A stretch of DNA of 64,000 nt from an uncultured Flavobacteriaceae bacterium (GTDB taxonomy: Bacteria; Bacteroidota; Bacteroidia; Flavobacteriales; Flavobacteriaceae): contig CANLWN010000004.1 of NCBI GenBank assembly GCA_947494825.1, positions 186,001 to 250,000 on the forward strand. The letters are read 5' to 3'. The notes beneath the pieces were generated by a model, which worked only from the letters and a program-made list of their open reading frames with translations, was not told the DNA's origin and did no database searches. This document shows positions 1-64,000 of this stretch, piece after piece. Positions within the stretch are counted from its first letter, which is position 1; every line of letters begins with the position of its first letter. Both the position numbers and the translations under genes were made by a program.

Positions 1-799
1 ATAGACATCCAACTCATAATTAAGGCAACATTTTAGTTTGCCGCATTGTCCGGCAAGTTTCTGGGGATTAAGGGAGAGTTGCTGGTAACGTGCAGCCGCG
101 GTGCTTACCGATCTAAAGTCGGTCAGCCAAGTGGAACAACAAAGCTCCCTGCCACAGGACCCGATTCCCCCCAAGCGCTGTGCTTCCTGCCGATAGCCTA
201 TTTGGCGCATCTCGATTCGAATGCCGAAGGCTTTTGCCATATCCTTGATCAACTGGCGAAAGTCTACCCGTTCCTCTGCGGTGTAGTAGAAGGTGGCCTT
301 GGAGCCATCGCCCTGAAACTCTACATCGGAAATCTTCATTTGCAGTCCCAAAATAATGGCTATTTCCCGAGAGCGTTTTTTTATCTCCTCTTCCCGGTTC
401 CTGCATTTTTGCCATTGATCGATATCCCTTTGGGAAGCTTTGCGGTATAGCTTGGGAAGGTCGCTATCCTTCGCATCCACCTTTTTCCTTTTCATCTGCA
501 CCCTTACCAACTCTCCGGTAAGCGTTACCATGCCTACATCATGGCCCGATTTTGCCTGGGTGGCGACGATATCCCCTATGGAGAGGGATAGGTTATCCGG
601 ATTCCTGAAAAAATCTTTTCGGCTATTTTTAAACCGCACCTCAACACAGTCAAATGGTTTTTCCCCAGTAGGTAGGGACATATTGGAAAGCCAATCAAAA
701 ACCGTTAATTTATTACAACCATCTGTGCCACAAGTACCATTGTTCTTGCATCCACGCGGTTGTCCGTCTTTACCGGTCGAACAACTGCTACAACCCATA
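1..799 (-). CDS. ricT: PSP1 domain protein, RicT-like (3' end outside window)
   Basis: The frame is open from an ATG at 799 to the window edge, giving 266 residues of an unfinished protein. The N-terminus is cysteine-rich (C3, C6, C17, C23, C28). The later part carries the PSP1/RicT cysteine signatures GSCGRELCC and GQCGKLKCC. In Bacillus, RicT (YaaT) is part of a Fe-S containing complex that acts on RNA maturation and development; the role in Bacteroidota is less clear. In flavobacteria this gene often sits just upstream of the gliding gene gldH, which would lie off the left edge (synteny from memory). The family call is firm; the function is inferred. Longer open frames on the opposite strand here are shadows. 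Confidence 0.85.
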
Positions 800-928
800 A
801 TCTATATCTTGATTTAACAAAAACCCGTTGTTTTTGCTAAAATAGGTTCATACTAATTTCCCCAAAGATAGTACAAATTGTAGCGGATGCGAAATACGAA
901 GGACGCGGTAAAAACGGATTTTTGGGAT

Positions 929-1960
929 TCACTTCTTAAATTTCAGGACCTCGGAACGTCCTTTTTTAAAAATCTTGTTGCTTGCGCCTTTCCCCTTTCT
1001 TAATTTCTTTTGCTCTTCAAAAGGCAGGTTGTGCACCTGTTTGCACTGGTCCGAGCAACAGTTGTCCATGGCCCTGGCACATGCTTTACATTGAATGAAC
1101 AACAAATGGCAGGCTTCGTTGGCACAGTTCACATGTGTATCGCAGGGCTTCCCACATTGATGGCAGTGGGCAATGATATCCTCCGAAATACGTTCGCCCC
1201 TTCGGTGGTCAAAAACAAAATTTTTGCCCCTAAACTTGTTCTCCAGTTGCTGTTGCTCTACTTGTCGTGCATATTCAATAATGCCCCCTTCCAATTGATA
1301 CACCTTTTTAAAGCCTTTGTGCTTATAGTAGGCACTTGCCTTTTCACATCGGATCCCACCCGTACAGTACATGACCAATTTCTTGTCCTCCTTATGGTCT
1401 GCAAGATCTTTTTCTATGATATCGAGTGAATCCCGAAAGGTATCCACATCAGGGGTGATGGCATTCTCAAAGTGTCCTATTTCACTTTCGTAGTGGTTGC
1501 GCATATCAACCAAAAGGGTATCGTCATCCTCAATAAGCGCATTGAATTCCTTGGCATTTACATGCGTCCCTTTGTTGGTAACATCGAAGGTGTCGTCATC
1601 CAAGCCATCTGCCACGATCTTTTTTCGGATTTTTACCTTAAGCTTTAAAAAAGACATATTGTCCTGTTCAATAGCTATGTTCAGGCGGATATTCTCCAAA
1701 AAACGAATACTGTCCAAGTGATTTTTGAAGGCCTCAAAATTCTCGGCAGGAACGGATAGTTGTGCATTTACTCCCTCATGGGCCACATAAATGCGGCCCA
1801 GGACGTCCAGTGCGTTCCAGTGAATAAACAAATGGTTCCTAAATATGGTCGTGTTGTGAATATGCGCATAGGCATAAAAAGAAATCGTAAGGCGTTCCTT
1901 TCCCGCTTTTTCGATCAATGCAGCCCTTTCCTTTGCGCTTAATGTATTGTACAGTTGCAT
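929..1960 (-). CDS. trhO: tRNA uridine 34 5-hydroxylase, rhodanese family
   Basis: This 343-residue protein matches TrhO/YceA, which uses oxygen to hydroxylate U34 in tRNA as a step toward 5-(carboxy)methoxyuridine. An N-terminal acylphosphatase-like part spans roughly residues 1-115. A rhodanese domain follows, with the active loop CTGGIRCEK whose catalytic Cys is C199. The C-terminus is a Cys-rich zinc-knuckle-like tail (about residues 265-310, with HCHQCGKPC and CNCCSDQC-type pairs) and a basic end. Length is near the usual 320-350. The start at 1960 gives the family N-terminus. The gene lies downstream of a candidate small terminated transcript on the same strand and is divergent from recA. 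Confidence 0.92.
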   Translation of the reverse strand: MQLYNTLSAKERAALIEKAGKERLTISFYAYAHIHNTTIFRNHLFIHWNALDVLGRIYVAHEGVNAQLSVPAENFEAFKNHLDSIRFLENIRLNIAIEQDNMSFLKLKVKIRKKIVADGLDDDTFDVTNKGTHVNAKEFNALIEDDDTLLVDMRNHYESEIGHFENAITPDVDTFRDSLDIIEKDLADHKEDKKLVMYCTGGIRCEKASAYYKHKGFKKVYQLEGGIIEYARQVEQQQLENKFRGKNFVFDHRRGERISEDIIAHCHQCGKPCDTHVNCANEACHLLFIQCKACARAMDNCCSDQCKQVHNLPFEEQKKLRKGKGASNKIFKKGRSEVLKFKK

Positions 1961-2032
1961 GCTATACCTCTAGATTAAGTTGAAGAAATTGTTTAGGGTG
2001 CAAAAATAATCATAATACGGTCTATAAATTAA

Positions 2033-2062
2033 AAAGAGCCTTGAAAATTTTCAAGGCTCTTT
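2033..2062 (-). terminator. Perfect 30-bp palindrome with U-tract on the minus strand
   Basis: The two 15-base arms (AAAGAGCCTTGAAAA and its exact complement) form a long hairpin. On the minus strand the hairpin runs directly into TTTTTAATTTAT, a typical intrinsic terminator tail; on the plus strand no T-run follows. It therefore terminates leftward transcription. It sits upstream of both divergent neighbours, trhO and recA, so it does not end either of them. That implies a separate short leftward transcript beginning between about 2100 and 2260. Confidence 0.75.
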
Positions 2063-2148
2063 GAAGACCACTCCATTTTTTCTTTTTCACAGAATTTAAA
2101 CCTAGGGTCGTGGCCACCGCTGCCCATGGGCCTTTTACAGCCATGGTA

Positions 2149-2156
2149 TATCTTTG
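2149..2156 (+). promoter_or_regulatory. Possible recA -7 box
   Basis: TATCTTTG matches the Bacteroidota -7 consensus TAnnTTTG and lies about 107 bases before the recA ATG. No convincing -33 TTG is seen at the right spacing, so this is tentative. It would overlap the small leftward transcript proposed on the other strand. Confidence 0.35.
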
Positions 2157-2262
2157 AACTATAGCACTTTTATAGCTTAGATACAGGTTTTCCAAAAAGG
2201 TTGCGTGCCCGTTGGGATATGCAAAAAGAAATGCTAATTTAGCATCCCTAAGATTATATGAA

Positions 2263-3270
2263 ATGAGTACCGAAAAAGACGCAAAATTAAAGGCCCTTAA
2301 GCTGACCCTTGACAAGTTGGATAAGACATACGGCAAGGGTGCCGTTATGAAGATGGGAGATAGTGTTGTTGAAGATGTGGAAGTAATTCCTTCCGGTTCC
2401 CTTGGTCTGGACGTTGCTTTGGGCGTTGGTGGGTATCCTCGGGGTAGGGTAATAGAAATCTACGGTCCCGAGTCTTCGGGTAAGACCACACTTACCCTGC
2501 ATGCCATGGCGGAGGCCCAAAAGAACGGTGGTATAGCGGCCTTTATTGATGCGGAACATGCTTTTGATCGCTTTTACGCGAAAAACTTGGGTGTGGATAT
2601 CGATAATTTGATCATCTCGCAGCCCGACCATGGGGAGCAAGCATTGGAGATTGCCGATAATTTAATTCGTTCCGGTGCCATTGATATTGTCATTATCGAT
2701 TCCGTCGCCGCCTTGACCCCAAAAAGTGAAATAGAGGGGGAAATGGGCGATTCCAAGATGGGACTTCATGCACGCCTCATGTCACAGGCGCTCCGGAAGC
2801 TGACCTCTACCATAAGCAAGACCAATTGCACGGTGGTCTTTATCAATCAATTGCGTGAAAAAATTGGGGTGATGTTCGGAAATCCGGAAACGACCACAGG
2901 GGGCAATGCACTCAAATTTTACGCCTCGGTGCGGCTCGATATCAGAAGGTCTACCCAAATCAAGGATACCGACGGAAGCGTTCAGGGCAACAAGACCCGT
3001 GTAAAGGTGGTGAAGAACAAAGTGGCCCCGCCCTTTAGAACGGCCGAATTTGATATTATGTACGGCGAAGGGATTTCCAAGGTTGGAGAGATCCTTGACC
3101 TGGGGGTAGAATATGAAATTATCAAGAAAAGTGGTTCCTGGTTCAGTTATGGCGACACCAAACTGGGACAGGGACGGGATGCGGTAAAAAGCCTACTTCA
3201 AGATAACCCCGAGCTCTCCGAAGAATTGGAAGCCAAAATAAAGGAAGCCATCAAGGTGGTAAAGGCCTAA
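2263..3270 (+). CDS. recA: Recombinase RecA
   Basis: This encodes 335 residues. RecA forms ATP-dependent filaments on single-stranded DNA and drives homologous pairing and recombinational repair. The Walker A loop GPESSGKT, the Walker B strand [11 protein letters not shown], the L1/L2 region with [21 protein letters not shown], and the C-terminal domain are all present in order. The ATG at 2263 (MSTEKDAKL...) gives the normal flavobacterial N-terminus. A longer in-frame start at 2212 would add 17 residues with no family counterpart and was not used. The acidic C-terminal tail is short. The next gene, a lipoprotein, begins about 90 bases downstream. Confidence 0.97.
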
Positions 3271-3357
3271 ACCAAAATTCGGGTATTTCGGCGGATTTGC
3301 TCTTTTAACTACGCAACCTTTGTCAAGGCCCAACATCTTTAAACTAAAAAAGTAAAG

Positions 3358-3792
3358 ATGGCTGTAAAGAAGATCTTTTTTATCCTTTTTATTGCTCTGG
3401 CAACACTCCTCTTTACATCATGCGATATTGATGATGGAGTAAGTTTCAATTTTGTTCCCTTGCAGATTGTAAGCGTGGAGGTTCCGGAATCCTTTGATTT
3501 AAATCGCACCCATCAAATACGCGTCACCTATTTAAGGCCCAACGGTTGCACCAGCTTTCAAGGATTTGATATTAGCAACCCGGACACAACGGTCCGCAAT
3601 GTGGTCGTAATCGGTGCCGTTAGGGCCGATGAGGCGTGCTCCCAGGAAACAGCCGAGGTGGAGGTCTCGTTTGACTTTATCGCTTTGTTTACAGACACCT
3701 ACTTATTTCGGTTTTGGACCGGTGAAGACACGGATGGGGAATCTCAATATTTAGAAGTGGAGGTACCTGTCAATGCAACGCCAATCAATTGA
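3358..3792 (+). CDS. Small lipoprotein of unknown function
   Basis: This 144-residue protein has a lipoprotein signal peptide: a basic start, a hydrophobic stretch and a lipobox ending TSC with the lipidated Cys at residue 22. The following residues DIDDG are acidic. The mature part is predicted to be beta-rich (alternating hydrophobic residues) and has two further cysteines near residues 63 and 94 that could pair. No known catalytic motif is visible. It ends about 34 bases before the ECF sigma gene and may share its transcript. An envelope location is well supported; the function is unknown. Confidence 0.8.
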   Translation: MAVKKIFFILFIALATLLFTSCDIDDGVSFNFVPLQIVSVEVPESFDLNRTHQIRVTYLRPNGCTSFQGFDISNPDTTVRNVVVIGAVRADEACSQETAEVEVSFDFIALFTDTYLFRFWTGEDTDGESQYLEVEVPVNATPIN

Positions 3793-3826
3793 TTTAAGTA
3801 AGTAGATAATCTAACCAACACGTATT

Positions 3827-4393
3827 TTGAGTCTGGAAGAACTCATAGCCAATTGCAAAAAAGGCAATAGAACAGCCCAAGAACAGCTTTATAGGAAGTA
3901 TTCCCGTATTCTGTTTGGTATCTGCCTTAAGTACTCCCGCAATAAAACGGAAGCGGAGGATAATCTGCATGATAGCTTTATGACCATTTTCAGCAAAATC
4001 GACCAGTTTAAGTTCAAAGGTTCCTTTGAGGGTTGGATCAAACGGATTACGGTGAATACCGTGTTGCAGAAGTACCGTAAGGAGGAATATTTAAACGTGG
4101 TCTCGGAAAATATCCAGGAAGAGGCCGAAGTAGATTCGGGCTATGCCGATATTAGTTTGGCGACCCTGTTGCAATATATACAGGAATTGCCCAACAAGTA
4201 CAGGCTTACCTTTAATCTATACGTTTTGGATGGATATACGCATAAGGAAATTGCGGGGCTGTTGGGCACATCTTCCGGAACTTCAAAATCCAATCTTGCA
4301 CGGGCAAGAATGATTTTAAAAGAAAAAATAGAGACCGACCGCACCAAGGTAATCGTTGGTATGCTGGTCTTTTTTTTGGGGTCTTATGTATAA
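3827..4393 (+). CDS. ECF-type RNA polymerase sigma factor
   Basis: The 188-residue product has region 2 near residues 20-85 (EQLYRKYSRILFGICLKY, then the EAEDNLHDSF helix) and region 4 near 110-165 with a helix-turn-helix around YTHKEIAGLLGTSSGTSKS. It directs RNA polymerase to a specific promoter set, usually in response to envelope signals. The start is TTG at 3827, which gives the family-typical SLEELIANCKKGN N-terminus; no ATG fits. The next gene encodes a membrane-anchored protein whose N-terminus probably holds the sigma factor, so the pair likely forms a signalling unit. The target genes are not known. Confidence 0.88.
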   Translation: MSLEELIANCKKGNRTAQEQLYRKYSRILFGICLKYSRNKTEAEDNLHDSFMTIFSKIDQFKFKGSFEGWIKRITVNTVLQKYRKEEYLNVVSENIQEEAEVDSGYADISLATLLQYIQELPNKYRLTFNLYVLDGYTHKEIAGLLGTSSGTSKSNLARARMILKEKIETDRTKVIVGMLVFFLGSYV

Positions 4394-4441
4394 GGTCTTG
4401 AAGAGGGAAAGAACATATAAAATTGCATAATTCATTGCAAC

Positions 4442-5968
4442 ATGAGTAAGAAAAAAATTGACAATTTGTTCCTAGCAAAGTTGAAGGACTTTGGTGAAGT
4501 TCCCGACGAAAAAGTCTGGAAGGCCATTGTTACTTCCCTGGACCAAAAGAAAAAAACCCGCAGGGTAATCCCCATTTGGTGGAGGCTTGGCGGTGTGGCT
4601 GCGCTATTGGCCATTGTATTTTATTTGACAGACCCCTTGAGCGATACGGAAGGTGATACCATTATTACGGATACGCCTCAGGTCGAGGAAAACGACGGTA
4701 CACTTAGGGACAGTTTTGAGGTCCCCGAAACGGCTGATGAAAAAGTAGCAACATCCCCGGAAAACACCGAGAGCGGTACCAAGGAAGACCAGCAAACGCC
4801 CTCCTTGAATACATCCCCCCAGGACACAGGTGAAAACGCACAATTGGCAGGTACGGATAAAGGAACAAACGAAAAAGAAACCCAAGTTGCGAACGTGAAG
4901 GGGTCGGCAAGGAACAAAACGACCCAAATTGCCGCGACGGACACACAAAAGGATATAAGCAAGAATCAGGTCCCTGTTGACAGGGATAAAAATGTGGTGG
5001 CAATGACGGAAGGAAGGACCAAGAACGACCCGGACAGCGTGGGGGAGAATACCCCTGTGGAGGAAAAGGGCAAGGATGGACTCCCTGTTGAATCCAACTT
5101 GAAAAACCCTTCCAGGACGGAGGGAATAGCGGAAGCTCAAGGGCAAAAGGAAGAGAATACGGCGGAAGAAGCAAATAAAAAATCTATTTTCGAAGCCATT
5201 GCGGAACAGGAAGAGGAAACCCTGGTAACAGAAAACAAGGGTGGTAAATGGTCCGTAGGACCAAATGTAGCTCCGGTATTTTTCGATTCCTTCGGCGAGG
5301 GATCTCCGATCCATTCGAGCTTTGCCTCCAATTCCAAATCCGGGAATTTAAATCTCAGTTATGGGCTTTCCGTTTCTTACGAGCTCAGCAAGAAATTGAG
5401 CGTCCGCACGGGAGTCCACAGAGTGGATTATGGCTACGATACCGATGAAATCTTATTCTCCTCATCCATAGATGGCTCTACCAATGACATCATTGATAAT
5501 ATTAATTATGCCCAAGCTTCTAGAAATTTGGTGGTGCAGAGCAAGGCCGATGGTAATCTCGATTTTGCGTCGGCCAACCTTGAGTTTGCTGCGGATGTTC
5601 CCTCGGTAGATGGTAGGATGGTACAGGAATTTGGTTACCTGGAAGTACCGTTGGAACTCAACTATGCCCTGGTAGATAAAAAAGTTGGGGTAAACATCGT
5701 TGGCGGTGTAAGCTCCCTGTTCCTCGTGGACAATTCCATTACGTTGGTGGGCAACGGACTTTCCACAGAAGTAGGGGAGGCCAATAATTTAAACAGTGTA
5801 AACTTTAGTACAAACATAGGTTTTGGTATAAATTATAAGTTTAACCCTAAGGTACAATTGAATGTGGAGCCTGTATTTAAATATCAACTGAACACTTTTT
5901 CGGAAACGGCTGGCAGTTTTAGACCGTTTTCCATAGGTGTCTACAGCGGGCTCAATTTTAAATTTTAA
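4442..5968 (+). CDS. Trans-envelope protein: cytoplasmic N-terminus, one membrane helix, outer-membrane barrel-like C-terminus
   Basis: Residues 1-42 are short, basic and cytoplasmic-like, with the motif DFGEVPDEKVWKAI common to flavobacterial anti-sigma-like proteins. One membrane helix follows at about 45-62. Residues 63-265 are a hydrophilic low-complexity linker rich in E, D, T, N and K. Residues 268-508 look like a small outer-membrane beta-barrel (alternating aromatic/hydrophobic strands, final residue F). There is no N-terminal signal peptide. Following the ECF sigma gene at a 48-base distance, it is probably the sigma regulator, binding sigma inside the cell while reaching toward the outer membrane. 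The anti-sigma role is inferred. Confidence 0.75.
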   Translation: MSKKKIDNLFLAKLKDFGEVPDEKVWKAIVTSLDQKKKTRRVIPIWWRLGGVAALLAIVFYLTDPLSDTEGDTIITDTPQVEENDGTLRDSFEVPETADEKVATSPENTESGTKEDQQTPSLNTSPQDTGENAQLAGTDKGTNEKETQVANVKGSARNKTTQIAATDTQKDISKNQVPVDRDKNVVAMTEGRTKNDPDSVGENTPVEEKGKDGLPVESNLKNPSRTEGIAEAQGQKEENTAEEANKKSIFEAIAEQEEETLVTENKGGKWSVGPNVAPVFFDSFGEGSPIHSSFASNSKSGNLNLSYGLSVSYELSKKLSVRTGVHRVDYGYDTDEILFSSSIDGSTNDIIDNINYAQASRNLVVQSKADGNLDFASANLEFAADVPSVDGRMVQEFGYLEVPLELNYALVDKKVGVNIVGGVSSLFLVDNSITLVGNGLSTEVGEANNLNSVNFSTNIGFGINYKFNPKVQLNVEPVFKYQLNTFSETAGSFRPFSIGVYSGLNFKF

Positions 5969-6013
5969 AGAGGTTGGTTAGGTTAGTTATTGCCCCAAGC
6001 AATAACGCCTTTG

Positions 6014-6045
6014 ACGCCCTGGCGATACCGTCAGGGCGTTTTTTC
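6014..6045 (+). terminator. Rho-independent terminator after the sigma/barrel pair
   Basis: Arms ACGCCCTG and CAGGGCGT enclose a 10-base loop and run into a T-tract. It ends the plus-strand transcript of the barrel gene. The convergent plsC gene terminates inside the right arm. Confidence 0.85.
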
Positions 6046-6798
6046 TGGTTCTTTGTGGCCCATATCGGCCTTTAGTTCCTGTAGAATCACATTTCTCACC
6101 TGTTCCCGCAGTATGGATTTATCCTCCTCTTTCAGTTGATCCGTTTTGAAAAAAGTATGTACCCTTACCCTGGTCCTACCCGGACCCCCGCTAAAAAAGG
6201 TGAACGAAAATCGCTTTTTGTTGTCATAGAAGGTAATGGGAACAACGGGAATGCCATGGGCTATGGTCATCTTAAAGGCGCCGTCCTTAAATTCGTCCAA
6301 CAGCACATGTTCCTCGGGGACCCCGCCTTCGGGAAAAATACAAATGCTCAGGCCTTGGCCCAACCTTCTTTGCGCCCGCATATAGACCCCTGTTCTACTC
6401 CTGCTGTCCTCACGATCTACCATGATGCAGACCCGTTTATAAAAAAACCCAAAAATGGGAATCTTCACCAATTCCTTCTTTCCCACAAAGACAAAGGGGT
6501 TTTTACTTGTTCTGAGCATGAGCATAATATCGAGCATACTGGTGTGGTTGGCCACCAACATATAACTCTTTCCCCGAACCATCTTCTGTTCCCGGATAAT
6601 CCTTGGGAAACACCCCATGCCATAAAGAATAGGTGCTGCCCATAGGTTGCGGGCCAGCCAAAAAAACTGGGGATAGGTCCTTTCGGAAAGGGTAGACAAC
6701 AAGAGGAATGGAAAAAAAAGTGCGATGGGAAGGGTAACCAAAATATAAAACCAAATACGGTAGAGGGTATAGCCAGTTTTTTTCAAAAGGGAAAGCAT
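6031..6798 (-). CDS. plsC: 1-acyl-sn-glycerol-3-phosphate acyltransferase
   Basis: The 255-residue protein belongs to the PlsC acyltransferase family, which esterifies the second position of lysophosphatidic acid to give phosphatidic acid at the inner membrane. The catalytic HX4D motif is NHTSMLD with H85 and D90. The second substrate motif, FPEGGV, is at about 155-160. A hydrophobic segment near residues 14-36 should anchor it in the membrane. Length is normal. Specificity for lysophosphatidate rather than another lysolipid is from family knowledge only. It is a single gene, convergent with the sigma/barrel pair and divergent from trpS. Confidence 0.9.
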   Translation of the reverse strand: MLSLLKKTGYTLYRIWFYILVTLPIALFFPFLLLSTLSERTYPQFFWLARNLWAAPILYGMGCFPRIIREQKMVRGKSYMLVANHTSMLDIMLMLRTSKNPFVFVGKKELVKIPIFGFFYKRVCIMVDREDSRSRTGVYMRAQRRLGQGLSICIFPEGGVPEEHVLLDEFKDGAFKMTIAHGIPVVPITFYDNKKRFSFTFFSGGPGRTRVRVHTFFKTDQLKEEDKSILREQVRNVILQELKADMGHKEPEKTP

Positions 6799-6968
6799 AG
6801 GGCCAAAAATACTAATTTAGCGCAGTATTCCTTTCATCTTTTTTGTGTTGGAATCCTTGTTTGGCCGATAATGCCAGCGACCGCGAGAAAGCCCTCAAAA
6901 CATACCAATAAGTATTTTTGTGGTTTTATTTCCTTTGGCACCGATGCCCGAATTAATCGGATTTCTTT

Positions 6969-6976
6969 TACCTTTG
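6969..6976 (+). promoter_or_regulatory. Possible trpS -7 box
   Basis: TACCTTTG is an exact TAnnTTTG match ending 19 bases before the trpS ATG. No -33 TTG is found at the normal 19-21 base spacing, so confidence is moderate. Confidence 0.4.
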
Positions 6977-6994
6977 AGGTCTTAATTCATTTAA

Positions 6995-7963
6995 ATGGCA
7001 CGAATCCTTACGGGAATACAGAGTACGGGGACCCCTCATCTGGGCAATATTTTGGGCGCAATAATCCCTGCAATTGGCATGGCTCAAGATCCAAAAAACG
7101 AATCCTTTCTCTTTATTGCGGATATGCATTCGCTCACCCAGATAAAGGACGGAAACACACTTCGCGCCAACACCTATGCAACCGCCGCGACTTGGATGGC
7201 CTTTGGGCTCGATATTGAAAAGACCGTCTTCTACCGTCAAAGTGATGTGCCACAGGTTACAGAGCTAGCCTGGTATCTCAGCTGTTTTTTTCCATATCAA
7301 CGGTTAACGCTTGCCCATTCCTTTAAGGACAAGGCGGATCGCTTGGAGGATGTTAATGCCGGTCTGTTTACCTATCCGATGTTGATGGCGGCCGATATTC
7401 TTCTATACGATGCCCATATCGTTCCGGTAGGTAAGGATCAATTGCAACATTTGGAAATGACACGTGATGTGGCCTCACGTTTTCACAATCAATTGGGGGA
7501 GGCCTTTGTACTGCCCGAGGCCCAGGTTCAGGAGGAGACGATGTACGTTCCCGGTACCGATGGTGAAAAAATGAGCAAAAGCAAGGGGAACATCATCGAT
7601 ATCTTTCAACCCGATAAAAAATTGCGGAAGCAAATTATGGGCATCGTAACGGACAGTACCCCTATGGAAGACCCGAAGGATCCCGACAGTGATAACGTAT
7701 TCGCCCTTTATAAAATACTCGCTTCGGCCGAGCAAATTGATGAAATGCGCTCCAATTACACCAACGGTAATTATGGGTATGGACATGCAAAGCAGGCGCT
7801 TTTTGAGCTTGTTCTTGAAAAATTCGGCAAGGCCAGGGAACAATTCGATTATTACATAAACCACCCCAAGGAAGTGGACGAAGCACTGTTTGTAGGGGCC
7901 GAAAAGGCCAGAAAAGTGGCTGATACCGTACTGGACAGGGTCAGGAACAAGTTGGGGTACTGA
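6995..7963 (+). CDS. trpS: Tryptophanyl-tRNA synthetase
   Basis: At 322 residues this is the usual length for bacterial TrpRS, a class Ic aminoacyl-tRNA synthetase that charges tRNA-Trp. The HIGH-type signature appears as TPHLGN (residues 13-18) and the KMSKS loop is intact at residues 192-196. The Rossmann core between them includes the conserved PVGKDQLQHLE substrate segment. The gene is monocistronic, starting close behind a TACCTTTG -7 box and ending at a convergent intergenic region with dprA that carries two operator-like repeats. Confidence 0.96.
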   Translation: MARILTGIQSTGTPHLGNILGAIIPAIGMAQDPKNESFLFIADMHSLTQIKDGNTLRANTYATAATWMAFGLDIEKTVFYRQSDVPQVTELAWYLSCFFPYQRLTLAHSFKDKADRLEDVNAGLFTYPMLMAADILLYDAHIVPVGKDQLQHLEMTRDVASRFHNQLGEAFVLPEAQVQEETMYVPGTDGEKMSKSKGNIIDIFQPDKKLRKQIMGIVTDSTPMEDPKDPDSDNVFALYKILASAEQIDEMRSNYTNGNYGYGHAKQALFELVLEKFGKAREQFDYYINHPKEVDEALFVGAEKARKVADTVLDRVRNKLGY

Positions 7964-7974
7964 TTTAGCGGGTA

Positions 7975-7992
7975 AAAAACCACTCGGTCGGT
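7975..7992. promoter_or_regulatory. TetR-type operator-like site 1 in the trpS/dprA convergent gap
   Basis: AAAAACCACTCGGTCGGT lies 12 bases after the trpS stop. Its reverse complement matches the operator in front of the tetR gene at 14 of 18 positions, including the full ACCGACC half-site; the other half is degenerate. A 15/18 identical copy lies 125 bases downstream in the same orientation. Neither neighbouring gene starts here, so what it controls is unclear. Confidence 0.45.
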
Positions 7993-8099
7993 TTAACATC
8001 CCAAGCTGCACCCTGTTTTTGTCTGACTTCGGATTTCTCAACCCCTTTTATCGATTAAGTACTGGAAACAATGCATTGAGCAGGCCTTAATTCTTAGGG

Positions 8100-8117
8100 A
8101 AAAACCGTTTGGTCGGT
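8100..8117. promoter_or_regulatory. TetR-type operator-like site 2 in the trpS/dprA convergent gap
   Basis: AAAAACCGTTTGGTCGGT is a direct repeat of the site at 7975 (15/18). It matches the site before the arsenosugar glycosyltransferase (AAAGACCATTTGGTTGGT at 37584) at 15 of 18 positions. It ends 8 bases from the dprA stop codon. Confidence 0.45.
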
Positions 8118-8124
8118 TAAAATG

Positions 8125-9228
8125 CTAGATCGCTTCGAACAATTTTCCCGGCAGCGGACGTATAACCCCTTTCATTTCCATGTTCAAAAGGGTGGCGGAC
8201 GCCTTAAAAATTGGAATTTGGCATTCCAAGGCTATCCGGTCCATAAGTTGCCTGCCCTCTTTTTGCAGATAGGTATAGATTACCTTTTCAATTCCATCCA
8301 ACTCCACAAACAGCTGCTTTTGTACCCCTGCGGCCTTTTTTTCGGCCACTTCCCAATTCAAAAGATAGACCAGGTCCGCAGCGGAGGTCATTATATGTGC
8401 TTTTTGCTGCTTTAGCAGCTTGTTACAGCCTACACTATACTTGTCCTTAATTCGCCCAGGCACAGCAAAAACATCCCTGTTGTAGCTATGGGCAATGTCT
8501 GCTGTGACCAAACTGCCCCCCTTTTCGCCAGACTCAACAACAACCGTTGCTTCGCTTATACCCGCAATAATCCGATTTCTTCTAAGGAAGTTTTCCCTTT
8601 CCGGCTGGCTAGTACTCCAAAACTCCGTTATGAATCCCCCGTTTTTTTCAATCTCCTTTACGTATTTCCGGTGGATCTTGGGATAGGTCTGGTTAAGTCC
8701 GTGTGCCAAGCAACTAATGGTCTGCAATCCATTGGCAAGGGCCGCCCGTTGTACACAGATGTCCACTCCGTAGGCAAATCCGCTCACGATCACCGGGTTT
8801 AAAGGGGCCAATTGGGCCATAAATTCTTCACAAAAGCTAGCTCCGTAACTGGTAATGTTCCTAGTGCCCACCACGCTGATGACCTTACGTCCCTTAAGGT
8901 CAATATTGCCCCTTTTAAACAATAGGATAGGGCCGTCCAAGCAATGTTTTAAATAAGCGGGGTAGTCGGCGTCCCCAAAGTAGGAATAGGAAATATTACG
9001 ATTCTCAATATATCGGAATTCGGCTTCCGCCGCCCGTAAATACCGGGTATCGTGCAAATGTTTGACCGTGAGGGAGCCTATTCCCTCTATTTTTAAGAGC
9101 CGTTGCACTTTATCCTGAAAAACTGCAATTGGACCACCACAATGGGCAATTAGCTTTTTTGCCTTAACGTCGCCGATATTTGGGATATTCTGCAAACGAA
9201 GGACCGCAACTAGTTCATCTTTAGTCAT
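8125..9228 (-). CDS. dprA: DNA-processing protein DprA (natural transformation)
   Basis: The 367-residue protein is DprA/Smf, which protects incoming single-stranded DNA and loads RecA during natural transformation. Residues about 1-75 are a helix-hairpin-helix/SAM-like N-terminus (LQNIPNIGDVKAKKL). The extended Rossmann fold follows, with the conserved VVGTRNITSYG and SGFAYGVD segments, the PERENFLRRNRIIAGIS motif, and ESGEKGGSLVTA. A C-terminal winged-helix-like DML1 domain closes the protein (about 305-367). Length matches the family. It is transcribed alone, convergent with trpS. Confidence 0.95.
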   Translation of the reverse strand: MTKDELVAVLRLQNIPNIGDVKAKKLIAHCGGPIAVFQDKVQRLLKIEGIGSLTVKHLHDTRYLRAAEAEFRYIENRNISYSYFGDADYPAYLKHCLDGPILLFKRGNIDLKGRKVISVVGTRNITSYGASFCEEFMAQLAPLNPVIVSGFAYGVDICVQRAALANGLQTISCLAHGLNQTYPKIHRKYVKEIEKNGGFITEFWSTSQPERENFLRRNRIIAGISEATVVVESGEKGGSLVTADIAHSYNRDVFAVPGRIKDKYSVGCNKLLKQQKAHIMTSAADLVYLLNWEVAEKKAAGVQKQLFVELDGIEKVIYTYLQKEGRQLMDRIALECQIPIFKASATLLNMEMKGVIRPLPGKLFEAI

Positions 9229-9336
9229 TTACGAATTCCTTTTGGTTAGTTGTTCACAAAACGCATATGGTATAATGTTAATAAAAAGTTAGGTACGGTG
9301 CATAGAACCTTTGGAATTTTTGCAATATTTGTTCCT

Positions 9337-10278
9337 ATGGGAACGGAAAACTATATAGGAGAGCTTCTATATAGGTACAATTGTGTGGTTGTGCCCCAGT
9401 TTGGTGCGTTTCTTACGCAACCCAAGTCCGCCGTTATCCACAAGGCCACCAATACCTTTTACCCCCCCTCAAAAACCCTTGCCTTTAACGAACAACTTTC
9501 CACGAATGATGGATTGTTGGTGTCCTATATGGCCGAGGCGGAAAAAAGAACCTATGAGGAAGTGCTCCAACAGCTTCAGGCAACGGTGAAGTTATGGAGG
9601 CAAACATTAAAAAAGGAACGTTTGCAGTTATCCAATATCGGAGAACTATGGTTGAATAAGGAGGGCAAAATCCAATTTCAGCCTTCTTACCAGACCAACT
9701 ATTTAACGGCCTCCTATGGGATGTCCTCTTTCGTTTCTGTTCCTGTGGTACGGGAGGAGTTAAAAGAGGAAGTGGTGGCGCTGGAAGAAAAAATTCCGTT
9801 TATCATTACCCCGGAACAACGCAAAAAAACCTCGTATAGGCCCTATCTGAAATATGCGGCCATCCTTCTATTAGCCGTTTCCACGGGACTTACGGGATAT
9901 AAGTTCTACAATGAGAATCTGGGTACACAGGAGTTGGTAAGGGAACAGGCTCAGGAACAACTTTCCAAGAACATACAGGAAGCAACCTTCTTCAATACCG
10001 CGCCACTAGAGCTGCCGAGTCTTACGGTAGAGGTAGTAAAAAAGAACCGCAGGACCCATCATGTAATCGCCGGAGCCTTTAGAATTGCTGGAAACGCTGA
10101 TAAGAAGGTGCTACAACTTCAAAAAAGAGGGTTCGATGCCGCCAATATCGGCACCAATCAATATGGCTTGCACCAGGTTACCTATGCCAGTTTTACTGAT
10201 GCCCAAGAGGCTTTGGAATTCCTGAGAAAAGTAAAACGCACCGAGTCTAGCGAGGCTTGGTTGCTCTCCAAAAAATAA
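9337..10278 (+). CDS. HU/CCDC81-type N-terminus, membrane helix, SPOR-like C-terminus
   Basis: The 313-residue protein begins at the ATG at 9337 (MGTENYIGELL), the usual start for this Bacteroidota family; an upstream ATG at 9250 would add 29 unrelated residues. Residues 1-130 resemble the HU-CCDC81 DNA-binding-like fold (VVVPQFGAFL, LSNIGELWL). One membrane helix lies at about 173-193. The C-terminal 75 residues (HHVIAGAFRIAGNADKKV...) resemble a SPOR domain, which binds denuded septal peptidoglycan. It may therefore link a cytoplasmic, possibly DNA- or protein-binding domain to the division-site cell wall. The fold calls are good; the cellular role is inferred. Confidence 0.8.
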   Translation: MGTENYIGELLYRYNCVVVPQFGAFLTQPKSAVIHKATNTFYPPSKTLAFNEQLSTNDGLLVSYMAEAEKRTYEEVLQQLQATVKLWRQTLKKERLQLSNIGELWLNKEGKIQFQPSYQTNYLTASYGMSSFVSVPVVREELKEEVVALEEKIPFIITPEQRKKTSYRPYLKYAAILLLAVSTGLTGYKFYNENLGTQELVREQAQEQLSKNIQEATFFNTAPLELPSLTVEVVKKNRRTHHVIAGAFRIAGNADKKVLQLQKRGFDAANIGTNQYGLHQVTYASFTDAQEALEFLRKVKRTESSEAWLLSKK

Positions 10279-10290
10279 TCCTTCCTCCGC

Positions 10291-10320
10291 TTTCCGTTCT
10301 CTTTTCCCGATGTATCTTTG
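10291..10320 (+). promoter_or_regulatory. Promoter of the thioesterase gene
   Basis: TATCTTTG at 10313-10320 is an exact -7 box. A weak TTTCCG at 10291 could serve as -33. The box sits 16 bases before the ATG at 10336 and overlaps the upstream TTG at 10318, which decides the start of the next gene. Confidence 0.55.
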
Positions 10321-10335
10321 TGCAAAATTACAACT

Positions 10336-10848
10336 ATGCGTTCCAAAACACCCAGTAATTCCAGAACCGTTATGACCGATATGGTCCTCCCAAGCGAAAC
10401 CAACCCCTTGAACAACCTTTTTGGCGGTGAGCTTTTGGCCCGAATGGATCGGGCGGCGAGCATAGCCGCAAGACGGCATAGTAGAAGAATTACGGTGACC
10501 GCTTCGGTCAATCATGTCGCATTTAACCGTGCTGTGCCCTTGGGTAGCGTGGTAACCGTTGAGGCAACGGTATCCAGAGCCTTTAGTTCCTCAATGGAGG
10601 TATACCTGGATGTTTGGATGGAAGATCGTTTTAGCGGGGAACGTTCCAAAGCCAACGAGGCCATCTATACCTTTGTAGCTGTGGATGATACCGGAAAACC
10701 TACCGCAGTTCCACCAATAGCGCCGGAAACCGAACAGGAAAAGGAGCGTTTTGAGGGTGCTTTGCGAAGAAAACAATTAAGTTTGGTCTTGGCGGGCAAG
10801 ATGAATCCCAACGAGGCTACGGAGCTCAAGGCCCTGTTCACGAATTAA
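10336..10848 (+). CDS. Acyl-CoA thioesterase, hotdog fold
   Basis: The 170-residue protein is a single hotdog domain of the YciA/BACH type, hydrolysing acyl-CoA to fatty acid and CoA in the cytoplasm. The N-terminal PSETNPLNNLFGGELLARMDRAA region carries the family's N/G/D catalytic segment, and ASVNHVAFNRAVPLGS follows. The C-terminal third is a charged helix. The start was set at the ATG at 10336 because the promoter -7 box overlaps the upstream TTG. Preferred chain length cannot be read from sequence. Confidence 0.88.
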   Translation: MRSKTPSNSRTVMTDMVLPSETNPLNNLFGGELLARMDRAASIAARRHSRRITVTASVNHVAFNRAVPLGSVVTVEATVSRAFSSSMEVYLDVWMEDRFSGERSKANEAIYTFVAVDDTGKPTAVPPIAPETEQEKERFEGALRRKQLSLVLAGKMNPNEATELKALFTN

Positions 10849-10861
10849 ACGGGCATTCAGC

Positions 10862-11698
10862 TCAAAAATCAAAATTATCGGGGTCGGGACCAAAGCGTTG
10901 CCCTTTGTCCAAGCTGTCCAAAAAGGCCACGTCTTCCGCAGATAGTTCAAAATCAAAGATTTCCGCATTGCGCTGTATCCGCTCTTTCTTTACCGATTTT
11001 GGAATGGTTATCACCCCCTTTTGCAAGTCCCATCGCAACACGATCTGGGCAACGGACTTCTTGTATTTACTGGCCAGTTCCTTAAAACTGTCCATGGCAA
11101 AAATTTTGCCTTGCATCATTGGCGACCAGGCTTCATACTGTATTCCCCTGGCTTTACAGAAATCCAGCAAGGGCTGTTGAACCAAATACGGATGGAATTC
11201 CATTTGATTTACCATAGGAACAACTTCGGCCTGTTCCATTACATCTTCCAAATGATGTTGCATGAAATTGCTTACCCCTATGGCACGTATGCGCTTTTCC
11301 CTGTACAATCGTTCCAATGCCCTCCAAGTCTCCTTGTATTTGTGCGCCACAGGCCAATGAATCAAATATAGGTCCAGATAATCCAGGTCCAACCGTTGTA
11401 AGCTGGCATCAAAGGCCCTTAGGGTGCTATCGTAACCCTGATCTGCGTTCCATACCTTGCTTACCACAAATACCTCTGAACGGGCTACGTCACTTTCCTT
11501 AAGGCCCTGGCCCACTCCCTCCTCATTCTTGTATATGGAGGCCGTATCGATATGACGATAGCCTGTCTGAAGCGCCCATTTAACCGCATTGATTACTTCC
11601 TGACCGTCTTCGGACAAATATACCCCTAGACCAAAATAGGGCATTTCAACTCCATTGTTTAGCGTAAAGGTACCTTGCAGATCCGTAATTTGCCTCAT
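10862..11698 (-). CDS. Aldo/keto reductase
   Basis: The 278-residue protein has the full AKR catalytic tetrad: D51, Y56 (DTASIY), K81 (SKVWN) and H114 (LIHWP). Other family marks are AIGVSNF and NQMEFHPYL, and a C-terminal NADPH-binding stretch with PKSVKKERIQRN. It is closest in pattern to the AKR5 2,5-diketo-D-gluconate reductase group, which reduces a broad range of aldehydes and ketones with NADPH. The physiological substrate is unknown. It is the last gene after envC, only 11 bases downstream, so it is probably co-transcribed with the envelope operon. Confidence 0.9.
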   Translation of the reverse strand: MRQITDLQGTFTLNNGVEMPYFGLGVYLSEDGQEVINAVKWALQTGYRHIDTASIYKNEEGVGQGLKESDVARSEVFVVSKVWNADQGYDSTLRAFDASLQRLDLDYLDLYLIHWPVAHKYKETWRALERLYREKRIRAIGVSNFMQHHLEDVMEQAEVVPMVNQMEFHPYLVQQPLLDFCKARGIQYEAWSPMMQGKIFAMDSFKELASKYKKSVAQIVLRWDLQKGVITIPKSVKKERIQRNAEIFDFELSAEDVAFLDSLDKGQRFGPDPDNFDF

Positions 11699-11709
11699 TT
11701 TTTTGTTGA

Positions 11710-12939
11710 TTATAATTGATATATCCAGTCTTCCGGGTTTAAGCGTGTGGTATTCTTATACAAATAGAACTTAAGCTGTGTCTTGCCATTAAACCGATTG
11801 GTATATACTTCGCCCAGCTCGTCCTTGGCGGTGACCCTATCCCCTTTCTTAACATAGAGATTGGACAGGTTATAATAAGTACTAATGTAGTTGCCGTGTT
11901 TTATTTGCACTCCTTTATTGCCCCCGGGAACGGCGAGTATAGCTATCACCTCTCCCTCAAAAACCGCACGTGCCTTGGCGCCCTGGTCCGTTGCGATGAT
12001 TACCCCGTTGTTCTGATGTTTTATTCCCGGGTAAACGGCATCCTTGTATACGCCAAATCCTTGGCTTTTGATGCCCTTTTCCACGGGCCATATAAGCCTG
12101 CCCTTGTTTGCCGAAAAATTATCGGCGACTATTTTGGCCTCCGGCGTAAGGACAAACTTGCCGCTAGTGGCCCGGTTGCCGGCTTTTTTGTTGGAAGCGG
12201 CAATGGCCCTGCGAATCAAGCGCTCTATTTGTTGGTCTATTTTCTTAGTTTCCTGTTTTTTCTTTTGGATGGCCGCGGCATATTTGCTCTCGTTCTGTCT
12301 TATGCTGCCCAACAGGTCTTTTTGAATGCCCATTTCCTGCATCAACTGTTTTTTAGCGGATCGGTTCTCGGCCAGCAGCTTGTCCTTTTCTTTGCGCTGC
12401 TCGGTGAGGTCCCTGTTCAATTTGGTAAGCGTGTCTGTCTTCGCCGCAATTTGCTCTCCCTGCTCCTTTCGGTATTTGGTATACTGTTTCATGTATTGCA
12501 GCCGTTTAAAGGCCTGAAAGAAGTTATCGGAAGATAAGAAGAACATCAACCTGTTTTGTGTTGAACGGCTTTTATAGGACTTTTGAATCAAGACAGCGTA
12601 TTCTTTCTTAAGGGTTTTTAGGTCCTCCCTAAGTTTGCCAATGTTGCGGATATTGGTGTTGATCTGTCGGTTCAGCAGGTTCGATTGTTGGTTGGTTACC
12701 CGTATCAATTGCTGGCGAACATTGATCTTTTGGTCCAGGGACTCCATTTGATCTAGCACGTTCCCTTTTTCCTTTTTCTCCGCGAACAACAATCTATTGA
12801 TTTCCCGTATTTCCTTTTGAAGCCTTTCCCTCTTGGCCTCCAAAGCTTTTTGCTCGTTGGTCTGCGCCTGTGTAGATATCCCTATGGATAAGAACATAAG
12901 TAGCACAAAACAAAGTCGGTATAAGGGATTTATTCTCAT
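11710..12939 (-). CDS. envC: EnvC-like murein hydrolase activator with degenerate LytM domain
   Basis: The 409-residue protein has a signal peptide (cleavage near TQAQT, about residue 25), a long coiled coil to about residue 250 (two helices, rich in E/K/Q/L), and a C-terminal LytM/M23 domain at about 280-409. The LytM zinc ligands appear lost: the HxxxD motif reads KHQNNGVII, the HG..TxYxH motif ends in N, and the final HxH reads LKF. That is the pattern of EnvC/NlpD, non-catalytic proteins that activate cell-wall amidases during division. It is separated by 1 base from the DUF4292 gene upstream, so the pair is translationally close. Which amidase it activates is not visible. Confidence 0.85.
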   Translation of the reverse strand: MRINPLYRLCFVLLMFLSIGISTQAQTNEQKALEAKRERLQKEIREINRLLFAEKKEKGNVLDQMESLDQKINVRQQLIRVTNQQSNLLNRQINTNIRNIGKLREDLKTLKKEYAVLIQKSYKSRSTQNRLMFFLSSDNFFQAFKRLQYMKQYTKYRKEQGEQIAAKTDTLTKLNRDLTEQRKEKDKLLAENRSAKKQLMQEMGIQKDLLGSIRQNESKYAAAIQKKKQETKKIDQQIERLIRRAIAASNKKAGNRATSGKFVLTPEAKIVADNFSANKGRLIWPVEKGIKSQGFGVYKDAVYPGIKHQNNGVIIATDQGAKARAVFEGEVIAILAVPGGNKGVQIKHGNYISTYYNLSNLYVKKGDRVTAKDELGEVYTNRFNGKTQLKFYLYKNTTRLNPEDWIYQL

Positions 12940-12940
12940 T

Positions 12941-13729
12941 TTACTTTAAAACAATCTCTTTGAAACCTTTTGGTATTTTATATGGAAAATTCAAGGGTCT
13001 ATTTAGTTCTATATTCTTAAAGGTTAGATCGATCAAATTTTTATGGGTATCATCCACTGCCGTTATAGCAATTTCGTTCGGCAGGACACGCCTGTCGATT
13101 TCCTGATAGCTCTTATACCGAATTTCCAGTACCCGTTTTTTTCCAGGTTGCGACAATTGTTGGGCGGCCATCTTAAAATTCTTGGGTTCCAGTAGAAACA
13201 GGGTCTTAAAAAGTTCCATGGGTTTCCTGGGTTTTAACTCATAGGTATTTCCATATACCGAAGCCTCGTACTTTTTCTCCCTGAGGTCTAACAAGGCCTC
13301 CCCCAACAGCAGGTTCTGGATTTTTTCAAAATTAAGTTCCGTACCCAGCAAATTGCTCAGGTAGGTAAAATCGCCATCGAAGTATTCGTTTTCCAACTTA
13401 TTGTAAAAGGTTACTCTTTCCGGGGTAATGTAGGCCTTTACGATGCCCAGGGTGGCGCTGATCCATATGGCTTTGTCTTTTTCTATTCGAAGACTTACAT
13501 TAAATCCTTGGGAGGAGGTTCCATCAGAATAGTCGATCTTTAACCTTCCCCGAAGTGTATTGAAGTTCAGCTGATTGTTGTAGTGCCCTTTGATGATGTT
13601 TTTTGCGGATAGGTTCTCATTGATCTCGCCATCCGTCAAGATCTTAGTGGCCTTACAGGAAGAAAGCAATAGCATAATGATTGCTAGCCAAGTCCACTTT
13701 AACGACCCCACCAAATTACCCATTTTCAT
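12941..13729 (-). CDS. DUF4292 lipoprotein
   Basis: The 262-residue protein has a lipoprotein signal with the lipobox LSSC and lipidated C25. The mature part resembles DUF4292, a Bacteroidota family of beta-rich, LolA/LolB-like shape (pattern of repeated amphipathic strands such as LRGRLKIDYSDG and FNVSLRIEKDKAIWISAT). A role in carrying or handling lipoproteins or lipids at the outer membrane is plausible but unproven. It lies with 1-base spacers between a TPR protein and the EnvC-like gene, the common flavobacterial order. Confidence 0.85.
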   Translation of the reverse strand: MKMGNLVGSLKWTWLAIIMLLLSSCKATKILTDGEINENLSAKNIIKGHYNNQLNFNTLRGRLKIDYSDGTSSQGFNVSLRIEKDKAIWISATLGIVKAYITPERVTFYNKLENEYFDGDFTYLSNLLGTELNFEKIQNLLLGEALLDLREKKYEASVYGNTYELKPRKPMELFKTLFLLEPKNFKMAAQQLSQPGKKRVLEIRYKSYQEIDRRVLPNEIAITAVDDTHKNLIDLTFKNIELNRPLNFPYKIPKGFKEIVLK

Positions 13730-13730
13730 A

Positions 13731-14645
13731 TCAGGAACCAGGTTTTATTTTACGAAGATACATATTTGCCTTGGAAGTATTTCCCAAGGTATTATAGGCC
13801 TTCCCGAGCGCTTTATAGATTTTATTGGCCAGTTCAGGGTCGTCCAAAAGATAATCCAGGGCCTCCAGTAAGGGCTGCAAGGCCGCTTTTGACTCCCCGG
13901 TTTCATTAAGGGCCGTGCCATAGGCATAATAAAAGTACGGTTGTGAGGGAAAACGCTCCAGAGCTTCTTTGCTCAAGGACAATGCCTCAACAAAATTTGC
14001 ATTGGTAAGATGCAGATCGATCTTAGACCGGTAATCCTCTAGCGGGTTCCTGACAACATCTTCTTTGCTTTGCCCATTTTTTGTGGGCGTCTGTTTGGCC
14101 AGGGCCATAGAATCCTTGAGCTTTGACATAAGGGCATCGGAAAAGGCCGTTGTTTTAGTAGCGCTCAATACATTCATAGCCTTTTCATAGTTGCCCTGTC
14201 TATAATAGATAAGGGCCAGGTTCTGCTGCAGCTCGTTATCGTTGAAAGGAAGTTCCGATTTTACCCCCTCAAGGGTATTGCCCTGCTTTTGTAGGATATC
14301 GACCAGGGTGTTCAGGTACCAACGGTTTTTGGGCCGTGCTTTAACCACGGAAATGGCGTACCCTTGGGCCAATACATAGTCTTTTGATGCCATATACGCC
14401 TTGGCAAGTTCGTGATCCACCACCGGATCATCCGGAGCAATTCGCTTGCATTCCAACAGTAGGTTTATGGCCTTGTCATAGTTTTCTATTCCCTTTTGCT
14501 TCAGTGCCTCAAAAAAGTTTTCTTGAAAACTGTCGGAATACGCCTCCAAATAGAGTTCGGCACTGCCCTCTTCTTGGGCAAAGGCTGTCCATGGAGTAAA
14601 AAAAACTCCGAGGTAGAAGAGAAGTATATGGGGTCTCATTTTCAT
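13731..14645 (-). CDS. Periplasmic tetratricopeptide repeat protein
   Basis: The 304-residue protein has a signal peptide ending near AFAQE (about residue 24). The rest is built of TPR helix pairs, visible as repeats such as NYDKAINLLLECKRIAPDDPVV, QGNYEKAMNVL, and ALSLSKEALERFPSQPYFYYAYG. TPR proteins act as protein-binding scaffolds, here in the periplasm. Immediate neighbours are the DUF4292 lipoprotein (1 base away) and a nucleotidyltransferase. No catalytic domain is seen. It may serve outer-membrane or cell-wall assembly with its operon partners. Confidence 0.85.
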   Translation of the reverse strand: MKMRPHILLFYLGVFFTPWTAFAQEEGSAELYLEAYSDSFQENFFEALKQKGIENYDKAINLLLECKRIAPDDPVVDHELAKAYMASKDYVLAQGYAISVVKARPKNRWYLNTLVDILQKQGNTLEGVKSELPFNDNELQQNLALIYYRQGNYEKAMNVLSATKTTAFSDALMSKLKDSMALAKQTPTKNGQSKEDVVRNPLEDYRSKIDLHLTNANFVEALSLSKEALERFPSQPYFYYAYGTALNETGESKAALQPLLEALDYLLDDPELANKIYKALGKAYNTLGNTSKANMYLRKIKPGS

Positions 14646-14698
14646 TGCACCCTTGCTGCCTTAAATTAAAACGGTGGTCCCTTATACGGCCACAACAA

Positions 14699-15715
14699 TT
14701 ATTCCATTACCGAATAATCCCCTATGCTTATGGTTTCAAAATCACCTTTGAAGACCACGTGGTTTCCTATCATGGCATGATTTAGGTCCGCATTTTGGAT
14801 TTTGCTACAATTCTGTATCAAACTGTCCCTTATGGAGGAGTCTTCTACCACGGTCTGATCTCCTATAGACACGTAAGGCCCTATAGTACTGTTCTTTAGC
14901 ACCACATTCTCACCGATAAAGCACGGTTCAATAATATGGGAGTTTTCCAAATGAACCGATTTGGCGACCAAGGTTTCCTTATCCTTCTCCAAAAAGCCCA
15001 ACATGCGCCGGTTGGTTTCCACGGTTACATTCTTATTGCCGCAATCCATCCATTCGTCCACCGTGCCCGTTTTAAAGATTCTGCCTTGCTGCATCATCCG
15101 TTTGATACCATCATTAATCTGGTACTCGCCTCCGTTGACGATAGCATTGTCCAAGACGTATTGCAGCTCCTTCCTAAGCACACCGATATCCTTGAAATAG
15201 TAAATACCGATGACCGCCTGATCGCTGACAAAATCCTTGGGTTTTTCCACCAACTCCACAATCTCCCCATTGCCGTTCAGCTTTACTACGCCGTAGGCTT
15301 CTGGATTGTCTACCCGTTTTGTCCAAATAACGCTGTCCGCGGTCTTGTCCAGGTCAAATTGTGCCCGTATAAGCGTATCGGCATAGGCCACAACAGCCGG
15401 TCCGGAAAGTGATGCTTCGGCGCACATGATGGCATGACCCGTGCCCAAGGGGTCTAGCTGCCTGTAAATACTTGCCTTGGCACCAAGGCCCTTGGCCAGG
15501 GCTTCAAGGCTTTGCTCCACATCACGGCCAAAAAAAGCCGGGTCTCCCAGAATAAAAGCAATTTCATCGATATCTTCGTTCAGCACCTTCGCAATATCGC
15601 TTACCAATCGGTGCACTATAGGTTTCCCTGCTACCGGTATTAAGGGTTTTGGAATCGTTAAGGTATGTGGTCTTAGACGAGAACCTCTTCCGGCCATTGG
15701 GACAATTATTTTCAT
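14699..15715 (-). CDS. Sugar-1-phosphate nucleotidyltransferase
   Basis: The 338-residue protein has an N-terminal GT-A type nucleotidyltransferase domain with the signature MAGRGSRLRPHTLTIPKPLIPVAGKP and the LGTGHA and YADTL segments. From about residue 250 a left-handed beta-helix-like tail of hexapeptide-type repeats follows (HLENSHIIEPCFIGENVVLKNSTIG). Enzymes of this kind activate sugar-1-phosphates with NTP to give NDP-sugars for envelope polysaccharides. Which sugar and nucleotide cannot be told from sequence, so no symbol is given. It lies in the operon between dut and the TPR gene. Confidence 0.88.
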   Translation of the reverse strand: MKIIVPMAGRGSRLRPHTLTIPKPLIPVAGKPIVHRLVSDIAKVLNEDIDEIAFILGDPAFFGRDVEQSLEALAKGLGAKASIYRQLDPLGTGHAIMCAEASLSGPAVVAYADTLIRAQFDLDKTADSVIWTKRVDNPEAYGVVKLNGNGEIVELVEKPKDFVSDQAVIGIYYFKDIGVLRKELQYVLDNAIVNGGEYQINDGIKRMMQQGRIFKTGTVDEWMDCGNKNVTVETNRRMLGFLEKDKETLVAKSVHLENSHIIEPCFIGENVVLKNSTIGPYVSIGDQTVVEDSSIRDSLIQNCSKIQNADLNHAMIGNHVVFKGDFETISIGDYSVME

Positions 15716-15784
15716 TTGTTATACACTAGTTTATGAATTGAAAATCACGGTAGCAAGCGTATGGCAGCCACCTTATTTGCTTTG

Positions 15785-16219
15785 TTATTTTGTTCCGGTA
15801 CTCCCAAAGCCTCCTTTGCCCCTGGTCGTTTCGGACAATTCCTGTACTTCCTTCCATACGGCCCGCTCATGTTTGGCAATCACCAATTGGGCCACCCGTT
15901 CCCCATTTTCCACCACAAAAGGTTGGGAAGAAAGGTTGATCAATATCACCCCGATCTCTCCCCGATAATCCGCATCTATCGTTCCCGGGGCATTCAGTAC
16001 GCTTATTCCCTTTTTGGCCGCTAGGCCGCTTCTGGGTCTTACCTGGGCCTCGAACCCGATGGGAAGTTCAATAAAAAGTCCGGTCTTTATGATCGCCCTC
16101 TCTAAAGGTTGTAACGTTATAGGTTCAATAATATTGGCCCTGAGGTCCATTCCCGCCGAAGCCAGGGTTTCATAATGGGGCAGGTCATGATCCGACCTGT
16201 TGATTATATTGATTTTCAT
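15785..16219 (-). CDS. dut: dUTP diphosphatase
   Basis: The 144-residue protein is trimeric dUTPase, which hydrolyses dUTP to dUMP and pyrophosphate, keeping uracil out of DNA. All conserved motifs are seen: GMDLRANI (motif 1), [12 protein letters not shown] (motif 2), [19 protein letters not shown] (motif 3), and the C-terminal glycine-rich [10 protein letters not shown] (motif 5). The ATG overlaps the flippase stop codon in an ATGA junction, pointing to translational coupling with an envelope gene. Confidence 0.97.
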
Positions 16220-17676
16220 TTTCTCAAGAATATTTTTTTCAGCTTATCATTTTCCAGCTTATACACTAGGCCCAAAAATACTAAAAGTAAGATGCTGCCG
16301 ACGATTAAATTCCTGTTAAAAATATAGAAGGACAATACGGAAAATACGATGGATAACACCAGGTAGAATGTTATTTTTCGAAAGTTATAGGGAATTGGGT
16401 AGTACATTCGTCCAAAAAAGAAAGAAAGGAACATCATAGTGCCATAAGCGACCAGTGTGGCCATTGCCGATGCCCTATATCCAAAGTCAGGAATGAAGGT
16501 ATAATTGATAACAATGGTCAAAATGGCCCCGATAACCGAAATATAGGCCCCAAACTTGGTCCGGTCCGTGACCTTGTACCAAACCGACAGGTTGTGATAA
16601 ATCCCTAAAAAGAAACTGGCCAAGACGATAATGGGAACCACGGTCATGGCTTCCCAATAGGCCGAATCCTGTATAAAAATAATCTTTAGGACATCGGCAA
16701 AAACCACCACGGCCAATAAAATTATACTTCCCAAAATGACAAAGTAATTGGTAATCTGGGCGTAGGCCCTTTGTGGGTTCTCCGAAGTGGAATGGCTAAA
16801 GAAAAAAGGTTCTATCCCCATCCTAAAGGCCGTTGCGAACAGCGTCATAAATAGCGCCAGCTTATAACAAGCGGAATATTTTCCAATTTCATCCTTGGCA
16901 ACATCCGGATGCAATAGTTCCGACAACATTACCCGATCAAAGACCTCGTTGATCGTAAAGGCAATTCCCGCAATCATGACGGGAGCTGCGTATTTCATCA
17001 TCCTTCGCCAAAGTACGGCATCAAACACATAAGGTCTTCGAAGATATATGCGGAACATCATTAAAAAAGTGATGCCGCTGGCGATAAGGTTGGATATGAA
17101 GATATAGGAAATTTGAAAATTGGGCCTGTATATACTTTGGAAAACACCTTCCGGTTCAGCTTCCGCCAGACCCGGTAATATCAACAGCAAAAAGATGTTC
17201 AGTCCCAAATTAATGGCCACATTGGTGATCTTTACTACCGCGTAGCGGGCAGGCCTCTCGTTTGCCCTGAGCCAAGCAAAGGGCACTACCACCAACGCAT
17301 CCAAGGCCAAAATAAAAATGACGTATTGAATGTATTGGGGATCAATGTTCAAAAAGTCGGCAAGACTTTCCTGAAAGCCCAATGCCAACAGCGCAAAGAC
17401 CATTGTGGTACTTCCTAGGGAAACCAAGGCGGTTGAAACCACGCTGTTCTTATTGTCGGATTTGCTATAGAACCTAAAGAATGCCGTTTCCATACCATAG
17501 GCCAGTACTACATTAAAAATGGCGAACCAGGCAAAGATGAGGGTTACCTCACCATAGGAGCCAGGGGCCATTACCTCGGTATATAGCGGCACCAAAATAA
17601 AAGAAAGCATTCTTGGCAACACCGTTGCCAAACCATAGATAAAGGTTTGCTTGAAAAGTTTTTGAAACAGTGTCAA
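16216..17676 (-). CDS. Oligosaccharide flippase family membrane protein
   Basis: The 486-residue protein has about 12-14 membrane helices spread over its length and belongs to the MOP/MATE polysaccharide transporter family. It begins with the typical [26 protein letters not shown] motif seen in lipid-linked sugar flippases (Wzx-like). It likely moves a lipid-linked envelope sugar across the inner membrane. It heads the operon with dut, the nucleotidyltransferase, and cell-wall proteins, a conserved flavobacterial arrangement. The exact cargo is unknown. Confidence 0.85.
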
Positions 17677-17745
17677 AAGGTGTACAGTTAGGGCCTAAAA
17701 ATAGGTATTTAAACCCTGTAAACAAAGTTAGGTAACAGCCACCTC

Positions 17746-18237
17746 CTAGTAGATCTGCCCAGGCCGCTCTTCAATTCCGTAAATTTTTATGAATTTTTCC
17801 AAGCCGTTTTCCAGATAGCTCATTACCGCCTGGTCCCTTTCCAGTTCAAAGGGAAGTTCTGCCCGATTTCCAACTTTGAGTAGCGGAGGTTGGTTGCCTA
17901 CTTCTCTTTTGGGGTCTGCATGCATAATGATGTCGGGTTTCAACATTTTGGGGTCCTCAAATTTGGCCAACACGAACATTTGGTCATTTACCCGCTCTGT
18001 TTGTAGTTCGGCGCTTCTTCCTCGAAAAAACAGGGTTTTAAACAGAATGTTTCCTTTTAAATGGGCAATTGGAATCCTTCCCGTACGTCCGGAAATGTCC
18101 TCCCCAACACTGCTCGTCCATTCCTGATAGCTTGCCGGTCCCAAGGTAAAAGGGGCCTTGCGCTCCAATTTTTTTTGCGATGAACATCCGAACAGTCCCA
18201 TGCTAAGTACAATTAAAATACAACCTAAATGTCTCAT
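17746..18237 (-). CDS. Small lipoprotein, unknown function
   Basis: The 163-residue protein carries a lipoprotein signal with lipobox LFGC and lipidated C18 followed by SS. The mature part is basic at first (QKKLERK) and then of mixed beta/alpha character, with no known motif. It ends about 70 bases upstream of the flippase start, and both are on the minus strand. A promoter for the downstream operon could lie in that gap. An envelope anchor is well supported; no family was recognised. Confidence 0.75.
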   Translation of the reverse strand: MRHLGCILIVLSMGLFGCSSQKKLERKAPFTLGPASYQEWTSSVGEDISGRTGRIPIAHLKGNILFKTLFFRGRSAELQTERVNDQMFVLAKFEDPKMLKPDIIMHADPKREVGNQPPLLKVGNRAELPFELERDQAVMSYLENGLEKFIKIYGIEERPGQIY

Positions 18238-18340
18238 TTTTTGTCGAATTGATCCCTATTGGTACTGTTCATCCAAATTTGATGCCAAATTCTGTCATAT
18301 GCGCTTCAGCATAGATGCTATAGCATGCCTGATAAAGGTT

Positions 18341-18373
18341 TTTGTAAAATAGCGGGCATTTTTAGTAACTTTA
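18341..18373 (+). promoter_or_regulatory. Possible sulfatase promoter
   Basis: TTTG at 18341-18344 and TAACTTTA at 18366-18373 (one mismatch from TAnnTTTG) are separated by 21 bases. The -7 box ends 25 bases before the ATG. Confidence 0.4.
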
Positions 18374-18398
18374 GAAATCGGTACCATAAACAACCTCT

Positions 18399-20048
18399 AT
18401 GAAAACCCTAATAAACCTGTCGCTCCTCGTCCTTGTTCTTTTGTTCATAACGTTTTACCCAAAGAAGAAGGAACCCATGATCCAGGAAAAACCGAACATC
18501 ATTTTTATCATGTCCGATGACCATGCCTATCAGGCTATCAGCGCGTATAGCGATAAGCTCATCGAAACTCCGAATATTGATCGCTTGGCCAAAGAGGGCA
18601 TTACCTTTACCAATGCCTGTGTCTCCAACTCTATTTGTGCGCCTTCCCGCGCTACGATCCTCACCGGAAAGCACACCCATATCAATGGAAAAATTGACAA
18701 TCAGATGCCTTTTGATACCACCCAGGTGACCTTTCCACAGCTATTTCAGCAAGCGGGCTATCAAACGGCCATGTTCGGAAAACTGCATTTTGGAAACAAC
18801 CCGAAAGGGGTGGACGAATTTATGATCCTGCCCGGGCAGGGCTCCTATATCAATCCCGATTTTATTACCAGCAAGGGGGATACCACTATTACGGGTTATG
18901 TAACGGACATTATTACCGACCTTACCATCAATTGGATAGATCAGCAAAGAGACCCCGAAAAACCCTTTATGCTGATGTACCTCCACAAGGCGCCGCATAG
19001 GCCATGGTGGCCAAGTCCGGAAAAATTTAAGGAGTTTGTTCAAAAGGAATTTCCTGAGCCGGCTTCCCTTTTTGATGATTACGCCAATAGGGGAACCGCC
19101 GCCAAAACCGCGGAGATGAATTTGCTGTATGATATGATGTACAACCACGACAGCAAAATTAGGCCGGAGACCACGGCCTCGATGTCCAATTTGGAGCCTG
19201 CCGTGCGCGAGTATCCAAATGGTTTTTATGGGCCTTACGGGCGTGCAAACGCCGCGCAACGTGCCCTCTATGACCCTATTCTGGATTCCATCAACCAATC
19301 CTTCAAGGAAAATTGGCCTTCCATGACCACGGAGGAAAAAATGCGTTGGAAATACCAGCGGTATATGCAGGATTACCTTGCCTGTGTTTCCTCTGTGGAT
19401 GACAATGTAGGCAGGGTGCTCGATTATTTGGACGCACACGAGCTCGCGGACAATACCATGGTGGTATACACCTCGGACCAGGGATTTTATTTGGGGGAAC
19501 ACGGCTGGTTCGACAAACGTTTTATTTATGACGAGTCCTTTAAAACCCCCTTGTTGGTGCGTTGGCCCAACGAAATTAAGGCGGGCATTACCAATGAACA
19601 GATGGTCCAAAACCTCGATTTTGCACAAACGTTCCTGGAAGCGGCCCAAATAAAAGCGCCGGAAGATATGCAGGGCGAAAGCCTTATGCCCTTATTGACC
19701 AGTGACAATGCCGCCTGGGACCGCGATGCGGTATATTACCACTATTACGAATACCCTGCGGTTCATCAAGTCAAAAGACACTACGGCATTGTTACCATTG
19801 ATTACAAGTTGGCCCATTTCTATTACGATGTTGATGAATGGGAACTGTACGATCGCAAAAAGGACCCCAGCGAGATGAACAATGTTTATAATGACCCGGC
19901 CTATGCCGATGTGGTAGCCGAACTAAAGACAAAGCTGGCGGCGCTTCGCGTCCAGTACAAGGATTCCGAGGAGTTGGATAAGTATTATATAGAACTGCAC
20001 AAAAAGAACAACATACGCCCACCTTTGGAGAAATCCGACAAGCACTGA
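18399..20048 (+). CDS. Type I sulfatase
   Basis: The 549-residue protein has an N-terminal hydrophobic segment at about 5-20, probably a signal peptide or anchor. The alkaline-phosphatase-like sulfatase domain starts at IIFIMSDDHA (metal ligands D40, D41). The FGly signature CAPSR is intact with C80, the residue oxidised to formylglycine, so the enzyme should be active after maturation. It ends in a DUF4976-like C-terminal subdomain with PLLVRWP. Such enzymes strip sulfate from marine polysaccharides. No SusC/SusD pair, other glycoside hydrolase or formylglycine-generating enzyme lies nearby, so the substrate is unknown. Confidence 0.92.
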   Translation: MKTLINLSLLVLVLLFITFYPKKKEPMIQEKPNIIFIMSDDHAYQAISAYSDKLIETPNIDRLAKEGITFTNACVSNSICAPSRATILTGKHTHINGKIDNQMPFDTTQVTFPQLFQQAGYQTAMFGKLHFGNNPKGVDEFMILPGQGSYINPDFITSKGDTTITGYVTDIITDLTINWIDQQRDPEKPFMLMYLHKAPHRPWWPSPEKFKEFVQKEFPEPASLFDDYANRGTAAKTAEMNLLYDMMYNHDSKIRPETTASMSNLEPAVREYPNGFYGPYGRANAAQRALYDPILDSINQSFKENWPSMTTEEKMRWKYQRYMQDYLACVSSVDDNVGRVLDYLDAHELADNTMVVYTSDQGFYLGEHGWFDKRFIYDESFKTPLLVRWPNEIKAGITNEQMVQNLDFAQTFLEAAQIKAPEDMQGESLMPLLTSDNAAWDRDAVYYHYYEYPAVHQVKRHYGIVTIDYKLAHFYYDVDEWELYDRKKDPSEMNNVYNDPAYADVVAELKTKLAALRVQYKDSEELDKYYIELHKKNNIRPPLEKSDKH

Positions 20049-20056
20049 TATCTCAA

Positions 20057-20086
20057 TTAAAAAACCCGCCGATTGGCGGGTTTTTA
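20057..20086. terminator. Bidirectional terminator between sulfatase and atpG
   Basis: AAAACCCGCC and GGCGGGTTTT form a strong stem with a GATT loop, with A-rich flank on the left and T-run on the right. It serves both the plus-strand sulfatase and the minus-strand ATP synthase operon. Confidence 0.85.
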
Positions 20087-20120
20087 TATGTTTACCGGGC
20101 TATGTTCCTGCCCTGTTCTT

Positions 20121-20981
20121 TTAATTATTAAGCGCTTCGGCCCCTCCTACTATCTCCAATATCTCATTGGTAATGGCGGCCTGTCTCGCCTTGTTATAGG
20201 TAAGGGTCAATTGATCCTTCAATTCCGAGGCATTGTCCGTGGCCTTGTGCATGGCGGTCATACGCGCCCCGTGCTCACTGGCAAAGGAATCCCGAACGGA
20301 TTTGAACAGTTGTGTCTTTAAGGACTTAGGTATCAACTGTTCCACAATCTCCACTTTGGACGGCTCAAAAATATAGTCGGCCGCCGTACTTGTACCATCT
20401 TCCACAGCAACTATGGGCAAAAACTGTTCGGTCATGACCAGTTGCGTAGCTGCATTTTTGAACTTATTGTATACAATCACGATCTTGTCATAGGAGCCGT
20501 TTACGAAAAGTTCCATCAACTCCTCCGCCACCTTGGCTACATTGTCAAAGGTGAGGTCATCAAAAATTCCACTGTGATTGGCAATCACCTGATGCTTTTT
20601 GGCCAAAATGTCATTACCCCTCTTCCCTATGGTCAGGAAATCTACCTGTTTCCCCGCATAGGTTTCATTGGCCAGGACAACGCCCTGTTTTATGATATTG
20701 GAGTTAAAGGCCCCGCACAATCCACGGTTTGATGTTATAGCAACCACCAGTACCCTGTTTACCTCACGATTATCGGAAAACGTGCTGCCCGAGTCGGCAT
20801 CCAAACTGGCGCTTAAGCTCTGCAACAGTTCGGTAAGTTTGTTGGCGTAGGGGCGCATGGCGGTAATCGCATCCTGGGCCTTCTTCAGTTTGGCCGCAGA
20901 GACCATTTTCATGGCACTGGTAATCTGCATGGTAGAAGATACCGATGCTATCCTATTCCGTATTTCCTTTAAATTGGCCAT
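20121..20981 (-). CDS. atpG: ATP synthase gamma subunit
   Basis: The 286-residue protein is the central stalk of F1, whose rotation couples proton flow to ATP synthesis. The N-terminal coiled-coil helix with IRNRIASVSSTMQITSAMKMVSAAKL and the C-terminal helix with ARQAAITNEILEIVGGAEAL are both clear. Length is normal. It is the last gene of the operon here. The beta and epsilon genes (atpD, atpC) that often follow are absent, as in other Bacteroidota where they form a separate unit. Confidence 0.96.
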   Translation of the reverse strand: MANLKEIRNRIASVSSTMQITSAMKMVSAAKLKKAQDAITAMRPYANKLTELLQSLSASLDADSGSTFSDNREVNRVLVVAITSNRGLCGAFNSNIIKQGVVLANETYAGKQVDFLTIGKRGNDILAKKHQVIANHSGIFDDLTFDNVAKVAEELMELFVNGSYDKIVIVYNKFKNAATQLVMTEQFLPIVAVEDGTSTAADYIFEPSKVEIVEQLIPKSLKTQLFKSVRDSFASEHGARMTAMHKATDNASELKDQLTLTYNKARQAAITNEILEIVGGAEALNN

Positions 20982-21068
20982 TTTTTTGAGTTATGAATTA
21001 TGGGTGATGGAGTTATGAATTCCTTACAATACCGACCAGAATCCCAATCAACCCGAAACATTTACCTT

Positions 21069-22646
21069 TCAGCTATATTTGCTCGCCAAATCCTTACATA
21101 CCATCGTGAGGGTATCCGTGGCCTCATCGGTCAACTTCCCTGCTTTCAAGGAATCCAATACATCCCTATGTTTCGTATTCAAGAACTCTATGAAATCGGT
21201 TTCAAATTCCTTTATTTTTTCCACAGGCACATCGCGCAGCAGGTTTTTTGAGCCTGCATAGATAATGGCCACCTGATCCTCAACGGTAAAAGGGTCGTTC
21301 TGGGCCTGTTTTAGGATTTCAACGTTTCGGCGCCCCTTTTCAATAACGTTTAAGGTTGCCGCATCCAAATCGGATCCAAACTTGGCAAACGCCTCTAGTT
21401 CCCTAAACTGGGCCTGGTCCAATTTAAGCGTACCCGCTACCTTTTTCATGGACTTTATCTGGGCAGAGCCCCCAACACGCGATACGGATATCCCCACGTT
21501 GATCGCAGGTCGTACCCCTTGGTTGAACAGATCCTGCTCCAAGAATATCTGCCCATCCGTAATGGAGATTACGTTGGTCGGGATATAGGCCGATACGTCA
21601 CCCGCCTGTGTTTCAATAATAGGTAATGCTGTCAACGATCCCCCTCCTCTTACCATAGGACGAAGAGGTTCCGGCAAATCGTTCATGTTCTTTGCGATAT
21701 CGTCATCTGAAATCACCTTGGCGGCGCGTTCCAACAATCTGGAGTGCAAGTAGAATACATCCCCAGGGTAAGCCTCGCGTCCCGGTGGTCTTCTCAATAA
21801 GAGGGAAACCTCACGATAGGCAACGGCCTGTTTGGAGAGATCATCATAAATGATCAACGCAGGTCTTCCTGTATCCCTAAAATACTCCCCGATGGCCGCT
21901 CCCGCAAAAGGGGCGTACACCTGCATGGGAGCAGGGTCGGAGGCATTGGCCGCTACAATGGTGGTATAGGCCAATGCGCCCTTGTCTTCCAAAGTTTTGG
22001 CTATGGCTGCCACGGTAGATGCCTTTTGGCCTATGGCAACGTAGATACAGTATACCGGCTCTCCGGCATCGTAAAATTCTTTTTGGTTCAAAATGGTATC
22101 GATACAAACGGTGGTCTTCCCCGTTTGGCGGTCACCAATTACCAGTTCTCGCTGTCCCCTTCCGATCGGAATCATGGCATCGATCGCCTTTACCCCGGTC
22201 TGCAGGGGCTCATTTACTGGTTGGCGGAAAATAACGCCTGGCGCTTTGCGTTCCAATGGCATTTCGTATAGCTCCCCAGCAATGGCACCTTTACCGTCTA
22301 TAGGAGTTCCCAAAGTGTCCACAACGCGGCCTACAATGCCCTCGCCCACATTAATGGACGCGATACGCTGTGTACGCTTCACGGTAGCACCTTCCTTGAT
22401 TTCCTTTGACGGGCCTAGCAATACCACCCCAACATTATCCTCTTCCAGGTTAAGAACGATACCTTCAAGACCACCATCAAACTCTACCAATTCGCCATAC
22501 TGGGCGTTGGATAGGCCATAGACCCTTGCGATACCATCACCTACTTGTAATACGGTACCTACTTCGTCCAAGGAAGCGGTAGCTTCAAATCCCGATAATT
22601 GCTTTTTCAATATTGCTGATACCTCAGCGGCTTTTACTCCTGCCAT
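21069..22646 (-). CDS. atpA: ATP synthase alpha subunit
   Basis: The 525-residue protein is the regulatory nucleotide-binding subunit of F1. The Walker A loop GDRQTGKTT is intact, with the family signature [27 protein letters not shown] region (catalytic Arg finger in the later half). Length is normal for alpha. It follows atpH by 57 bases and precedes atpG by 87 bases. Confidence 0.97.
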
Positions 22647-22703
22647 TTTTCTAGATATAAGATTTTGGATGTGGGAGTTAACTCCCTTTATCCCGATATT
22701 TTA

Positions 22704-23243
22704 TTATAATGTATTTGTAAATTCTCTCTTTAGGTTGCTCAACTTGTTTGCGATGCTGGCATCATATTGTAAATCGCCCACGCGCAATACAAAACCTCCG
22801 ATGATGTTTTCATCCACCTTGTTCTCCAAGGTTACCTTGTTTCCTGTAAGCTCGCCCACTTTTTTTAAGACGCTTTTTTCCAAAGCATCGGTCATAGGAA
22901 CCGCTGTGGTAACGAAAGCCACGTGCTCTCCCTTTAATTTCTCACTGAGGATAATATATTTTAGCGCCACTTCATTCAACAGGGGTACTCTTTTATTGGT
23001 GGTCAAGGTAGCGATCAAACCTTGTGTAATGGCATGGCTGCCCTCAAAAATTGCGTTCAAGGCATCTTGTTTTATACTTGCCGTCACCACAGGGCTCGCC
23101 AACATCTCCTGAAGCTCCTTGCTGTCGGAAATGGTCTTGGTCACGATTCGCATATCTTGCTCAACAGCATCGGCCGCCTTGTTCTCCGTTGCCAGTTCCA
23201 AGGTGGCTTTTGCGTATCGAATGGCCGCTCTTGACTCGTTCAT
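22704..23243 (-). CDS. atpH: ATP synthase delta subunit
   Basis: The 179-residue protein matches the delta/OSCP family, the part that ties F1 to the peripheral stalk. The N-terminal helical domain starts RAAIRYAKATLELA, and the C-terminal signature region (NKVTLENKVDENIIGGFVLRVGD) is present. It starts 7 bases after atpF and lies between atpF and atpA, the standard order. Confidence 0.95.
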   Translation of the reverse strand: MNESRAAIRYAKATLELATENKAADAVEQDMRIVTKTISDSKELQEMLASPVVTASIKQDALNAIFEGSHAITQGLIATLTTNKRVPLLNEVALKYIILSEKLKGEHVAFVTTAVPMTDALEKSVLKKVGELTGNKVTLENKVDENIIGGFVLRVGDLQYDASIANKLSNLKREFTNTL

Positions 23244-23250
23244 GCTTCGC

Positions 23251-23745
23251 TTAGTTTAGTTTGATGTCGCCCAACATACTTTCAACAAGCTGTAGCTGCT
23301 TGTCCTTGTTGGACAGTTGCTCCTTGATTACCTTCTCCGCAATCTCCAGGGAAAGATTGGCTACCTGGTTTTTGATATCGGTGACCGCAGCTTTCTTTTC
23401 GCTTTCAATAGTGGCCTGTGCCTGCTGGATCATTTTATCGGCCTCTACCTGGGCCAGTTCCTTGGCATCGGAGACAATTTTGTTTTTCATGTCCCTGGCA
23501 TCCTTGAGCATGGCTTCACGTTCCGCCCGTGCCTCTTTCAGAATGCGTTCATTGTCCGCCTGGAGGTTTTGCATTTCCTTACGGGCATTTTCGGCTTCGG
23601 CCAGCGCTTTTCTAATGGAATCTTCACGATCTCCTACCGCACCAAGGATGGGTTTCCAGGCAAACTTTCTCAACACAAAAAGTAGAATGGCAAAAGTCAA
23701 TGCCGTCCAAAAGATGAGTCCTATTTCCGGTTTAATTAAATCCAT
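23251..23745 (-). CDS. atpF: ATP synthase b subunit
   Basis: The 164-residue protein has one N-terminal membrane helix at about 7-25 and a long charged coiled-coil reaching to the C-terminus, the layout of the peripheral stalk b subunit. Only one b-type gene is present here, so the stalk is probably a homodimer. Confidence 0.95.
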   Translation of the reverse strand: MDLIKPEIGLIFWTALTFAILLFVLRKFAWKPILGAVGDREDSIRKALAEAENARKEMQNLQADNERILKEARAEREAMLKDARDMKNKIVSDAKELAQVEADKMIQQAQATIESEKKAAVTDIKNQVANLSLEIAEKVIKEQLSNKDKQLQLVESMLGDIKLN

Positions 23746-23812
23746 ATGTTATGCTTTATTCATTTTTTTAAAATACTAAGGCACAACCAACCGTTGTGCC
23801 TTAATATAAGTT

Positions 23813-24064
23813 CTAACCTAAGACACCCATTAGTCCTACAACAACCCCAAAAAGTGCTACCGCCTCAATAAAGGCAATAAGTACGATCGCAGACCCTTGT
23901 AGTTTTCCTTGCATCTCTGGCTGGCGGGCCATAGCCTCCATGGCAGCCCCACCAATTTTACCAACACCGATTCCTCCGCCGATAGCAGCCAATCCTGCTC
24001 CAATAGCAGCAAATGCTCCATAATCAACAGCGGCAGCGGCCTCTTGTACTAATGCTAAACTCAT
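23813..24064 (-). CDS. atpE: ATP synthase c subunit
   Basis: The 83-residue hairpin of two membrane helices forms the rotor ring of Fo. The first helix is rich in glycine (AAIGGGIGVGKIGGA), the polar loop is RQPE, and the ion-binding carboxylate is E67 in AFIEAVALF. The positions that bind sodium in Na-type rings (a Gln in helix 1 and Ser/Thr after the Glu) are not polar here, so proton use is likely. Confidence 0.96.
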   Translation of the reverse strand: MSLALVQEAAAAVDYGAFAAIGAGLAAIGGGIGVGKIGGAAMEAMARQPEMQGKLQGSAIVLIAFIEAVALFGVVVGLMGVLG

Positions 24065-24088
24065 AGTTTACGTATTTAAAAAAATTAA

Positions 24089-25201
24089 TTAATGATCATG
24101 TTCTTCTTCCAGCGCTTGTCCAAAATACAAGGCGGAAAGCATGGTAAATATATAGGCCTGAATAGCAACCACCAGCACTTCTATCACACTAATAAACAGC
24201 GTGAACAGGACAGAAATGGGGGCCACCCAGAACGTTTCGAAAATAAATATCAACCCTATCAAACTCAGCACAATTACGTGCCCTGCGGTAATATTGGCAA
24301 ACAAACGAATCATAAGGGCAATGGGTTTCACAAACATGCCTATGATTTCAATAGGAGCCAGGAACAACTTCATGGGTACCGGCAAACCGGGCATCCACAA
24401 CATATGCTTCCAATAGTATTTCTTACTGCTAAAAATTGTAATGACAAAAGTGATTACCGCTAGCGTAAGGGTAAAGGCGATATTACCACTTAGATTTGAG
24501 CTAAAAGGGAAAAAGGGAATAAGTCCGATCACATTGTTGATCCAAATAAAGAAAAACAAGGTCAACAAAAACGGCATATATCTTTTGTAGTGATGCTCCC
24601 CGATATTGGGAATGGCCACCTCGTCCCTTATAAAAACAATGATAGGCTCCATGAATCGGCCAATGCCGCTGGGCATATTGGTATTCGATTTTTTATACGA
24701 TCTGGCAGAAAACAGGAAGATCAAAAGTATAAGCGCCACGGACAGGAACATGGAAAAGACATTTTTCGTGATGGAAAAGTCCAGAGGTCTTGTGGCATTT
24801 GTAGCATGCTGGTCTTTATCGAGTGTAACGGCCAAAGCCCCAGCATCCAACTGATATATCTTATCGTGTAGATTTGTGAATTTCAACCCCTTCCTTTCAA
24901 CCATTACCTTGCCGTCCACATCGTGATGGAATTCGCTGGACATAAAGGTGACCAGGCCGTTATCTGTCCATAAAATGACAGGTAATGGAATCGTCAATGC
25001 GGCCGGGAAATGGTCTTCATCGCTTCCGTAAACGTGAAAACTATGCGAGTCGCCAATATGATGAAAAATTAATTCTGAAGCGTTGAATGGTTCATCCCCT
25101 TCCGAGGAATCTTTGGTAGCAGTTTTTGATGCCGCAAAACCTAAACTATAAAAAGATAAGAATAGAATCGCAAAAAATGCTCTGAATGTACTGACCTGCA
25201 T
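24089..25201 (-). CDS. atpB: ATP synthase a subunit, long Bacteroidota form
   Basis: The 370-residue protein is longer than the 240-270 of E. coli-type a subunits. It begins with a cleavable-looking signal (cleavage near GFAAS) and an extra periplasmic region to about residue 135, a known trait of Bacteroidota AtpB. The membrane core has five to six helices and the essential Arg in MIRLFANITAGH, which releases protons from the c ring. It starts the Fo part of the operon. Confidence 0.95.
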   Translation of the reverse strand: MQVSTFRAFFAILFLSFYSLGFAASKTATKDSSEGDEPFNASELIFHHIGDSHSFHVYGSDEDHFPAALTIPLPVILWTDNGLVTFMSSEFHHDVDGKVMVERKGLKFTNLHDKIYQLDAGALAVTLDKDQHATNATRPLDFSITKNVFSMFLSVALILLIFLFSARSYKKSNTNMPSGIGRFMEPIIVFIRDEVAIPNIGEHHYKRYMPFLLTLFFFIWINNVIGLIPFFPFSSNLSGNIAFTLTLAVITFVITIFSSKKYYWKHMLWMPGLPVPMKLFLAPIEIIGMFVKPIALMIRLFANITAGHVIVLSLIGLIFIFETFWVAPISVLFTLFISVIEVLVVAIQAYIFTMLSALYFGQALEEEHDH

Positions 25202-25288
25202 TGAAATTTTGATTTAAAACCCCTCTGAAAAATTCGCTGCAAATGTACATACATTAAATTAATTGGCAAACTATATTATTTGCTTTAT

Positions 25289-25672
25289 TTAGGTTTTTTG
25301 AAGAAATTTATTTATGGCGATAGTCTCGAACAAAAGGAGCAAAAAATACGGGATAAAAAAATTGAAGACCTCCACTAGGGTATGATCCGATTTCTTAAGA
25401 AAAAGTGGGAGCAAAAAGATGATCACCAAGGCCATTTTTGCTATGGTTAGCATCAGAAAAATTTTGAAAACGTTTTTACTTTCCTGGGCCGCATACCATC
25501 TTAAGACCACGTATACGGCCAAAACCAAAGCCGCATTAAAAAGATAGATGCCCCAAAGTGGAAAATAGAGGGTGCCGGAAAAGAGCTGTAACAAAATATA
25601 AAAATGCACGGCGAACAGCAGCCCGGCAAACGCCAGGAGCTTCACCAGAAAAACACCCATTTCCTTACCCAT
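25289..25672 (-). CDS. Small four-helix membrane protein in atp operon
   Basis: The 127-residue protein has four likely membrane helices (about 7-27, 35-58, 70-92, 98-120) and little else. It overlaps the end of atpZ by 8 bases and precedes atpB, the place of AtpI in other bacteria. AtpI helps c-ring assembly, and a similar assembly role is plausible by position. Sequence likeness to AtpI is weak, so the function is inferred from context. Confidence 0.75.
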   Translation of the reverse strand: MGKEMGVFLVKLLAFAGLLFAVHFYILLQLFSGTLYFPLWGIYLFNAALVLAVYVVLRWYAAQESKNVFKIFLMLTIAKMALVIIFLLPLFLKKSDHTLVEVFNFFIPYFLLLLFETIAINKFLQKT

Positions 25673-25916
25673 TGGATGAATTTTGTTTTTTTGAAATATT
25701 GGACACTTGTTTTACGACCATATACATGGCCAGAGCAACGGATCCCAAAGAACATACCAAGGTGAACACATGGTATTGGTTTGGATAGGCTTCATCCAAT
25801 TTTACTCCGCCAAAACTGCCCAGACCTATGATGACGATCATCTGAAGGGCTATGCCTGAAAATCTAGCGTATGAATTTAGTGGGTTCTTCTTCCTAGGAT
25901 GCTTTTGCGGGTCCAT
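25665..25916 (-). CDS. atpZ: AtpZ/AtpI family protein
   Basis: The 83-residue protein has two membrane helices (about 21-40 and 50-70) with the AtpZ-type features GSFGGVKLDEAYP and a basic tail. Members of this family assist ATP synthase assembly or magnesium/calcium handling. It overlaps bactofilin upstream by 23 bases and the small membrane gene downstream by 8, so the group is translationally coupled. Confidence 0.82.
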   Translation of the reverse strand: MDPQKHPRKKNPLNSYARFSGIALQMIVIIGLGSFGGVKLDEAYPNQYHVFTLVCSLGSVALAMYMVVKQVSNISKKQNSSNG

Positions 25917-26379
25917 TACTGCTTGTCCTCAAAGGCTGTTTATAACTACTGGCAGCGTTTGAACTGGACGTTGAGGCAGCCGTACTCGCAGTGCTGGTGC
26001 TCGCTGCGGAAGCGCCCCCTTTGCCTTTCATGGTACAGGATGCATTAAAGGTTGCTCCAGGCTCAACGGCCAATTTGGTAACGGAAACCGTTCCCTCTAT
26101 TACGGCAGAGGCCTTAAGGGAGAGCAGGTCCGACACCAACAGTTCCCCGTTGAAGCTTCCTTCGATATCTGCGTTCACACATTCTACCTTTCCATGGATA
26201 TAGCCACCTTTGCCGATAACTACTTTTCCGGAGGTCTTTACATTACCGTCCAATTTTCCATCGATCCTAAAATCCGCTTCGGAGATGATATCTCCTTTGA
26301 TTTTGGTGTTCTTTTCAATTCTGTTGGGTTGTCCGCCTATTTCTGTCATAACACGAGGTTTTTTGTTATCTGAAAACAT
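25894..26379 (-). CDS. Bactofilin (polymer-forming cytoskeletal protein)
   Basis: The 161-residue protein has a central bactofilin beta-helix domain (about 20-115), with rungs such as IKGDIISEADFRIDGKLDGNV and GKVVIGKGGYIHGKV. The C-terminal tail is low-complexity, rich in A, S and T. Bactofilins self-assemble into filaments without nucleotides and place envelope machinery. It lies between the SprE-like gene (5 bases apart) and atpZ. Confidence 0.92.
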   Translation of the reverse strand: MFSDNKKPRVMTEIGGQPNRIEKNTKIKGDIISEADFRIDGKLDGNVKTSGKVVIGKGGYIHGKVECVNADIEGSFNGELLVSDLLSLKASAVIEGTVSVTKLAVEPGATFNASCTMKGKGGASAASTSTASTAASTSSSNAASSYKQPLRTSSNGPAKAS

Positions 26380-26383
26380 TATT

Positions 26384-28939
26384 CTATGGTTTTGGGGTTA
26401 AGAGTTCTTTTTTGTATTCCTCTAAATTTTTGTGTACTTGAATGATTTTATAGTTGGATGACAAAATTACAAAATTCTCATTGTCAACCTTGTAATCCTT
26501 GTTAATTTTTAGCAGTTCCACATAGCCTAGGGCAAAATCCTTGGACTTAAACCCGTGAACGACCACAAATTGGTCCTCCAAACTGTAGATGTCCTTGGAC
26601 ACCCTGTTCTTGTATTTCAGGTCTACGATGGATTTTTCCAAAAGCTCCTTGAGCTCCTGGGCCTGTTCATCATCACGTATCTTAAATGGAAAGACCACCT
26701 TCCAATTTCCTTTGCCCGAAACTCCTGTTTCCTGTGAAAACACTTTAGGTTCCAGCTTGGGAAGTTGTTCGGCCACCATCTGCTGTGCCTTTTGCCCCTC
26801 AGGATTGTTGGGATAGTTAAGGGCCACGAAATTAAGCGCATCCTTAAACGCTTCATATCCTTGCAGCCTACCTATGGCATTGGCCTTGAGCATTTCAAAC
26901 TTTGGTACGATCTCATCCCCTGTATACCGATTGATGTTTTCCTCCGCCCCTTTGATAACACCCACATACTCTTGCTCCAAATATCTTTTGTACAACTGGG
27001 TATATCGTGCATCTGGGCTATCGGTGGCGTTGGCCAGTACCGCTTGTGGATTTAGAAGTATCTCGGCGTAACGGGAATTTGGGTGGTTTTTAATGATATC
27101 GGCTTTCATTCCTGCCGCCAATGGACTTTCCAATTCCTCATAGATCTTGTACAGATTATACTTGGATGGAAGTACCAGTCGTTCTTCGGGGTCTGCCTTT
27201 AGCACGCCGTTCAATTTGTTGGCCGCCAAAAAGTTTTCCTTGAATTTTTCCTTGTAGATCAAGCCCAATTGATAGTTGGCAAAATTTCTTTCGGTCTTCA
27301 AACTGTCTATGACACCCTCGTCCGATGGTATACGGTCCAAATAAAAATCCACCGAATATTTTTGTTCATCGGTAACCGCTTCCTCCACTTTCCCCGAGGC
27401 CACCCCGATTTCATCCGTTTGTTGTACTGGTAAGGCCCTATTCTTATTGGACCAACGCCAATCGTCCTCCAACACCCGCTCTCCCCATTTGTTCCTGAAA
27501 TCGGTTTTCCCATATCCAAGGCTGGTGATATTGTAGAAATAAAATTTGCCCTTGGTAGCCTTGCCGGCCTTGCTCTGGGAAAAAACATCCAGGCCCGCGT
27601 TTAACCGCTCTTCCTCTTTTAATGCCTCGGCTTCTTCCTTTTCCCTCATCTTGGCAATATAGGTTTCAAAATAGGCCACTCGTTCTGTCTCGTCCATATG
27701 GTATAGCGTAATTACACTATCTGCATATTGTACCACCTCCTCATAGGCGATTACATCTTCCAAATTGTCCAATTTCTTTTTTACGGAACGGTATTTTTTT
27801 GTGTTTTCCCGGAGGTTGGTCAAGGTGCTATCGTAATAGGCTCCCGCGGTCTTATAACCGTTTTGGTCAAAATGGTATTCCGCGAGGTTTTCATAGTTCA
27901 GGGCGTTCAACTGCGGAACGTTCTGGGTAGCACGGAGTGATTTGTTGAAGTAGTCCAGGGCCAAACTGTCGGAGCCATTGGTCAAATGGTATTCCGCTTC
28001 CTGTCTGTAGATCTTATCCAAAAAGGGACGGTTTTCCCTGTTTTCCTCCAAATCGATGAGGTACTCCAACAAGGCCTCCTTGTTCTCCTGGGTAATTTCC
28101 GTGTTCTGTATTTTTTTTAAATGGGCGTTGATCATATAAACCCTGGGTGATTTTCGATTGAGGGCAATGATCTTGTCAAAGGCGTAGTTGGCGCTATCCT
28201 TATGCCCCAACTGGTCATAGAGCTGCCCAATGATAAAATAATATCGGCCTTTTTCCGGATTTTTACGGGTATAGGCAGAGGCAATCTTCAATTGCTGTAT
28301 GGCCGTATCAGGGGCATTCAGGTTTATATAAGCTTGGGCCATCATGGCACGTGCATCCGCGTACTCCTGGTCCCGTAAATCCTCGTACTTGAACAAGCGC
28401 TTCAGGTTTTTGATCGCCAATTCCTCATTTTCCAAACGGATGTTCACTTTCTCCCTCCATATGGTGGCTTCGTTGAGCTTATCGCTTTGCGTGTATTTGC
28501 GAAGCACATAATTGAAGGCTTCCAGCGCAGGGATATAGCGTTGGTCAAAATAGCGCGCCTTGCCCAATAGGAGAAAAGCTTCATCGGTCTGGGGATTGCG
28601 CTCCTCGTCCTTAATGTCCATGCTGTGCTTTTGTATGGCCTTGGTTGCCTTTTCCTCGGCAAGCAAAAATTGTGGGGTATTGTTTTCAGAATCCAATTTT
28701 ACCTCATCCGTCACCTCCAAACGTTCTACGGGAAGGACTTCCCAGTAGTTATCCCGATACGAAGCATTGAGTTGCTCGCGCCCCTCCTCAAAAGCGATAT
28801 TGCCGTTGTAAAGTACGTTGTACTTGGTGTTCAGACCGTGCCAATTGCGATTGACAAAAGCGTCCTTTTTGGTGGAACATCCGTTAAACAGGATTCCAGC
28901 CAAAATCAGAAGTGGAAAAAGTTTGTGCTGAAGCTTCAA
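26384..28939 (-). CDS. sprE: SprE/PorW-type TPR lipoprotein (gliding/type IX secretion)
   Basis: The 851-residue protein has a lipoprotein signal with lipobox FNGC and lipidated C21. The next segment, NRNWHGLNTKYNVLYNGNIAFEEG, is the family hallmark. Many TPR units then fill residues 60-650, and the C-terminus holds a globular SPOR-like part. SprE/PorW is needed for type IX secretion and gliding in Flavobacterium and Porphyromonas. The start is TTG at 28939: no in-frame ATG exists between it and the upstream stop at 28970, and the TTG yields a proper signal peptide. It heads the bactofilin/atp run. Confidence 0.85.
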   Translation of the reverse strand: MKLQHKLFPLLILAGILFNGCSTKKDAFVNRNWHGLNTKYNVLYNGNIAFEEGREQLNASYRDNYWEVLPVERLEVTDEVKLDSENNTPQFLLAEEKATKAIQKHSMDIKDEERNPQTDEAFLLLGKARYFDQRYIPALEAFNYVLRKYTQSDKLNEATIWREKVNIRLENEELAIKNLKRLFKYEDLRDQEYADARAMMAQAYINLNAPDTAIQQLKIASAYTRKNPEKGRYYFIIGQLYDQLGHKDSANYAFDKIIALNRKSPRVYMINAHLKKIQNTEITQENKEALLEYLIDLEENRENRPFLDKIYRQEAEYHLTNGSDSLALDYFNKSLRATQNVPQLNALNYENLAEYHFDQNGYKTAGAYYDSTLTNLRENTKKYRSVKKKLDNLEDVIAYEEVVQYADSVITLYHMDETERVAYFETYIAKMREKEEAEALKEEERLNAGLDVFSQSKAGKATKGKFYFYNITSLGYGKTDFRNKWGERVLEDDWRWSNKNRALPVQQTDEIGVASGKVEEAVTDEQKYSVDFYLDRIPSDEGVIDSLKTERNFANYQLGLIYKEKFKENFLAANKLNGVLKADPEERLVLPSKYNLYKIYEELESPLAAGMKADIIKNHPNSRYAEILLNPQAVLANATDSPDARYTQLYKRYLEQEYVGVIKGAEENINRYTGDEIVPKFEMLKANAIGRLQGYEAFKDALNFVALNYPNNPEGQKAQQMVAEQLPKLEPKVFSQETGVSGKGNWKVVFPFKIRDDEQAQELKELLEKSIVDLKYKNRVSKDIYSLEDQFVVVHGFKSKDFALGYVELLKINKDYKVDNENFVILSSNYKIIQVHKNLEEYKKELLTPKP

Positions 28940-29093
28940 AATTCCTTGGTATTCGTATGTAGTCTTAACTTAAAAACATCCAGATTATTATACTGCTCAT
29001 CGGTAAAATGCACATTATTTTCATTTCGAGGAAAAAAAACAAAAATCCAATAATCCCAATGCACTTTGCCAAGGGCTTCGCTCGTCCCTAAAA

Positions 29094-30107
29094 CTACCAG
29101 GTGGTGGGGCTTTCAAAATCTACCAAATCCCTATTGTATTTGCTCTTATAGGCTACCGGCGATAGGCCCACATATTTTTTAAAGACCGATCTAAAGGCCT
29201 TCTGATCGGAGTACCCCACTCCGAACATTACCTCGGCCACATTGTGCTGGGTAGATTCCAAACGCTTTTTGGCGGCCTCGATCTTTACGCGTTGTATGTA
29301 TTCCAAGGGCGTATTCTGGGTAGCTTTTTTAAATCGCCTTACAAAGTTGCGCCGGCTTACCGAATACATCCCTGCTAATTGCTGTACCGATATTTTATCG
29401 GCCACATTGCCTTCTATGTACCTTTGCGCTTGTTTAATGACCTGATCTTCATGGTCTTTCTGCCCTTGAAAAATGGCGAACTGGTTCTGGCTTTCCCGAT
29501 CAATTTCGATCTCGAAAAACTTGGAAATAAAAATGGCCGTGTCGCGCCCGCAGTATTTTTCTATCAAATGCACAACCAAATTCAGAAAGGAATAAGCGCC
29601 CCCGCTGGTATACAATCCGTCCTCCTCGGTCACCACCTTGTTGGATACTACATTGATCTTTGGATACATTTTTTTCAAAACATCGGTACCGGCCCAATGC
29701 GTCGCGCACTGCTTCCCATCTACCAATCCTGTCTCGGCCAAAATAAAAGCGCCCAAACAAAAACTGGCTACCTCCGCACCATGGTCCAATCTTTGCTTTT
29801 TGATCCATGGTACAAACTCTTGGTTGTTGCGGACATCCGCCAACAGATCATTGGGTTTAAAGGAGGGTATCAATATCAAGTCTGTTCGTTCCACCTCAGA
29901 AAGGACCTTATCGCAATGTATGCTAAAGGCTCCATCGTACAATACGGTATCCTTTTCCACGCCCACCAAATGGATATCAAAAGGAGGCTGGGCTCCATTT
30001 TCTGTTTGTGCCAAAAATTCATTGGCCGCATTAAAAATCTTGTAAGGCCCTATGACACTACTAAGTATGGCATTACTCTTGGGAACCAATATGCTTACGT
30101 GCTTCAT
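29094..30107 (-). CDS. GlxA-type transcriptional regulator (DJ-1/PfpI plus AraC)
   Basis: The 337-residue protein has an N-terminal DJ-1/PfpI-like domain (about 1-190, with SFCLGAFILAETGLVDGK around the nucleophile-elbow Cys) and a C-terminal AraC/XylS double helix-turn-helix (about 230-330, MYSVSRRNFVRRFKKAT and GYSDQKAFRSVFKKYVGLSP). The DJ-1 part in such regulators usually senses a ligand rather than cutting peptides. It is transcribed away from a run of small genes starting at 30232, with about 124 bases between, and is a good candidate for their regulator. The ligand is unknown. Confidence 0.9.
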   Translation of the reverse strand: MKHVSILVPKSNAILSSVIGPYKIFNAANEFLAQTENGAQPPFDIHLVGVEKDTVLYDGAFSIHCDKVLSEVERTDLILIPSFKPNDLLADVRNNQEFVPWIKKQRLDHGAEVASFCLGAFILAETGLVDGKQCATHWAGTDVLKKMYPKINVVSNKVVTEEDGLYTSGGAYSFLNLVVHLIEKYCGRDTAIFISKFFEIEIDRESQNQFAIFQGQKDHEDQVIKQAQRYIEGNVADKISVQQLAGMYSVSRRNFVRRFKKATQNTPLEYIQRVKIEAAKKRLESTQHNVAEVMFGVGYSDQKAFRSVFKKYVGLSPVAYKSKYNRDLVDFESPTTW

Positions 30108-30182
30108 TATGTAATAGGTTTATGTTCAAAAATAGCCTAATTATTTGGCATAAACAACCCTCCAAAGTGGCTGATTTACCCA

Positions 30183-30213
30183 TTTTGGCCCTGTCCTATG
30201 TTTCGTAGCTTTG
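30183..30213 (+). promoter_or_regulatory. Promoter of the small-gene run
   Basis: TTTTGG at 30183-30188 and an exact -7 box TAGCTTTG at 30206-30213 are 17 bases apart. The ATG at 30232 follows 18 bases later. The -7 box overlaps an upstream TTG at 30211, so that TTG cannot be the start. Confidence 0.65.
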
Positions 30214-30231
30214 AAATCAGATGCCCGTTTT

Positions 30232-30555
30232 ATGGAGTTTGAACTGTTCGAAAAAATTAGGGATGCCTTTTGCGCAAAACATACTCATGTAAGTGTGGGT
30301 ACCATGATGAGTTCTCCTGCAATACACTACAAGGGCAAGGTATTTGCCTTTTTTTCACGACGGAGTACCATGGTATTCAAACTGGGCAAGACCTATCCTG
30401 TGGATGCATTGGAAATCGAAATAGAGGTATTCAACCCCTTTAAGAACAAAGCGCCTTTGAGCGGATGGTACGAGGTAGGGTTCAACGACCATGCGGAGTG
30501 GGATGGGCTCACCTCCAAAGCGTTGGAGCTCATGGCATTAAATCCAAAAAAATAA
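30232..30555 (+). CDS. Small TfoX/YjbR-like protein
   Basis: The 107-residue protein has the pattern VGTMMSSPAIHYKGKVFAFF followed by MVFKLG, reminiscent of TfoX-N/YjbR-like domains, where a nucleic-acid-binding-like fold is common. The ATG at 30232 was chosen because the promoter -7 box lies just before it. It is first in the small-gene run and 2 bases from the next gene, so it is translationally close. The family call is weak. Confidence 0.65.
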   Translation: MEFELFEKIRDAFCAKHTHVSVGTMMSSPAIHYKGKVFAFFSRRSTMVFKLGKTYPVDALEIEIEVFNPFKNKAPLSGWYEVGFNDHAEWDGLTSKALELMALNPKK

Positions 30556-30557
30556 GT

Positions 30558-30890
30558 ATGGGAACAAAAGGGGACAAACTGAACCAAGAGGCCACATTGG
30601 CGGCTGAGGCATTGGTCGCAAAGCTGAACGGAATCGATGGGATTACATCAAAAAAGATGTTCGGGGGCCATGGGATATTCCATCATGGGAAAATGTTCGG
30701 AATCGTCAATTCCAAAGGGCAGTCCTTTTTAAAGGCAAATGCCTTCAACAAAGTGGATTTTGAGAAAAGTGGATCTCATAAACACGGTAAAATGCCCTAT
30801 TTCTCTATTCCGGATGCAATCGCAAACGATACGGACAAACTTGTGGAATGGGCCAACAAGGCCCTGAAAACCATTAAATCAGAATCGTGA
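30558..30890 (+). CDS. TfoX/Sxy N-terminal domain protein
   Basis: The 110-residue protein carries the TfoX-N signature ITSKKMFGGHGIFHHGKMFGIV. Stand-alone TfoX-N proteins are common and their function is mostly unknown; TfoX in gamma-proteobacteria promotes competence, but no CRP partner is seen. The ATG at 30558 was chosen over an upstream in-frame start inside the preceding gene. Its TGA stop overlaps the ATG of the next gene by one base. Confidence 0.82.
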   Translation: MGTKGDKLNQEATLAAEALVAKLNGIDGITSKKMFGGHGIFHHGKMFGIVNSKGQSFLKANAFNKVDFEKSGSHKHGKMPYFSIPDAIANDTDKLVEWANKALKTIKSES

Positions 30891-31189
30891 TGAAACATGT
30901 TATGGTGCCGTTTACGATAAAACCGGAAGCATTGGGAGCGGTAGGCCCCATCATTGGCAAATTCATTTCTGCCATCAAAAAAAATGAGCCCAAAACCCTA
31001 TTGTACCAATCATTGCAACAGGCTGATGAGCCTACAAAGTTCATCCATGTAATGACCTTTTCGGATGACGCATCGGAAACTTACCACAAGAAATCCAAGC
31101 ACTGTGCAGAATTCGTTGCGGCCTTGTACCCCTTATGCGAAATTATGCCTAAACCTATAGTATACTATGAAACCAATACCGATATGTGA
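30890..31189 (+). CDS. Antibiotic biosynthesis monooxygenase (ABM)-like protein
   Basis: The 99-residue protein has an ABM ferredoxin-like fold pattern: MKHVMVPFTIKPEAL, a middle TLLYQSLQQADEPTKFIHVMTF, and an end helix with CAEFVAALYP. Such proteins are small dimeric oxidases, or they bind small aromatic compounds. The ATG at 30890 overlaps the upstream stop (TGATG), preferred over GTG three bases earlier. It ends with the same type of junction to the SRPBCC gene. Confidence 0.75.
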   Translation: MKHVMVPFTIKPEALGAVGPIIGKFISAIKKNEPKTLLYQSLQQADEPTKFIHVMTFSDDASETYHKKSKHCAEFVAALYPLCEIMPKPIVYYETNTDM

Positions 31190-31638
31190 TGGTTGACGTG
31201 CTCACGGACATACAAATTTTTTGTCCCCGGCATCGGGTTGCCGAATACGTGGCCAATCCGGATAATGCCCATGAATGGTATGTAAATATAAAATCGGCCG
31301 TATGGTTGACTCCCAAACCGGCGGAAATTGGCACACGGATAGCTTTTAAGGCCAATTTTCTGGGAAGGCAGCTTATGTATACCTACGAAATAGTTGAATT
31401 TGTTCCCATGAAAAGGCTGGTGATGCAAAGCGTCGATGGGCCATTCCCTATGGAAACCAGCTACACCTGGGAAGATTTCAATGGCGGACATACCCATATG
31501 ACCTTGCGAAACAGGGGCAATCCCACGGGCTTTTCAAAATTGGTGGCTCCCTTTATGGCCGCTGCCATGAAAAGGGCAAATGGAAAAGATTTAAAACGGC
31601 TTAAGAAAGTCCTCGAAAACAAAAACCATGCAAGCTAA
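31189..31638 (+). CDS. SRPBCC (START/Bet v 1-like) protein
   Basis: The 149-residue protein has the SRPBCC helix-grip pattern: a beta strand start (VLTDIQIFCPRHRVAEYVAN), central strands (MYTYEIVEFVPMKRLVMQS), and a long C-terminal helix. Proteins of this family bind hydrophobic ligands such as polyketides or lipids. The ATG at 31189 again overlaps the preceding TGA. Ligand unknown. Confidence 0.82.
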   Translation: MVDVLTDIQIFCPRHRVAEYVANPDNAHEWYVNIKSAVWLTPKPAEIGTRIAFKANFLGRQLMYTYEIVEFVPMKRLVMQSVDGPFPMETSYTWEDFNGGHTHMTLRNRGNPTGFSKLVAPFMAAAMKRANGKDLKRLKKVLENKNHAS

Positions 31639-31999
31639 AACCAACCCGGAAGTAGATAATTTTCTGAAGGAGAAAAAACATCCTTTGACTCTTGAGATAC
31701 AGGAGGTCCGAAGAATTATTTTGGAGTCGGACCACCGTATAGAAGAGACCATAAAATGGAAGACTCCCACTTTCATGTACAAGGGGAATATTGCCTCCTT
31801 TTTCTTCAATGCCAAGAAATTTGTAAGCTTAATGTTCCATAAGGGAGCGTTGATCCCTGACGTTTCCGGATTGTTGGAAGGCGATGGCAAAGAAAGTCGG
31901 GTAGCCCGATTTTATGGTTTGGAGGACATTGTCAAAAAGAAGGGTGCGCTACAAGATATCATCAAGGAGTGGATCAAAATCCAGGATACCAAAAAATAA
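31628..31999 (+). CDS. DUF1801 family protein
   Basis: The 123-residue protein matches DUF1801 (YdhG/YdeI-like, also called iron-chaperone-like in some members): EVRRIILESDHRIEETIKWKTPTF, followed by KKFVSLMFHKGA. It overlaps the SRPBCC gene by 11 bases, so it is probably translated from the same mRNA. No catalytic motif is obvious. Confidence 0.85.
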   Translation: MQAKTNPEVDNFLKEKKHPLTLEIQEVRRIILESDHRIEETIKWKTPTFMYKGNIASFFFNAKKFVSLMFHKGALIPDVSGLLEGDGKESRVARFYGLEDIVKKKGALQDIIKEWIKIQDTKK

Positions 32000-32008
32000 A
32001 AGGACCCT

Positions 32009-32668
32009 ATGTTTACGGCAGCCTATACCCATTTTTTTCAAGAACTAACGGAAAACAACAGTACCGCTTGGTTTCATGCCCATAAAAAAAGATATGAGGA
32101 AGTGGCCAAGGGGCCCTTTTTGGAATTGCTCAACCGTTTGTTGCCCACCCTTACGGAATGGGATCATCGTATCCTCCCGGATGCCAAAAAAGCGTTGTTC
32201 CGAATCAACCGGGATATCCGCTTTTCCAAGGACAAATCGCCCTATCATCTCATCTTAAAGGCCGGTTTTTCCCCCAATGGAAAAAAGTCGGTGCTCCCGG
32301 GCTACTATCTGGGGATAGATGCGCACCATATCCATGTGGGAGGCGGCTTGTTCATGGTACAAAGCCCAGAACTAAAAAAAATACGGACCTATATTGCTGA
32401 AAATACCCCTGCGTTCTTGAACCTAATGGGTTCCGAGAACTTTAGGCAGCACTTTGGCGCTTTGAAGGGCGAAAAGGCGAAACGATTGGACAAGGATCTT
32501 CTCCCTGTGGCCGACAAGACCCCTTTGATCTATAACAAGCAGTTCTATGCCATGGCCGAATTTCCACTGGAGCCCTTTTACCAATCGGAAAAGCTTCCGG
32601 AAGAAATTTTGGCACATTTTGCCGGTATTCGCCCATTAAACGAGTATCTCAATCAGGCCCTACACTGA
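32009..32668 (+). CDS. DUF2461 family protein
   Basis: The 219-residue protein matches DUF2461 (TIGR02453): an N-terminal FFQELTENNSTAWFHAHKKRYEE and the core RINRDIRFSKDKSPYH, with GYYLGIDAHHIHVGGGL next. The family is widespread and uncharacterised. It sits 9 bases after DUF1801. Confidence 0.88.
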   Translation: MFTAAYTHFFQELTENNSTAWFHAHKKRYEEVAKGPFLELLNRLLPTLTEWDHRILPDAKKALFRINRDIRFSKDKSPYHLILKAGFSPNGKKSVLPGYYLGIDAHHIHVGGGLFMVQSPELKKIRTYIAENTPAFLNLMGSENFRQHFGALKGEKAKRLDKDLLPVADKTPLIYNKQFYAMAEFPLEPFYQSEKLPEEILAHFAGIRPLNEYLNQALH

Positions 32669-32712
32669 AAAAGAAATCCATAACGATTTATGAATCATAA
32701 AAACGAAAGATC

Positions 32713-33087
32713 ATGACAACACAGGAAGTAGCAAATCAATTGGTAGCGTATTGCAAACAGGGGCAGTTCAATGAAGCCATTAACGCCCTTTACGGGGACA
32801 ATATTGTGAGTATAGAACCAGATGGAGCGCCCATGAAAGAGGTACGGGGCCTGGATGCCGTAAAACAAAAGTCGGAACACTTCAATAGCATGGTAGAGGA
32901 AGTGCACGGTATGGAAATTTCGGAACCCATAGTCGCCGATACGTTTTTTGCCTGCACCATGAAAATGGATGTGACCTTCAAAGGGGCTCCAAGAAGCAGT
33001 ATGGAGGAGGTATGTCTGTACAAAGTGGAAAATGGGAAAATTACCCAGGAAGAATTCTTTTTTACCCCGCAGAACCCGCAGGGGTAG
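32713..33087 (+). CDS. SnoaL-like / NTF2-like protein
   Basis: The 124-residue protein has the NTF2 cone-fold pattern: an N-terminal helix (QEVANQLVAYCKQGQFNEAINALYGDN) then strands carrying SIEPDG, VTFKGA and EEVCLYKVENGKI. Such domains bind small ligands or form enzyme pockets. It lies 44 bases after DUF2461 and may have its own promoter or be the end of the run. Confidence 0.82.
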   Translation: MTTQEVANQLVAYCKQGQFNEAINALYGDNIVSIEPDGAPMKEVRGLDAVKQKSEHFNSMVEEVHGMEISEPIVADTFFACTMKMDVTFKGAPRSSMEEVCLYKVENGKITQEEFFFTPQNPQG

Positions 33088-33112
33088 GATTATGTCTAAA
33101 CGGTCCGTTGGG

Positions 33113-33146
33113 CAACATTGAAAGCACAGCGCGCTTTTCAATGTTG
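33113..33146. terminator. Hairpin between SnoaL-like gene and ABC operon
   Basis: CAACATTGAAAGC and a near-perfect complement GCTTTTCAATGTTG form a strong stem, with a T-rich right flank (TTCTT) but no long T-run. The convergent ABC ATPase gene ends inside it. Probably terminates the plus strand transcript; action on the minus strand is possible. Confidence 0.5.
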
Positions 33147-33860
33147 TTCTTCGCGACGGTTTTTACCGGCAAAGAAACTTTCCAATTCCCTTAAGGTCGC
33201 TTCAGAAGTTTGTATGTCCCTTACGATTTGGCCCTTGTTCAGTACCACGATCCGCTCACAGACCTCCGTTACATGGCTAAGGTCGTGACTCGAAACCAAT
33301 ACGGTTACTTCCCCCTTCTTGGCCAAATCCTTGATTATTCCCTTTAGTCTGATCTGCGTGGTCGGGTCCAAATTGGCAAAGGGCTCATCCAAGATGACCA
33401 CTTCGGGATTTCCGATGAAGGAAGCTACAATACCCGCTTTCTTCTGGTTTCCCTTGGACAGATCACGGAGGTACTTCTTTTGTCCTAGGATCTCTCCGTG
33501 GAAAAAGTCTTCAAATTGGGACAGTAGTCCATCCACATCGGCTTTGTTCTGCCCGCGCAACTCCCCGATAAAATAAAAATATTCTTCCGGGGTAAGGTAA
33601 CCGATCAAAAAGGTCTCGTCTATAAAGGAGGAGGTAAAGGGTTTCCAGGCCTCGCTCGTGTTCACTTGGACCCCATTATTAATGACGTGTCCCGTGGTAG
33701 GCTGTATTAAATCGAGCAACAAGCTGAAAAATGTGGTCTTTCCTGCACCGTTATTGCCCACCAGACCAAAGCTCTGCCCTTTTGGGATTACCAGATCCTC
33801 TATGTTTAATACGGTCTGTGACCCGTATGTTTTAGTAAGGTTTTTTGATTGTATCATCAT
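33138..33860 (-). CDS. ABC transporter ATP-binding protein
   Basis: The 240-residue protein has all ABC motifs: Walker A GNNGAGKT (35-42), the variant signature LSKGNQKK, Walker B VVILDEP with the D-loop ANLD, and the SSHD switch. It forms a pair with the membrane gene 9 bases upstream, and the two are conserved together in flavobacteria. The LSKGN signature is unusual next to the consensus LSGGQ but occurs in exporter-type ATPases of this kind. Substrate unknown. Confidence 0.93.
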   Translation of the reverse strand: MMIQSKNLTKTYGSQTVLNIEDLVIPKGQSFGLVGNNGAGKTTFFSLLLDLIQPTTGHVINNGVQVNTSEAWKPFTSSFIDETFLIGYLTPEEYFYFIGELRGQNKADVDGLLSQFEDFFHGEILGQKKYLRDLSKGNQKKAGIVASFIGNPEVVILDEPFANLDPTTQIRLKGIIKDLAKKGEVTVLVSSHDLSHVTEVCERIVVLNKGQIVRDIQTSEATLRELESFFAGKNRREEQH

Positions 33861-33869
33861 ATCCCTATG

Positions 33870-35339
33870 TTAGCTGTTCTTTTCCTTAAATCCGGCAATC
33901 ATGCCGTATTTCTTTTTTCGATAAATTTCGGTGATCCTGTCCAGCATGGGCTTTCTAAAAGCAATGCCCACCAGCCCCAGGGCAGAGAGCACGCCCAATG
34001 CGACCTCAAAGGAAATTAGAAATTTCAACGCCGGAAAAATAATCATAGGTACGCCCAAGAGTGGTATGAGGACCAAAAACTGCGTGGCTCCCGTGCCCTG
34101 CATATTTGAAAAAGCACTTTTATCCAAATCGATCCTCTTTTTGTTCATGGACCCAAAGAACAGGATAAGCGGAATGTTGATTCCCAAATTGTAAAGTGCA
34201 CTGCTAAGGTTTATAGCCAGGGCCTGCCAGCCAAAATACACATAGGGAATGGAAAGCAGGAACATGACGACCACACTGGCGGAAATGAGCCCTGCCTTGG
34301 ACTCCAGATACTTGCGCAGTGGAATGTTCTGCGCCATCATCATACTATAGTAGGCGCTGTCCCAAGCGGGGATGAACTGCCCAAAGTTCACCAGGAAGAT
34401 GCCCGTAATAAAAATCCCGGCAAAAACCATCATGGCGGAGGTGTTGGAAAATTCGTCCATGGTGTAAAAAACCAGGCCATAGAAAATCATGGCCAGGGAG
34501 AGAAAGACCTGCGTTTTGGTGCGTTTGTTGCGCCAGATCAGTTTAAGGTCCAGTTGTAGAAAGGGAGCGATACTTCCAAATTTTTTGGTCCACCCCAGAT
34601 CGGCCGTAACGGCTTCTTTGGTTTTCTTTTTGAGGGAGGCATCGAGAAATATCCGCCTGCGCAAAAAACGATAGTTAAGGGCATACGTCCCAAGGGCCAA
34701 GGCCAAAGGCACCAGCATGCTTAGGGGAAAATGGTAAAAGGCGTAGAATCCTTTACCGGTAAGCTCGGTCACGGACAGCACCCCAAAGTAGTTAAGGGCA
34801 TAAAGTGCGATGATCACAAGGATTAGGCCGATAAGCGCCCGGTCATTTTTGTTGATCAGAAAGTTCAGGTAATTTACAGTGAGCGATAGGCAGACCACCG
34901 CCAGCAACCAGGATAACAAGTTGGGTAGGGGATAGCCATGAAGGGCCAGCATCACCACGAAGGGGACAAAGAGGACAAGGGAAAAGAAATTATAAAGGGA
35001 CCCTCCGGATTTTGCAAGAATGTAGTGGGTTATGACCCGTTTTTTTACGGGAAGCATCAGTAATGGCTTAACGTCCATCACCGGCAGTTTTTGCATGAAG
35101 TATCTGAAGAAAAGTTCGATCAGCAACCAATACACCAAATACTCGCTGACCTTAGCTAGTGGGTCCGATTCGGGAAATGCCCTCTCCAATAGAAAAAATA
35201 GGCCTACGCCCGCCATGGCCAGGAAAACCAGCATATAAACGGCAAAGAAAACCATAAGTGCCTTGATGGCCATATCCTTGCCCAAACTGGCGGATCGAAA
35301 AAAGGATTTCCATTGCAGGTTTACAAAATGCTTAAACAT
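33870..35339 (-). CDS. DUF5687 ABC transporter permease
   Basis: The 489-residue protein has about 11-13 membrane helices and matches DUF5687, a Bacteroidota exporter permease family (FVNLQWKSFFRSASLGKDMAIKAL start). It pairs with the ATPase that follows at a 9-base distance. The two probably form an ABC-2-like exporter, substrate unknown. Confidence 0.85.
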   Translation of the reverse strand: MFKHFVNLQWKSFFRSASLGKDMAIKALMVFFAVYMLVFLAMAGVGLFFLLERAFPESDPLAKVSEYLVYWLLIELFFRYFMQKLPVMDVKPLLMLPVKKRVITHYILAKSGGSLYNFFSLVLFVPFVVMLALHGYPLPNLLSWLLAVVCLSLTVNYLNFLINKNDRALIGLILVIIALYALNYFGVLSVTELTGKGFYAFYHFPLSMLVPLALALGTYALNYRFLRRRIFLDASLKKKTKEAVTADLGWTKKFGSIAPFLQLDLKLIWRNKRTKTQVFLSLAMIFYGLVFYTMDEFSNTSAMMVFAGIFITGIFLVNFGQFIPAWDSAYYSMMMAQNIPLRKYLESKAGLISASVVVMFLLSIPYVYFGWQALAINLSSALYNLGINIPLILFFGSMNKKRIDLDKSAFSNMQGTGATQFLVLIPLLGVPMIIFPALKFLISFEVALGVLSALGLVGIAFRKPMLDRITEIYRKKKYGMIAGFKEKNS

Positions 35340-35443
35340 GTAGTCTGTAGCTTGCTCTGAGGGGTTAGTGTGGCAAATATATATTTTGTTACAACGACCA
35401 ACTATTTTTTAGGCCATCCTATTTTAAATAACACAGCTTTGCT

Positions 35444-35451
35444 TAGTTTTG
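35444..35451 (+). promoter_or_regulatory. Possible -7 box for the ferredoxin reductase gene
   Basis: TAGTTTTG is an exact TAnnTTTG match ending 15 bases before the ATG at 35467. A T-rich stretch upstream could serve as -33 but no TTG is at ideal spacing. Confidence 0.45.
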
Positions 35452-35466
35452 CACAAAAATTGATTC

Positions 35467-36516
35467 ATGAGCGATTTTCATTCCCTGACGGTATCTTCGG
35501 TGGAAAGACTTACCCCAAACGCAGTTGCAATATCGTTTTCCATTCCCAAGGAACTAAAGGATACCTTTTCCTTTCTTTCGGGCCAATACATTACCATAAA
35601 ACATCCCATGAACGGCGGGGAAATCCGCAGGGCCTACTCCATTTGTTCCCTGCCCACCGCCCCGGGAATTTCTGTGGGGGTCAAAAAAGTGGAGGACGGA
35701 ACCTTTTCGGTATATGCCAATACAGCGATAAAGGCTGGGGATGTTATGGAGGTTATGCCGCCCGAAGGGCGCTTTGTCTTCCATCCGTCCAACCGGGAAC
35801 AGCACATCGCTGCCTTTGCCGCCGGAAGTGGAATCACACCTATTTTGAGCATTGCCCAAAACGTATTGGAAAGCCATTTGAACAGCACTTTTGTACTGGT
35901 ATATGGCAACCAAAGCCCTGAGGAAACCATGTTTTATAGGAACCTCCGGGCTTTATCTAAAAAATATACCAACAGGTTTTTTATTCAGTTCGTTTATAGC
36001 AAGGCACAGGAAGAGGGTTCTCTTTTTGGGCGAATCGATACCTCCACTGTGAACTTCATCATCAAGAACAAATTTAAGGAGGTCTCTTTTGACCACTTTT
36101 ATCTTTGCGGGCCGGAACCAATGATCCATGTGGTTTCGGATACGCTTAAAGTTGCCGGGGTGCCAGATGCCGATATCCTTTATGAACTTTTTACCTCAAC
36201 GGAGGCTGTGGATACCATAGCGGAGAATTTGGATGGCACCACCAAGGTGGAAGTCGTGGTGGACGACGAGACCTATTCGCTCTCCATGGACAAGAAGACC
36301 TTGGTGCTCGATGCCGTGCTCAAGGAGAATATCGATGCACCCTACTCCTGCCAAGGCGGGGTTTGCAGTAGCTGTATTGCAAGAATTACCGAAGGAAAGG
36401 CAGAAATGGTCAAAAATCAGATTTTAACGGACGGCGAAATCGCCGAAGGCCTCATTTTAACTTGCCAGGCTCACCCACTTACCCCAACCTTAAAGGTAGA
36501 TTACGACGATGTGTGA
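35467..36516 (+). CDS. PaaE-like NAD(P)H:ferredoxin-type oxidoreductase with 2Fe-2S domain
   Basis: The 349-residue protein has an FAD-binding domain with the RAYS motif (55-58), an NAD(P)-binding domain with GSGITP (120-125) and CGPEPM (214-219), and a C-terminal plant-type ferredoxin domain with the cluster ligands C295, C300, C303 and C333 in CQGGVCSSC. It should transfer electrons from NAD(P)H through FAD to the iron-sulfur cluster and on to an oxygenase or hydroxylase. No phenylacetate (paa) gene lies nearby, so the electron acceptor is unknown. It is transcribed alone. Confidence 0.9.
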   Translation: MSDFHSLTVSSVERLTPNAVAISFSIPKELKDTFSFLSGQYITIKHPMNGGEIRRAYSICSLPTAPGISVGVKKVEDGTFSVYANTAIKAGDVMEVMPPEGRFVFHPSNREQHIAAFAAGSGITPILSIAQNVLESHLNSTFVLVYGNQSPEETMFYRNLRALSKKYTNRFFIQFVYSKAQEEGSLFGRIDTSTVNFIIKNKFKEVSFDHFYLCGPEPMIHVVSDTLKVAGVPDADILYELFTSTEAVDTIAENLDGTTKVEVVVDDETYSLSMDKKTLVLDAVLKENIDAPYSCQGGVCSSCIARITEGKAEMVKNQILTDGEIAEGLILTCQAHPLTPTLKVDYDDV

Positions 36517-36553
36517 TACCGGGGGAAGTCCAGCTTCCTGTGGCCTGCCCCAA

Positions 36554-37348
36554 CTAATCCGTTAAAAGCGCTTTGTCCAAGGCCCTTATGGCATTTTCAT
36601 ACCCGATCAGGTAGGCCTTTTCCATTCCTTTTCTGTCCAGAATGCCAATATTTTCCAGGGCTGGCGGCGCAATAAGGATATCGCAGGCCCCTATCTTTTC
36701 CTTGCTGGAGGCATAGACCATAAGCCCGGTGACGCGCCCGGTGAGCTGTAGGGCGTTCTTCAGCGATCTTTTGGGGAGTCGACTTACAATGGATACATTG
36801 CTCCCCAAGATGAAATCAGTGGTGTCCATGAGGGGCTCCAGAGGAAAATTATTCATAATACCCCCATCTGCATAGAGTTCGCCCTTTAAGAGAACAGGGC
36901 TAAAAACCGGGGGAAGAGCAGCTGAGGCCAATAAGGGACGGATCAATTCGCCCGAGGAAAAGAACGCCTGATCTCCCTCCTGCAGATTGGTGGCCACGAC
37001 GTGCAGCTCCTTGTCCAGGGCTTCAAAGGAATCCTGGGGAAAATAATCCTTGAACAAGGCGACGTATTTATCCGTGTCTATAAGCCCCGGTTTGCTTATG
37101 GTAAGGAAGTTGTATTTGAACAGCGGGGTCTCTTTAAAAAACAGGAGCATGTCCTCTACCGTATGGCCTTGGGCATAGAGCGCACCTATCAGGGCTCCAA
37201 CGCTGCTACCGGAAACGGCTCCAGCCGATATGCCCAGTTCATTCATGGCACGGATAACCCCGATATGGGCCATTCCGCGGACACCTCCTCCCGAAAGCAC
37301 CAGGCCAACGGACTCTGATTTTTTGATTTTAGACCTTACTTCTCCCAT
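36554..37348 (-). CDS. Patatin-like phospholipase (RssA-like)
   Basis: The 264-residue protein has the patatin motifs: the oxyanion loop GGGVRG, the nucleophile elbow GSSVG (Ser about residue 48), and the catalytic Asp in DGGIMNNFPLEPL. The family hydrolyses acyl chains of phospholipids. Membrane helices are absent, so it is cytoplasmic. It is a single gene that starts next to the arsenosugar control region. Confidence 0.88.
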   Translation of the reverse strand: MGEVRSKIKKSESVGLVLSGGGVRGMAHIGVIRAMNELGISAGAVSGSSVGALIGALYAQGHTVEDMLLFFKETPLFKYNFLTISKPGLIDTDKYVALFKDYFPQDSFEALDKELHVVATNLQEGDQAFFSSGELIRPLLASAALPPVFSPVLLKGELYADGGIMNNFPLEPLMDTTDFILGSNVSIVSRLPKRSLKNALQLTGRVTGLMVYASSKEKIGACDILIAPPALENIGILDRKGMEKAYLIGYENAIRALDKALLTD

Positions 37349-37457
37349 GCTATTGAACCTTCAGCTTGATTCTTGTTCACCTTGGTGTATAGGTGTACAA
37401 AAATACGGTGTTTTTGCACCAAAACGCCTGTAGGGCACAATCGTTGACGAAGATTTT

Positions 37458-37475
37458 ACAGACCATACGGTCGGC
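37458..37475. promoter_or_regulatory. TetR-type operator-like site before arsenosugar cluster (distal)
   Basis: ACAGACCATACGGTCGGC is an imperfect palindrome with the core GACC and GGTC halves. It matches the site at 37584 at 13 of 18 positions and the tetR operator at the half-sites. Confidence 0.5.
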
Positions 37476-37583
37476 GGCGCTCTTTTGAACGCCATACCAT
37501 GGCAACTAAGTAGCTCTTTATCCTGTTTTGTTATTTTTTTACCCTATTTCCAGAACAAAAAAGAGGACATGAACTATTGGGTC

Positions 37584-37601
37584 AAAGACCATTTGGTTGG
37601 T
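37584..37601. promoter_or_regulatory. TetR-type operator-like site before arsenosugar cluster (proximal)
   Basis: AAAGACCATTTGGTTGGT matches the 8100 site at 15 of 18 positions. It lies about 100 bases before the glycosyltransferase ATG at 37705. Confidence 0.55.
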
Positions 37602-37704
37602 TTTTCCAAAAAGGGGCCTGTTTGTTAAATTTAACCAGAGCTGTAATTGCGAAAACGCTTTGGCGACTAAATTCTTTGTAAATTTACCGGTGAACCACAG
37701 GTTT

Positions 37705-38397
37705 ATGCAAGCTTCTTTTTCACATACCACGGCTATTTTGGTATTTGCAAATTCCTCCAAGGAGGAATTAAAGCACAAGACCTTTGTCCAAGATGGTCAG
37801 CTGTTCGATATGCTTACGGCACAAACCTTGCGTACAGTGAAAAGTACGGGGCTTCCCTATTTTCACTATTCGGAAGACCAGCAATTGGGCGGTTCCTTTG
37901 GCGAACGCTTTACCAACGCCATTGAAGCTGTGTTTCACAAGGGATATGATGCGGTCATCACCCTGGGCAATGACACTCCGGAACTTAGCAAGTCCCATAT
38001 TCTGGAAGCTTACGCTTGTTTACAATCGGGCCGACCGGTGTTGGGACCCTCGTTGGACGGTGGTTTTTATTTGATGGGAATCACGAAAGCCTTATTTGAC
38101 GTCTCCCATTTTTTGCATTTGCCCTGGCAGACTGCTACCTTGGCCAAACAGCTAGGCCAGTTTCTAGGTACTTTTCCTGCCCGATTGGTATGGTTGCAGC
38201 GGTTTTCGGATTTGGATGCACTGTCCGATCTACAGGTTTTGGCGAATAGCCATCGCCTTGGGAAGGCACTCCAAGGGCTTATTCGTAATTTGCTCGCCTG
38301 TGCCCGTCATCTATTTCATTTCTCCCAGTCCTTTATCGATTCCTATCTCGTACAGACCTATTACAACAAGGGGTCTCCAGTATTTCTTCATTCCTAG
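37705..38397 (+). CDS. DUF2064/TIGR04282-type arsenosugar glycosyltransferase
   Basis: The 230-residue protein resembles the DUF2064 group (TIGR04282), GT-A-like enzymes found with ArsS in arsenosugar gene clusters. It has an AILVFANSSKEE start, the GERFTNAIEAVF region, VITLGNDTPELS (the metal/nucleotide-binding acidic strand), and GPSLDGGFYLMGI. The ATG at 37705 gives the family N-terminus. It presumably adds or forms a sugar on the arsenical intermediate. It is followed by the AhpD-like gene after 131 bases. Confidence 0.82.
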   Translation: MQASFSHTTAILVFANSSKEELKHKTFVQDGQLFDMLTAQTLRTVKSTGLPYFHYSEDQQLGGSFGERFTNAIEAVFHKGYDAVITLGNDTPELSKSHILEAYACLQSGRPVLGPSLDGGFYLMGITKALFDVSHFLHLPWQTATLAKQLGQFLGTFPARLVWLQRFSDLDALSDLQVLANSHRLGKALQGLIRNLLACARHLFHFSQSFIDSYLVQTYYNKGSPVFLHS

Positions 38398-38528
38398 ACT
38401 TAAGTGGATTATTCAACGTCCGATTTTATTGTTGGAAACGTGTTCAATCTTGCCCTGTTTCAGGTCAATGAAATACTAATTCCAATAAGTTTTTACCCTT
38501 ATTACTATTCATCACTAAACAGAAAACA

Positions 38529-38864
38529 ATGGCAAATTCATATTATGATCCCGCAGACTTGAGAAAATTCGGGAATATCACCGAATGGAGCGAAGAGCTC
38601 GGAACCAAATTCTTTGATTATTATGGCAAGGTATTCGAGGAGGGCGCTCTATCGGCTAGGGAAAAGTCGCTTATCGCACTCGCCGTGGCCCATGTGGTAA
38701 AATGTCCTTACTGTATAGACGCCTATACCAAGGATGGCCTGCAGCGGGGAATTACCAAGGAGGAAATGATGGAAGCGGTACATGCCGGGGCCGCCATAGA
38801 AAGTGGTGCCACCCTGGTCCATGGGGTGCAAATGATGAACAAATACAACAAACTATCCATGTAA
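38529..38864 (+). CDS. Arsenosugar-associated AhpD/CMD-like protein
   Basis: The 111-residue protein belongs to the carboxymuconolactone decarboxylase/AhpD fold and fits the arsenosugar-associated peroxidase-like subgroup. The redox pair is C59 and C62 (KCPYC). The His that follows three residues later in AhpD is Y66 here, so full peroxidase activity is doubtful. It lies 30 bases before arsS and is likely co-transcribed with it. Confidence 0.85.
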   Translation: MANSYYDPADLRKFGNITEWSEELGTKFFDYYGKVFEEGALSAREKSLIALAVAHVVKCPYCIDAYTKDGLQRGITKEEMMEAVHAGAAIESGATLVHGVQMMNKYNKLSM

Positions 38865-38894
38865 CGCAGGCATTGGCCCTGCAAAAACAAAAAA

Positions 38895-39950
38895 ATGGCT
38901 ACAAAATCACTAAAGGCGAGACACGAAGAACTGGCCGAGACAAACAAACAATTGGAAATCCTGAACGGAGGTATCTTTGCCGAAGGTGAGCTGCCCTTTT
39001 TTAAGGACAAAATTGCCAATATTGGCCAGTTTCCACTACGGCCAAAAAAACTGGAGATATTGCAGATCAATGTGGGCTATATGTGCAATCAGGTCTGTGA
39101 ACACTGCCATGTGGATGCCGGCCCGGACAGGAAGGAGATCATGACCCGGGAAACTATGGCACAATGTCTTGAGATAATTCGTAATACCGGTGCCCATACC
39201 CTGGACCTTACAGGCGGAGCTCCGGAAATGAATCCAGATTTCCGTTGGTTTGTGGAAGAAGCGGCCAAGGCAGGAATCCAAGACTTTATTGTCCGGTCTA
39301 ACTTGACCATTATCCGCGCCAACAAAAAATACTACGACCTTCCCGAGTTCTTTAAAAAACACAACGTACATGTTATTTCCTCCATGCCACATTATACCAG
39401 GGGAAAAACGGACAAACAACGAGGCGATGGCGTTTTTGACAAATCAATAAAAGCACTACAGGAACTCAATGCCGTTGGTTACGGCATGCCCGGCAGCAAA
39501 CTACGCCTGGATTTGGTGTATAACCCCTCAGGAGCCTTTCTTCCCGGGGACCAGGCAGCATTGGAAATGGATTTCAAAAAAGCGCTAAAGGAAGATTTCA
39601 ACATTGATTTTCACCAGCTTTTCGCCATTACCAATTTACCCATTTCCCGCTTTTTGGATTATCTGATCGCCTCTGAAAACTATGAGGACTATATGTATGC
39701 ACTGGTAGAGGCCTATAATCCGGAAGCCGTGGCCAATGTGATGTGCACCAATACCATTTCGATAAGTTGGGACGGATGGCTCTACGATTGCGATTTTAAC
39801 CAGATGTTGGATCTTAAGGTGGCCAGCAAGGTAAAGCACATTAAAGATTACAACGAGGACGTTCTCCAGGACCGGAATATTATTATTTCCCAACACTGCT
39901 ATGGATGTACAGCCGGAGCGGGTAGCAGTTGCCAGGGTACCGTGGCCTAA
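38895..39950 (+). CDS. arsS: Radical SAM protein ArsS (arsenosugar biosynthesis)
   Basis: The 351-residue protein is a radical SAM enzyme with the CX3CX2C cluster motif at C64, C68 and C71 (YMCNQVCEHC) and a C-terminal cysteine-rich section (CYGCTAGAGSSC). It fits ArsS (TIGR04167), which transfers the 5'-deoxyadenosyl group to dimethylarsenic to make arsenosugar precursors in marine organisms. The methyltransferase ArsM and ArsR expected nearby are absent. Neighbour genes (glycosyltransferase, AhpD-like) support the call. Confidence 0.88.
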   Translation: MATKSLKARHEELAETNKQLEILNGGIFAEGELPFFKDKIANIGQFPLRPKKLEILQINVGYMCNQVCEHCHVDAGPDRKEIMTRETMAQCLEIIRNTGAHTLDLTGGAPEMNPDFRWFVEEAAKAGIQDFIVRSNLTIIRANKKYYDLPEFFKKHNVHVISSMPHYTRGKTDKQRGDGVFDKSIKALQELNAVGYGMPGSKLRLDLVYNPSGAFLPGDQAALEMDFKKALKEDFNIDFHQLFAITNLPISRFLDYLIASENYEDYMYALVEAYNPEAVANVMCTNTISISWDGWLYDCDFNQMLDLKVASKVKHIKDYNEDVLQDRNIIISQHCYGCTAGAGSSCQGTVA

Positions 39951-40029
39951 AATTTCTAGGTTACAGGGCTCTTTTTCCGGGTTTTTGAATCCCCGTTTGG
40001 GTCCCAGTATCCGTTTGTCGAGCTTTTTT

Positions 40030-40047
40030 ACCGACCAAGTGGTCGGT
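40030..40047. promoter_or_regulatory. TetR operator in front of tetR
   Basis: ACCGACCAAGTGGTCGGT is an 8+2+8 palindrome with perfect arms. It lies between the arsS stop (39950) and the tetR ATG (40196), the position of an autoregulatory site. Confidence 0.7.
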
Positions 40048-40195
40048 TCTAATTTCATTTCCGGGTGTTGTTCGTCCCGATTATGACATTTTAACGAGTT
40101 TTTGACCTCGTATATCCTTAAATCTTTAGGAAACCATGGATTCGCAGGTTCTTTGTTAAAGACTTAACCGTCTTTTTTCATAAAACCCAAATCTC

Positions 40196-40810
40196 ATGGA
40201 AAAAAATCTAAAACGCATGGCAACCATGCATCGAATGCAGGTCACTGGCCTTGAATTGTTTTATAAGCAAGGGTATTACAACACCAGTATTGATGACATT
40301 TTAAAGCACCTATCGCTTTCCAAAGGAGCTTTCTACTACCACTTTCAATCCAAGGAAGACTTTTTCATCAGCATTGTACAGAACCTCATTGTCCAGAAGG
40401 TGTACAGTATGCTCATTGAACCTATTGAAGGCAAGGAAGACCCGTTCAACGTCATCTCCAACTGTTTTGAGAACGCCTTGGAAACGGCGGAACACAACGA
40501 AATGGATTACGGTTTTGTCCTGAGCAATTTTATTTCAGAGTTCAACCGTAGAAATCCTGAGATTATGCGCTATTTAAAGGATATCCTTAAAGTATGGGAG
40601 GTAAATCTGATTTCCATCCTGCAAAAAGGAAAATCGGACGGCTATGTGGATCGACATGTGGATAGTGAAGGTGTTGCCGTATACCTTATCTCATCCTATA
40701 TAGGCATCCGCACCCTGATGGTAGACGGTAACTGCAAGACGCTTCGATACAAATACATGCAGCAATTGAGACAATACTTCAAATTGTTAAAGCAAAAGGA
40801 AATCGCCTAG
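40196..40810 (+). CDS. TetR family transcriptional regulator
   Basis: The 204-residue protein has an N-terminal TetR helix-turn-helix (about residues 12-58: GLELFYKQGYYNTSIDDILKHLSLSKGAFYYHFQSKEDFF) and a helical ligand-binding domain. The operator-like palindrome 150 bases upstream and similar sites before the arsenosugar cluster point to an autoregulated TetR controlling that cluster. It lies 246 bases after arsS. The ligand is unknown and need not be arsenic. Confidence 0.9.
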   Translation: MEKNLKRMATMHRMQVTGLELFYKQGYYNTSIDDILKHLSLSKGAFYYHFQSKEDFFISIVQNLIVQKVYSMLIEPIEGKEDPFNVISNCFENALETAEHNEMDYGFVLSNFISEFNRRNPEIMRYLKDILKVWEVNLISILQKGKSDGYVDRHVDSEGVAVYLISSYIGIRTLMVDGNCKTLRYKYMQQLRQYFKLLKQKEIA

Positions 40811-40819
40811 GGAAAAACA

Positions 40820-41893
40820 TTACGCACTATCCAGAACTTCCAAAATCTTGTGAAAAACCGCTTCGGGTGAAATGGTGTACATGGCCTTTTCATACCCCTT
40901 GGGAAGTTTCTTTCCATAAACAGAGGTAGGAATCCGGGGATACTTTCCCCTGTCGGCCAAGAGCGCATAGCCACTGTCCTGTTTAAACGGATAGAAGCCC
41001 GCATAGGGGTGGGTAACACCCCAAAGTGTAATGGTGGGAATTCCATAAATAGCAGCGAGGTGTCCATTGCCACTATCCATGGACAGCATGAGATCTAAAT
41101 TTGAGATCAAGACCAATTCTTCTTCGAAAGTGCATTGTCCCACCATAGATACCGCGTCTTCAAAACGCGTTACCCATTGATCCAAGATATCCTTTTCTTT
41201 TGTCCCACCACCGAAAAAAAACATTTTATAGGCCTTGGTGTCCGCTATGCGTTGGATTACATCTGCCATGAGGTCCAATGGGTATTCCTTCCCCTGAAAG
41301 GCCGCGAAAGGTGCTATGCCTATCCATTTTTTGGCATCCTTTCCTGCAATTTCCAAAACCCTCGTCGACAATGGCTGTCGAGCCAAAGGAGATGCCTTGT
41401 CCAACTGAATCGGAACCCCTAGTTTGCCAAACACGTTGGCGTAACGTTGGTGGGTGGATATCAATGGGCCAAAAACTTTATTTTTTGCTGCTGTTAAGTG
41501 TCTTTTTTCGGGTCTTCCCTTGTCTATTTGAGCAAAAGGAAGTTTCCCAAGGAGAAAATAGCGTTTTAATATGTTGCTCCGCAGCACATTGTGCAGGTCG
41601 GCCACTGCATCCACCGATAAAGGTTTTAACCCCTGGTATAGTTTCCAGAGTCCCACCACACCTTTATGCCTTCCCTTCAAGTCGGCAGCAAAGACCGATA
41701 CGTTTGGAATCTGTGCAAACATAGGGGCAAAGAACGCCCGGGTAAGCACGGTAACCCTTACTTCCGGGTATTGCTCTGTAAGGGCCGCGAGCACAGGGAC
41801 CGTCATGGCCACATCGCCCATAGCCGAAAAACGGATGACAAGAAGGTGTTTCGGTGGTTTTTTTATCGTGGAAAGCTGACTATTTTTGGCCAC
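40820..41893 (-). CDS. GT9 family glycosyltransferase (heptosyltransferase-like)
   Basis: The 357-residue protein is a GT-B enzyme of family 9 with the start LLVIRFSAMGDVAMTVPVL and the later SMDSGNGHLAAIYGIPTITLWG motif that binds the nucleotide-sugar. It may add heptose or a similar sugar to LPS core. The start is GTG at 41893, which overlaps the DUF4254 stop by 14 bases; no ATG fits the family start. Confidence 0.88.
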   Translation of the reverse strand: MAKNSQLSTIKKPPKHLLVIRFSAMGDVAMTVPVLAALTEQYPEVRVTVLTRAFFAPMFAQIPNVSVFAADLKGRHKGVVGLWKLYQGLKPLSVDAVADLHNVLRSNILKRYFLLGKLPFAQIDKGRPEKRHLTAAKNKVFGPLISTHQRYANVFGKLGVPIQLDKASPLARQPLSTRVLEIAGKDAKKWIGIAPFAAFQGKEYPLDLMADVIQRIADTKAYKMFFFGGGTKEKDILDQWVTRFEDAVSMVGQCTFEEELVLISNLDLMLSMDSGNGHLAAIYGIPTITLWGVTHPYAGFYPFKQDSGYALLADRGKYPRIPTSVYGKKLPKGYEKAMYTISPEAVFHKILEVLDSA

Positions 41894-42482
41894 GGAGGAT
41901 AGGGTTTAGTTCCTCGTCATTGTACATTTTCATTTGCTTGTAGACCTTCATGAATTTGTTCCCTGATTCAAAATCCGATAAGAGCTGGTCTATGGCTGTG
42001 GACAGGTCCCTTTTTTGTTCCAGCAATACTTCCAGTTTTTCCTTGCATTTGGCGTTGTGTTCCGGGGACGCATCTTTTCGATCCGCTTCTTCCTGCATAT
42101 GATAGATTTTCAGGGCCAGGATGGAGAGCCGGTCTATGGCCCAAGCAGGGCTTTCCGTATTTATAGTGGCATTCGGCTTAATCTGGACCGATTGGTATTT
42201 TTTTAAAAAGTAGCTGTCTATATACTCTACCAGGTCCGTACGGTCCTGATTGCTGGCATCTATTTTGCGTTTTAACCCGAGCGCGGAGACCGGATCAATA
42301 TCCGGGTCCCGTATGATATCCTCGTAGTGCCATTGTACGGTATCTATCCAATTTTTCCGGTACAATAGATGGGCGATATCCTCTTTTGGATAAGGGTTCC
42401 CAAAAGTTTGGTAAACATCATCCTTGACATGATAGGCCGTAATGCACTTTTCAAAAATCGTATAGGCAAATTCGCTGAACAT
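41880..42482 (-). CDS. DUF4254 protein
   Basis: The 200-residue protein matches DUF4254, a Bacteroidota family almost always next to a GT9 gene. It starts at MFSEFAYTIFEKCITAYHVKD; residues upstream in the open frame (from 42839) do not fit. It is rich in helices and has conserved basic and acidic residues. A role in LPS assembly is inferred from the constant partner. It overlaps the GT9 gene by 14 bases. Confidence 0.82.
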   Translation of the reverse strand: MFSEFAYTIFEKCITAYHVKDDVYQTFGNPYPKEDIAHLLYRKNWIDTVQWHYEDIIRDPDIDPVSALGLKRKIDASNQDRTDLVEYIDSYFLKKYQSVQIKPNATINTESPAWAIDRLSILALKIYHMQEEADRKDASPEHNAKCKEKLEVLLEQKRDLSTAIDQLLSDFESGNKFMKVYKQMKMYNDEELNPILRGQK

Positions 42483-42514
42483 GAATCGAAATATTTTGGC
42501 AAAGATACCCCAAT

Positions 42515-43453
42515 TTATTTTATCATGAGGTGGCTGAGTAGTAGCACAAAGGGCACTAAAATAGTAAGTATCAGTACCATTTCCCTGATTTTTGGTTTTT
42601 TGATCCCTTCCACATAACTGGTAATGAAAACCACGGCGGGAAAGAAGGTGACCATAATAGGGAATACATCGAAGGAAGCCTTTAACCAGGTAAGCAGTAG
42701 GCCCAAACCATAGGAAATGGCAATTAACCGTACGGTTACAATTCTTCCCAGGCCCGATTTTCCGAGTTTGAGAAAGGTAAGGATCCCTGCCAGGCCCACG
42801 ATGAAAATATATATCAAAAATTTGGTGCTGTTCTCCCAATCATAAAAATATGCGGTATTGAATTCAAGGGAAAAAACATAATGGTCTGCCAAGAAGGCTA
42901 GATTGTTGGACAAGACCAACACCGCCACTGCAATCATAAAAACCGTGAAGATACCCACCGCAGGCACCAGCCAATTTCTGATGTTCTTGGCCTCATAGAA
43001 GGAAATGGCCACAAAGACCAAAATGAGATAAAGCAGGGCCCAATCGTAGAACAAACTGGCCAGGCCGATCCACAGGGTGGCATCAAAAACTTTGTGTTTA
43101 ATATTTTTCAATGATTTTATACTCAATAGCCTTCGCGTGGCCAATAAGAGGAAGAAACTGCAAAAAATGGCATTGTTGTCCAGTAAAACCTCTGGGAAAA
43201 CCACCATTAAAAGGGTATAAAATAGGATGGCGAAGGAGTTTGTGCCGGTAATTTTGTTGCGTTTTACAATAAAATTCACCCAAAAAATGCTAAAGAGCAA
43301 TATGCCCAGAACAAATATTTGTAGCATTAAAGGTTCGGGGCGATAGGTCTTTTGGAACACAAAAAAATGCATGGTCCAGTAGAAGGCAAAAAGGAAACCC
43401 AGCAGGATGATGTAATTTATTGGCTTTGTTTTTCCAAAAATGCTTGAAATCAT
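42515..43453 (-). CDS. DUF6427 multi-pass membrane protein
   Basis: The 312-residue protein has about eight to nine membrane helices and no catalytic motif. It fits DUF6427, found between DUF6341 and DUF4254 in flavobacteria. The gene ends 32 bases before DUF4254 starts, so it is likely co-transcribed with the GT9 gene. Function unknown. Confidence 0.75.
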   Translation of the reverse strand: MISSIFGKTKPINYIILLGFLFAFYWTMHFFVFQKTYRPEPLMLQIFVLGILLFSIFWVNFIVKRNKITGTNSFAILFYTLLMVVFPEVLLDNNAIFCSFFLLLATRRLLSIKSLKNIKHKVFDATLWIGLASLFYDWALLYLILVFVAISFYEAKNIRNWLVPAVGIFTVFMIAVAVLVLSNNLAFLADHYVFSLEFNTAYFYDWENSTKFLIYIFIVGLAGILTFLKLGKSGLGRIVTVRLIAISYGLGLLLTWLKASFDVFPIMVTFFPAVVFITSYVEGIKKPKIREMVLILTILVPFVLLLSHLMIK

Positions 43454-43473
43454 CTAGGGTTTTTATATTTTTG
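43444..43473 (+). promoter_or_regulatory. Promoter of the DUF6341 gene
   Basis: TTG at 43444-43446 and TATTTTTG at 43466-43473 are separated by 19 bases, a full match to the Bacteroidota consensus. The ATG at 43493 follows 19 bases later. It overlaps the 5' end of the DUF6427 gene on the other strand. Confidence 0.7.
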
Positions 43474-43492
43474 TGGAGTAAATATAATTAAG

Positions 43493-43714
43493 ATGAGAGC
43501 ATTTTTTGAAGGCATCGAGGATTTATTTGTGAATAGCCTTTTTTGGCCTTTTGATTTTTTCCGGTTTATGGAGAACTGGTGGGCCTCAAACGCCTTCAAC
43601 TGGCTGTTGGCCATCATTGGTTTTGTAGCAATGATTTATTGGTTGCTTGAGTTAAAGAAATTCAATGATGCCGGAGAGGAGGATAAGAGCATTACCGCGC
43701 ATGACTACCTATAG
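43493..43714 (+). CDS. DUF6341 small membrane protein
   Basis: The 73-residue protein has a membrane helix (about 36-51) after an aromatic segment (FFEGIEDLFVNSLFWPFDFF) and an acidic C-terminus. It fits DUF6341, a flavobacterial family. A full consensus promoter is just upstream. Its end overlaps the purD 3' end by 6 bases on the opposite strand. Function unknown. Confidence 0.8.
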   Translation: MRAFFEGIEDLFVNSLFWPFDFFRFMENWWASNAFNWLLAIIGFVAMIYWLLELKKFNDAGEEDKSITAHDYL

Positions 43715-44980
43715 GTCAAATCCGATATCCTTACGATAATTCATCCTGTCAAAATGCAGTTTTTCTATGTTTTGATAGGATTTTTTTAGGGCTTCCCTAA
43801 AATTGTTCCCGTAGGAACTTATGGCCATGACCCTTCCGCCGCTGGTTACTACCTTACCGTCTTTCTGTCGCGTACCCGCGTGAAAAACCAAGGAGTCCTC
43901 TATATTTTCAAAACCACTGATTTCCATCCCTTTTTCGTAGGTCTCAGGATATCCGCCCGATACGGTCATTACCGTGGTCACCGTGCGGTCATCGATTTTT
44001 AAGTCAATGGTATCGAGCTGTTCCTCGGCCACGGCCTGGAACACCGCTACCAGATCGTTCTGTATCCTGGGAATGACCACCTCCGTCTCCGGATCTCCCA
44101 AGCGCACGTTATACTCAATAACATAGGGGTTTTCACCTACTTTTATCAGGCCTATAAAGATAAACCCCTTATAGGGAAGGCCATCCTTTTGCAGGCCCTC
44201 TACGGTAGGTTTTACGACCTGTTCATGGATCTTTTCCATAAAGGTTTTATCTGCAAAGGGCACGGGGGAAATGGCGCCCATGCCGCCGGTGTTCAGTCCG
44301 GTATCCCCCTCACCGATCCGTTTGTAGTCCTTGGCCGTGGGCAGAACTTTGTAGTGCTTCCCATCGGTAAGCACAAATACGCTGAGTTCAATTCCGGCTA
44401 AAAATTCTTCTATGACCACTGTGGCGCTTGCCTGCCCGAATTTTGCCCCTACCAGCATAATTTCCAATTCCCTTTTGGCCTGTTCCAGATCGTTAAGGAT
44501 CAGCACGCCCTTGCCCGCTGCAAGACCATCCGCCTTAAGCACGTAGGGCGGACTCAGGGTCTCCAAAAAGGCGAAGCCTGCTTTCAAGTTATCTGCGGTA
44601 AAACTCTGGTAGGCCGCCGTAGGGATGTTATGCCGCTCCATAAATTCCTTGGCAAACTCTTTGCTGCCTTCCAAGGTGGCAGCTGCCTTTTGCGGACCTA
44701 TTACTGAAATATCCTTGAGTTCGGCATCGTTAAGGAAAAAATCATGTACTCCATTGACCAAAGGGTCTTCAGGTCCTACCACGACCATATCTACCTGTTT
44801 GGCAAGTACCGTTTTTTTCAGTGCTTCGAAATCATTGACCACAAGGGGTACGTTTTCCGCTATGGCCGCGGTGCCCGCATTGCCCGGTGCTACGAAGAGT
44901 TTGTTGAGCTTGGGGCTCTGTGCCAATTTCCAGGCCAGGGTGTGTTCCCTTCCACCAGATCCAAGGATAAGAATGTTCAT
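43709..44980 (-). CDS. purD: Phosphoribosylamine-glycine ligase
   Basis: The 423-residue protein is GAR synthetase, which joins phosphoribosylamine and glycine with ATP in purine synthesis. It starts with the Rossmann-like MNILILGSGGREHTLAW, then the ATP-grasp domain with KADGLAAGKGV, and the GDPETEVVIPRI motif near residue 295 that holds the metal site. Length is normal. It overlaps the convergent DUF6341 gene by 6 bases and precedes the polysaccharide locus. Confidence 0.97.
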   Translation of the reverse strand: MNILILGSGGREHTLAWKLAQSPKLNKLFVAPGNAGTAAIAENVPLVVNDFEALKKTVLAKQVDMVVVGPEDPLVNGVHDFFLNDAELKDISVIGPQKAAATLEGSKEFAKEFMERHNIPTAAYQSFTADNLKAGFAFLETLSPPYVLKADGLAAGKGVLILNDLEQAKRELEIMLVGAKFGQASATVVIEEFLAGIELSVFVLTDGKHYKVLPTAKDYKRIGEGDTGLNTGGMGAISPVPFADKTFMEKIHEQVVKPTVEGLQKDGLPYKGFIFIGLIKVGENPYVIEYNVRLGDPETEVVIPRIQNDLVAVFQAVAEEQLDTIDLKIDDRTVTTVMTVSGGYPETYEKGMEISGFENIEDSLVFHAGTRQKDGKVVTSGGRVMAISSYGNNFREALKKSYQNIEKLHFDRMNYRKDIGFDL

Positions 44981-45039
44981 GCTATTCCATTTTTGGGCAA
45001 AAATAGAACAATTCTAAGTTCTGAATTCCGATTTCTGAA

Positions 45040-46026
45040 TTACTTTTTGTTCCTGTCCGAAAAGTCGCGATGCTCCGTTCTTTTCAGATCCTCCTGTGAT
45101 AGGGTCTTGAAATAGTCAAAGGTTTTTTTCATGCCTTCGGTTCTGCCCACTTTGGGTTCCCATCCCAGAATTTCCTTGGCTTTGGAAATATCGGGTTGGC
45201 GTTGCATAGGATCGTCCTTGGGAAGCGGTTTGTACACAATTTTCTGATCAGTCCCCGTCAATTTAATAATCTCCTCTGCAAAGTCCTTGATGGTTATCTC
45301 ATGTGGATTGCCAATATTTACCGGTAAGGTATAATCGCTCATCAACAATCTATAGATTCCTTCGATCTCATCATCTACATAACAGAAGGACCGTGTTTGC
45401 GAGCCGTCACCGAACACCGTAAGGTCCTCGCCCCGCAGGGCCTGGCCCATAAAGGCCGGGATAACCCTACCGTCATTGAGGCGCATACGTGGGCCATAGG
45501 TATTAAAGATCCGAACAATACGGGTATCCAGGCCATGGAACCGGTGGTAGGCCATGGTAATGGACTCCTGAAAGCGTTTCGCCTCATCATAAACCCCTCT
45601 AGGGCCAATAGTATTCACATTGCCGTAATATTCCTCGGTCTGTGGGTGCACCAAAGGATCCCCGTATATTTCCGAAGTTGAGGCGATCATAAAGCGAGCC
45701 CCCTTTTCCTTGGCAAGTCCCAATAGGTTATGCGTTCCCAAAGCCCCCACCTTTAGGGTCTGGATAGGAATCTTCAGATAGTCAATCGGGCTTGCTGGAG
45801 AGGCAAAATGAAGGATATAATCCAATTTGCCAGGAACATGGACAAACTTGGTGACGTCATGGTGGTAGAATTCAAAGTTTTCGAGCTTAAAAAGGTGTTC
45901 TATGTTCTTTAAGTCGCCGGTAATCAAGTTGTCCATGGCGATCACATGGCATCCTTCCCGTATAAAACGGTCGCATAAATGCGACCCCAAAAATCCGGCC
46001 GCTCCGGTAATCAATACTTTTTTCAT
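45040..46026 (-). CDS. UDP-glucuronate decarboxylase (UDP-xylose synthase)
   Basis: The 328-residue SDR has the NAD motif [10 protein letters not shown] (8-17), TSE at 117-119, and the catalytic Y146xxxK150 pair (YDEAK). The segment [11 protein letters not shown] and [17 protein letters not shown] are typical of UXS, which turns UDP-glucuronic acid into UDP-xylose. Xylose may be a building block of the polysaccharide made by this locus. It ends the locus, 59 bases upstream of purD. Confidence 0.9.
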
Positions 46027-46141
46027 TCGTTATGTTCGAAATAGAGTTTATGAAGAAGTCACAAAAGTAGAAATGTAATGCCGGCCTACCAATTATTTCC
46101 GTATAAAACCACTTTTTTGGGATAAACAAAATGTTTGTCCC

Positions 46142-47491
46142 CTAATACGCCTTTTCTTGGCCTTTGATAACGTTTAAAAACGTTTGAACAATTATTTTGA
46201 TATCCAATAGGATCGACCAGTTCTCAATGTAGAAAACATCATATCGTATGCGATTGATAATTTCATCATCACTCTCAATTTCCCCTCTTAAGCCCTTGGC
46301 CTGAGCCAAACCAGTTATTCCAGGATTAACAAAATGCCTTAACATATATTTCCCCACTGTTGTTCCATATTCATGGTTCTGTCGCCATAAATGAGGCCGT
46401 GGTCCTACCACTGACATTTGTCCAATCAAGACATTTACGAATTGCGGTAATTCATCCAGACTTGTCTTCCTTAGGAACGCCCCTAATTTTGTTATCCTTG
46501 GGTCATTTCGTGTAGCGGATTGTTCAGTGCTCTCATTGGCGACCATGGTCCTGAATTTATAACACCCAAATCCTTCCTCTTTGAATCCCGGCCGGTTTTG
46601 TCTAAAATAGATAGGGCCCTTGGAATCCAATTTAATCAATAACCCAATTATCGGCATGAGCCAGGACAAAAAGAACAACAGCACAAACAGGGAAAACAGA
46701 AAGTCGAAAGACCTTTTATAAAATCGATTGAAGGGATCGTCCAAGGGCAGTTCCCTCAGCGAAAGGATGGGGAAATATTCATAATAATCAAGTTTCAAAT
46801 ACTTGGTGAATATTTCTCGATTGTCCGGGATGAATTTTAAATTTATCAGGTTGTTATCCGCATAGTTCACAAACCGGCCAATTTCGTTGTTTTTTAAATC
46901 ATTTACGGAGCAATAAATTTCATCTATGCCATTGTCCCGAATGAAATTGAGACATTCTTCCATGTCAAAACCAGATTTTTTAGGCGAGAACTGTTTTATG
47001 ACATGATACCCATATTCGCCATGCTTCTTGAACATTTTAACAAGTTGATCTGTTTTTTTGTTCTTGCCGATTACCACCACATGCCTTAGGCTTCCCTTTA
47101 CCTTTGCCCGGTATTGCATCAAAAGGTAATAGTTCAGAAATTTTAATACAAGTACCGAAACAAAGACAGACAAAAAGAAAATTCCCAGATTCAATCGACT
47201 AATATTAGGTTGTTTAAAGAACCCTATAAAAGCATAAAGGGTTAAAAAGAAAAACACAAATTGCCTAAATAACAGCTTCAAAATATGGGTCACCTTGGTA
47301 AAGCGATATATCTCGTAAAATTCATTCTTAAACGAAATTATAACCCATGCCAAGGAAATATAGCTATGAAAAAGTATGGGAAATTGAAAGAGTATGGGTA
47401 AATAGTACGCAAATAGATTGATGACCACCAAATCCAAAAAAAATGAAATCGGATGTATAAAACCTGAGTATCTTCCTTTGGTAAAAAACAT
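46142..47491 (-). CDS. Undecaprenyl-phosphate sugar phosphotransferase (initiating transferase)
   Basis: The 449-residue protein has four to five N-terminal membrane helices, a CoA-binding-like Rossmann section (about 125-220), and the C-terminal Bac_transf domain with a membrane hairpin (about 262-290) and [37 protein letters not shown] and VGPRPHL motifs. It transfers a sugar-1-phosphate to undecaprenyl phosphate, the first step of repeat-unit assembly. The sugar (glucose or galactose in WcaJ-type enzymes) cannot be told. Confidence 0.92.
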
Positions 47492-47577
47492 TTGTCGACA
47501 ATAAATAAAAATGTTCTGGTAATTCCCTTTTTTAATTCTGAAATTGGTCCAAAGACCAAACAGCTCACCGTGGGTGC

Positions 47578-48660
47578 CTAGATTTTACTACACATAAAAT
47601 CTTCATACTTTTTATTGATAATATTCCACGTAAAACTAGTGTCTATTTTATTCCGATTACTCTCCAGAAAATTCAAGTGATCGCTTTTTTTCAGAGCCAT
47701 TGCGAGCGCGACGTCTTCCGAGCTATTAAAGTATTTGGCATCCTCCCCAAGAACACCTTTGTTGAACGCATTGTTGTGAGCAATGATGAAACTGTTAGAT
47801 GCCATAGCCTCCAATAAAGAAGGATTTGTACCCCCTACGGAGTGACCGTGAAAATATAGGTTGGACCAATGTCTTAAGTTATTAAGATGTTCAATGTTAA
47901 AGATGCCGCCAAGAAAACGAATATTTGTATGCGCTTTGAATTTGTCTTTCAGGTAACGCCCAAATTTGGTTTGGTGCTTTCCGATTACAAGGAAAACCCG
48001 ATTACTATTACTGGCCACTACCCCGTCCAAAATTACCTCCAAATTGTTCTCCGGTTCGAATCGGGCGACCAATAGATCGTATTTATACTTTTCTACCCCG
48101 TATTCTTCAATGATTTGTTCCGAAGGCTCATGAAACAATTCCGCGCCATAAGCAATGTATTCTGATTTTTCACCATACTCCGCAAATAGATATTCTTGTA
48201 TCCCAAGGGAATCTGCAATCAAAAAATCACTTGTTCTAATAGCAAGTCTTTCGGCATACTTAAGAAAATAACGAACGGGTTTTGAGTATTTGCTTCGTTT
48301 CCACTCCAGCCCATCCATGTTAGAAAATATGACTGGTTTTTTTGGCAGTAACCATCCCCATATTGAGCTACTTGTATACCCCAACTGGAGAATTACGTCA
48401 TATCCCCTTTTTCTGCTATCGCGAATACAGTTAAAGTCATAGATGAACTGCCCAAAAGTCCCAAAAATATATTCTGGATCTATCTTATGGATAATTTTCA
48501 CCTTTTTCCATTCCTCCTCCTGATAAATATGGTTATGTGAATTATAAACATAGACTTCATGGCCGTGATTAACGAGGTATTGGGACAGGTATTCTGCAAA
48601 CTGCTCAAATCCACTATAATTGTTGGGGATGCCCCGCGTGCCAATAATTGCAATTTTCAT
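47578..48660 (-). CDS. Glycosyltransferase with DUF1972 N-terminus
   Basis: The 360-residue GT-B protein starts with IIGTRGIPNNYSGFEQFAEYL, the DUF1972 signature of rhamnosyltransferase-like GT4 enzymes. The C-terminal half has GGTNPSLLEAMAS, the nucleotide-sugar grip. The ATG at 48660 gives that start; 40 extra residues upstream in the open frame are not family-like. A -7 box lies at 48685-48692. With the dTDP-rhamnose genes here it may transfer rhamnose. Confidence 0.9.
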   Translation of the reverse strand: MKIAIIGTRGIPNNYSGFEQFAEYLSQYLVNHGHEVYVYNSHNHIYQEEEWKKVKIIHKIDPEYIFGTFGQFIYDFNCIRDSRKRGYDVILQLGYTSSSIWGWLLPKKPVIFSNMDGLEWKRSKYSKPVRYFLKYAERLAIRTSDFLIADSLGIQEYLFAEYGEKSEYIAYGAELFHEPSEQIIEEYGVEKYKYDLLVARFEPENNLEVILDGVVASNSNRVFLVIGKHQTKFGRYLKDKFKAHTNIRFLGGIFNIEHLNNLRHWSNLYFHGHSVGGTNPSLLEAMASNSFIIAHNNAFNKGVLGEDAKYFNSSEDVALAMALKKSDHLNFLESNRNKIDTSFTWNIINKKYEDFMCSKI

Positions 48661-48992
48661 AAAACGTCTAACTTCATAATTCTGCAAATATAATATAATA
48701 ATTGCTCTAACGAAGGTTACAATACGAGCTTCACCACCATGAAACCCAGATTTGCTGCATCTGACCAAAACAGCGCGCAAATGAAAGAAAACCTGAACAG
48801 CAACGCAGCGTTTATGGCATATGTACGCGGTAAAAAATTAAACCTTACCTTATCCAACCCTGATGGGTTTCCGTAAAAAATGTTTATGGAAAAAAGAATT
48901 GGAGTTCTTACCAAACGGTTTTACTATTTAGAATAGTTTGGCGCTACCAAAACCTTAGGTAAAGCATTTGTTTTCATGAACGCAAATCCGTA
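48661..48992. other. Intergenic region with promoter and a small open frame
   Basis: This 332-base stretch contains the promoter near 48690. On the plus strand a 45-codon frame runs from ATG 48739 to TAA 48876 (MKPRFAASDQNSAQMKEN...), with no upstream promoter or family match. It may be a gene remnant or chance. Nothing else is recognised. Confidence 0.45.
48685..48714 (-). promoter_or_regulatory. Promoter of the DUF1972 glycosyltransferase
   Basis: On the minus strand TATATTTG (48685-48692) is an exact -7 box, with TTC in the -33 position (48712-48714) at 19-base spacing. The ATG is 24 bases downstream. Confidence 0.5.
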
Positions 48993-50198
48993 CTATTCCC
49001 TAGGTTTCAATAAAAACAGGCAACTAAAAAAGGCAAAATTGTAGATGGCCCATTGTCTGGTGAATATGGACTCTGTTATTGCGGTTAATACAACCAAAAA
49101 AAACCAAAAGATTGCCAAAGTATTCCTGTAGGCCAGTGCTCGTCTTAATGGCCATAAAAAAGCCGCAAACAGCAATAGCAAGCCCACTATTCCATAATGC
49201 AAGAGCGTCTGTAAATACTGACTATGAGCGTGGTACTTATGTTTTAATGGAATTTTTAAATCTCTAGTCTCAAACTCTTTTAGCAGCAAAGTATCGGCCT
49301 TTTTTTCCCCTAATCCCCACAAGAAATTTTCCTTAGAAACCGTGTAGGCACTTTCCCATATATCATAGCGCAGCGAGGCGCCTGAATAAAAATTACCTTT
49401 TTTATTAACCTTCAAAACCCTGTTCTTAATCACTGGGTTTTGAAGTGCAACAACAAAACAAATGCCTATTATTCCAGAAGCTATCAGCATTTTTTTTAAT
49501 ACTCCCTTTCCAACAACTACAAGATATGCCGGAACAAGTATTAACATGCACAAAATGGCATTTCTAGCTGCAAGTAAAACAATGCTCAAAGTGAGCAAGG
49601 TAAATGCGAAATAGTAGAAAAACTTATTATTTCCAAAATGCTTAAGCTTTACCAGAATTAATAGGGCAAACACATAAAAAAAACCGAGATATATGGGCTG
49701 AATGCCAAAGGGTTCAACAAGAAATTGATATGTAAAATACCAAAAATTTATCCCTTCATCCCTTATCAACACACCTCTGTAAATTGCAAACCCCAAGTTC
49801 ACGGTAGCGTTTACCAAACACCCGATTAAAAACCATTTCAAAATAATTGGCAAATACCCCTTCATTTTGTTTGCCTGAAAACCTATTACCAACGGAAGTA
49901 ACAAAAATGACAAATAGTAATAAACGACATCAACAATATTAGACGCATGTTCCACAGTCTCCCTAATAGCAATAATTAGGAATAATGCCATTAGGACCAG
50001 ATTGAATTGCTTAAAATCGACTTTTATGTTTCCTTTAAATACATCATTTAGGGTAATCGTTATTCCAATGAAAAGAAAAAGGAAAAAGGCAATTGAGTTT
50101 ATTGCAATACCTAGCGTAAAGGACAGTGCAAATAAAGCCGCGCTCCATTTAAGCGGGTCTGCTTTTGTTACAATTTTCTCAAAGGTTGTCAGGTTCAT
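48993..50198 (-). CDS. O-antigen ligase/polymerase (Wzy_C-like), first copy
   Basis: The 401-residue protein has about 11 membrane helices and the Wzy_C periplasmic loop with HAHSQYLQTLLHYGIVGLL, the motif shared by O-antigen ligases (WaaL) and polymerases (Wzy). Its 5' end overlaps the end of the second copy by 20 bases. Polymerase or ligase cannot be separated by sequence. Confidence 0.85.
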   Translation of the reverse strand: MNLTTFEKIVTKADPLKWSAALFALSFTLGIAINSIAFFLFLFIGITITLNDVFKGNIKVDFKQFNLVLMALFLIIAIRETVEHASNIVDVVYYYLSFLLLPLVIGFQANKMKGYLPIILKWFLIGCLVNATVNLGFAIYRGVLIRDEGINFWYFTYQFLVEPFGIQPIYLGFFYVFALLILVKLKHFGNNKFFYYFAFTLLTLSIVLLAARNAILCMLILVPAYLVVVGKGVLKKMLIASGIIGICFVVALQNPVIKNRVLKVNKKGNFYSGASLRYDIWESAYTVSKENFLWGLGEKKADTLLLKEFETRDLKIPLKHKYHAHSQYLQTLLHYGIVGLLLLFAAFLWPLRRALAYRNTLAIFWFFLVVLTAITESIFTRQWAIYNFAFFSCLFLLKPRE

Positions 50199-51663
50199 AG
50201 CGCAATTTAATGGTTATACACAGACAAAAGAGAAGTAGAGCCGATACCTGATGTTTAAAGAACCCTGCATTGGATAGGGCCGCTATACTCATGGCAAAAT
50301 TAATTACATACAGATGAGACAACGGGCTATCGGTTTTCTTCTTTATTTTGGCAAAAGGTGGAAACGGATAAAAGAAAACCGTCCAGGCAAATAGCAGCCC
50401 TAGCACAATCCCATATTGGGACATAAGAGCCAAGTAATCATTATGCGTATCTAAAAGTACTTTGGGAATTTTGTTGTCTTCGCTATACAAATTCTTATGC
50501 CTATTCCATCTACCCACTCCAATCCCGACAGAAGGGTTTTCAACAATCATATTCAGGGATGCGTCGAAAAAGTCAATTCGCGATCTTATAGAAGAGGTCT
50601 GTTCCGTCCATTTGACATTGATGATTTTGTTCAAACTTTTTTCAGAAAAATCTATTTCAATCTTATCAGAAATTTCCCGATACGAGTACCGTTCTGGAAT
50701 ATAATTATTGTTGGAAGCTATAAGGTATGTAATCCCGAGCAAAAAAATGCCCATGACCACTTTCAAGGAATTGACGACAATCTTTTTATGATTACTCAGC
50801 AAATATATTGCGAAATAGGCCAAAATTAGGGTAATTATGGCTCCTCTTGTCTCTGATGCAATAATTATGACAAGGGCTATACCAATAGCAGAGAAACCCA
50901 CTATACGGGATACTTTACGGTGCCTCACTAAAACAACCATATATAGGGCAATTGCGGCAGCGATATTGGCAAAGGTATTGAGTGAAAGACTCCCGCTTAT
51001 GAGTCGGCTCGTGCCACGAACACTAGAATTGATATACGCTTCGATCAATAGAAATGAGAGGCTAATCACAAAACTAAAAACAATTTGTTTTTGATATTTT
51101 TTTAGGTTGTACTGCTGCACTAAAATGAGAAATAATATGAGATATCTTATATGAAAGGTATAGGCAAGAAGTATATTAACGTCCCAGAGATCCAACGCAT
51201 TAAAAATATGTGCCACAAATGCAAAAAGAAGAAAAATCAAAAGGATCTTTAGTGGTAAGGTGAATTTGACGGTCTGTAATCTTGACGAGCTTTCTGTTAG
51301 TTTGAGAAGAATTCCCAAAATAAGATACAAATCTATTCTTGTAATAAGTGGAAAAAAAACCTGATCTTTATCGTCAATATTCGTTATGCGAACACTAGGA
51401 AAAAGATCATCAATAGGAGCTGGGAACGCAAGAATTACAAAGATGAGAAACAAAAAGTAAAAATTCCGCTTCCACACGGCGAGCACACATATACCCAGGA
51501 AGAGAGCAAGGGAAGGAAGCGTTAGCGCCCCAAGATTAAAAAAGATAATATTCCCTAAGTGGGCAAACGGTAAAGTAATAAGCATCCCTCCATAAACTGC
51601 CAACAAAAATGCCACAACGTAAATGGTGAAAATTTTATTCTCACTAACCCGTAAGTTTTTCAT
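50179..51663 (-). CDS. O-antigen ligase/polymerase (Wzy_C-like), second copy
   Basis: The 494-residue protein has about 11-12 membrane helices and the same type of periplasmic loop with DTHNDYLALMSQYGIVLGLL. It differs clearly from its neighbour outside this motif, so it is not a recent duplicate. One of the pair may polymerise repeats and the other attach chains to a carrier. It overlaps the first copy by 20 bases. Confidence 0.85.
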   Translation of the reverse strand: MKNLRVSENKIFTIYVVAFLLAVYGGMLITLPFAHLGNIIFFNLGALTLPSLALFLGICVLAVWKRNFYFLFLIFVILAFPAPIDDLFPSVRITNIDDKDQVFFPLITRIDLYLILGILLKLTESSSRLQTVKFTLPLKILLIFLLFAFVAHIFNALDLWDVNILLAYTFHIRYLILFLILVQQYNLKKYQKQIVFSFVISLSFLLIEAYINSSVRGTSRLISGSLSLNTFANIAAAIALYMVVLVRHRKVSRIVGFSAIGIALVIIIASETRGAIITLILAYFAIYLLSNHKKIVVNSLKVVMGIFLLGITYLIASNNNYIPERYSYREISDKIEIDFSEKSLNKIINVKWTEQTSSIRSRIDFFDASLNMIVENPSVGIGVGRWNRHKNLYSEDNKIPKVLLDTHNDYLALMSQYGIVLGLLFAWTVFFYPFPPFAKIKKKTDSPLSHLYVINFAMSIAALSNAGFFKHQVSALLLFCLCITIKLRYEPDNL

Positions 51664-51687
51664 AGTGAAGGATGTTGGCTCCTGATA

Positions 51688-52221
51688 TTAGAATAGAATT
51701 ACTTTGTTAACAAAATGGCCAATGTTAAAAGAGTGTAGATAAGGAACATATTTGCCATTAACATCTACAGTCCGCACCGTAAAGTCTTGAAAATTGAAAT
51801 CCAATCCAGGGTTTGGCCTAAAATATTTCTTGATTTCTTCCTTCGTGAAGGTATGAGTGGTTTCATTGTACCGAAATGCCAAATGACCAAAAGTCATTTC
51901 GCCTTGTTCCCTGTTTTTGCCAAAATCTATTCTAATGTGCGTTGGAAACTCCAAAAGATCAATCACATACTCTACAATTTGAAATTCTTCCGCGCCCTTC
52001 ACATCAACACTAACACTCCTTTCTGCATTATAATCCTCATCTTCGTCTCTATAAAAAAGTTCAAATTGATCGTCCTTCGGAATCTTGATTCTGAGCTCCA
52101 CGATAAGCTGATCCTCGTGTTTATTTTCTTGGGATTTCCCCCCTTGTTTGCAAGCCCCAAAAAGCAGCATTATTCCCAATAAAAATGGCTTCATTAAAAA
52201 TCCTGGCCGTACATTTTTCAT
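51688..52221 (-). CDS. Lipoprotein with an unnamed LFYR/DFG/YFxPN domain
   Basis: The 177-residue protein (ATG at 52221; an inner ATG at 52194 is possible) has a lipobox FGAC with lipidated C24. Residues 37-165 resemble residues 33-160 of the AlgX-like protein at 59379: LFYR, IRIDFG and YFRPN appear at the same spacing without gaps. Function unknown; a beta-rich carbohydrate-binding type domain is a guess. It is 24 bases upstream of the second O-antigen ligase gene. An open frame from 52356 is longer but lacks a signal peptide. Confidence 0.75.
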   Translation of the reverse strand: MKNVRPGFLMKPFLLGIMLLFGACKQGGKSQENKHEDQLIVELRIKIPKDDQFELFYRDEDEDYNAERSVSVDVKGAEEFQIVEYVIDLLEFPTHIRIDFGKNREQGEMTFGHLAFRYNETTHTFTKEEIKKYFRPNPGLDFNFQDFTVRTVDVNGKYVPYLHSFNIGHFVNKVILF

Positions 52222-52742
52222 ATAATTTTCTTTACTGTTTTGGAATATCCTACAAAAGATAAATATGAATCTTAAGTTTTCAAATATAGGCCATATTTTG
52301 TCCAAATGACGCTTTTTTGTCCCTATGGTAGGGGAAAACGGTAATATTATTACCATACATCACCTTTAAACTTATCAGGCCAGAAGAGGGGCAGGATAGG
52401 AAAGGCTAGTATATTTCAATGACTTCTTCCACAGGGCTATTTTGAGTAATACCCTCCCTTTTGAGAGAAACCTTTTTTGATTCTTTTCAAAACCAATCTC
52501 ATAAGGGTGGGATGAACAAATTAATTTAAGCTAAATAGTGCCTTCCGAAATTCTGTCGAGTGTTCAACTTTGGCCCCTACACCATTACAAGAGGTGTACT
52601 TAGCATTGTCGTTTCTGGGAACGATTCTTTTGAAGTCTGGCATAGGAACGATAATTCAGCAGTCATAGAAATAATTACTCTGCTCATAATTAACATTATC
52701 CTGCTTTAGTTGTAAGTGTTTAGCCTTAGATAAATAAATCGT
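52222..52742. other. 521-base gap in the polysaccharide locus
   Basis: AT-rich, with a possible -7 box at 52281 and no convincing frame, RNA or repeat. It splits the locus into two transcription blocks. Confidence 0.5.
52281..52288 (-). promoter_or_regulatory. Possible -7 box for the lipoprotein/Wzy group
   Basis: TATATTTG on the minus strand is an exact -7 match about 60 bases before the lipoprotein ATG. A TTTG 14 bases further up is too close for a normal -33. Confidence 0.35.
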
Positions 52743-54077
52743 TCAGGCAATGAGTTTTTTTATGCGGTGTGCTGATTTCCCATCGAGAAGATAAAAATAG
52801 TCAGAAATGAACTGTTTATAGCTTGCTTTTTTAGATTCCAACTTATCGATGTTTCCAATTAGACTCTCCAATTCTTTCGCATTTTGAATAACATGACTAC
52901 AATCATACGTTTCATAATCCATTGAAATATTGATATTTGAAAGTTTTATCTGAACAAGTGATTTGTTAAATGCAATGGCCTCATTGCCAACGGTTGATGT
53001 GGTTGTAATAACTACATCACTATCGTAAATTAACTGATGCGTATTCTCATTTTTATAAATTCTAGTTTTGGATTTATCAAAATACTCTTCAACAATATTT
53101 CTATTGTCTATAGACCCTGGATGAAGCTTTATTGTTAGGTTGTAGTTGATATTCAATTTAGCTTCTTTAACTATTCTTAAAAATTCTCTTATGCTCTTTT
53201 CCCCAATAGGGTTTAAGATCAATAAAATGTTATCTGCCTTTTTTAAACTACTGTACTGTATTTCAAAATTCGTTATGTGGTCCATTTTTGGAGTCCCTGT
53301 GGTAATAAGTTTCGCTTCGTCCGTTCCCCTACCTATAAACCAATTATTTGATAGTTTTCCCCAAGTTAGCATATAATCAGATATTACCGGTAAATAACCA
53401 TATTCCAAGACGGTAGAACCATGTTGGATAACGTAGGTTTTAATATTTCTTTTCCCCGCTAACAAAACTATTGCTTTAGAGATCTTGTGAACATCTGTAT
53501 TCAATAAAATATGGGTAATATCCTTATGTGCGTCTAAAAACCGTTCAGCGCAATTGTACACAAACAAGGAATCAAATATATTGAGTAGCAATAAGTGCTT
53601 TTTTACATCAAATTCGCTACATAAATCTCTTATGGTTTGAGAATTTTGTTTTAGAAATCCTCTAATGTTGAAGACTTGACGAATAAAGCTAATGGGGCCA
53701 AAATACTTGAATATAAACTTACTTCTTTCATTTACTAACCTTTTGTCTCCTATTAACTCGGTAAAATCTTCATCAAACTCTTTTTGAACTGCCCTCATGT
53801 TCCCTATCATACTATTATTAAAAACATCGTTTACAAAAAGATAGCGCGGACTTTTGGATTTATTAGTGCTCTTGGAAAAAAAAGTGATTATAGCTTTTAC
53901 ATAATTATCTAAGCTAAATTTTTTTAATTGGTTTAATACTCCCTTACCTTCTAACCGCTTTAAGGATAATTCAAATACATAGATTTGAGATAAAGCGAGA
54001 AGATTAAAACCATTGAAATTAATGCGGTAGCTATTATACCTTTTAACTTGATCGTATGGATCTTTCGGTAAGGCCAT
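52743..54077 (-). CDS. GT-B-like glycosyltransferase of capsule type
   Basis: The 444-residue protein has no membrane helix and a GT-B-like C-terminal half: YVIQHGST, KLHPGS and TTTSTVGNEAIAFNKSLVQI are the motifs seen in capsule polysialyl- and glycerophosphotransferases. Being next to the nonulosonic acid genes, it may transfer that sugar. Its ATG lies 35 bases inside the flippase 3' end. The acceptor and donor are inferred from place only. Confidence 0.72.
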   Translation of the reverse strand: MALPKDPYDQVKRYNSYRINFNGFNLLALSQIYVFELSLKRLEGKGVLNQLKKFSLDNYVKAIITFFSKSTNKSKSPRYLFVNDVFNNSMIGNMRAVQKEFDEDFTELIGDKRLVNERSKFIFKYFGPISFIRQVFNIRGFLKQNSQTIRDLCSEFDVKKHLLLLNIFDSLFVYNCAERFLDAHKDITHILLNTDVHKISKAIVLLAGKRNIKTYVIQHGSTVLEYGYLPVISDYMLTWGKLSNNWFIGRGTDEAKLITTGTPKMDHITNFEIQYSSLKKADNILLILNPIGEKSIREFLRIVKEAKLNINYNLTIKLHPGSIDNRNIVEEYFDKSKTRIYKNENTHQLIYDSDVVITTTSTVGNEAIAFNKSLVQIKLSNINISMDYETYDCSHVIQNAKELESLIGNIDKLESKKASYKQFISDYFYLLDGKSAHRIKKLIA

Positions 54078-55326
54078 TAAAAAGTATATCTGTTTTGTAT
54101 TTTTTTAAGCATATTACATAAATCACTACAAATTCTATAAAATAGCTTATCGTGGTGGTGGTCGCCGCTACTTTAAAGCCAAACTTGGGTATAAGAATAA
54201 AATTTAGTATTATATTCAATATTGCGGCTATAATTGCTGGTAAAGCCATAAAAATAGTGTTTTTATGGTAAAAGGGGATATTTGATAATACTGTGTACAA
54301 AAAATAAAAAAACATCCCTAAGACAATGGTTGGAATAATGTCTAAGATTACAAAATAGGAACTGTTAGCCATAATTAGAACCAAATAACTCTTCAGAATT
54401 ATAATCATGACTCCAACAAGTATAACAATTCCGATATAGTTCCTAGCGGCTCTGGACAGTTTAATTAAATCATTGGCCTTAAGATTTTCCAAAATAAATT
54501 TTTGCCACATTTTATTGGTTGCTAAAAAAAATGCCATAAAAATTGAGCTTACAGTATACGCCACAGTATAGTCTGCCACCTCAACCTCCGAATAATAATA
54601 ATTAATAATAAATCTGTCCGCAAAACTTAAAAGTAGGGCTGATAATATCCCTGGAACTATAGGTAAACTAAATTTTAAAGAAATCCATATTCTTTTTTTT
54701 AATTGATTTACAACTAATGTTAGTTTTATTCCTGAATAGGTTTTAGAAATTTTATAAAGTGCGATTACGGCAATTAATATGAAAACGACGAGTTGTATTT
54801 GTGCGAAAAGAACGGGCTCGAAAACACGTTCTTGTTTTAATAATAGAATTATAATTATAGTTAAAAGGTAAGGTGTTGCATTTCTTAATGCGTAATAAAT
54901 ATTATATTGTTTAACTCTTCCCCCAATTTGAAAGTAAGACAAAACAATTTCTATAATGGCATAAAAATATGCGCAAAAGATTATATACTTATCAAAAATT
55001 TCATCAACCACATAAATCTCCAAAGTATTGAACAGGCTTCTTAAAATTAAGAATACTCCTGCGATTATGGTTGAGCTTATTACAGCCCTATAAATAGATT
55101 CCATAGCCTTTTTTTTACTGTGCAGAAATTGCTTTTTTATATAACTTCTTTGAGCAAAATCAATAAATATGGAAAAAACAGGGATGGTAATCCAAAACAG
55201 GGCAAGTCGTCCAAAATCCTCCTTGGAGAAATAATTGGTAAATACACTAATGGCTAAGAAGATGATTCCTTTTGAGACTCCTTCTCCTAGAATATAATAA
55301 AAGTATTGCAGTAAGGATTTAATCAT
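54043..55326 (-). CDS. Polysaccharide flippase (Wzx family)
   Basis: The 427-residue protein has about 12 membrane helices and a MOP-type fold (YILGEGVSKGIIFLAISVFTNYFSKEDFG start). It is the second flippase of the window and probably carries this locus's repeat unit across the inner membrane. It overlaps genes on both sides (8 and 35 bases), so the block is tightly coupled. Confidence 0.88.
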   Translation of the reverse strand: MIKSLLQYFYYILGEGVSKGIIFLAISVFTNYFSKEDFGRLALFWITIPVFSIFIDFAQRSYIKKQFLHSKKKAMESIYRAVISSTIIAGVFLILRSLFNTLEIYVVDEIFDKYIIFCAYFYAIIEIVLSYFQIGGRVKQYNIYYALRNATPYLLTIIIILLLKQERVFEPVLFAQIQLVVFILIAVIALYKISKTYSGIKLTLVVNQLKKRIWISLKFSLPIVPGILSALLLSFADRFIINYYYSEVEVADYTVAYTVSSIFMAFFLATNKMWQKFILENLKANDLIKLSRAARNYIGIVILVGVMIIILKSYLVLIMANSSYFVILDIIPTIVLGMFFYFLYTVLSNIPFYHKNTIFMALPAIIAAILNIILNFILIPKFGFKVAATTTTISYFIEFVVIYVICLKKYKTDILFNGLTERSIRSS

Positions 55327-56359
55327 ATTTCTTCACTCCTTCAAGGAATGTTTTCATTACGTTGAACTGGGTGTCAATATATGCCCCTACACTTTTAAAT
55401 GAAGAAAAATTTGTCTTTTTATAATGGGTCAATTCTTGGTCAATTTTACTAATCAAATTATCATCTTCGATATTGAATATTGGTAAGTTCATAGTTTCAA
55501 CCATGCCTTTTCCACGCCCATCCTCATTAATAAGAATTGAGGGCAGTCTTTTACTTAAGAAATAGAGGTGGGCATGTACCCTATAACCGATATGAAAATC
55601 ACAATCATCATAAAAATCCAACTTTTTTAAATCGTAGGACACATCTTTAATAGCCACCTTCGAGTTGGTTAACTTTGAACCCAGATACATGGCCAAATAT
55701 CCTATTGTTGCCCTTATAGTTGTATGCTTATCCGGTAGTATGCCCCTGTGATATGTCATGGTGATTTTCGCTGCCGGAAATTGTCTGGTTATTGTTTTTA
55801 TCAACTTAATAGTTTGTCTAATAAGTTTCGGGTCTGCAGCCGTTGTAAAAACAATATGCTTTATATCCCTTTTTTCTTTAAAGTCTTTCCCTATAGATGG
55901 TAAATCATACCATACCGGACAGCCCGTCATAGTCACATTATTAAGGCCATTATTGTTTAATACACCTTCAGTGATTAGGCACCTACAACTCGAGTATTCA
56001 ATAGTTTTATGAACGTCTTCCAAAAACTTCCTAGACTCCACGTTAAACTTAAATGCTTCAGGGTTTCCAGAAGGTCTTCCACACCATCCTAATCCAAAAG
56101 GAATAATTGGCACTTTAATTTTTGATAGATCATCAACAAGTGGATAAATTCCTTTATAAATATCGGAGGTATAAGCAGGTCCGCCACATAGTACTATAAA
56201 TCTTGATTTATTTATAGTATCCAAATGCTCATCAAGTTTTTTGGTTCTATCAAGAATAACAATTTCCTTATCAACAAATTCCTCAAATAGCTTTCTTGCT
56301 CTGTCCGTAATTAAAAAATCTCCTATATTTTTAATCTGACCAGATAGTAATACAATCAT
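55319..56359 (-). CDS. Polysaccharide pyruvyl transferase family protein
   Basis: The 346-residue protein fits the PS_pyruv_trans family: IKNIGDFLITDRA start, IPFGLGWCGRPSG middle and HIGYRVHAHLYFLSKRLPSILINEDGRGKGM near the end. The family puts ketal pyruvate on sugars. This would add a negative charge to the polymer. It overlaps the flippase by 8 bases. Confidence 0.85.
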   Translation of the reverse strand: MIVLLSGQIKNIGDFLITDRARKLFEEFVDKEIVILDRTKKLDEHLDTINKSRFIVLCGGPAYTSDIYKGIYPLVDDLSKIKVPIIPFGLGWCGRPSGNPEAFKFNVESRKFLEDVHKTIEYSSCRCLITEGVLNNNGLNNVTMTGCPVWYDLPSIGKDFKEKRDIKHIVFTTAADPKLIRQTIKLIKTITRQFPAAKITMTYHRGILPDKHTTIRATIGYLAMYLGSKLTNSKVAIKDVSYDLKKLDFYDDCDFHIGYRVHAHLYFLSKRLPSILINEDGRGKGMVETMNLPIFNIEDDNLISKIDQELTHYKKTNFSSFKSVGAYIDTQFNVMKTFLEGVKKYD

Positions 56360-56375
56360 ACTTAAATTAGTTTAG

Positions 56376-57434
56376 TTAAGATAACATGTTCCATTGTAAA
56401 ATAGAATCTTCATCAATATCCCCTAGAGCTTTTCTACCAACAACCTGTCCAATATCTTTGGGTGAAATTCCGTGAGCAGGTCTTTTCCATGTTAAATGAC
56501 TCTGGTCTACGATTTCCCCTTTTTCAATTTTCTTAGATGCGACCAAACTTCGCCTTGCGTTATTTCTAGAAATTTCTTCGGTCTCTAAAGGTGCTTTCTG
56601 TTGACTGCCAATAAAATCATATACCTCTTCCATTTTTCTGAAAAACAACTTGAGGTCCTCTTTATCCATGGCATGGTAATGATCGTTGCCCGGAAGTGTT
56701 TTATCATGTGTGAAGTGTTTTTCCAAAACTACCGCTCCTAGTAAATGAGCAATTTTTAAAGCTTCCATATCCCTGGGAAGGGTATGATCCGAATATCCTG
56801 GAATAGTACCTGAGAATTTGCCAATAAGGTCCTTGATCATCCCCAAATTGGCATTTTTATCCAATGTAGGGTAATTCAATACGCAATGCATTAAACATAA
56901 AGGGACATTATACTTGTTAATGGTTTCCAGCGCTTGTTGAATTTCCCAAACATAGGAGGCTCCCGTAGATAAAATTATAGGCTTGCCAAAAGAGCACATG
57001 TGCTCTATAAAAGGCAAATTAGTTATGTCTGAGGAAGATATCTTGAAAACATCCATCAAATCATTTAAAAACTCGGCAGATTGCGTATCAAATGGCGTTG
57101 ATAGAAATTCAATCTCAACTTCGTCGCAGTAGTGTTTTAGTTTTTCGTACTCCGATTTCCAAAACTTATCATATTTTTTAAAAAGCTCAAATTGGCTTTT
57201 TGTACGCTCCTTGGTTGTGTCCCAATATGATGGACTGTTTTTGGAAGCTATCGTATTTGCCTTGTAAGTTTGGAATTTAATGGCCTGAGCTCCACCTTCT
57301 TTGGCCTCATCAATTAATCTTTTGGCCAAGTCCATGGAACCTTCATGGTTAACACCGGCCTCTGCAATTATATATGGCCTCTGAAAGGCTTTTTCACTAT
57401 AGTTATATGTGCTGATTAAATCTATAAGTTTCAT
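56376..57434 (-). CDS. N-acetylneuraminate/legionaminate-type synthase (NeuB family)
   Basis: The 352-residue protein has a TIM-barrel NeuB domain (IIAEAGVNHEGSMDLAKRLIDEAKEGGAQAIKFQTYK start, then STPFD, KISS and GYSDHT) and a C-terminal SAF antifreeze-like domain (about 290-350, ARRSLVASKKI). It condenses phosphoenolpyruvate with a hexosamine to make a nonulosonic acid. Whether this is sialic, legionaminic or pseudaminic acid cannot be told; a PseG-like partner suggests the last two. Confidence 0.92.
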   Translation of the reverse strand: MKLIDLISTYNYSEKAFQRPYIIAEAGVNHEGSMDLAKRLIDEAKEGGAQAIKFQTYKANTIASKNSPSYWDTTKERTKSQFELFKKYDKFWKSEYEKLKHYCDEVEIEFLSTPFDTQSAEFLNDLMDVFKISSSDITNLPFIEHMCSFGKPIILSTGASYVWEIQQALETINKYNVPLCLMHCVLNYPTLDKNANLGMIKDLIGKFSGTIPGYSDHTLPRDMEALKIAHLLGAVVLEKHFTHDKTLPGNDHYHAMDKEDLKLFFRKMEEVYDFIGSQQKAPLETEEISRNNARRSLVASKKIEKGEIVDQSHLTWKRPAHGISPKDIGQVVGRKALGDIDEDSILQWNMLS

Positions 57435-57443
57435 TTCGCTGTT

Positions 57444-59072
57444 TTAAATAGTCTTATTTATTAACTTGAGGACATTTGTTTTTCCTTTTTTTAATCGATT
57501 CCTTAACATTCTCCTGTTCATTAACTTTCTTAAATTATACTGCAGCGTTTCCTTAAATGCTTCCAATATTGAATCGTCTGAAGCATCTTCCCCAAGACCT
57601 AAGTTGTAGAAGCCGTTTTTTTCAGATGCAAAAAAATGTGTTGTTTCCCTTAGGTTTTGACATAAAACAATACACGGCACTCCGATTGAAGCAACCTCAA
57701 AAGTAGTCCTTCCTGCCGAAGTAAATACTATATCGGCATTTAAAATTTCCTCGGAGATATTAGTAATATTAGTCTTTACTTTAATCATGGGGAAATCTCG
57801 AGCCAATTCTTCCGTATATCTATATCCCATCCCGGTAATAACTATTATCCCAATGGCACTTTTAGTGCAAAATTCCTGTAAAAGTGTTAAAACTCTCCTT
57901 GTAAAATTATTGGGGTCCACTCCTCCAAACGAAACAAGTATGTTTTTTACATTTTCTTCAATTACTTTTTCGGGAGTATACAAGAATTCATCTCTCAAAA
58001 TAAAATACTCATGTCCATAATAATGGTTTAGAATTAGTTTGTGTTCGGGATACATGGCGTTGATTACCAAATCTGCGTGTTTAGATCCTTGTCCAATGTC
58101 TTCAAAATTAATAATTCGATATTCTCTCTGTCGCAGCTCTAAAATATATTCCTCAGATGTATCCAAAATATCATTTATTATGACATCAGGCTTAATAAGT
58201 TCTATATCCTGTATTACTGAAGACTGCTCTTGAATATATACCTCATAATTGGATTCCGCAATTTTATCATATGCTAGTTTACTGGTACTATCGACTAAAA
58301 AGACAATGCGATGATCTAATATTTCATTTGCAATACTTAGGGTGTTATAAACATGCCCCATTCCTATTCTCGAATTTCCGGAAACCACAAATAGAATAGT
58401 TTTTCTCTTCAAATAATATTCGCACAAATTCCAATCATCAAAATCATCAATGTCTATGGCTTCCTTTTTAGAAAGTGGAAACAGTTCTATTTTCTTTCCA
58501 AACCTTGAGTTTTTCGTTATGAATGGAGTTCTAGTAATGACGAAGCCACCCGTTTCCTTATAAATTTGGGGTAATTCCTGTCTGTTGACCCTTTTCTCAT
58601 AATTTGGAACATAACCGTCCCTTAATTTGATCCAAGTAAGATGACTGTCATAAACACCGGATATAACGGTATCCAGATTATTATTAATAAGTCTATCTAT
58701 AGCTTCTTCTACAGATTCTTTACTCAGTAAGGGTGAGGTTGGCTGAAGCGTAATCACCAAATCGTATTCCTTATTTTCTTTCTCTTTGATTTTTTTATAC
58801 GCATCATAAATAACAGGGTCCAAAGTGGTATTATCTCCCGATATGCTTTCATCTCTTGTTACAGCTTTAGCCCCAAATTTGGAAGCAATCAACAATATTT
58901 CATTGTCATTGCTTGAAACGTAACAATCAACTTCACAAGAACTAATCTTTAAAGCATTTGAAATGGAATATGAAATTAGAGGCTTCCCATTTAGGGTTCT
59001 AAGGTTTTTCCTTGGGATTCCTTTGGACCCGCCTCTAGCCGGAATAATAATTAGTATTTTAGTTTTATCCAT
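57444..59072 (-). CDS. NeuA-PseG fusion: CMP-nonulosonate synthetase and nucleotide-sugar hydrolase-like
   Basis: The 542-residue protein joins two domains. Residues 1-225 are a CMP-sugar synthetase (IIPARGGSKGIPRKN start, LQPTSP at about 109-114). Residues 226-542 are PseG-like, a UDP-sugar hydrolase GT-B fold with SRIGMGHVYN (H240 fits the catalytic His) and the late SAGRTTFEVASIGVP motif. Both the hydrolysis before NeuB and the CMP activation after it would be done by one protein. It lies 10 bases from neuB. Genes for earlier steps (PseB/C/H or LegB-like) are not in the window. Confidence 0.85.
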   Translation of the reverse strand: MDKTKILIIIPARGGSKGIPRKNLRTLNGKPLISYSISNALKISSCEVDCYVSSNDNEILLIASKFGAKAVTRDESISGDNTTLDPVIYDAYKKIKEKENKEYDLVITLQPTSPLLSKESVEEAIDRLINNNLDTVISGVYDSHLTWIKLRDGYVPNYEKRVNRQELPQIYKETGGFVITRTPFITKNSRFGKKIELFPLSKKEAIDIDDFDDWNLCEYYLKRKTILFVVSGNSRIGMGHVYNTLSIANEILDHRIVFLVDSTSKLAYDKIAESNYEVYIQEQSSVIQDIELIKPDVIINDILDTSEEYILELRQREYRIINFEDIGQGSKHADLVINAMYPEHKLILNHYYGHEYFILRDEFLYTPEKVIEENVKNILVSFGGVDPNNFTRRVLTLLQEFCTKSAIGIIVITGMGYRYTEELARDFPMIKVKTNITNISEEILNADIVFTSAGRTTFEVASIGVPCIVLCQNLRETTHFFASEKNGFYNLGLGEDASDDSILEAFKETLQYNLRKLMNRRMLRNRLKKGKTNVLKLINKTI

Positions 59073-59378
59073 GTCTTAATTACGCAAAATCTTACTCCAA
59101 ATAGTTATTGATTCTCCCTATGACCATTTAAAGTCCTTTTAGAGTTTATTGGGTGTTTTTTTAATTCTCTGAATCATTCGCAGACTCATTTTAGGTCTTA
59201 TCACAGGAGCCAGATATTAGTAATCGGAAGAAATAAGATTAACATTCATTCCGCCCGGTTATAGGTATTTGAAGCAAACTTTCTTTTGCATCTGTTGCTA
59301 TAAATTGATGTTTGGCTTTAATGCATCATTGGTTTATCAAAACCTGTGCAAATTGAATCAAGAAGTCGGTAGTCAATA
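59073..59378. other. 306-base gap between the CMP-sugar and acetylation blocks
   Basis: AT-rich with no gene, strong hairpin or exact -7 consensus seen on the minus strand. It probably holds the start of the nonulosonic acid transcription block. Confidence 0.4.
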
Positions 59379-61085
59379 CTACAAATTTTCTAAGTTTCGT
59401 TCCACAATTCCATAAACGATTATATCCGGGTTAATCTCTTCAATTAGTTTATTATTCAATTTAATATTTCTAACAAAGATAGTTCTATTAAAGTGAATTG
59501 GTAAAAATTGCAATAATTCATATGTGTAAGAATCTCCAAAGAATATTGCCGTTTTATTGTTGATTGCATCAGGATTGTCAATAACAACAGACCGATTACC
59601 ATAAACATTTTTTCTAAACGTTAAATTTCTTTTTATTGAATTTTTAAATTTAATATAGGTATCCTTAAAATATCCCTTTCTATTATCTACTCCCAGTAAA
59701 TTTAACAAATCCCCCTTCCTGTAATCTCTATTAAATTCAAGTTCAAAATCTTCAATCTTTAAGGGTCTAGAAATACCACTGTCGGAGAGGGATAATTTTT
59801 CCATAATATTTTTATACGCATAATAGGCCCCAAGTGAATTCCAATGACTATCATTTTTCAAATAAAGCGGATGATTCCCTTTATTTTTTGATATAACTTT
59901 TTCTTGTTCTAGATTGTTAATGTTTTTATTGTTCAAAAAGATATAAGTCTGATCGACCCGTCTTTTTCCTTCTTTTTTTAACAATTTGAATCTTTCTGGC
60001 ACCTTATTACCGTAAATGGTATGTTTGTTAGGGAATATCGTAACTAAAAAAATCTTGTTCCTGTCCGAGGACCATTCGTTGATTTCTTTAAGTTTATTTC
60101 CAAAGTTTCCGAGATTTGGATTTTCAAAAGGCCTTTTATTTAGGTAGGAATTCTGAATATCTTCCTCCCAGTAAAAAAGCCAGTTATCCTTACCAACAAT
60201 AACTCGGTCTGATTTAGGAGATGTTTTAAACAGTTTTACCTTAATGATAGAACTTAATGAAATCATCTTTTTTCTAAAACCAAAATTGTCATTGTAATAA
60301 GATTCAAAATTTTTCGGATATGCTTCAATATTTTGGATATCCAATTTCGGATTTTTACTCAACTCTCTTTTTTCTGTAATTGTAGTATCGTCTATATTAA
60401 AGATTTCATCTAAATGTGGTGTGATCATAAGAAGAAAGAAAGAAAAGATGAATGCATGATAAAATGAAGTTTGCATTTCTTTTTTGGTGGTTTTAAAAAG
60501 AAATGCAAACAAGCAACTTAAAGCCAAAAAGAAAGAAAGTATTATATTTATAATGATACGACCATGATTTGGTCTCGCCTTTAAACCTTTGATTGTATCA
60601 CTTAAGTCTACAGAGTAAAAAAAAGGGTCGGATCGTGTTCCAATAACTTTTCTAATATATCCAGAATTACTTGCCTCTACATACTTATTAGGTTTAAAAT
60701 AATCTTCTAAATCATCTTTATTAATCGCTTTATTATTCCCATCAAAAGATAATATAACTTGATTTATGAGTACTGGTGAAGTATTATGGCTATTACCAAA
60801 ATCAAACCTTAAATGGGACACAGTCAGGGTATCTGGAATATCATAATTCAACCATTGAGCTTTACGATTACCAAACACTTTGGTTCTTTTTGATAAGTTT
60901 TCATTAAATTTTCCCGTTGGTTCTCTGTAAAACAACTGAAAAACATCTTCTTCGCTTGTTACAATTTCAAAAGACACCCTTAAAGGTTCAGCTTGATAAC
61001 TGTTCAATATATAATTTCTGTTTAATATGAAAAATATGGTGAAAAGGACCGTAAAAATCGCAATATGTAAGATTCTATTTTTCAT
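59379..61085 (-). CDS. AlgX/AlgJ-like SGNH acetyltransferase with unnamed N-terminal domain
   Basis: The 568-residue protein has a membrane helix (7-24), a periplasmic domain at 33-165 (LFYR, LRFDFG, YFKPN), two more helices (176-197, 206-223), and an SGNH/AlgX-like domain from about 240. The catalytic motifs are DSHW at 412-415 and GDSYTYE at 517-523. It probably takes acetyl from the MBOAT partner (start and stop adjacent) and moves it to the polymer. The N-terminal domain also occurs in the lipoprotein at 51688. Confidence 0.82.
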   Translation of the reverse strand: MKNRILHIAIFTVLFTIFFILNRNYILNSYQAEPLRVSFEIVTSEEDVFQLFYREPTGKFNENLSKRTKVFGNRKAQWLNYDIPDTLTVSHLRFDFGNSHNTSPVLINQVILSFDGNNKAINKDDLEDYFKPNKYVEASNSGYIRKVIGTRSDPFFYSVDLSDTIKGLKARPNHGRIIINIILSFFLALSCLFAFLFKTTKKEMQTSFYHAFIFSFFLLMITPHLDEIFNIDDTTITEKRELSKNPKLDIQNIEAYPKNFESYYNDNFGFRKKMISLSSIIKVKLFKTSPKSDRVIVGKDNWLFYWEEDIQNSYLNKRPFENPNLGNFGNKLKEINEWSSDRNKIFLVTIFPNKHTIYGNKVPERFKLLKKEGKRRVDQTYIFLNNKNINNLEQEKVISKNKGNHPLYLKNDSHWNSLGAYYAYKNIMEKLSLSDSGISRPLKIEDFELEFNRDYRKGDLLNLLGVDNRKGYFKDTYIKFKNSIKRNLTFRKNVYGNRSVVIDNPDAINNKTAIFFGDSYTYELLQFLPIHFNRTIFVRNIKLNNKLIEEINPDIIVYGIVERNLENL

Positions 61086-62501
61086 TTAAAATCTGAAATA
61101 GATAAATGGATTATAATTACTTTCCGCCAATTCAAGTAGGCTCAAAAAAAACAGCAATAAATATATCGGATAAAGCATATATTTGAAGTTTTGTGCTTTA
61201 TTGAGCGAAGCCCATTTGGCCTTTAAATACACTTTGATATTCGTTGAAAAAATGACCGCTATGATAAAAACAAACACAAAATAAATACTAATATACTGGT
61301 ATACTATCTCGTTTCCTCCTTTCCCAAAAGCAAACATCCCCTTAAGATATTGCCAGGCATCGCTCAGGTTTTCTGCTCTGAAAAACACCCAACCTACTGA
61401 GACAACCAAAGCCACATATATAAACCCCACAAAATTTGGGGCCTTATTGAGAAATTTACTTAAGCCTATCCTTTCCAATATCAAAAAGAACCCATGAAAC
61501 AGGCCCCAAAAAATAAAATTCCAGCTAGCGCCATGCCAAAGTCCCGTTACGAAAAAAACAATTATCAAATTGACATAAGTTCTCCCAATACCTTTTCTAT
61601 TGCCTCCTAAAGGGATATAAAGATAATCTCTGAACCAGCTTGATAAAGAAATATGCCATCTTCTCCAAAATTCTTGGATGGATCTACTTATATATGGATA
61701 ATTAAAGTTTTCCAAAAAGTCAAATCCAAACATTTTCCCAAGACCGATTGCCATATCAGAATATCCGGAAAAATCAAAATAAATCTGGAATGCATAACAA
61801 ACAACACCTATCCATAAGGACACAGAACCTACTTCTTCGCTATTGTTAAATACAAAATCGGCCATAAAGCCCATTTGATTTGCGATAATCACCTTCTTGA
61901 ACAACCCAATGATAAACCTTATAACTCCACTTTGAAATTGTAGAATATCGAATTTTCTGTCAGCCTCAATTTGTTTAGAAACATCTATATATCGCACTAT
62001 TGGTCCCGCAATTAATTGGGGAAACATTGATATATACAAGGCCAAGGAGACCAAACTTTTTTGAGAGTCAACCTTTTCGTAATAAACATCGATTAGATAG
62101 GACATTCCCTGAAATGTGAAAAATGAAATACCGATCGGTAATATTATTTCATTTAAGCTTGAAAAACTTAAAATTCCCATTTCATTGATATTGGTAATAA
62201 TAAAGTTTGTGTACTTGAAATAACCAAGCATCAAGACATTCATCGCCACAAAAAAGAATAAGAAAGCCCTGGATGCTACTGGCCTACCTTCCCGAGCCAT
62301 AAGATTTATCAAAATTCCTCCCAGATAATTGATTGAAATTGAAAAAATCATCAGCATAACCAGTTTTTGCTCTCCCCAAGCATAAAAAAAAAGACTAGAT
62401 ATTGTAAGAAATATATTCCTCAGTCTAGTATTAATCAAGTAATAGATAATAAGAACTAAGGGTAAAAAAATGAAAAGGAAAGTAATGGAACTAAATACCA
62501 T
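61086..62501 (-). CDS. MBOAT family O-acyltransferase (AlgI-like)
   Basis: The 471-residue protein has about 11 membrane helices and MBOAT motifs: SIQEFWRRWHISLSSWFRDY and GLWHGASWNFIFWG (catalytic His). AlgI-like members pass acetyl groups across the membrane for use by AlgJ/AlgX-type partners. The next gene follows directly (stop and start adjacent), so the two act as a pair. Confidence 0.93.
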   Translation of the reverse strand: MVFSSITFLFIFLPLVLIIYYLINTRLRNIFLTISSLFFYAWGEQKLVMLMIFSISINYLGGILINLMAREGRPVASRAFLFFFVAMNVLMLGYFKYTNFIITNINEMGILSFSSLNEIILPIGISFFTFQGMSYLIDVYYEKVDSQKSLVSLALYISMFPQLIAGPIVRYIDVSKQIEADRKFDILQFQSGVIRFIIGLFKKVIIANQMGFMADFVFNNSEEVGSVSLWIGVVCYAFQIYFDFSGYSDMAIGLGKMFGFDFLENFNYPYISRSIQEFWRRWHISLSSWFRDYLYIPLGGNRKGIGRTYVNLIIVFFVTGLWHGASWNFIFWGLFHGFFLILERIGLSKFLNKAPNFVGFIYVALVVSVGWVFFRAENLSDAWQYLKGMFAFGKGGNEIVYQYISIYFVFVFIIAVIFSTNIKVYLKAKWASLNKAQNFKYMLYPIYLLLFFLSLLELAESNYNPFIYFRF

Positions 62502-62507
62502 AATACC

Positions 62508-63365
62508 TTAATGAGTTTTCAATAGTGAAAAGCAACTGATTAAACTATCGCTCCAAAATGGAATTGCAATTTTAAAGGTATTTATTGCTTTCATTTTGCT
62601 AAGGTTGCTGTTTTTAGGTCTCCTGGCCGGGGTTGGGTAGTCCAAGGTACTAATAGAGTTGACTTTGATGTTCAATTCGGCAACCTCAAAGATTTTAGCC
62701 GCAAAGTCATACCAACTTATTGTACCTTCATTACTATAATGGTATAGACCATATTCTTCCCTCTTATTCGTTATCAAGAACAATATGAAGGTGGCCAAGT
62801 CCCCAGCATAAGTTGGAGAACCAACCTGATCATTGACCACGCTTATTTCTTTGTTTTCATTTCCCAGCTTTAGCATTGTTTTCATAAAATTGCGTCCATA
62901 TTCCGAATACACCCATGATGTTCTTACAATGAAGTATTCTTCCAATATGTCCTGGACATAGCTTTCGCCTAGCAATTTGGAAGCTCCATAAACACCTAAG
63001 GGTCTCGGTTTGTCTTCCTCTGTATAGGGCATTGTTTTTTTTCCATCAAATACAAAATCCGTAGAAATATGAATTAATTTGCTATTATTTGCGCTACATG
63101 CTTCCGCCAAAGTTTTTACCGCTTCCGCATTAATCAAATACGCCTTATCCACTTGAGATTCAGCAAGGTCAACGGCCGTATATGCAGCACAATTTATACA
63201 GTAGTCAAATTTGTATTCTTTGAAGCAGTTTTCAATAGCCCTGGAATCTGTAATGTCCAATTCTTTGTAATCCGTAAAAACAAATTGCCATTCCGGGTAA
63301 CCCTTGGCAACATCTTGAATACATCTTCCCAGCTGTCCCTTAGAACCGGTAACCAATATTTTCAT
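62508..63365 (-). CDS. rfbD: dTDP-4-dehydrorhamnose reductase
   Basis: The 285-residue SDR has the TGSKGQLGR cofactor motif and the catalytic YGASK (Y/K pair). It reduces dTDP-4-dehydro-L-rhamnose to dTDP-L-rhamnose. It overlaps rfbC in an ATGA junction and lies 6 bases from the MBOAT gene. Confidence 0.95.
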   Translation of the reverse strand: MKILVTGSKGQLGRCIQDVAKGYPEWQFVFTDYKELDITDSRAIENCFKEYKFDYCINCAAYTAVDLAESQVDKAYLINAEAVKTLAEACSANNSKLIHISTDFVFDGKKTMPYTEEDKPRPLGVYGASKLLGESYVQDILEEYFIVRTSWVYSEYGRNFMKTMLKLGNENKEISVVNDQVGSPTYAGDLATFILFLITNKREEYGLYHYSNEGTISWYDFAAKIFEVAELNIKVNSISTLDYPTPARRPKNSNLSKMKAINTFKIAIPFWSDSLISCFSLLKTH

Positions 63366-63910
63366 GCTATCTTGGCATTTTTGAATTCGGGCAAAAGCCT
63401 ATCCCTTTCAGAAACGCTTATATCCGTTTGCGGCAGGCCCCAATCGATACCCAATTCTTTATCATTGTAGACGATTCCCCCTTCTGAAGACTTGTTATAA
63501 AAATTATCGCATTTGTAAAAAAAGGTGGCTGATTCGCTCAGTACCGCAAAGCCATGGGCAAAGCCTCTTGGAACAAAAAGTTGTTTTTTGTTTTCCGCTG
63601 ATAATTCTATGGCTACATGTTTGCCAAAAGTCTCAGACTCTCTTCTGATATCTACGGCCACGTCCAAAACCCTTCCTTGTAGTACTCTAACCAATTTGGC
63701 CTGGGCATACGCTTCTAACTGATAATGCAAGGCCCTAACAACCCCGTAATGGGAAAATGATTGGTTATCCTGGACGAAATGAACTTCACTTTCCACCAGG
63801 GCATTGAATTTCCTTTGATTGAAGCTTTCAAAAAAATAACCTCTTTCATCAACGAAAACATTCGGTTCCAATACGAAACAGCCTTTAAGCTCGGTTTCCG
63901 TAGCAATCAT
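63362..63910 (-). CDS. rfbC: dTDP-4-dehydrorhamnose 3,5-epimerase
   Basis: The 182-residue cupin protein has the RmlC marks FVDERGYFFESF, FVQDNQSFSHYGVVRALHYQ (catalytic His) and FVPRGFAHGFAVLSE. It makes the L-rhamnose form before rfbD. Its ATG overlaps the rfbA stop (ATGA). Confidence 0.95.
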   Translation of the reverse strand: MIATETELKGCFVLEPNVFVDERGYFFESFNQRKFNALVESEVHFVQDNQSFSHYGVVRALHYQLEAYAQAKLVRVLQGRVLDVAVDIRRESETFGKHVAIELSAENKKQLFVPRGFAHGFAVLSESATFFYKCDNFYNKSSEGGIVYNDKELGIDWGLPQTDISVSERDRLLPEFKNAKIA

Positions 63911-64000
63911 TTTATCTTCCTTTTTAAAATCCCCAGTAGATTTCTGCCGTAACCGCTTTTCATTAGCGGTTTCGTCAATGCTATGAATTGGTCCCTGTCT
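63907..64000 (-). CDS. rfbA: Glucose-1-phosphate thymidylyltransferase, C-terminal end only
   Basis: Only the last 30 codons are inside the window, ending at a TGA that overlaps the rfbC start. The tail reads LTKPLMKSGYGRNLLGIL, the normal C-terminus of RfbA (RmlA). The rest is beyond the right edge. The gene order rfbA-rfbC-rfbD matches the dTDP-rhamnose pathway. Confidence 0.85.
   Translation of the reverse strand, partial: DRDQFIALTKPLMKSGYGRNLLGILKRKIK

What the first reader, a model, noticed from the sequence alone, without database searches (positions are those of the whole stretch)
3827..5968. ECF sigma factor with a one-protein trans-envelope partner
The protein has an anti-sigma-like N-terminus, one inner-membrane helix, a roughly 200-residue linker and a C-terminal outer-membrane barrel-like domain, with no signal peptide. 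If right, it spans from cytoplasm to outer membrane and could sense the state of the outer membrane directly, without a FecR/TonB-type relay.
Basis: partly seen in the sequence, partly recalled or inferred. Interest (0 to 1): 0.55.

Follow-up and report, generated by a model that had tools for sequence, protein, structure and literature searches.

The report
Outer-membrane-anchored brake on a sigma factor
A gene-switching protein of a flavobacterium appears to be held in check by one long partner that reaches from the cell interior to the outer membrane; such partners are already known from gut bacteria, but here it comes with a sharply defined promoter, a predicted set of target genes and a predicted small RNA.

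Summary
Window 3827-4393 encodes an ECF sigma factor; 4442-5968 encodes a 508-residue protein with a two-helix N-terminus, one membrane helix, a disordered tether and an OmpA/NspA-like barrel. The pair is adjacent in all 101 loci read (101 Flavobacteriaceae genera). [quoted passage not shown] This is a flavobacterial counterpart; homology to Dma/Reo could not be tested for want of their sequences. Three results go further. (1) A promoter, ACGCAACC-N15-CATCT, precedes the operon in 99 of 101 loci; a strict form occurs in 52 of 53 genomes with the gene and 0 of 7 without. (2) Elsewhere the strict form precedes lipoproteins (27 of 80 sites), transmembrane micropeptides (15) and rmlD (6): a predicted envelope regulon. 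(3) A second copy, divergent from recA, precedes a predicted terminated RNA of about 150 nt with covariation support; in other clades the place encodes a 30-residue peptide. Best reading: an outer-membrane-tethered brake on an envelope-stress sigma factor with an RNA arm. Sigma binding, signal and release are inferred.

The parts
3311..3338 (+). Predicted ECF promoter P1 (ACGCAACC-N15-CATCT) of the lipoprotein-sigma-Dma operon
   Evidence: GCAAC...ATCT in 99 of 101 loci, spacing 15 in 98; in 92 of 100 upstream regions, 0.0 on average in 3 shuffles
3358..3792 (+). Small lipoprotein, first gene of the operon, no curated family reached
   Evidence: Lipobox LFTSC; homologue detected in 81 of 101 loci; NCBIfam NigD-like model 19.2 bits, cut-off 60
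3827..4393 (+). ECF sigma factor (TTG start)
   Evidence: Pfam regions 2 and 4 above cut-off; next to the partner in 101 of 101 loci
4442..5968 (+). [quoted passage not shown]
4442..4570 (+). Cytoplasmic N-terminal domain, residues 1-43, two helices, W26 invariant in 60 aligned homologues
   Evidence: this stretch at pLDDT about 80-92 in the fused sigma model
4574..4630 (+). Inner-membrane helix, residues 45-63
   Evidence: hydropathy of 101 homologues
4631..5185 (+). Disordered periplasmic tether, residues 64-248, followed by a conserved helix 249-262
5249..5965 (+). Outer-membrane beta-barrel, residues 270-508, C-terminal Phe
6013..6040 (+). Terminator-like hairpin after the operon
2179..2205 (-). 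Second predicted ECF promoter P2, divergent from recA
   Evidence: 67 of 96 loci with recA, spacing 15 in all 67
2030..2178 (-). Predicted small RNA; terminator-like hairpin 2062-2033
   Evidence: Covariance model built without the window finds it at E 3.3e-12; covariation; terminator; fold z-score -3.07

Best explanation
[quoted passage not shown] Its N-terminal 43 residues hold the neighbouring ECF sigma in the cytoplasm, its single helix crosses the inner membrane, a long flexible tether crosses the periplasm, and its C-terminal barrel sits in the outer membrane. When the outer membrane or the barrel is disturbed, the change passes down the tether, most likely by periplasmic and intramembrane cleavage, and sigma is released. 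Free sigma reads ACGCAACC-N15-CATCT promoters: its own operon (lipoprotein, sigma, brake), a small RNA beside recA, and scattered lipoproteins, membrane micropeptides and dTDP-rhamnose genes, remodelling the envelope. Shown by computation: architecture, adjacency, promoter motif, promoter-gene co-occurrence, target classes and RNA covariation. Inferred: sigma binding, the signal, the cleavage step and what the RNA does.
For: Barrel and topology. Adjacent sigma in 101 of 101 loci, overlapping or within 20 nt in 82 of 101. In the fused sigma plus N-terminus model the sigma is closer to anti-sigma-bound SigW (151 residues, 4.8-5.0 A), CnrH (147, 5.5 A) and RpoE-NepR (144, 5.5 A) than to RNA-polymerase-bound ECF sigmas aligned over both domains (20-27 A). 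Promoter upstream of its own operon in 99 of 101 loci. Strict motif in 52 of 53 Dma-positive and 0 of 7 Dma-negative genomes; 181 matches against 4 for the reversed pattern. 27 of 80 non-operon sites precede lipoproteins, against 3 of 61 window genes, one of these three being the operon's own. Published parallels: Dma1 to NigD1 and vesicles; Reo is induced by antibacterial toxins, its regulon holds NigD lipoproteins, and its loss lengthens O-antigen.
Against: The N-terminus hits no anti-sigma family. The fused model forces the two chains together and gives no inter-domain error; unbound-type SigG1 also aligns (146 residues, 4.5 A), SigK in its anti-sigma complex fits worse (8.3 A), and AlgU-MucA and sigma-E-RseA align over region 2 only. 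No expression, binding or localisation data exist for this organism. Much of the co-occurrence is the operon's own promoter; without operon sites it is 36 of 53 against 0 of 7, from a truncated list. Six of the seven Dma-negative genomes are small (1.7-2.6 Mb). The release step has no direct evidence.
Confidence: 0.84

Rival explanations
1. The brake is a barrel-assembly monitor: sigma is released when BAM fails to fold the barrel and the unfolded tether is cut, rather than by events at a folded barrel on the surface. (A variant of the best explanation, not exclusive of it.)
For: C-terminal Phe, as BAM substrates have (recalled), in 99 of 101, no cysteine in 99 of 101; conserved helix 249-262 just before the barrel.
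Against: Published Reo is induced by antibacterial toxins. No cleavage site or protease was identified here.
Confidence: 0.4
2. The lipoprotein encoded first in the operon is the real sensor and signals to the anti-sigma factor.
For: Homologue in 81 of 101 loci, within 60 nt upstream of sigma in 71.
Against: Not detected in 20 of 101 loci that keep sigma and Dma; its place behind P1 also fits a target or feedback role.
Confidence: 0.12
3. The partner is not an anti-sigma factor but an outer-membrane protein that merely shares the operon.
For: No anti-sigma family hit at the N-terminus.
Against: Conserved N-terminus with invariant Trp, adjacency in 101 of 101 loci, and the same layout shown to be anti-sigma in Bacteroides.
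Confidence: 0.06
4. A FecR-type surface-signalling system relayed by a TonB-dependent receptor.
For: ECF sigma with a membrane partner.
Against: No FecR match listed at E up to 10 and the barrel is in the same chain; neighbours are recA, an acyltransferase and trpS.
Confidence: 0.02

Closest known systems
Dma1/Dma2 with Das1/Das2 (Bacteroides thetaiotaomicron)
   Same: N-terminal sigma-binding domain, one membrane helix, disordered tether, C-terminal barrel, adjacent ECF sigma; Dma1 controls the NigD1 lipoprotein (PMC13088901: abstract, introduction, discussion and passages read).
   Different: Here a lipoprotein heads the operon, the locus sits beside recA across the family, the promoter is defined, and a small RNA is predicted ('sRNA' and 'small RNA' do not occur in the main text of PMC13088901). 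Direct sequence comparison was not possible.
EcfO-Reo (Bacteroides fragilis, Phocaeicola vulgatus)
   Same: Anti-sigma spanning five compartments; regulon with three NigD surface lipoproteins; longer O-antigen when the anti-sigma is impaired (PMC13114119 and PMC9308784: passages read). Predicted targets here include lipoproteins and, at 6 of 80 sites, rmlD.
   Different: No small RNA in the passages read; the first EcfO paper is not held.
Sigma-E/RseA with MicA/RybB (Escherichia coli; recalled)
   Same: Envelope-stress ECF sigma with an RNA arm.
   Different: RseA ends in the periplasm and is cut by DegS; I know of no sequence or positional relation between those RNAs and this one.
FecI-FecR-FecA (recalled)
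   Same: ECF sigma controlled from the outer membrane.
   Different: Needs three proteins and TonB; here brake and barrel are one chain.

Membership tests
Dma family | N-terminal domain that binds the cognate sigma | tested here: inconclusive
   Conserved two-helix N-terminus; fused model compatible with a bound sigma; no family hit
Dma family | Single inner-membrane helix after that domain | tested here: met
   Helix 45-63; hydropathy peak 1.59 or more in 101 homologues
Dma family | Long disordered tether | tested here: met
   Residues 69-178 and 180-243 under pLDDT 50; 14% order-promoting residues against 37% in the barrel
Dma family | C-terminal outer-membrane beta-barrel | tested here: met
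   PF13568 above cut-off; Z 16-18 to OmpA, NspA, OprF, OmpW
Dma family | Encoded next to an ECF21-group sigma | tested here: inconclusive
   Adjacent ECF sigma in 101 of 101; the ECF21 group could not be assigned with these libraries
Dma family | Sequence homology to Dma1-3 or Reo | not tested
   Sequences not available; loci with sigma, N-terminus and barrel profiles exist outside the class (L368, L370)
Dma family | Regulon with NigD-like lipoproteins (shown for Dma1 and Reo, not for Dma2) | tested here: inconclusive
   27 of 80 sites precede lipoproteins; NigD model below cut-off for the operon lipoprotein; the other lipoproteins were not tested against it
FecR anti-sigma factors | FecR domain and partner TonB-dependent receptor | tested here: not met
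   No FecR hit listed at E up to 10; no receptor gene beside the pair

The most novel reading that the evidence does not exclude
The Flavobacteriaceae share an outer-membrane-tethered sigma system with an RNA arm: the brake releases a sigma that drives both a lipoprotein regulon and a conserved structured small RNA beside recA. In other clades the same promoter position has become a 30-residue peptide ending in DGG. It would be an independent counterpart of sigma-E with MicA/RybB, run by a single trans-envelope protein.
Probability: 0.6. Interest if true: 0.75.

Novelty: new variant of a known kind. Interest (0 to 1): 0.58.

Why it matters
How Bacteroidota sense the state of their outer membrane is open, and the direct signal for Dma/Reo is not known. 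A promoter conserved this exactly gives a ready reporter and a testable regulon in dozens of genera. The RNA and micropeptides are concrete candidate effectors that I did not see reported for the gut systems in the passages read.

Tried and rejected
Rfam over 1900-6100 gave three matches, all below their gathering scores. Pfam and NCBIfam gave no family above cut-off for the operon lipoprotein. A generic sigma-70 scan found 5 sites against 7.3 in shuffles. That P2 simply drives trhO was weakened by a terminator-like hairpin within about 175 nt of P2 in 59 of 62 loci of near relatives and the window (a second script found promoter plus terminator in 57); that it ends before trhO was seen in the sequences printed, not checked in every locus. 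A conserved reading frame in the RNA of the window's clade was not seen in the 25 rows printed. Consensus folding of 45 RNAs and of 19 supported only the terminator; I drew the three-hairpin structure by eye from single folds and tested it on 10 sequences chosen for similar layout, so it leans on that choice; one search counts pairs on an alignment fitted to that structure, with the training rows and two opposite-strand matches included. Exported proteins among the targets that looked like small barrels to me (G021, G037, G042) are not claimed as barrels: the one put to Pfam matches DUF3575. Flavobacterium psychrophilum promoter classes SM1-6 (PMC9723704: abstract, section 15 part 1, passages) do not give this motif in the text I read; the logos are figures, and the paper lists the rhodanese gene YceA as an SM6 target, which may or may not be the place of P2. 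The listings of searches (11 or 12 to 20 papers shown each) showed no description of the flavobacterial pair, the promoter or the RNA; the 2024 PNAS Dma paper and the 2013 EcfO paper are not held, so an earlier listing of flavobacterial members cannot be excluded.

Full report
What is there. The coordinates are exact. On the + strand: recA (2212-3270), a small lipoprotein (3358-3792), an ECF sigma factor (3827-4393, TTG start) and a 508-residue protein (4442-5968), then a terminator-like hairpin (6013-6040); an acyltransferase gene (6031-6798) lies on the other strand. The sigma passes the Pfam cut-offs for regions 2 and 4, and the partner passes the OMP_b-brl_2 cut-off at residues 298-481.

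Architecture. AlphaFold2 on 60 homologues gives two short N-terminal helices (3-14, 23-37), a membrane helix (45-63), disorder (69-243), a conserved helix (249-262) and a barrel (270-507) mostly at pLDDT above 90; I count eight main strands. Among Foldseek's top 1000 chains the barrel aligns best with a Legionella T4SS-associated porin (Z 18.2), NspA (17.8, 2.6 A, 147 residues), OprF (17.5), OmpA (16.8-16.9) and OmpW (16.8). All 101 homologues have a hydrophobic segment in the first part of the chain (peak hydropathy 1.59 or more, median 2.01); 99 of 101 end in Phe and 99 of 101 have no cysteine.

Conservation. A match exists in 102 of 120 Flavobacteriaceae genomes, one per genus. I fetched 100 of the other 101 matching genomes; with the window that makes 101 loci. 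The sigma lies next to the partner in 101 of 101; the genes overlap in 38, are 0-20 nt apart in 44, 21-100 in 17 and further in 2. The lipoprotein is detected in 81 of 101 and recA in 96 of 101, usually with the acyltransferase and trpS on the far side. A phylum-wide profile search hit 64 of 238 genomes at E up to 0.001, the strong full-length matches being in the family. Of 21 remote or paralogous loci that I chose by hand (18 fetched, 3 already held), 16 have a sigma beside a protein with the N-terminal profile; nine of these also match the barrel profile, among them L368 and L370 from outside the class, with weak E-values (N-terminus 0.005 and 1e-4; barrel 1e-6 and 2e-5). Four have no sigma match, and one (L385) has sigma and barrel without the N-terminal match. 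This is not a rate.

Binding to sigma. No two-chain prediction was possible. I folded one chain read through the stops between sigma and partner, with 23 in-frame relatives. The sigma's two domains are arranged more like anti-sigma-bound SigW (151 residues, 4.8-5.0 A) and CnrH (147, 5.5 A) than RNA-polymerase-bound ECF sigmas aligned over both domains (20-27 A); but SigG1 without an anti-sigma also fits (146, 4.5 A), and AlgU-MucA and sigma-E-RseA align over region 2 only. This is weak evidence: fusion forces proximity and no inter-domain error was returned.

Promoter. In regions upstream of the operon the core GCAAC...ATCT is in 92 of 100, against 0.0 on average in three shuffles. With a wider region it is in 99 of 101, with the 15-nt spacing in 98; the two without are L106 and L123. 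The window copy is 3311-3338. In 60 genomes a strict form gives 181 matches against 4 for the reversed pattern; 52 of 53 genomes with the partner have it and 0 of 7 without (Fisher 2e-8). Much of this is the operon itself. Of the 148 rows used, 65 lie within 5.5 kb of the partner gene (P1 and P2) and 83 elsewhere, in 36 genomes; without operon sites the contrast is therefore 36 of 53, a lower bound, against 0 of 7 (Fisher 9e-4).

Predicted targets. I fetched 80 of the 83 sites. The gene after the site passes a simple lipobox test in 27 of 80, fails in 52, and one site has no frame. Backgrounds: 3 of 61 genes in the window, one being the operon's own (Fisher 2e-5), and 26 of 2404 random window positions under a similar rule. 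Fifteen of 80 precede a hydrophobic peptide of 28-38 residues, and six precede rmlD-like genes, one put to Pfam and confirmed. The rest include SusD-like, other exported, and some cytosolic-looking or spurious frames. In this genome a looser form has 9 hits against 5 for the reversed control. Five of the 9, the operon included, lie 42-45 nt (from the first base of GCAACC) before the ATG of a lipoprotein of 123-171 residues; one is P2, and three lie within larger frames. Of the four non-operon lipoproteins one matches META above cut-off, one Lipocalin_4 just below it, and two match nothing at E up to 0.01.

Small RNA. A second copy of the promoter (2179-2205, minus strand) is in 67 of 96 loci with recA, always with 15-nt spacing although 13-17 was allowed. 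Among 80 named near relatives 61 have it; with the window, 59 of 62 have a terminator-like hairpin, median about 140 nt on. The window RNA folds at z -3.07; 1 of 200 shuffles folds as well. Automatic consensus folding supported only the terminator. A three-hairpin structure that I drew by eye and tested on 10 sequences, window excluded, has 15 both-side cells against 4.8 in shuffles (0 of 500) and 6 pairs with both-side changes against 2.7 (8 of 500), with changes in all three helices. The model built from them finds the window at E 3.3e-12 and 14 of the other 99 sources at E up to 2e-7; one of the 14, L038, appears to be the training locus L247. In the genome the next hit after this place is at E 0.01. 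On 44 distinct matches aligned to the model there are 149 both-side cells against 40, a count that leans towards the structure. In 32 of the 67 loci, all outside the nearest relatives, the same place encodes a peptide of about 30 residues ending in [KR]-x-DGG.

What is known. Dma proteins have this layout, and Dma1 controls vesiculation through NigD1, while Dma2 does not act through NigD1 (PMC13088901: abstract, introduction, discussion, passages). Reo spans cytoplasm to surface and is proposed to sense outer-membrane stress; the pair is induced by antibacterial toxins, and its regulon has three NigD lipoproteins; an impaired anti-sigma lengthens O-antigen (PMC13114119 and PMC9308784: passages). 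What is added here is the flavobacterial branch, its promoter, its predicted regulon and the RNA.

Mechanism. I read the protein as a brake anchored in both membranes. Disturbance at the barrel is passed along the tether and releases sigma, probably by proteolysis (inferred). Sigma then raises its own operon, the RNA and envelope genes. The signal, the protease and the RNA targets are unknown.

Noticed in passing
window 2030-2205 (-); L055-L129: In 32 of 67 loci with the recA-divergent promoter, a peptide of about 30 residues ending in [KR]xDGG (for example MKFFKKTIVNKALGVSVAITFNSSCKADGG) is encoded at the place of the RNA.
   Followed up: partly
L282, L286, L289, L296, L308, L311 and others: Fifteen of 80 motif sites precede a hydrophobic, single-helix-like micropeptide of 28-38 residues (for example MKILLIISILIVINLILLTFSVNKKTEP).
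   Followed up: partly
window 3827; L031-L130: The sigma frame starts with TTG in 65 of 101 loci, GTG in 24 and ATG in 12, by a first-start rule; a weak start may keep sigma below its brake.
   Followed up: no
L383 (G205): Two tandem sigma-Dma pairs with shorter partners (389 and 402 aa) in one genome.
   Followed up: no
L380, L381 (own genome): Another ECF sigma beside a 250-aa protein that matches the N-terminal profile but not the barrel, and a sigma beside a 373-aa protein with a weak N-terminal match.
   Followed up: no
L281, L301, L304, L327, L338, L341: rmlD-like genes start 66 nt after the motif in six genomes, suggesting a link to dTDP-rhamnose or O-antigen; one of the six was put to Pfam.
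   Followed up: partly
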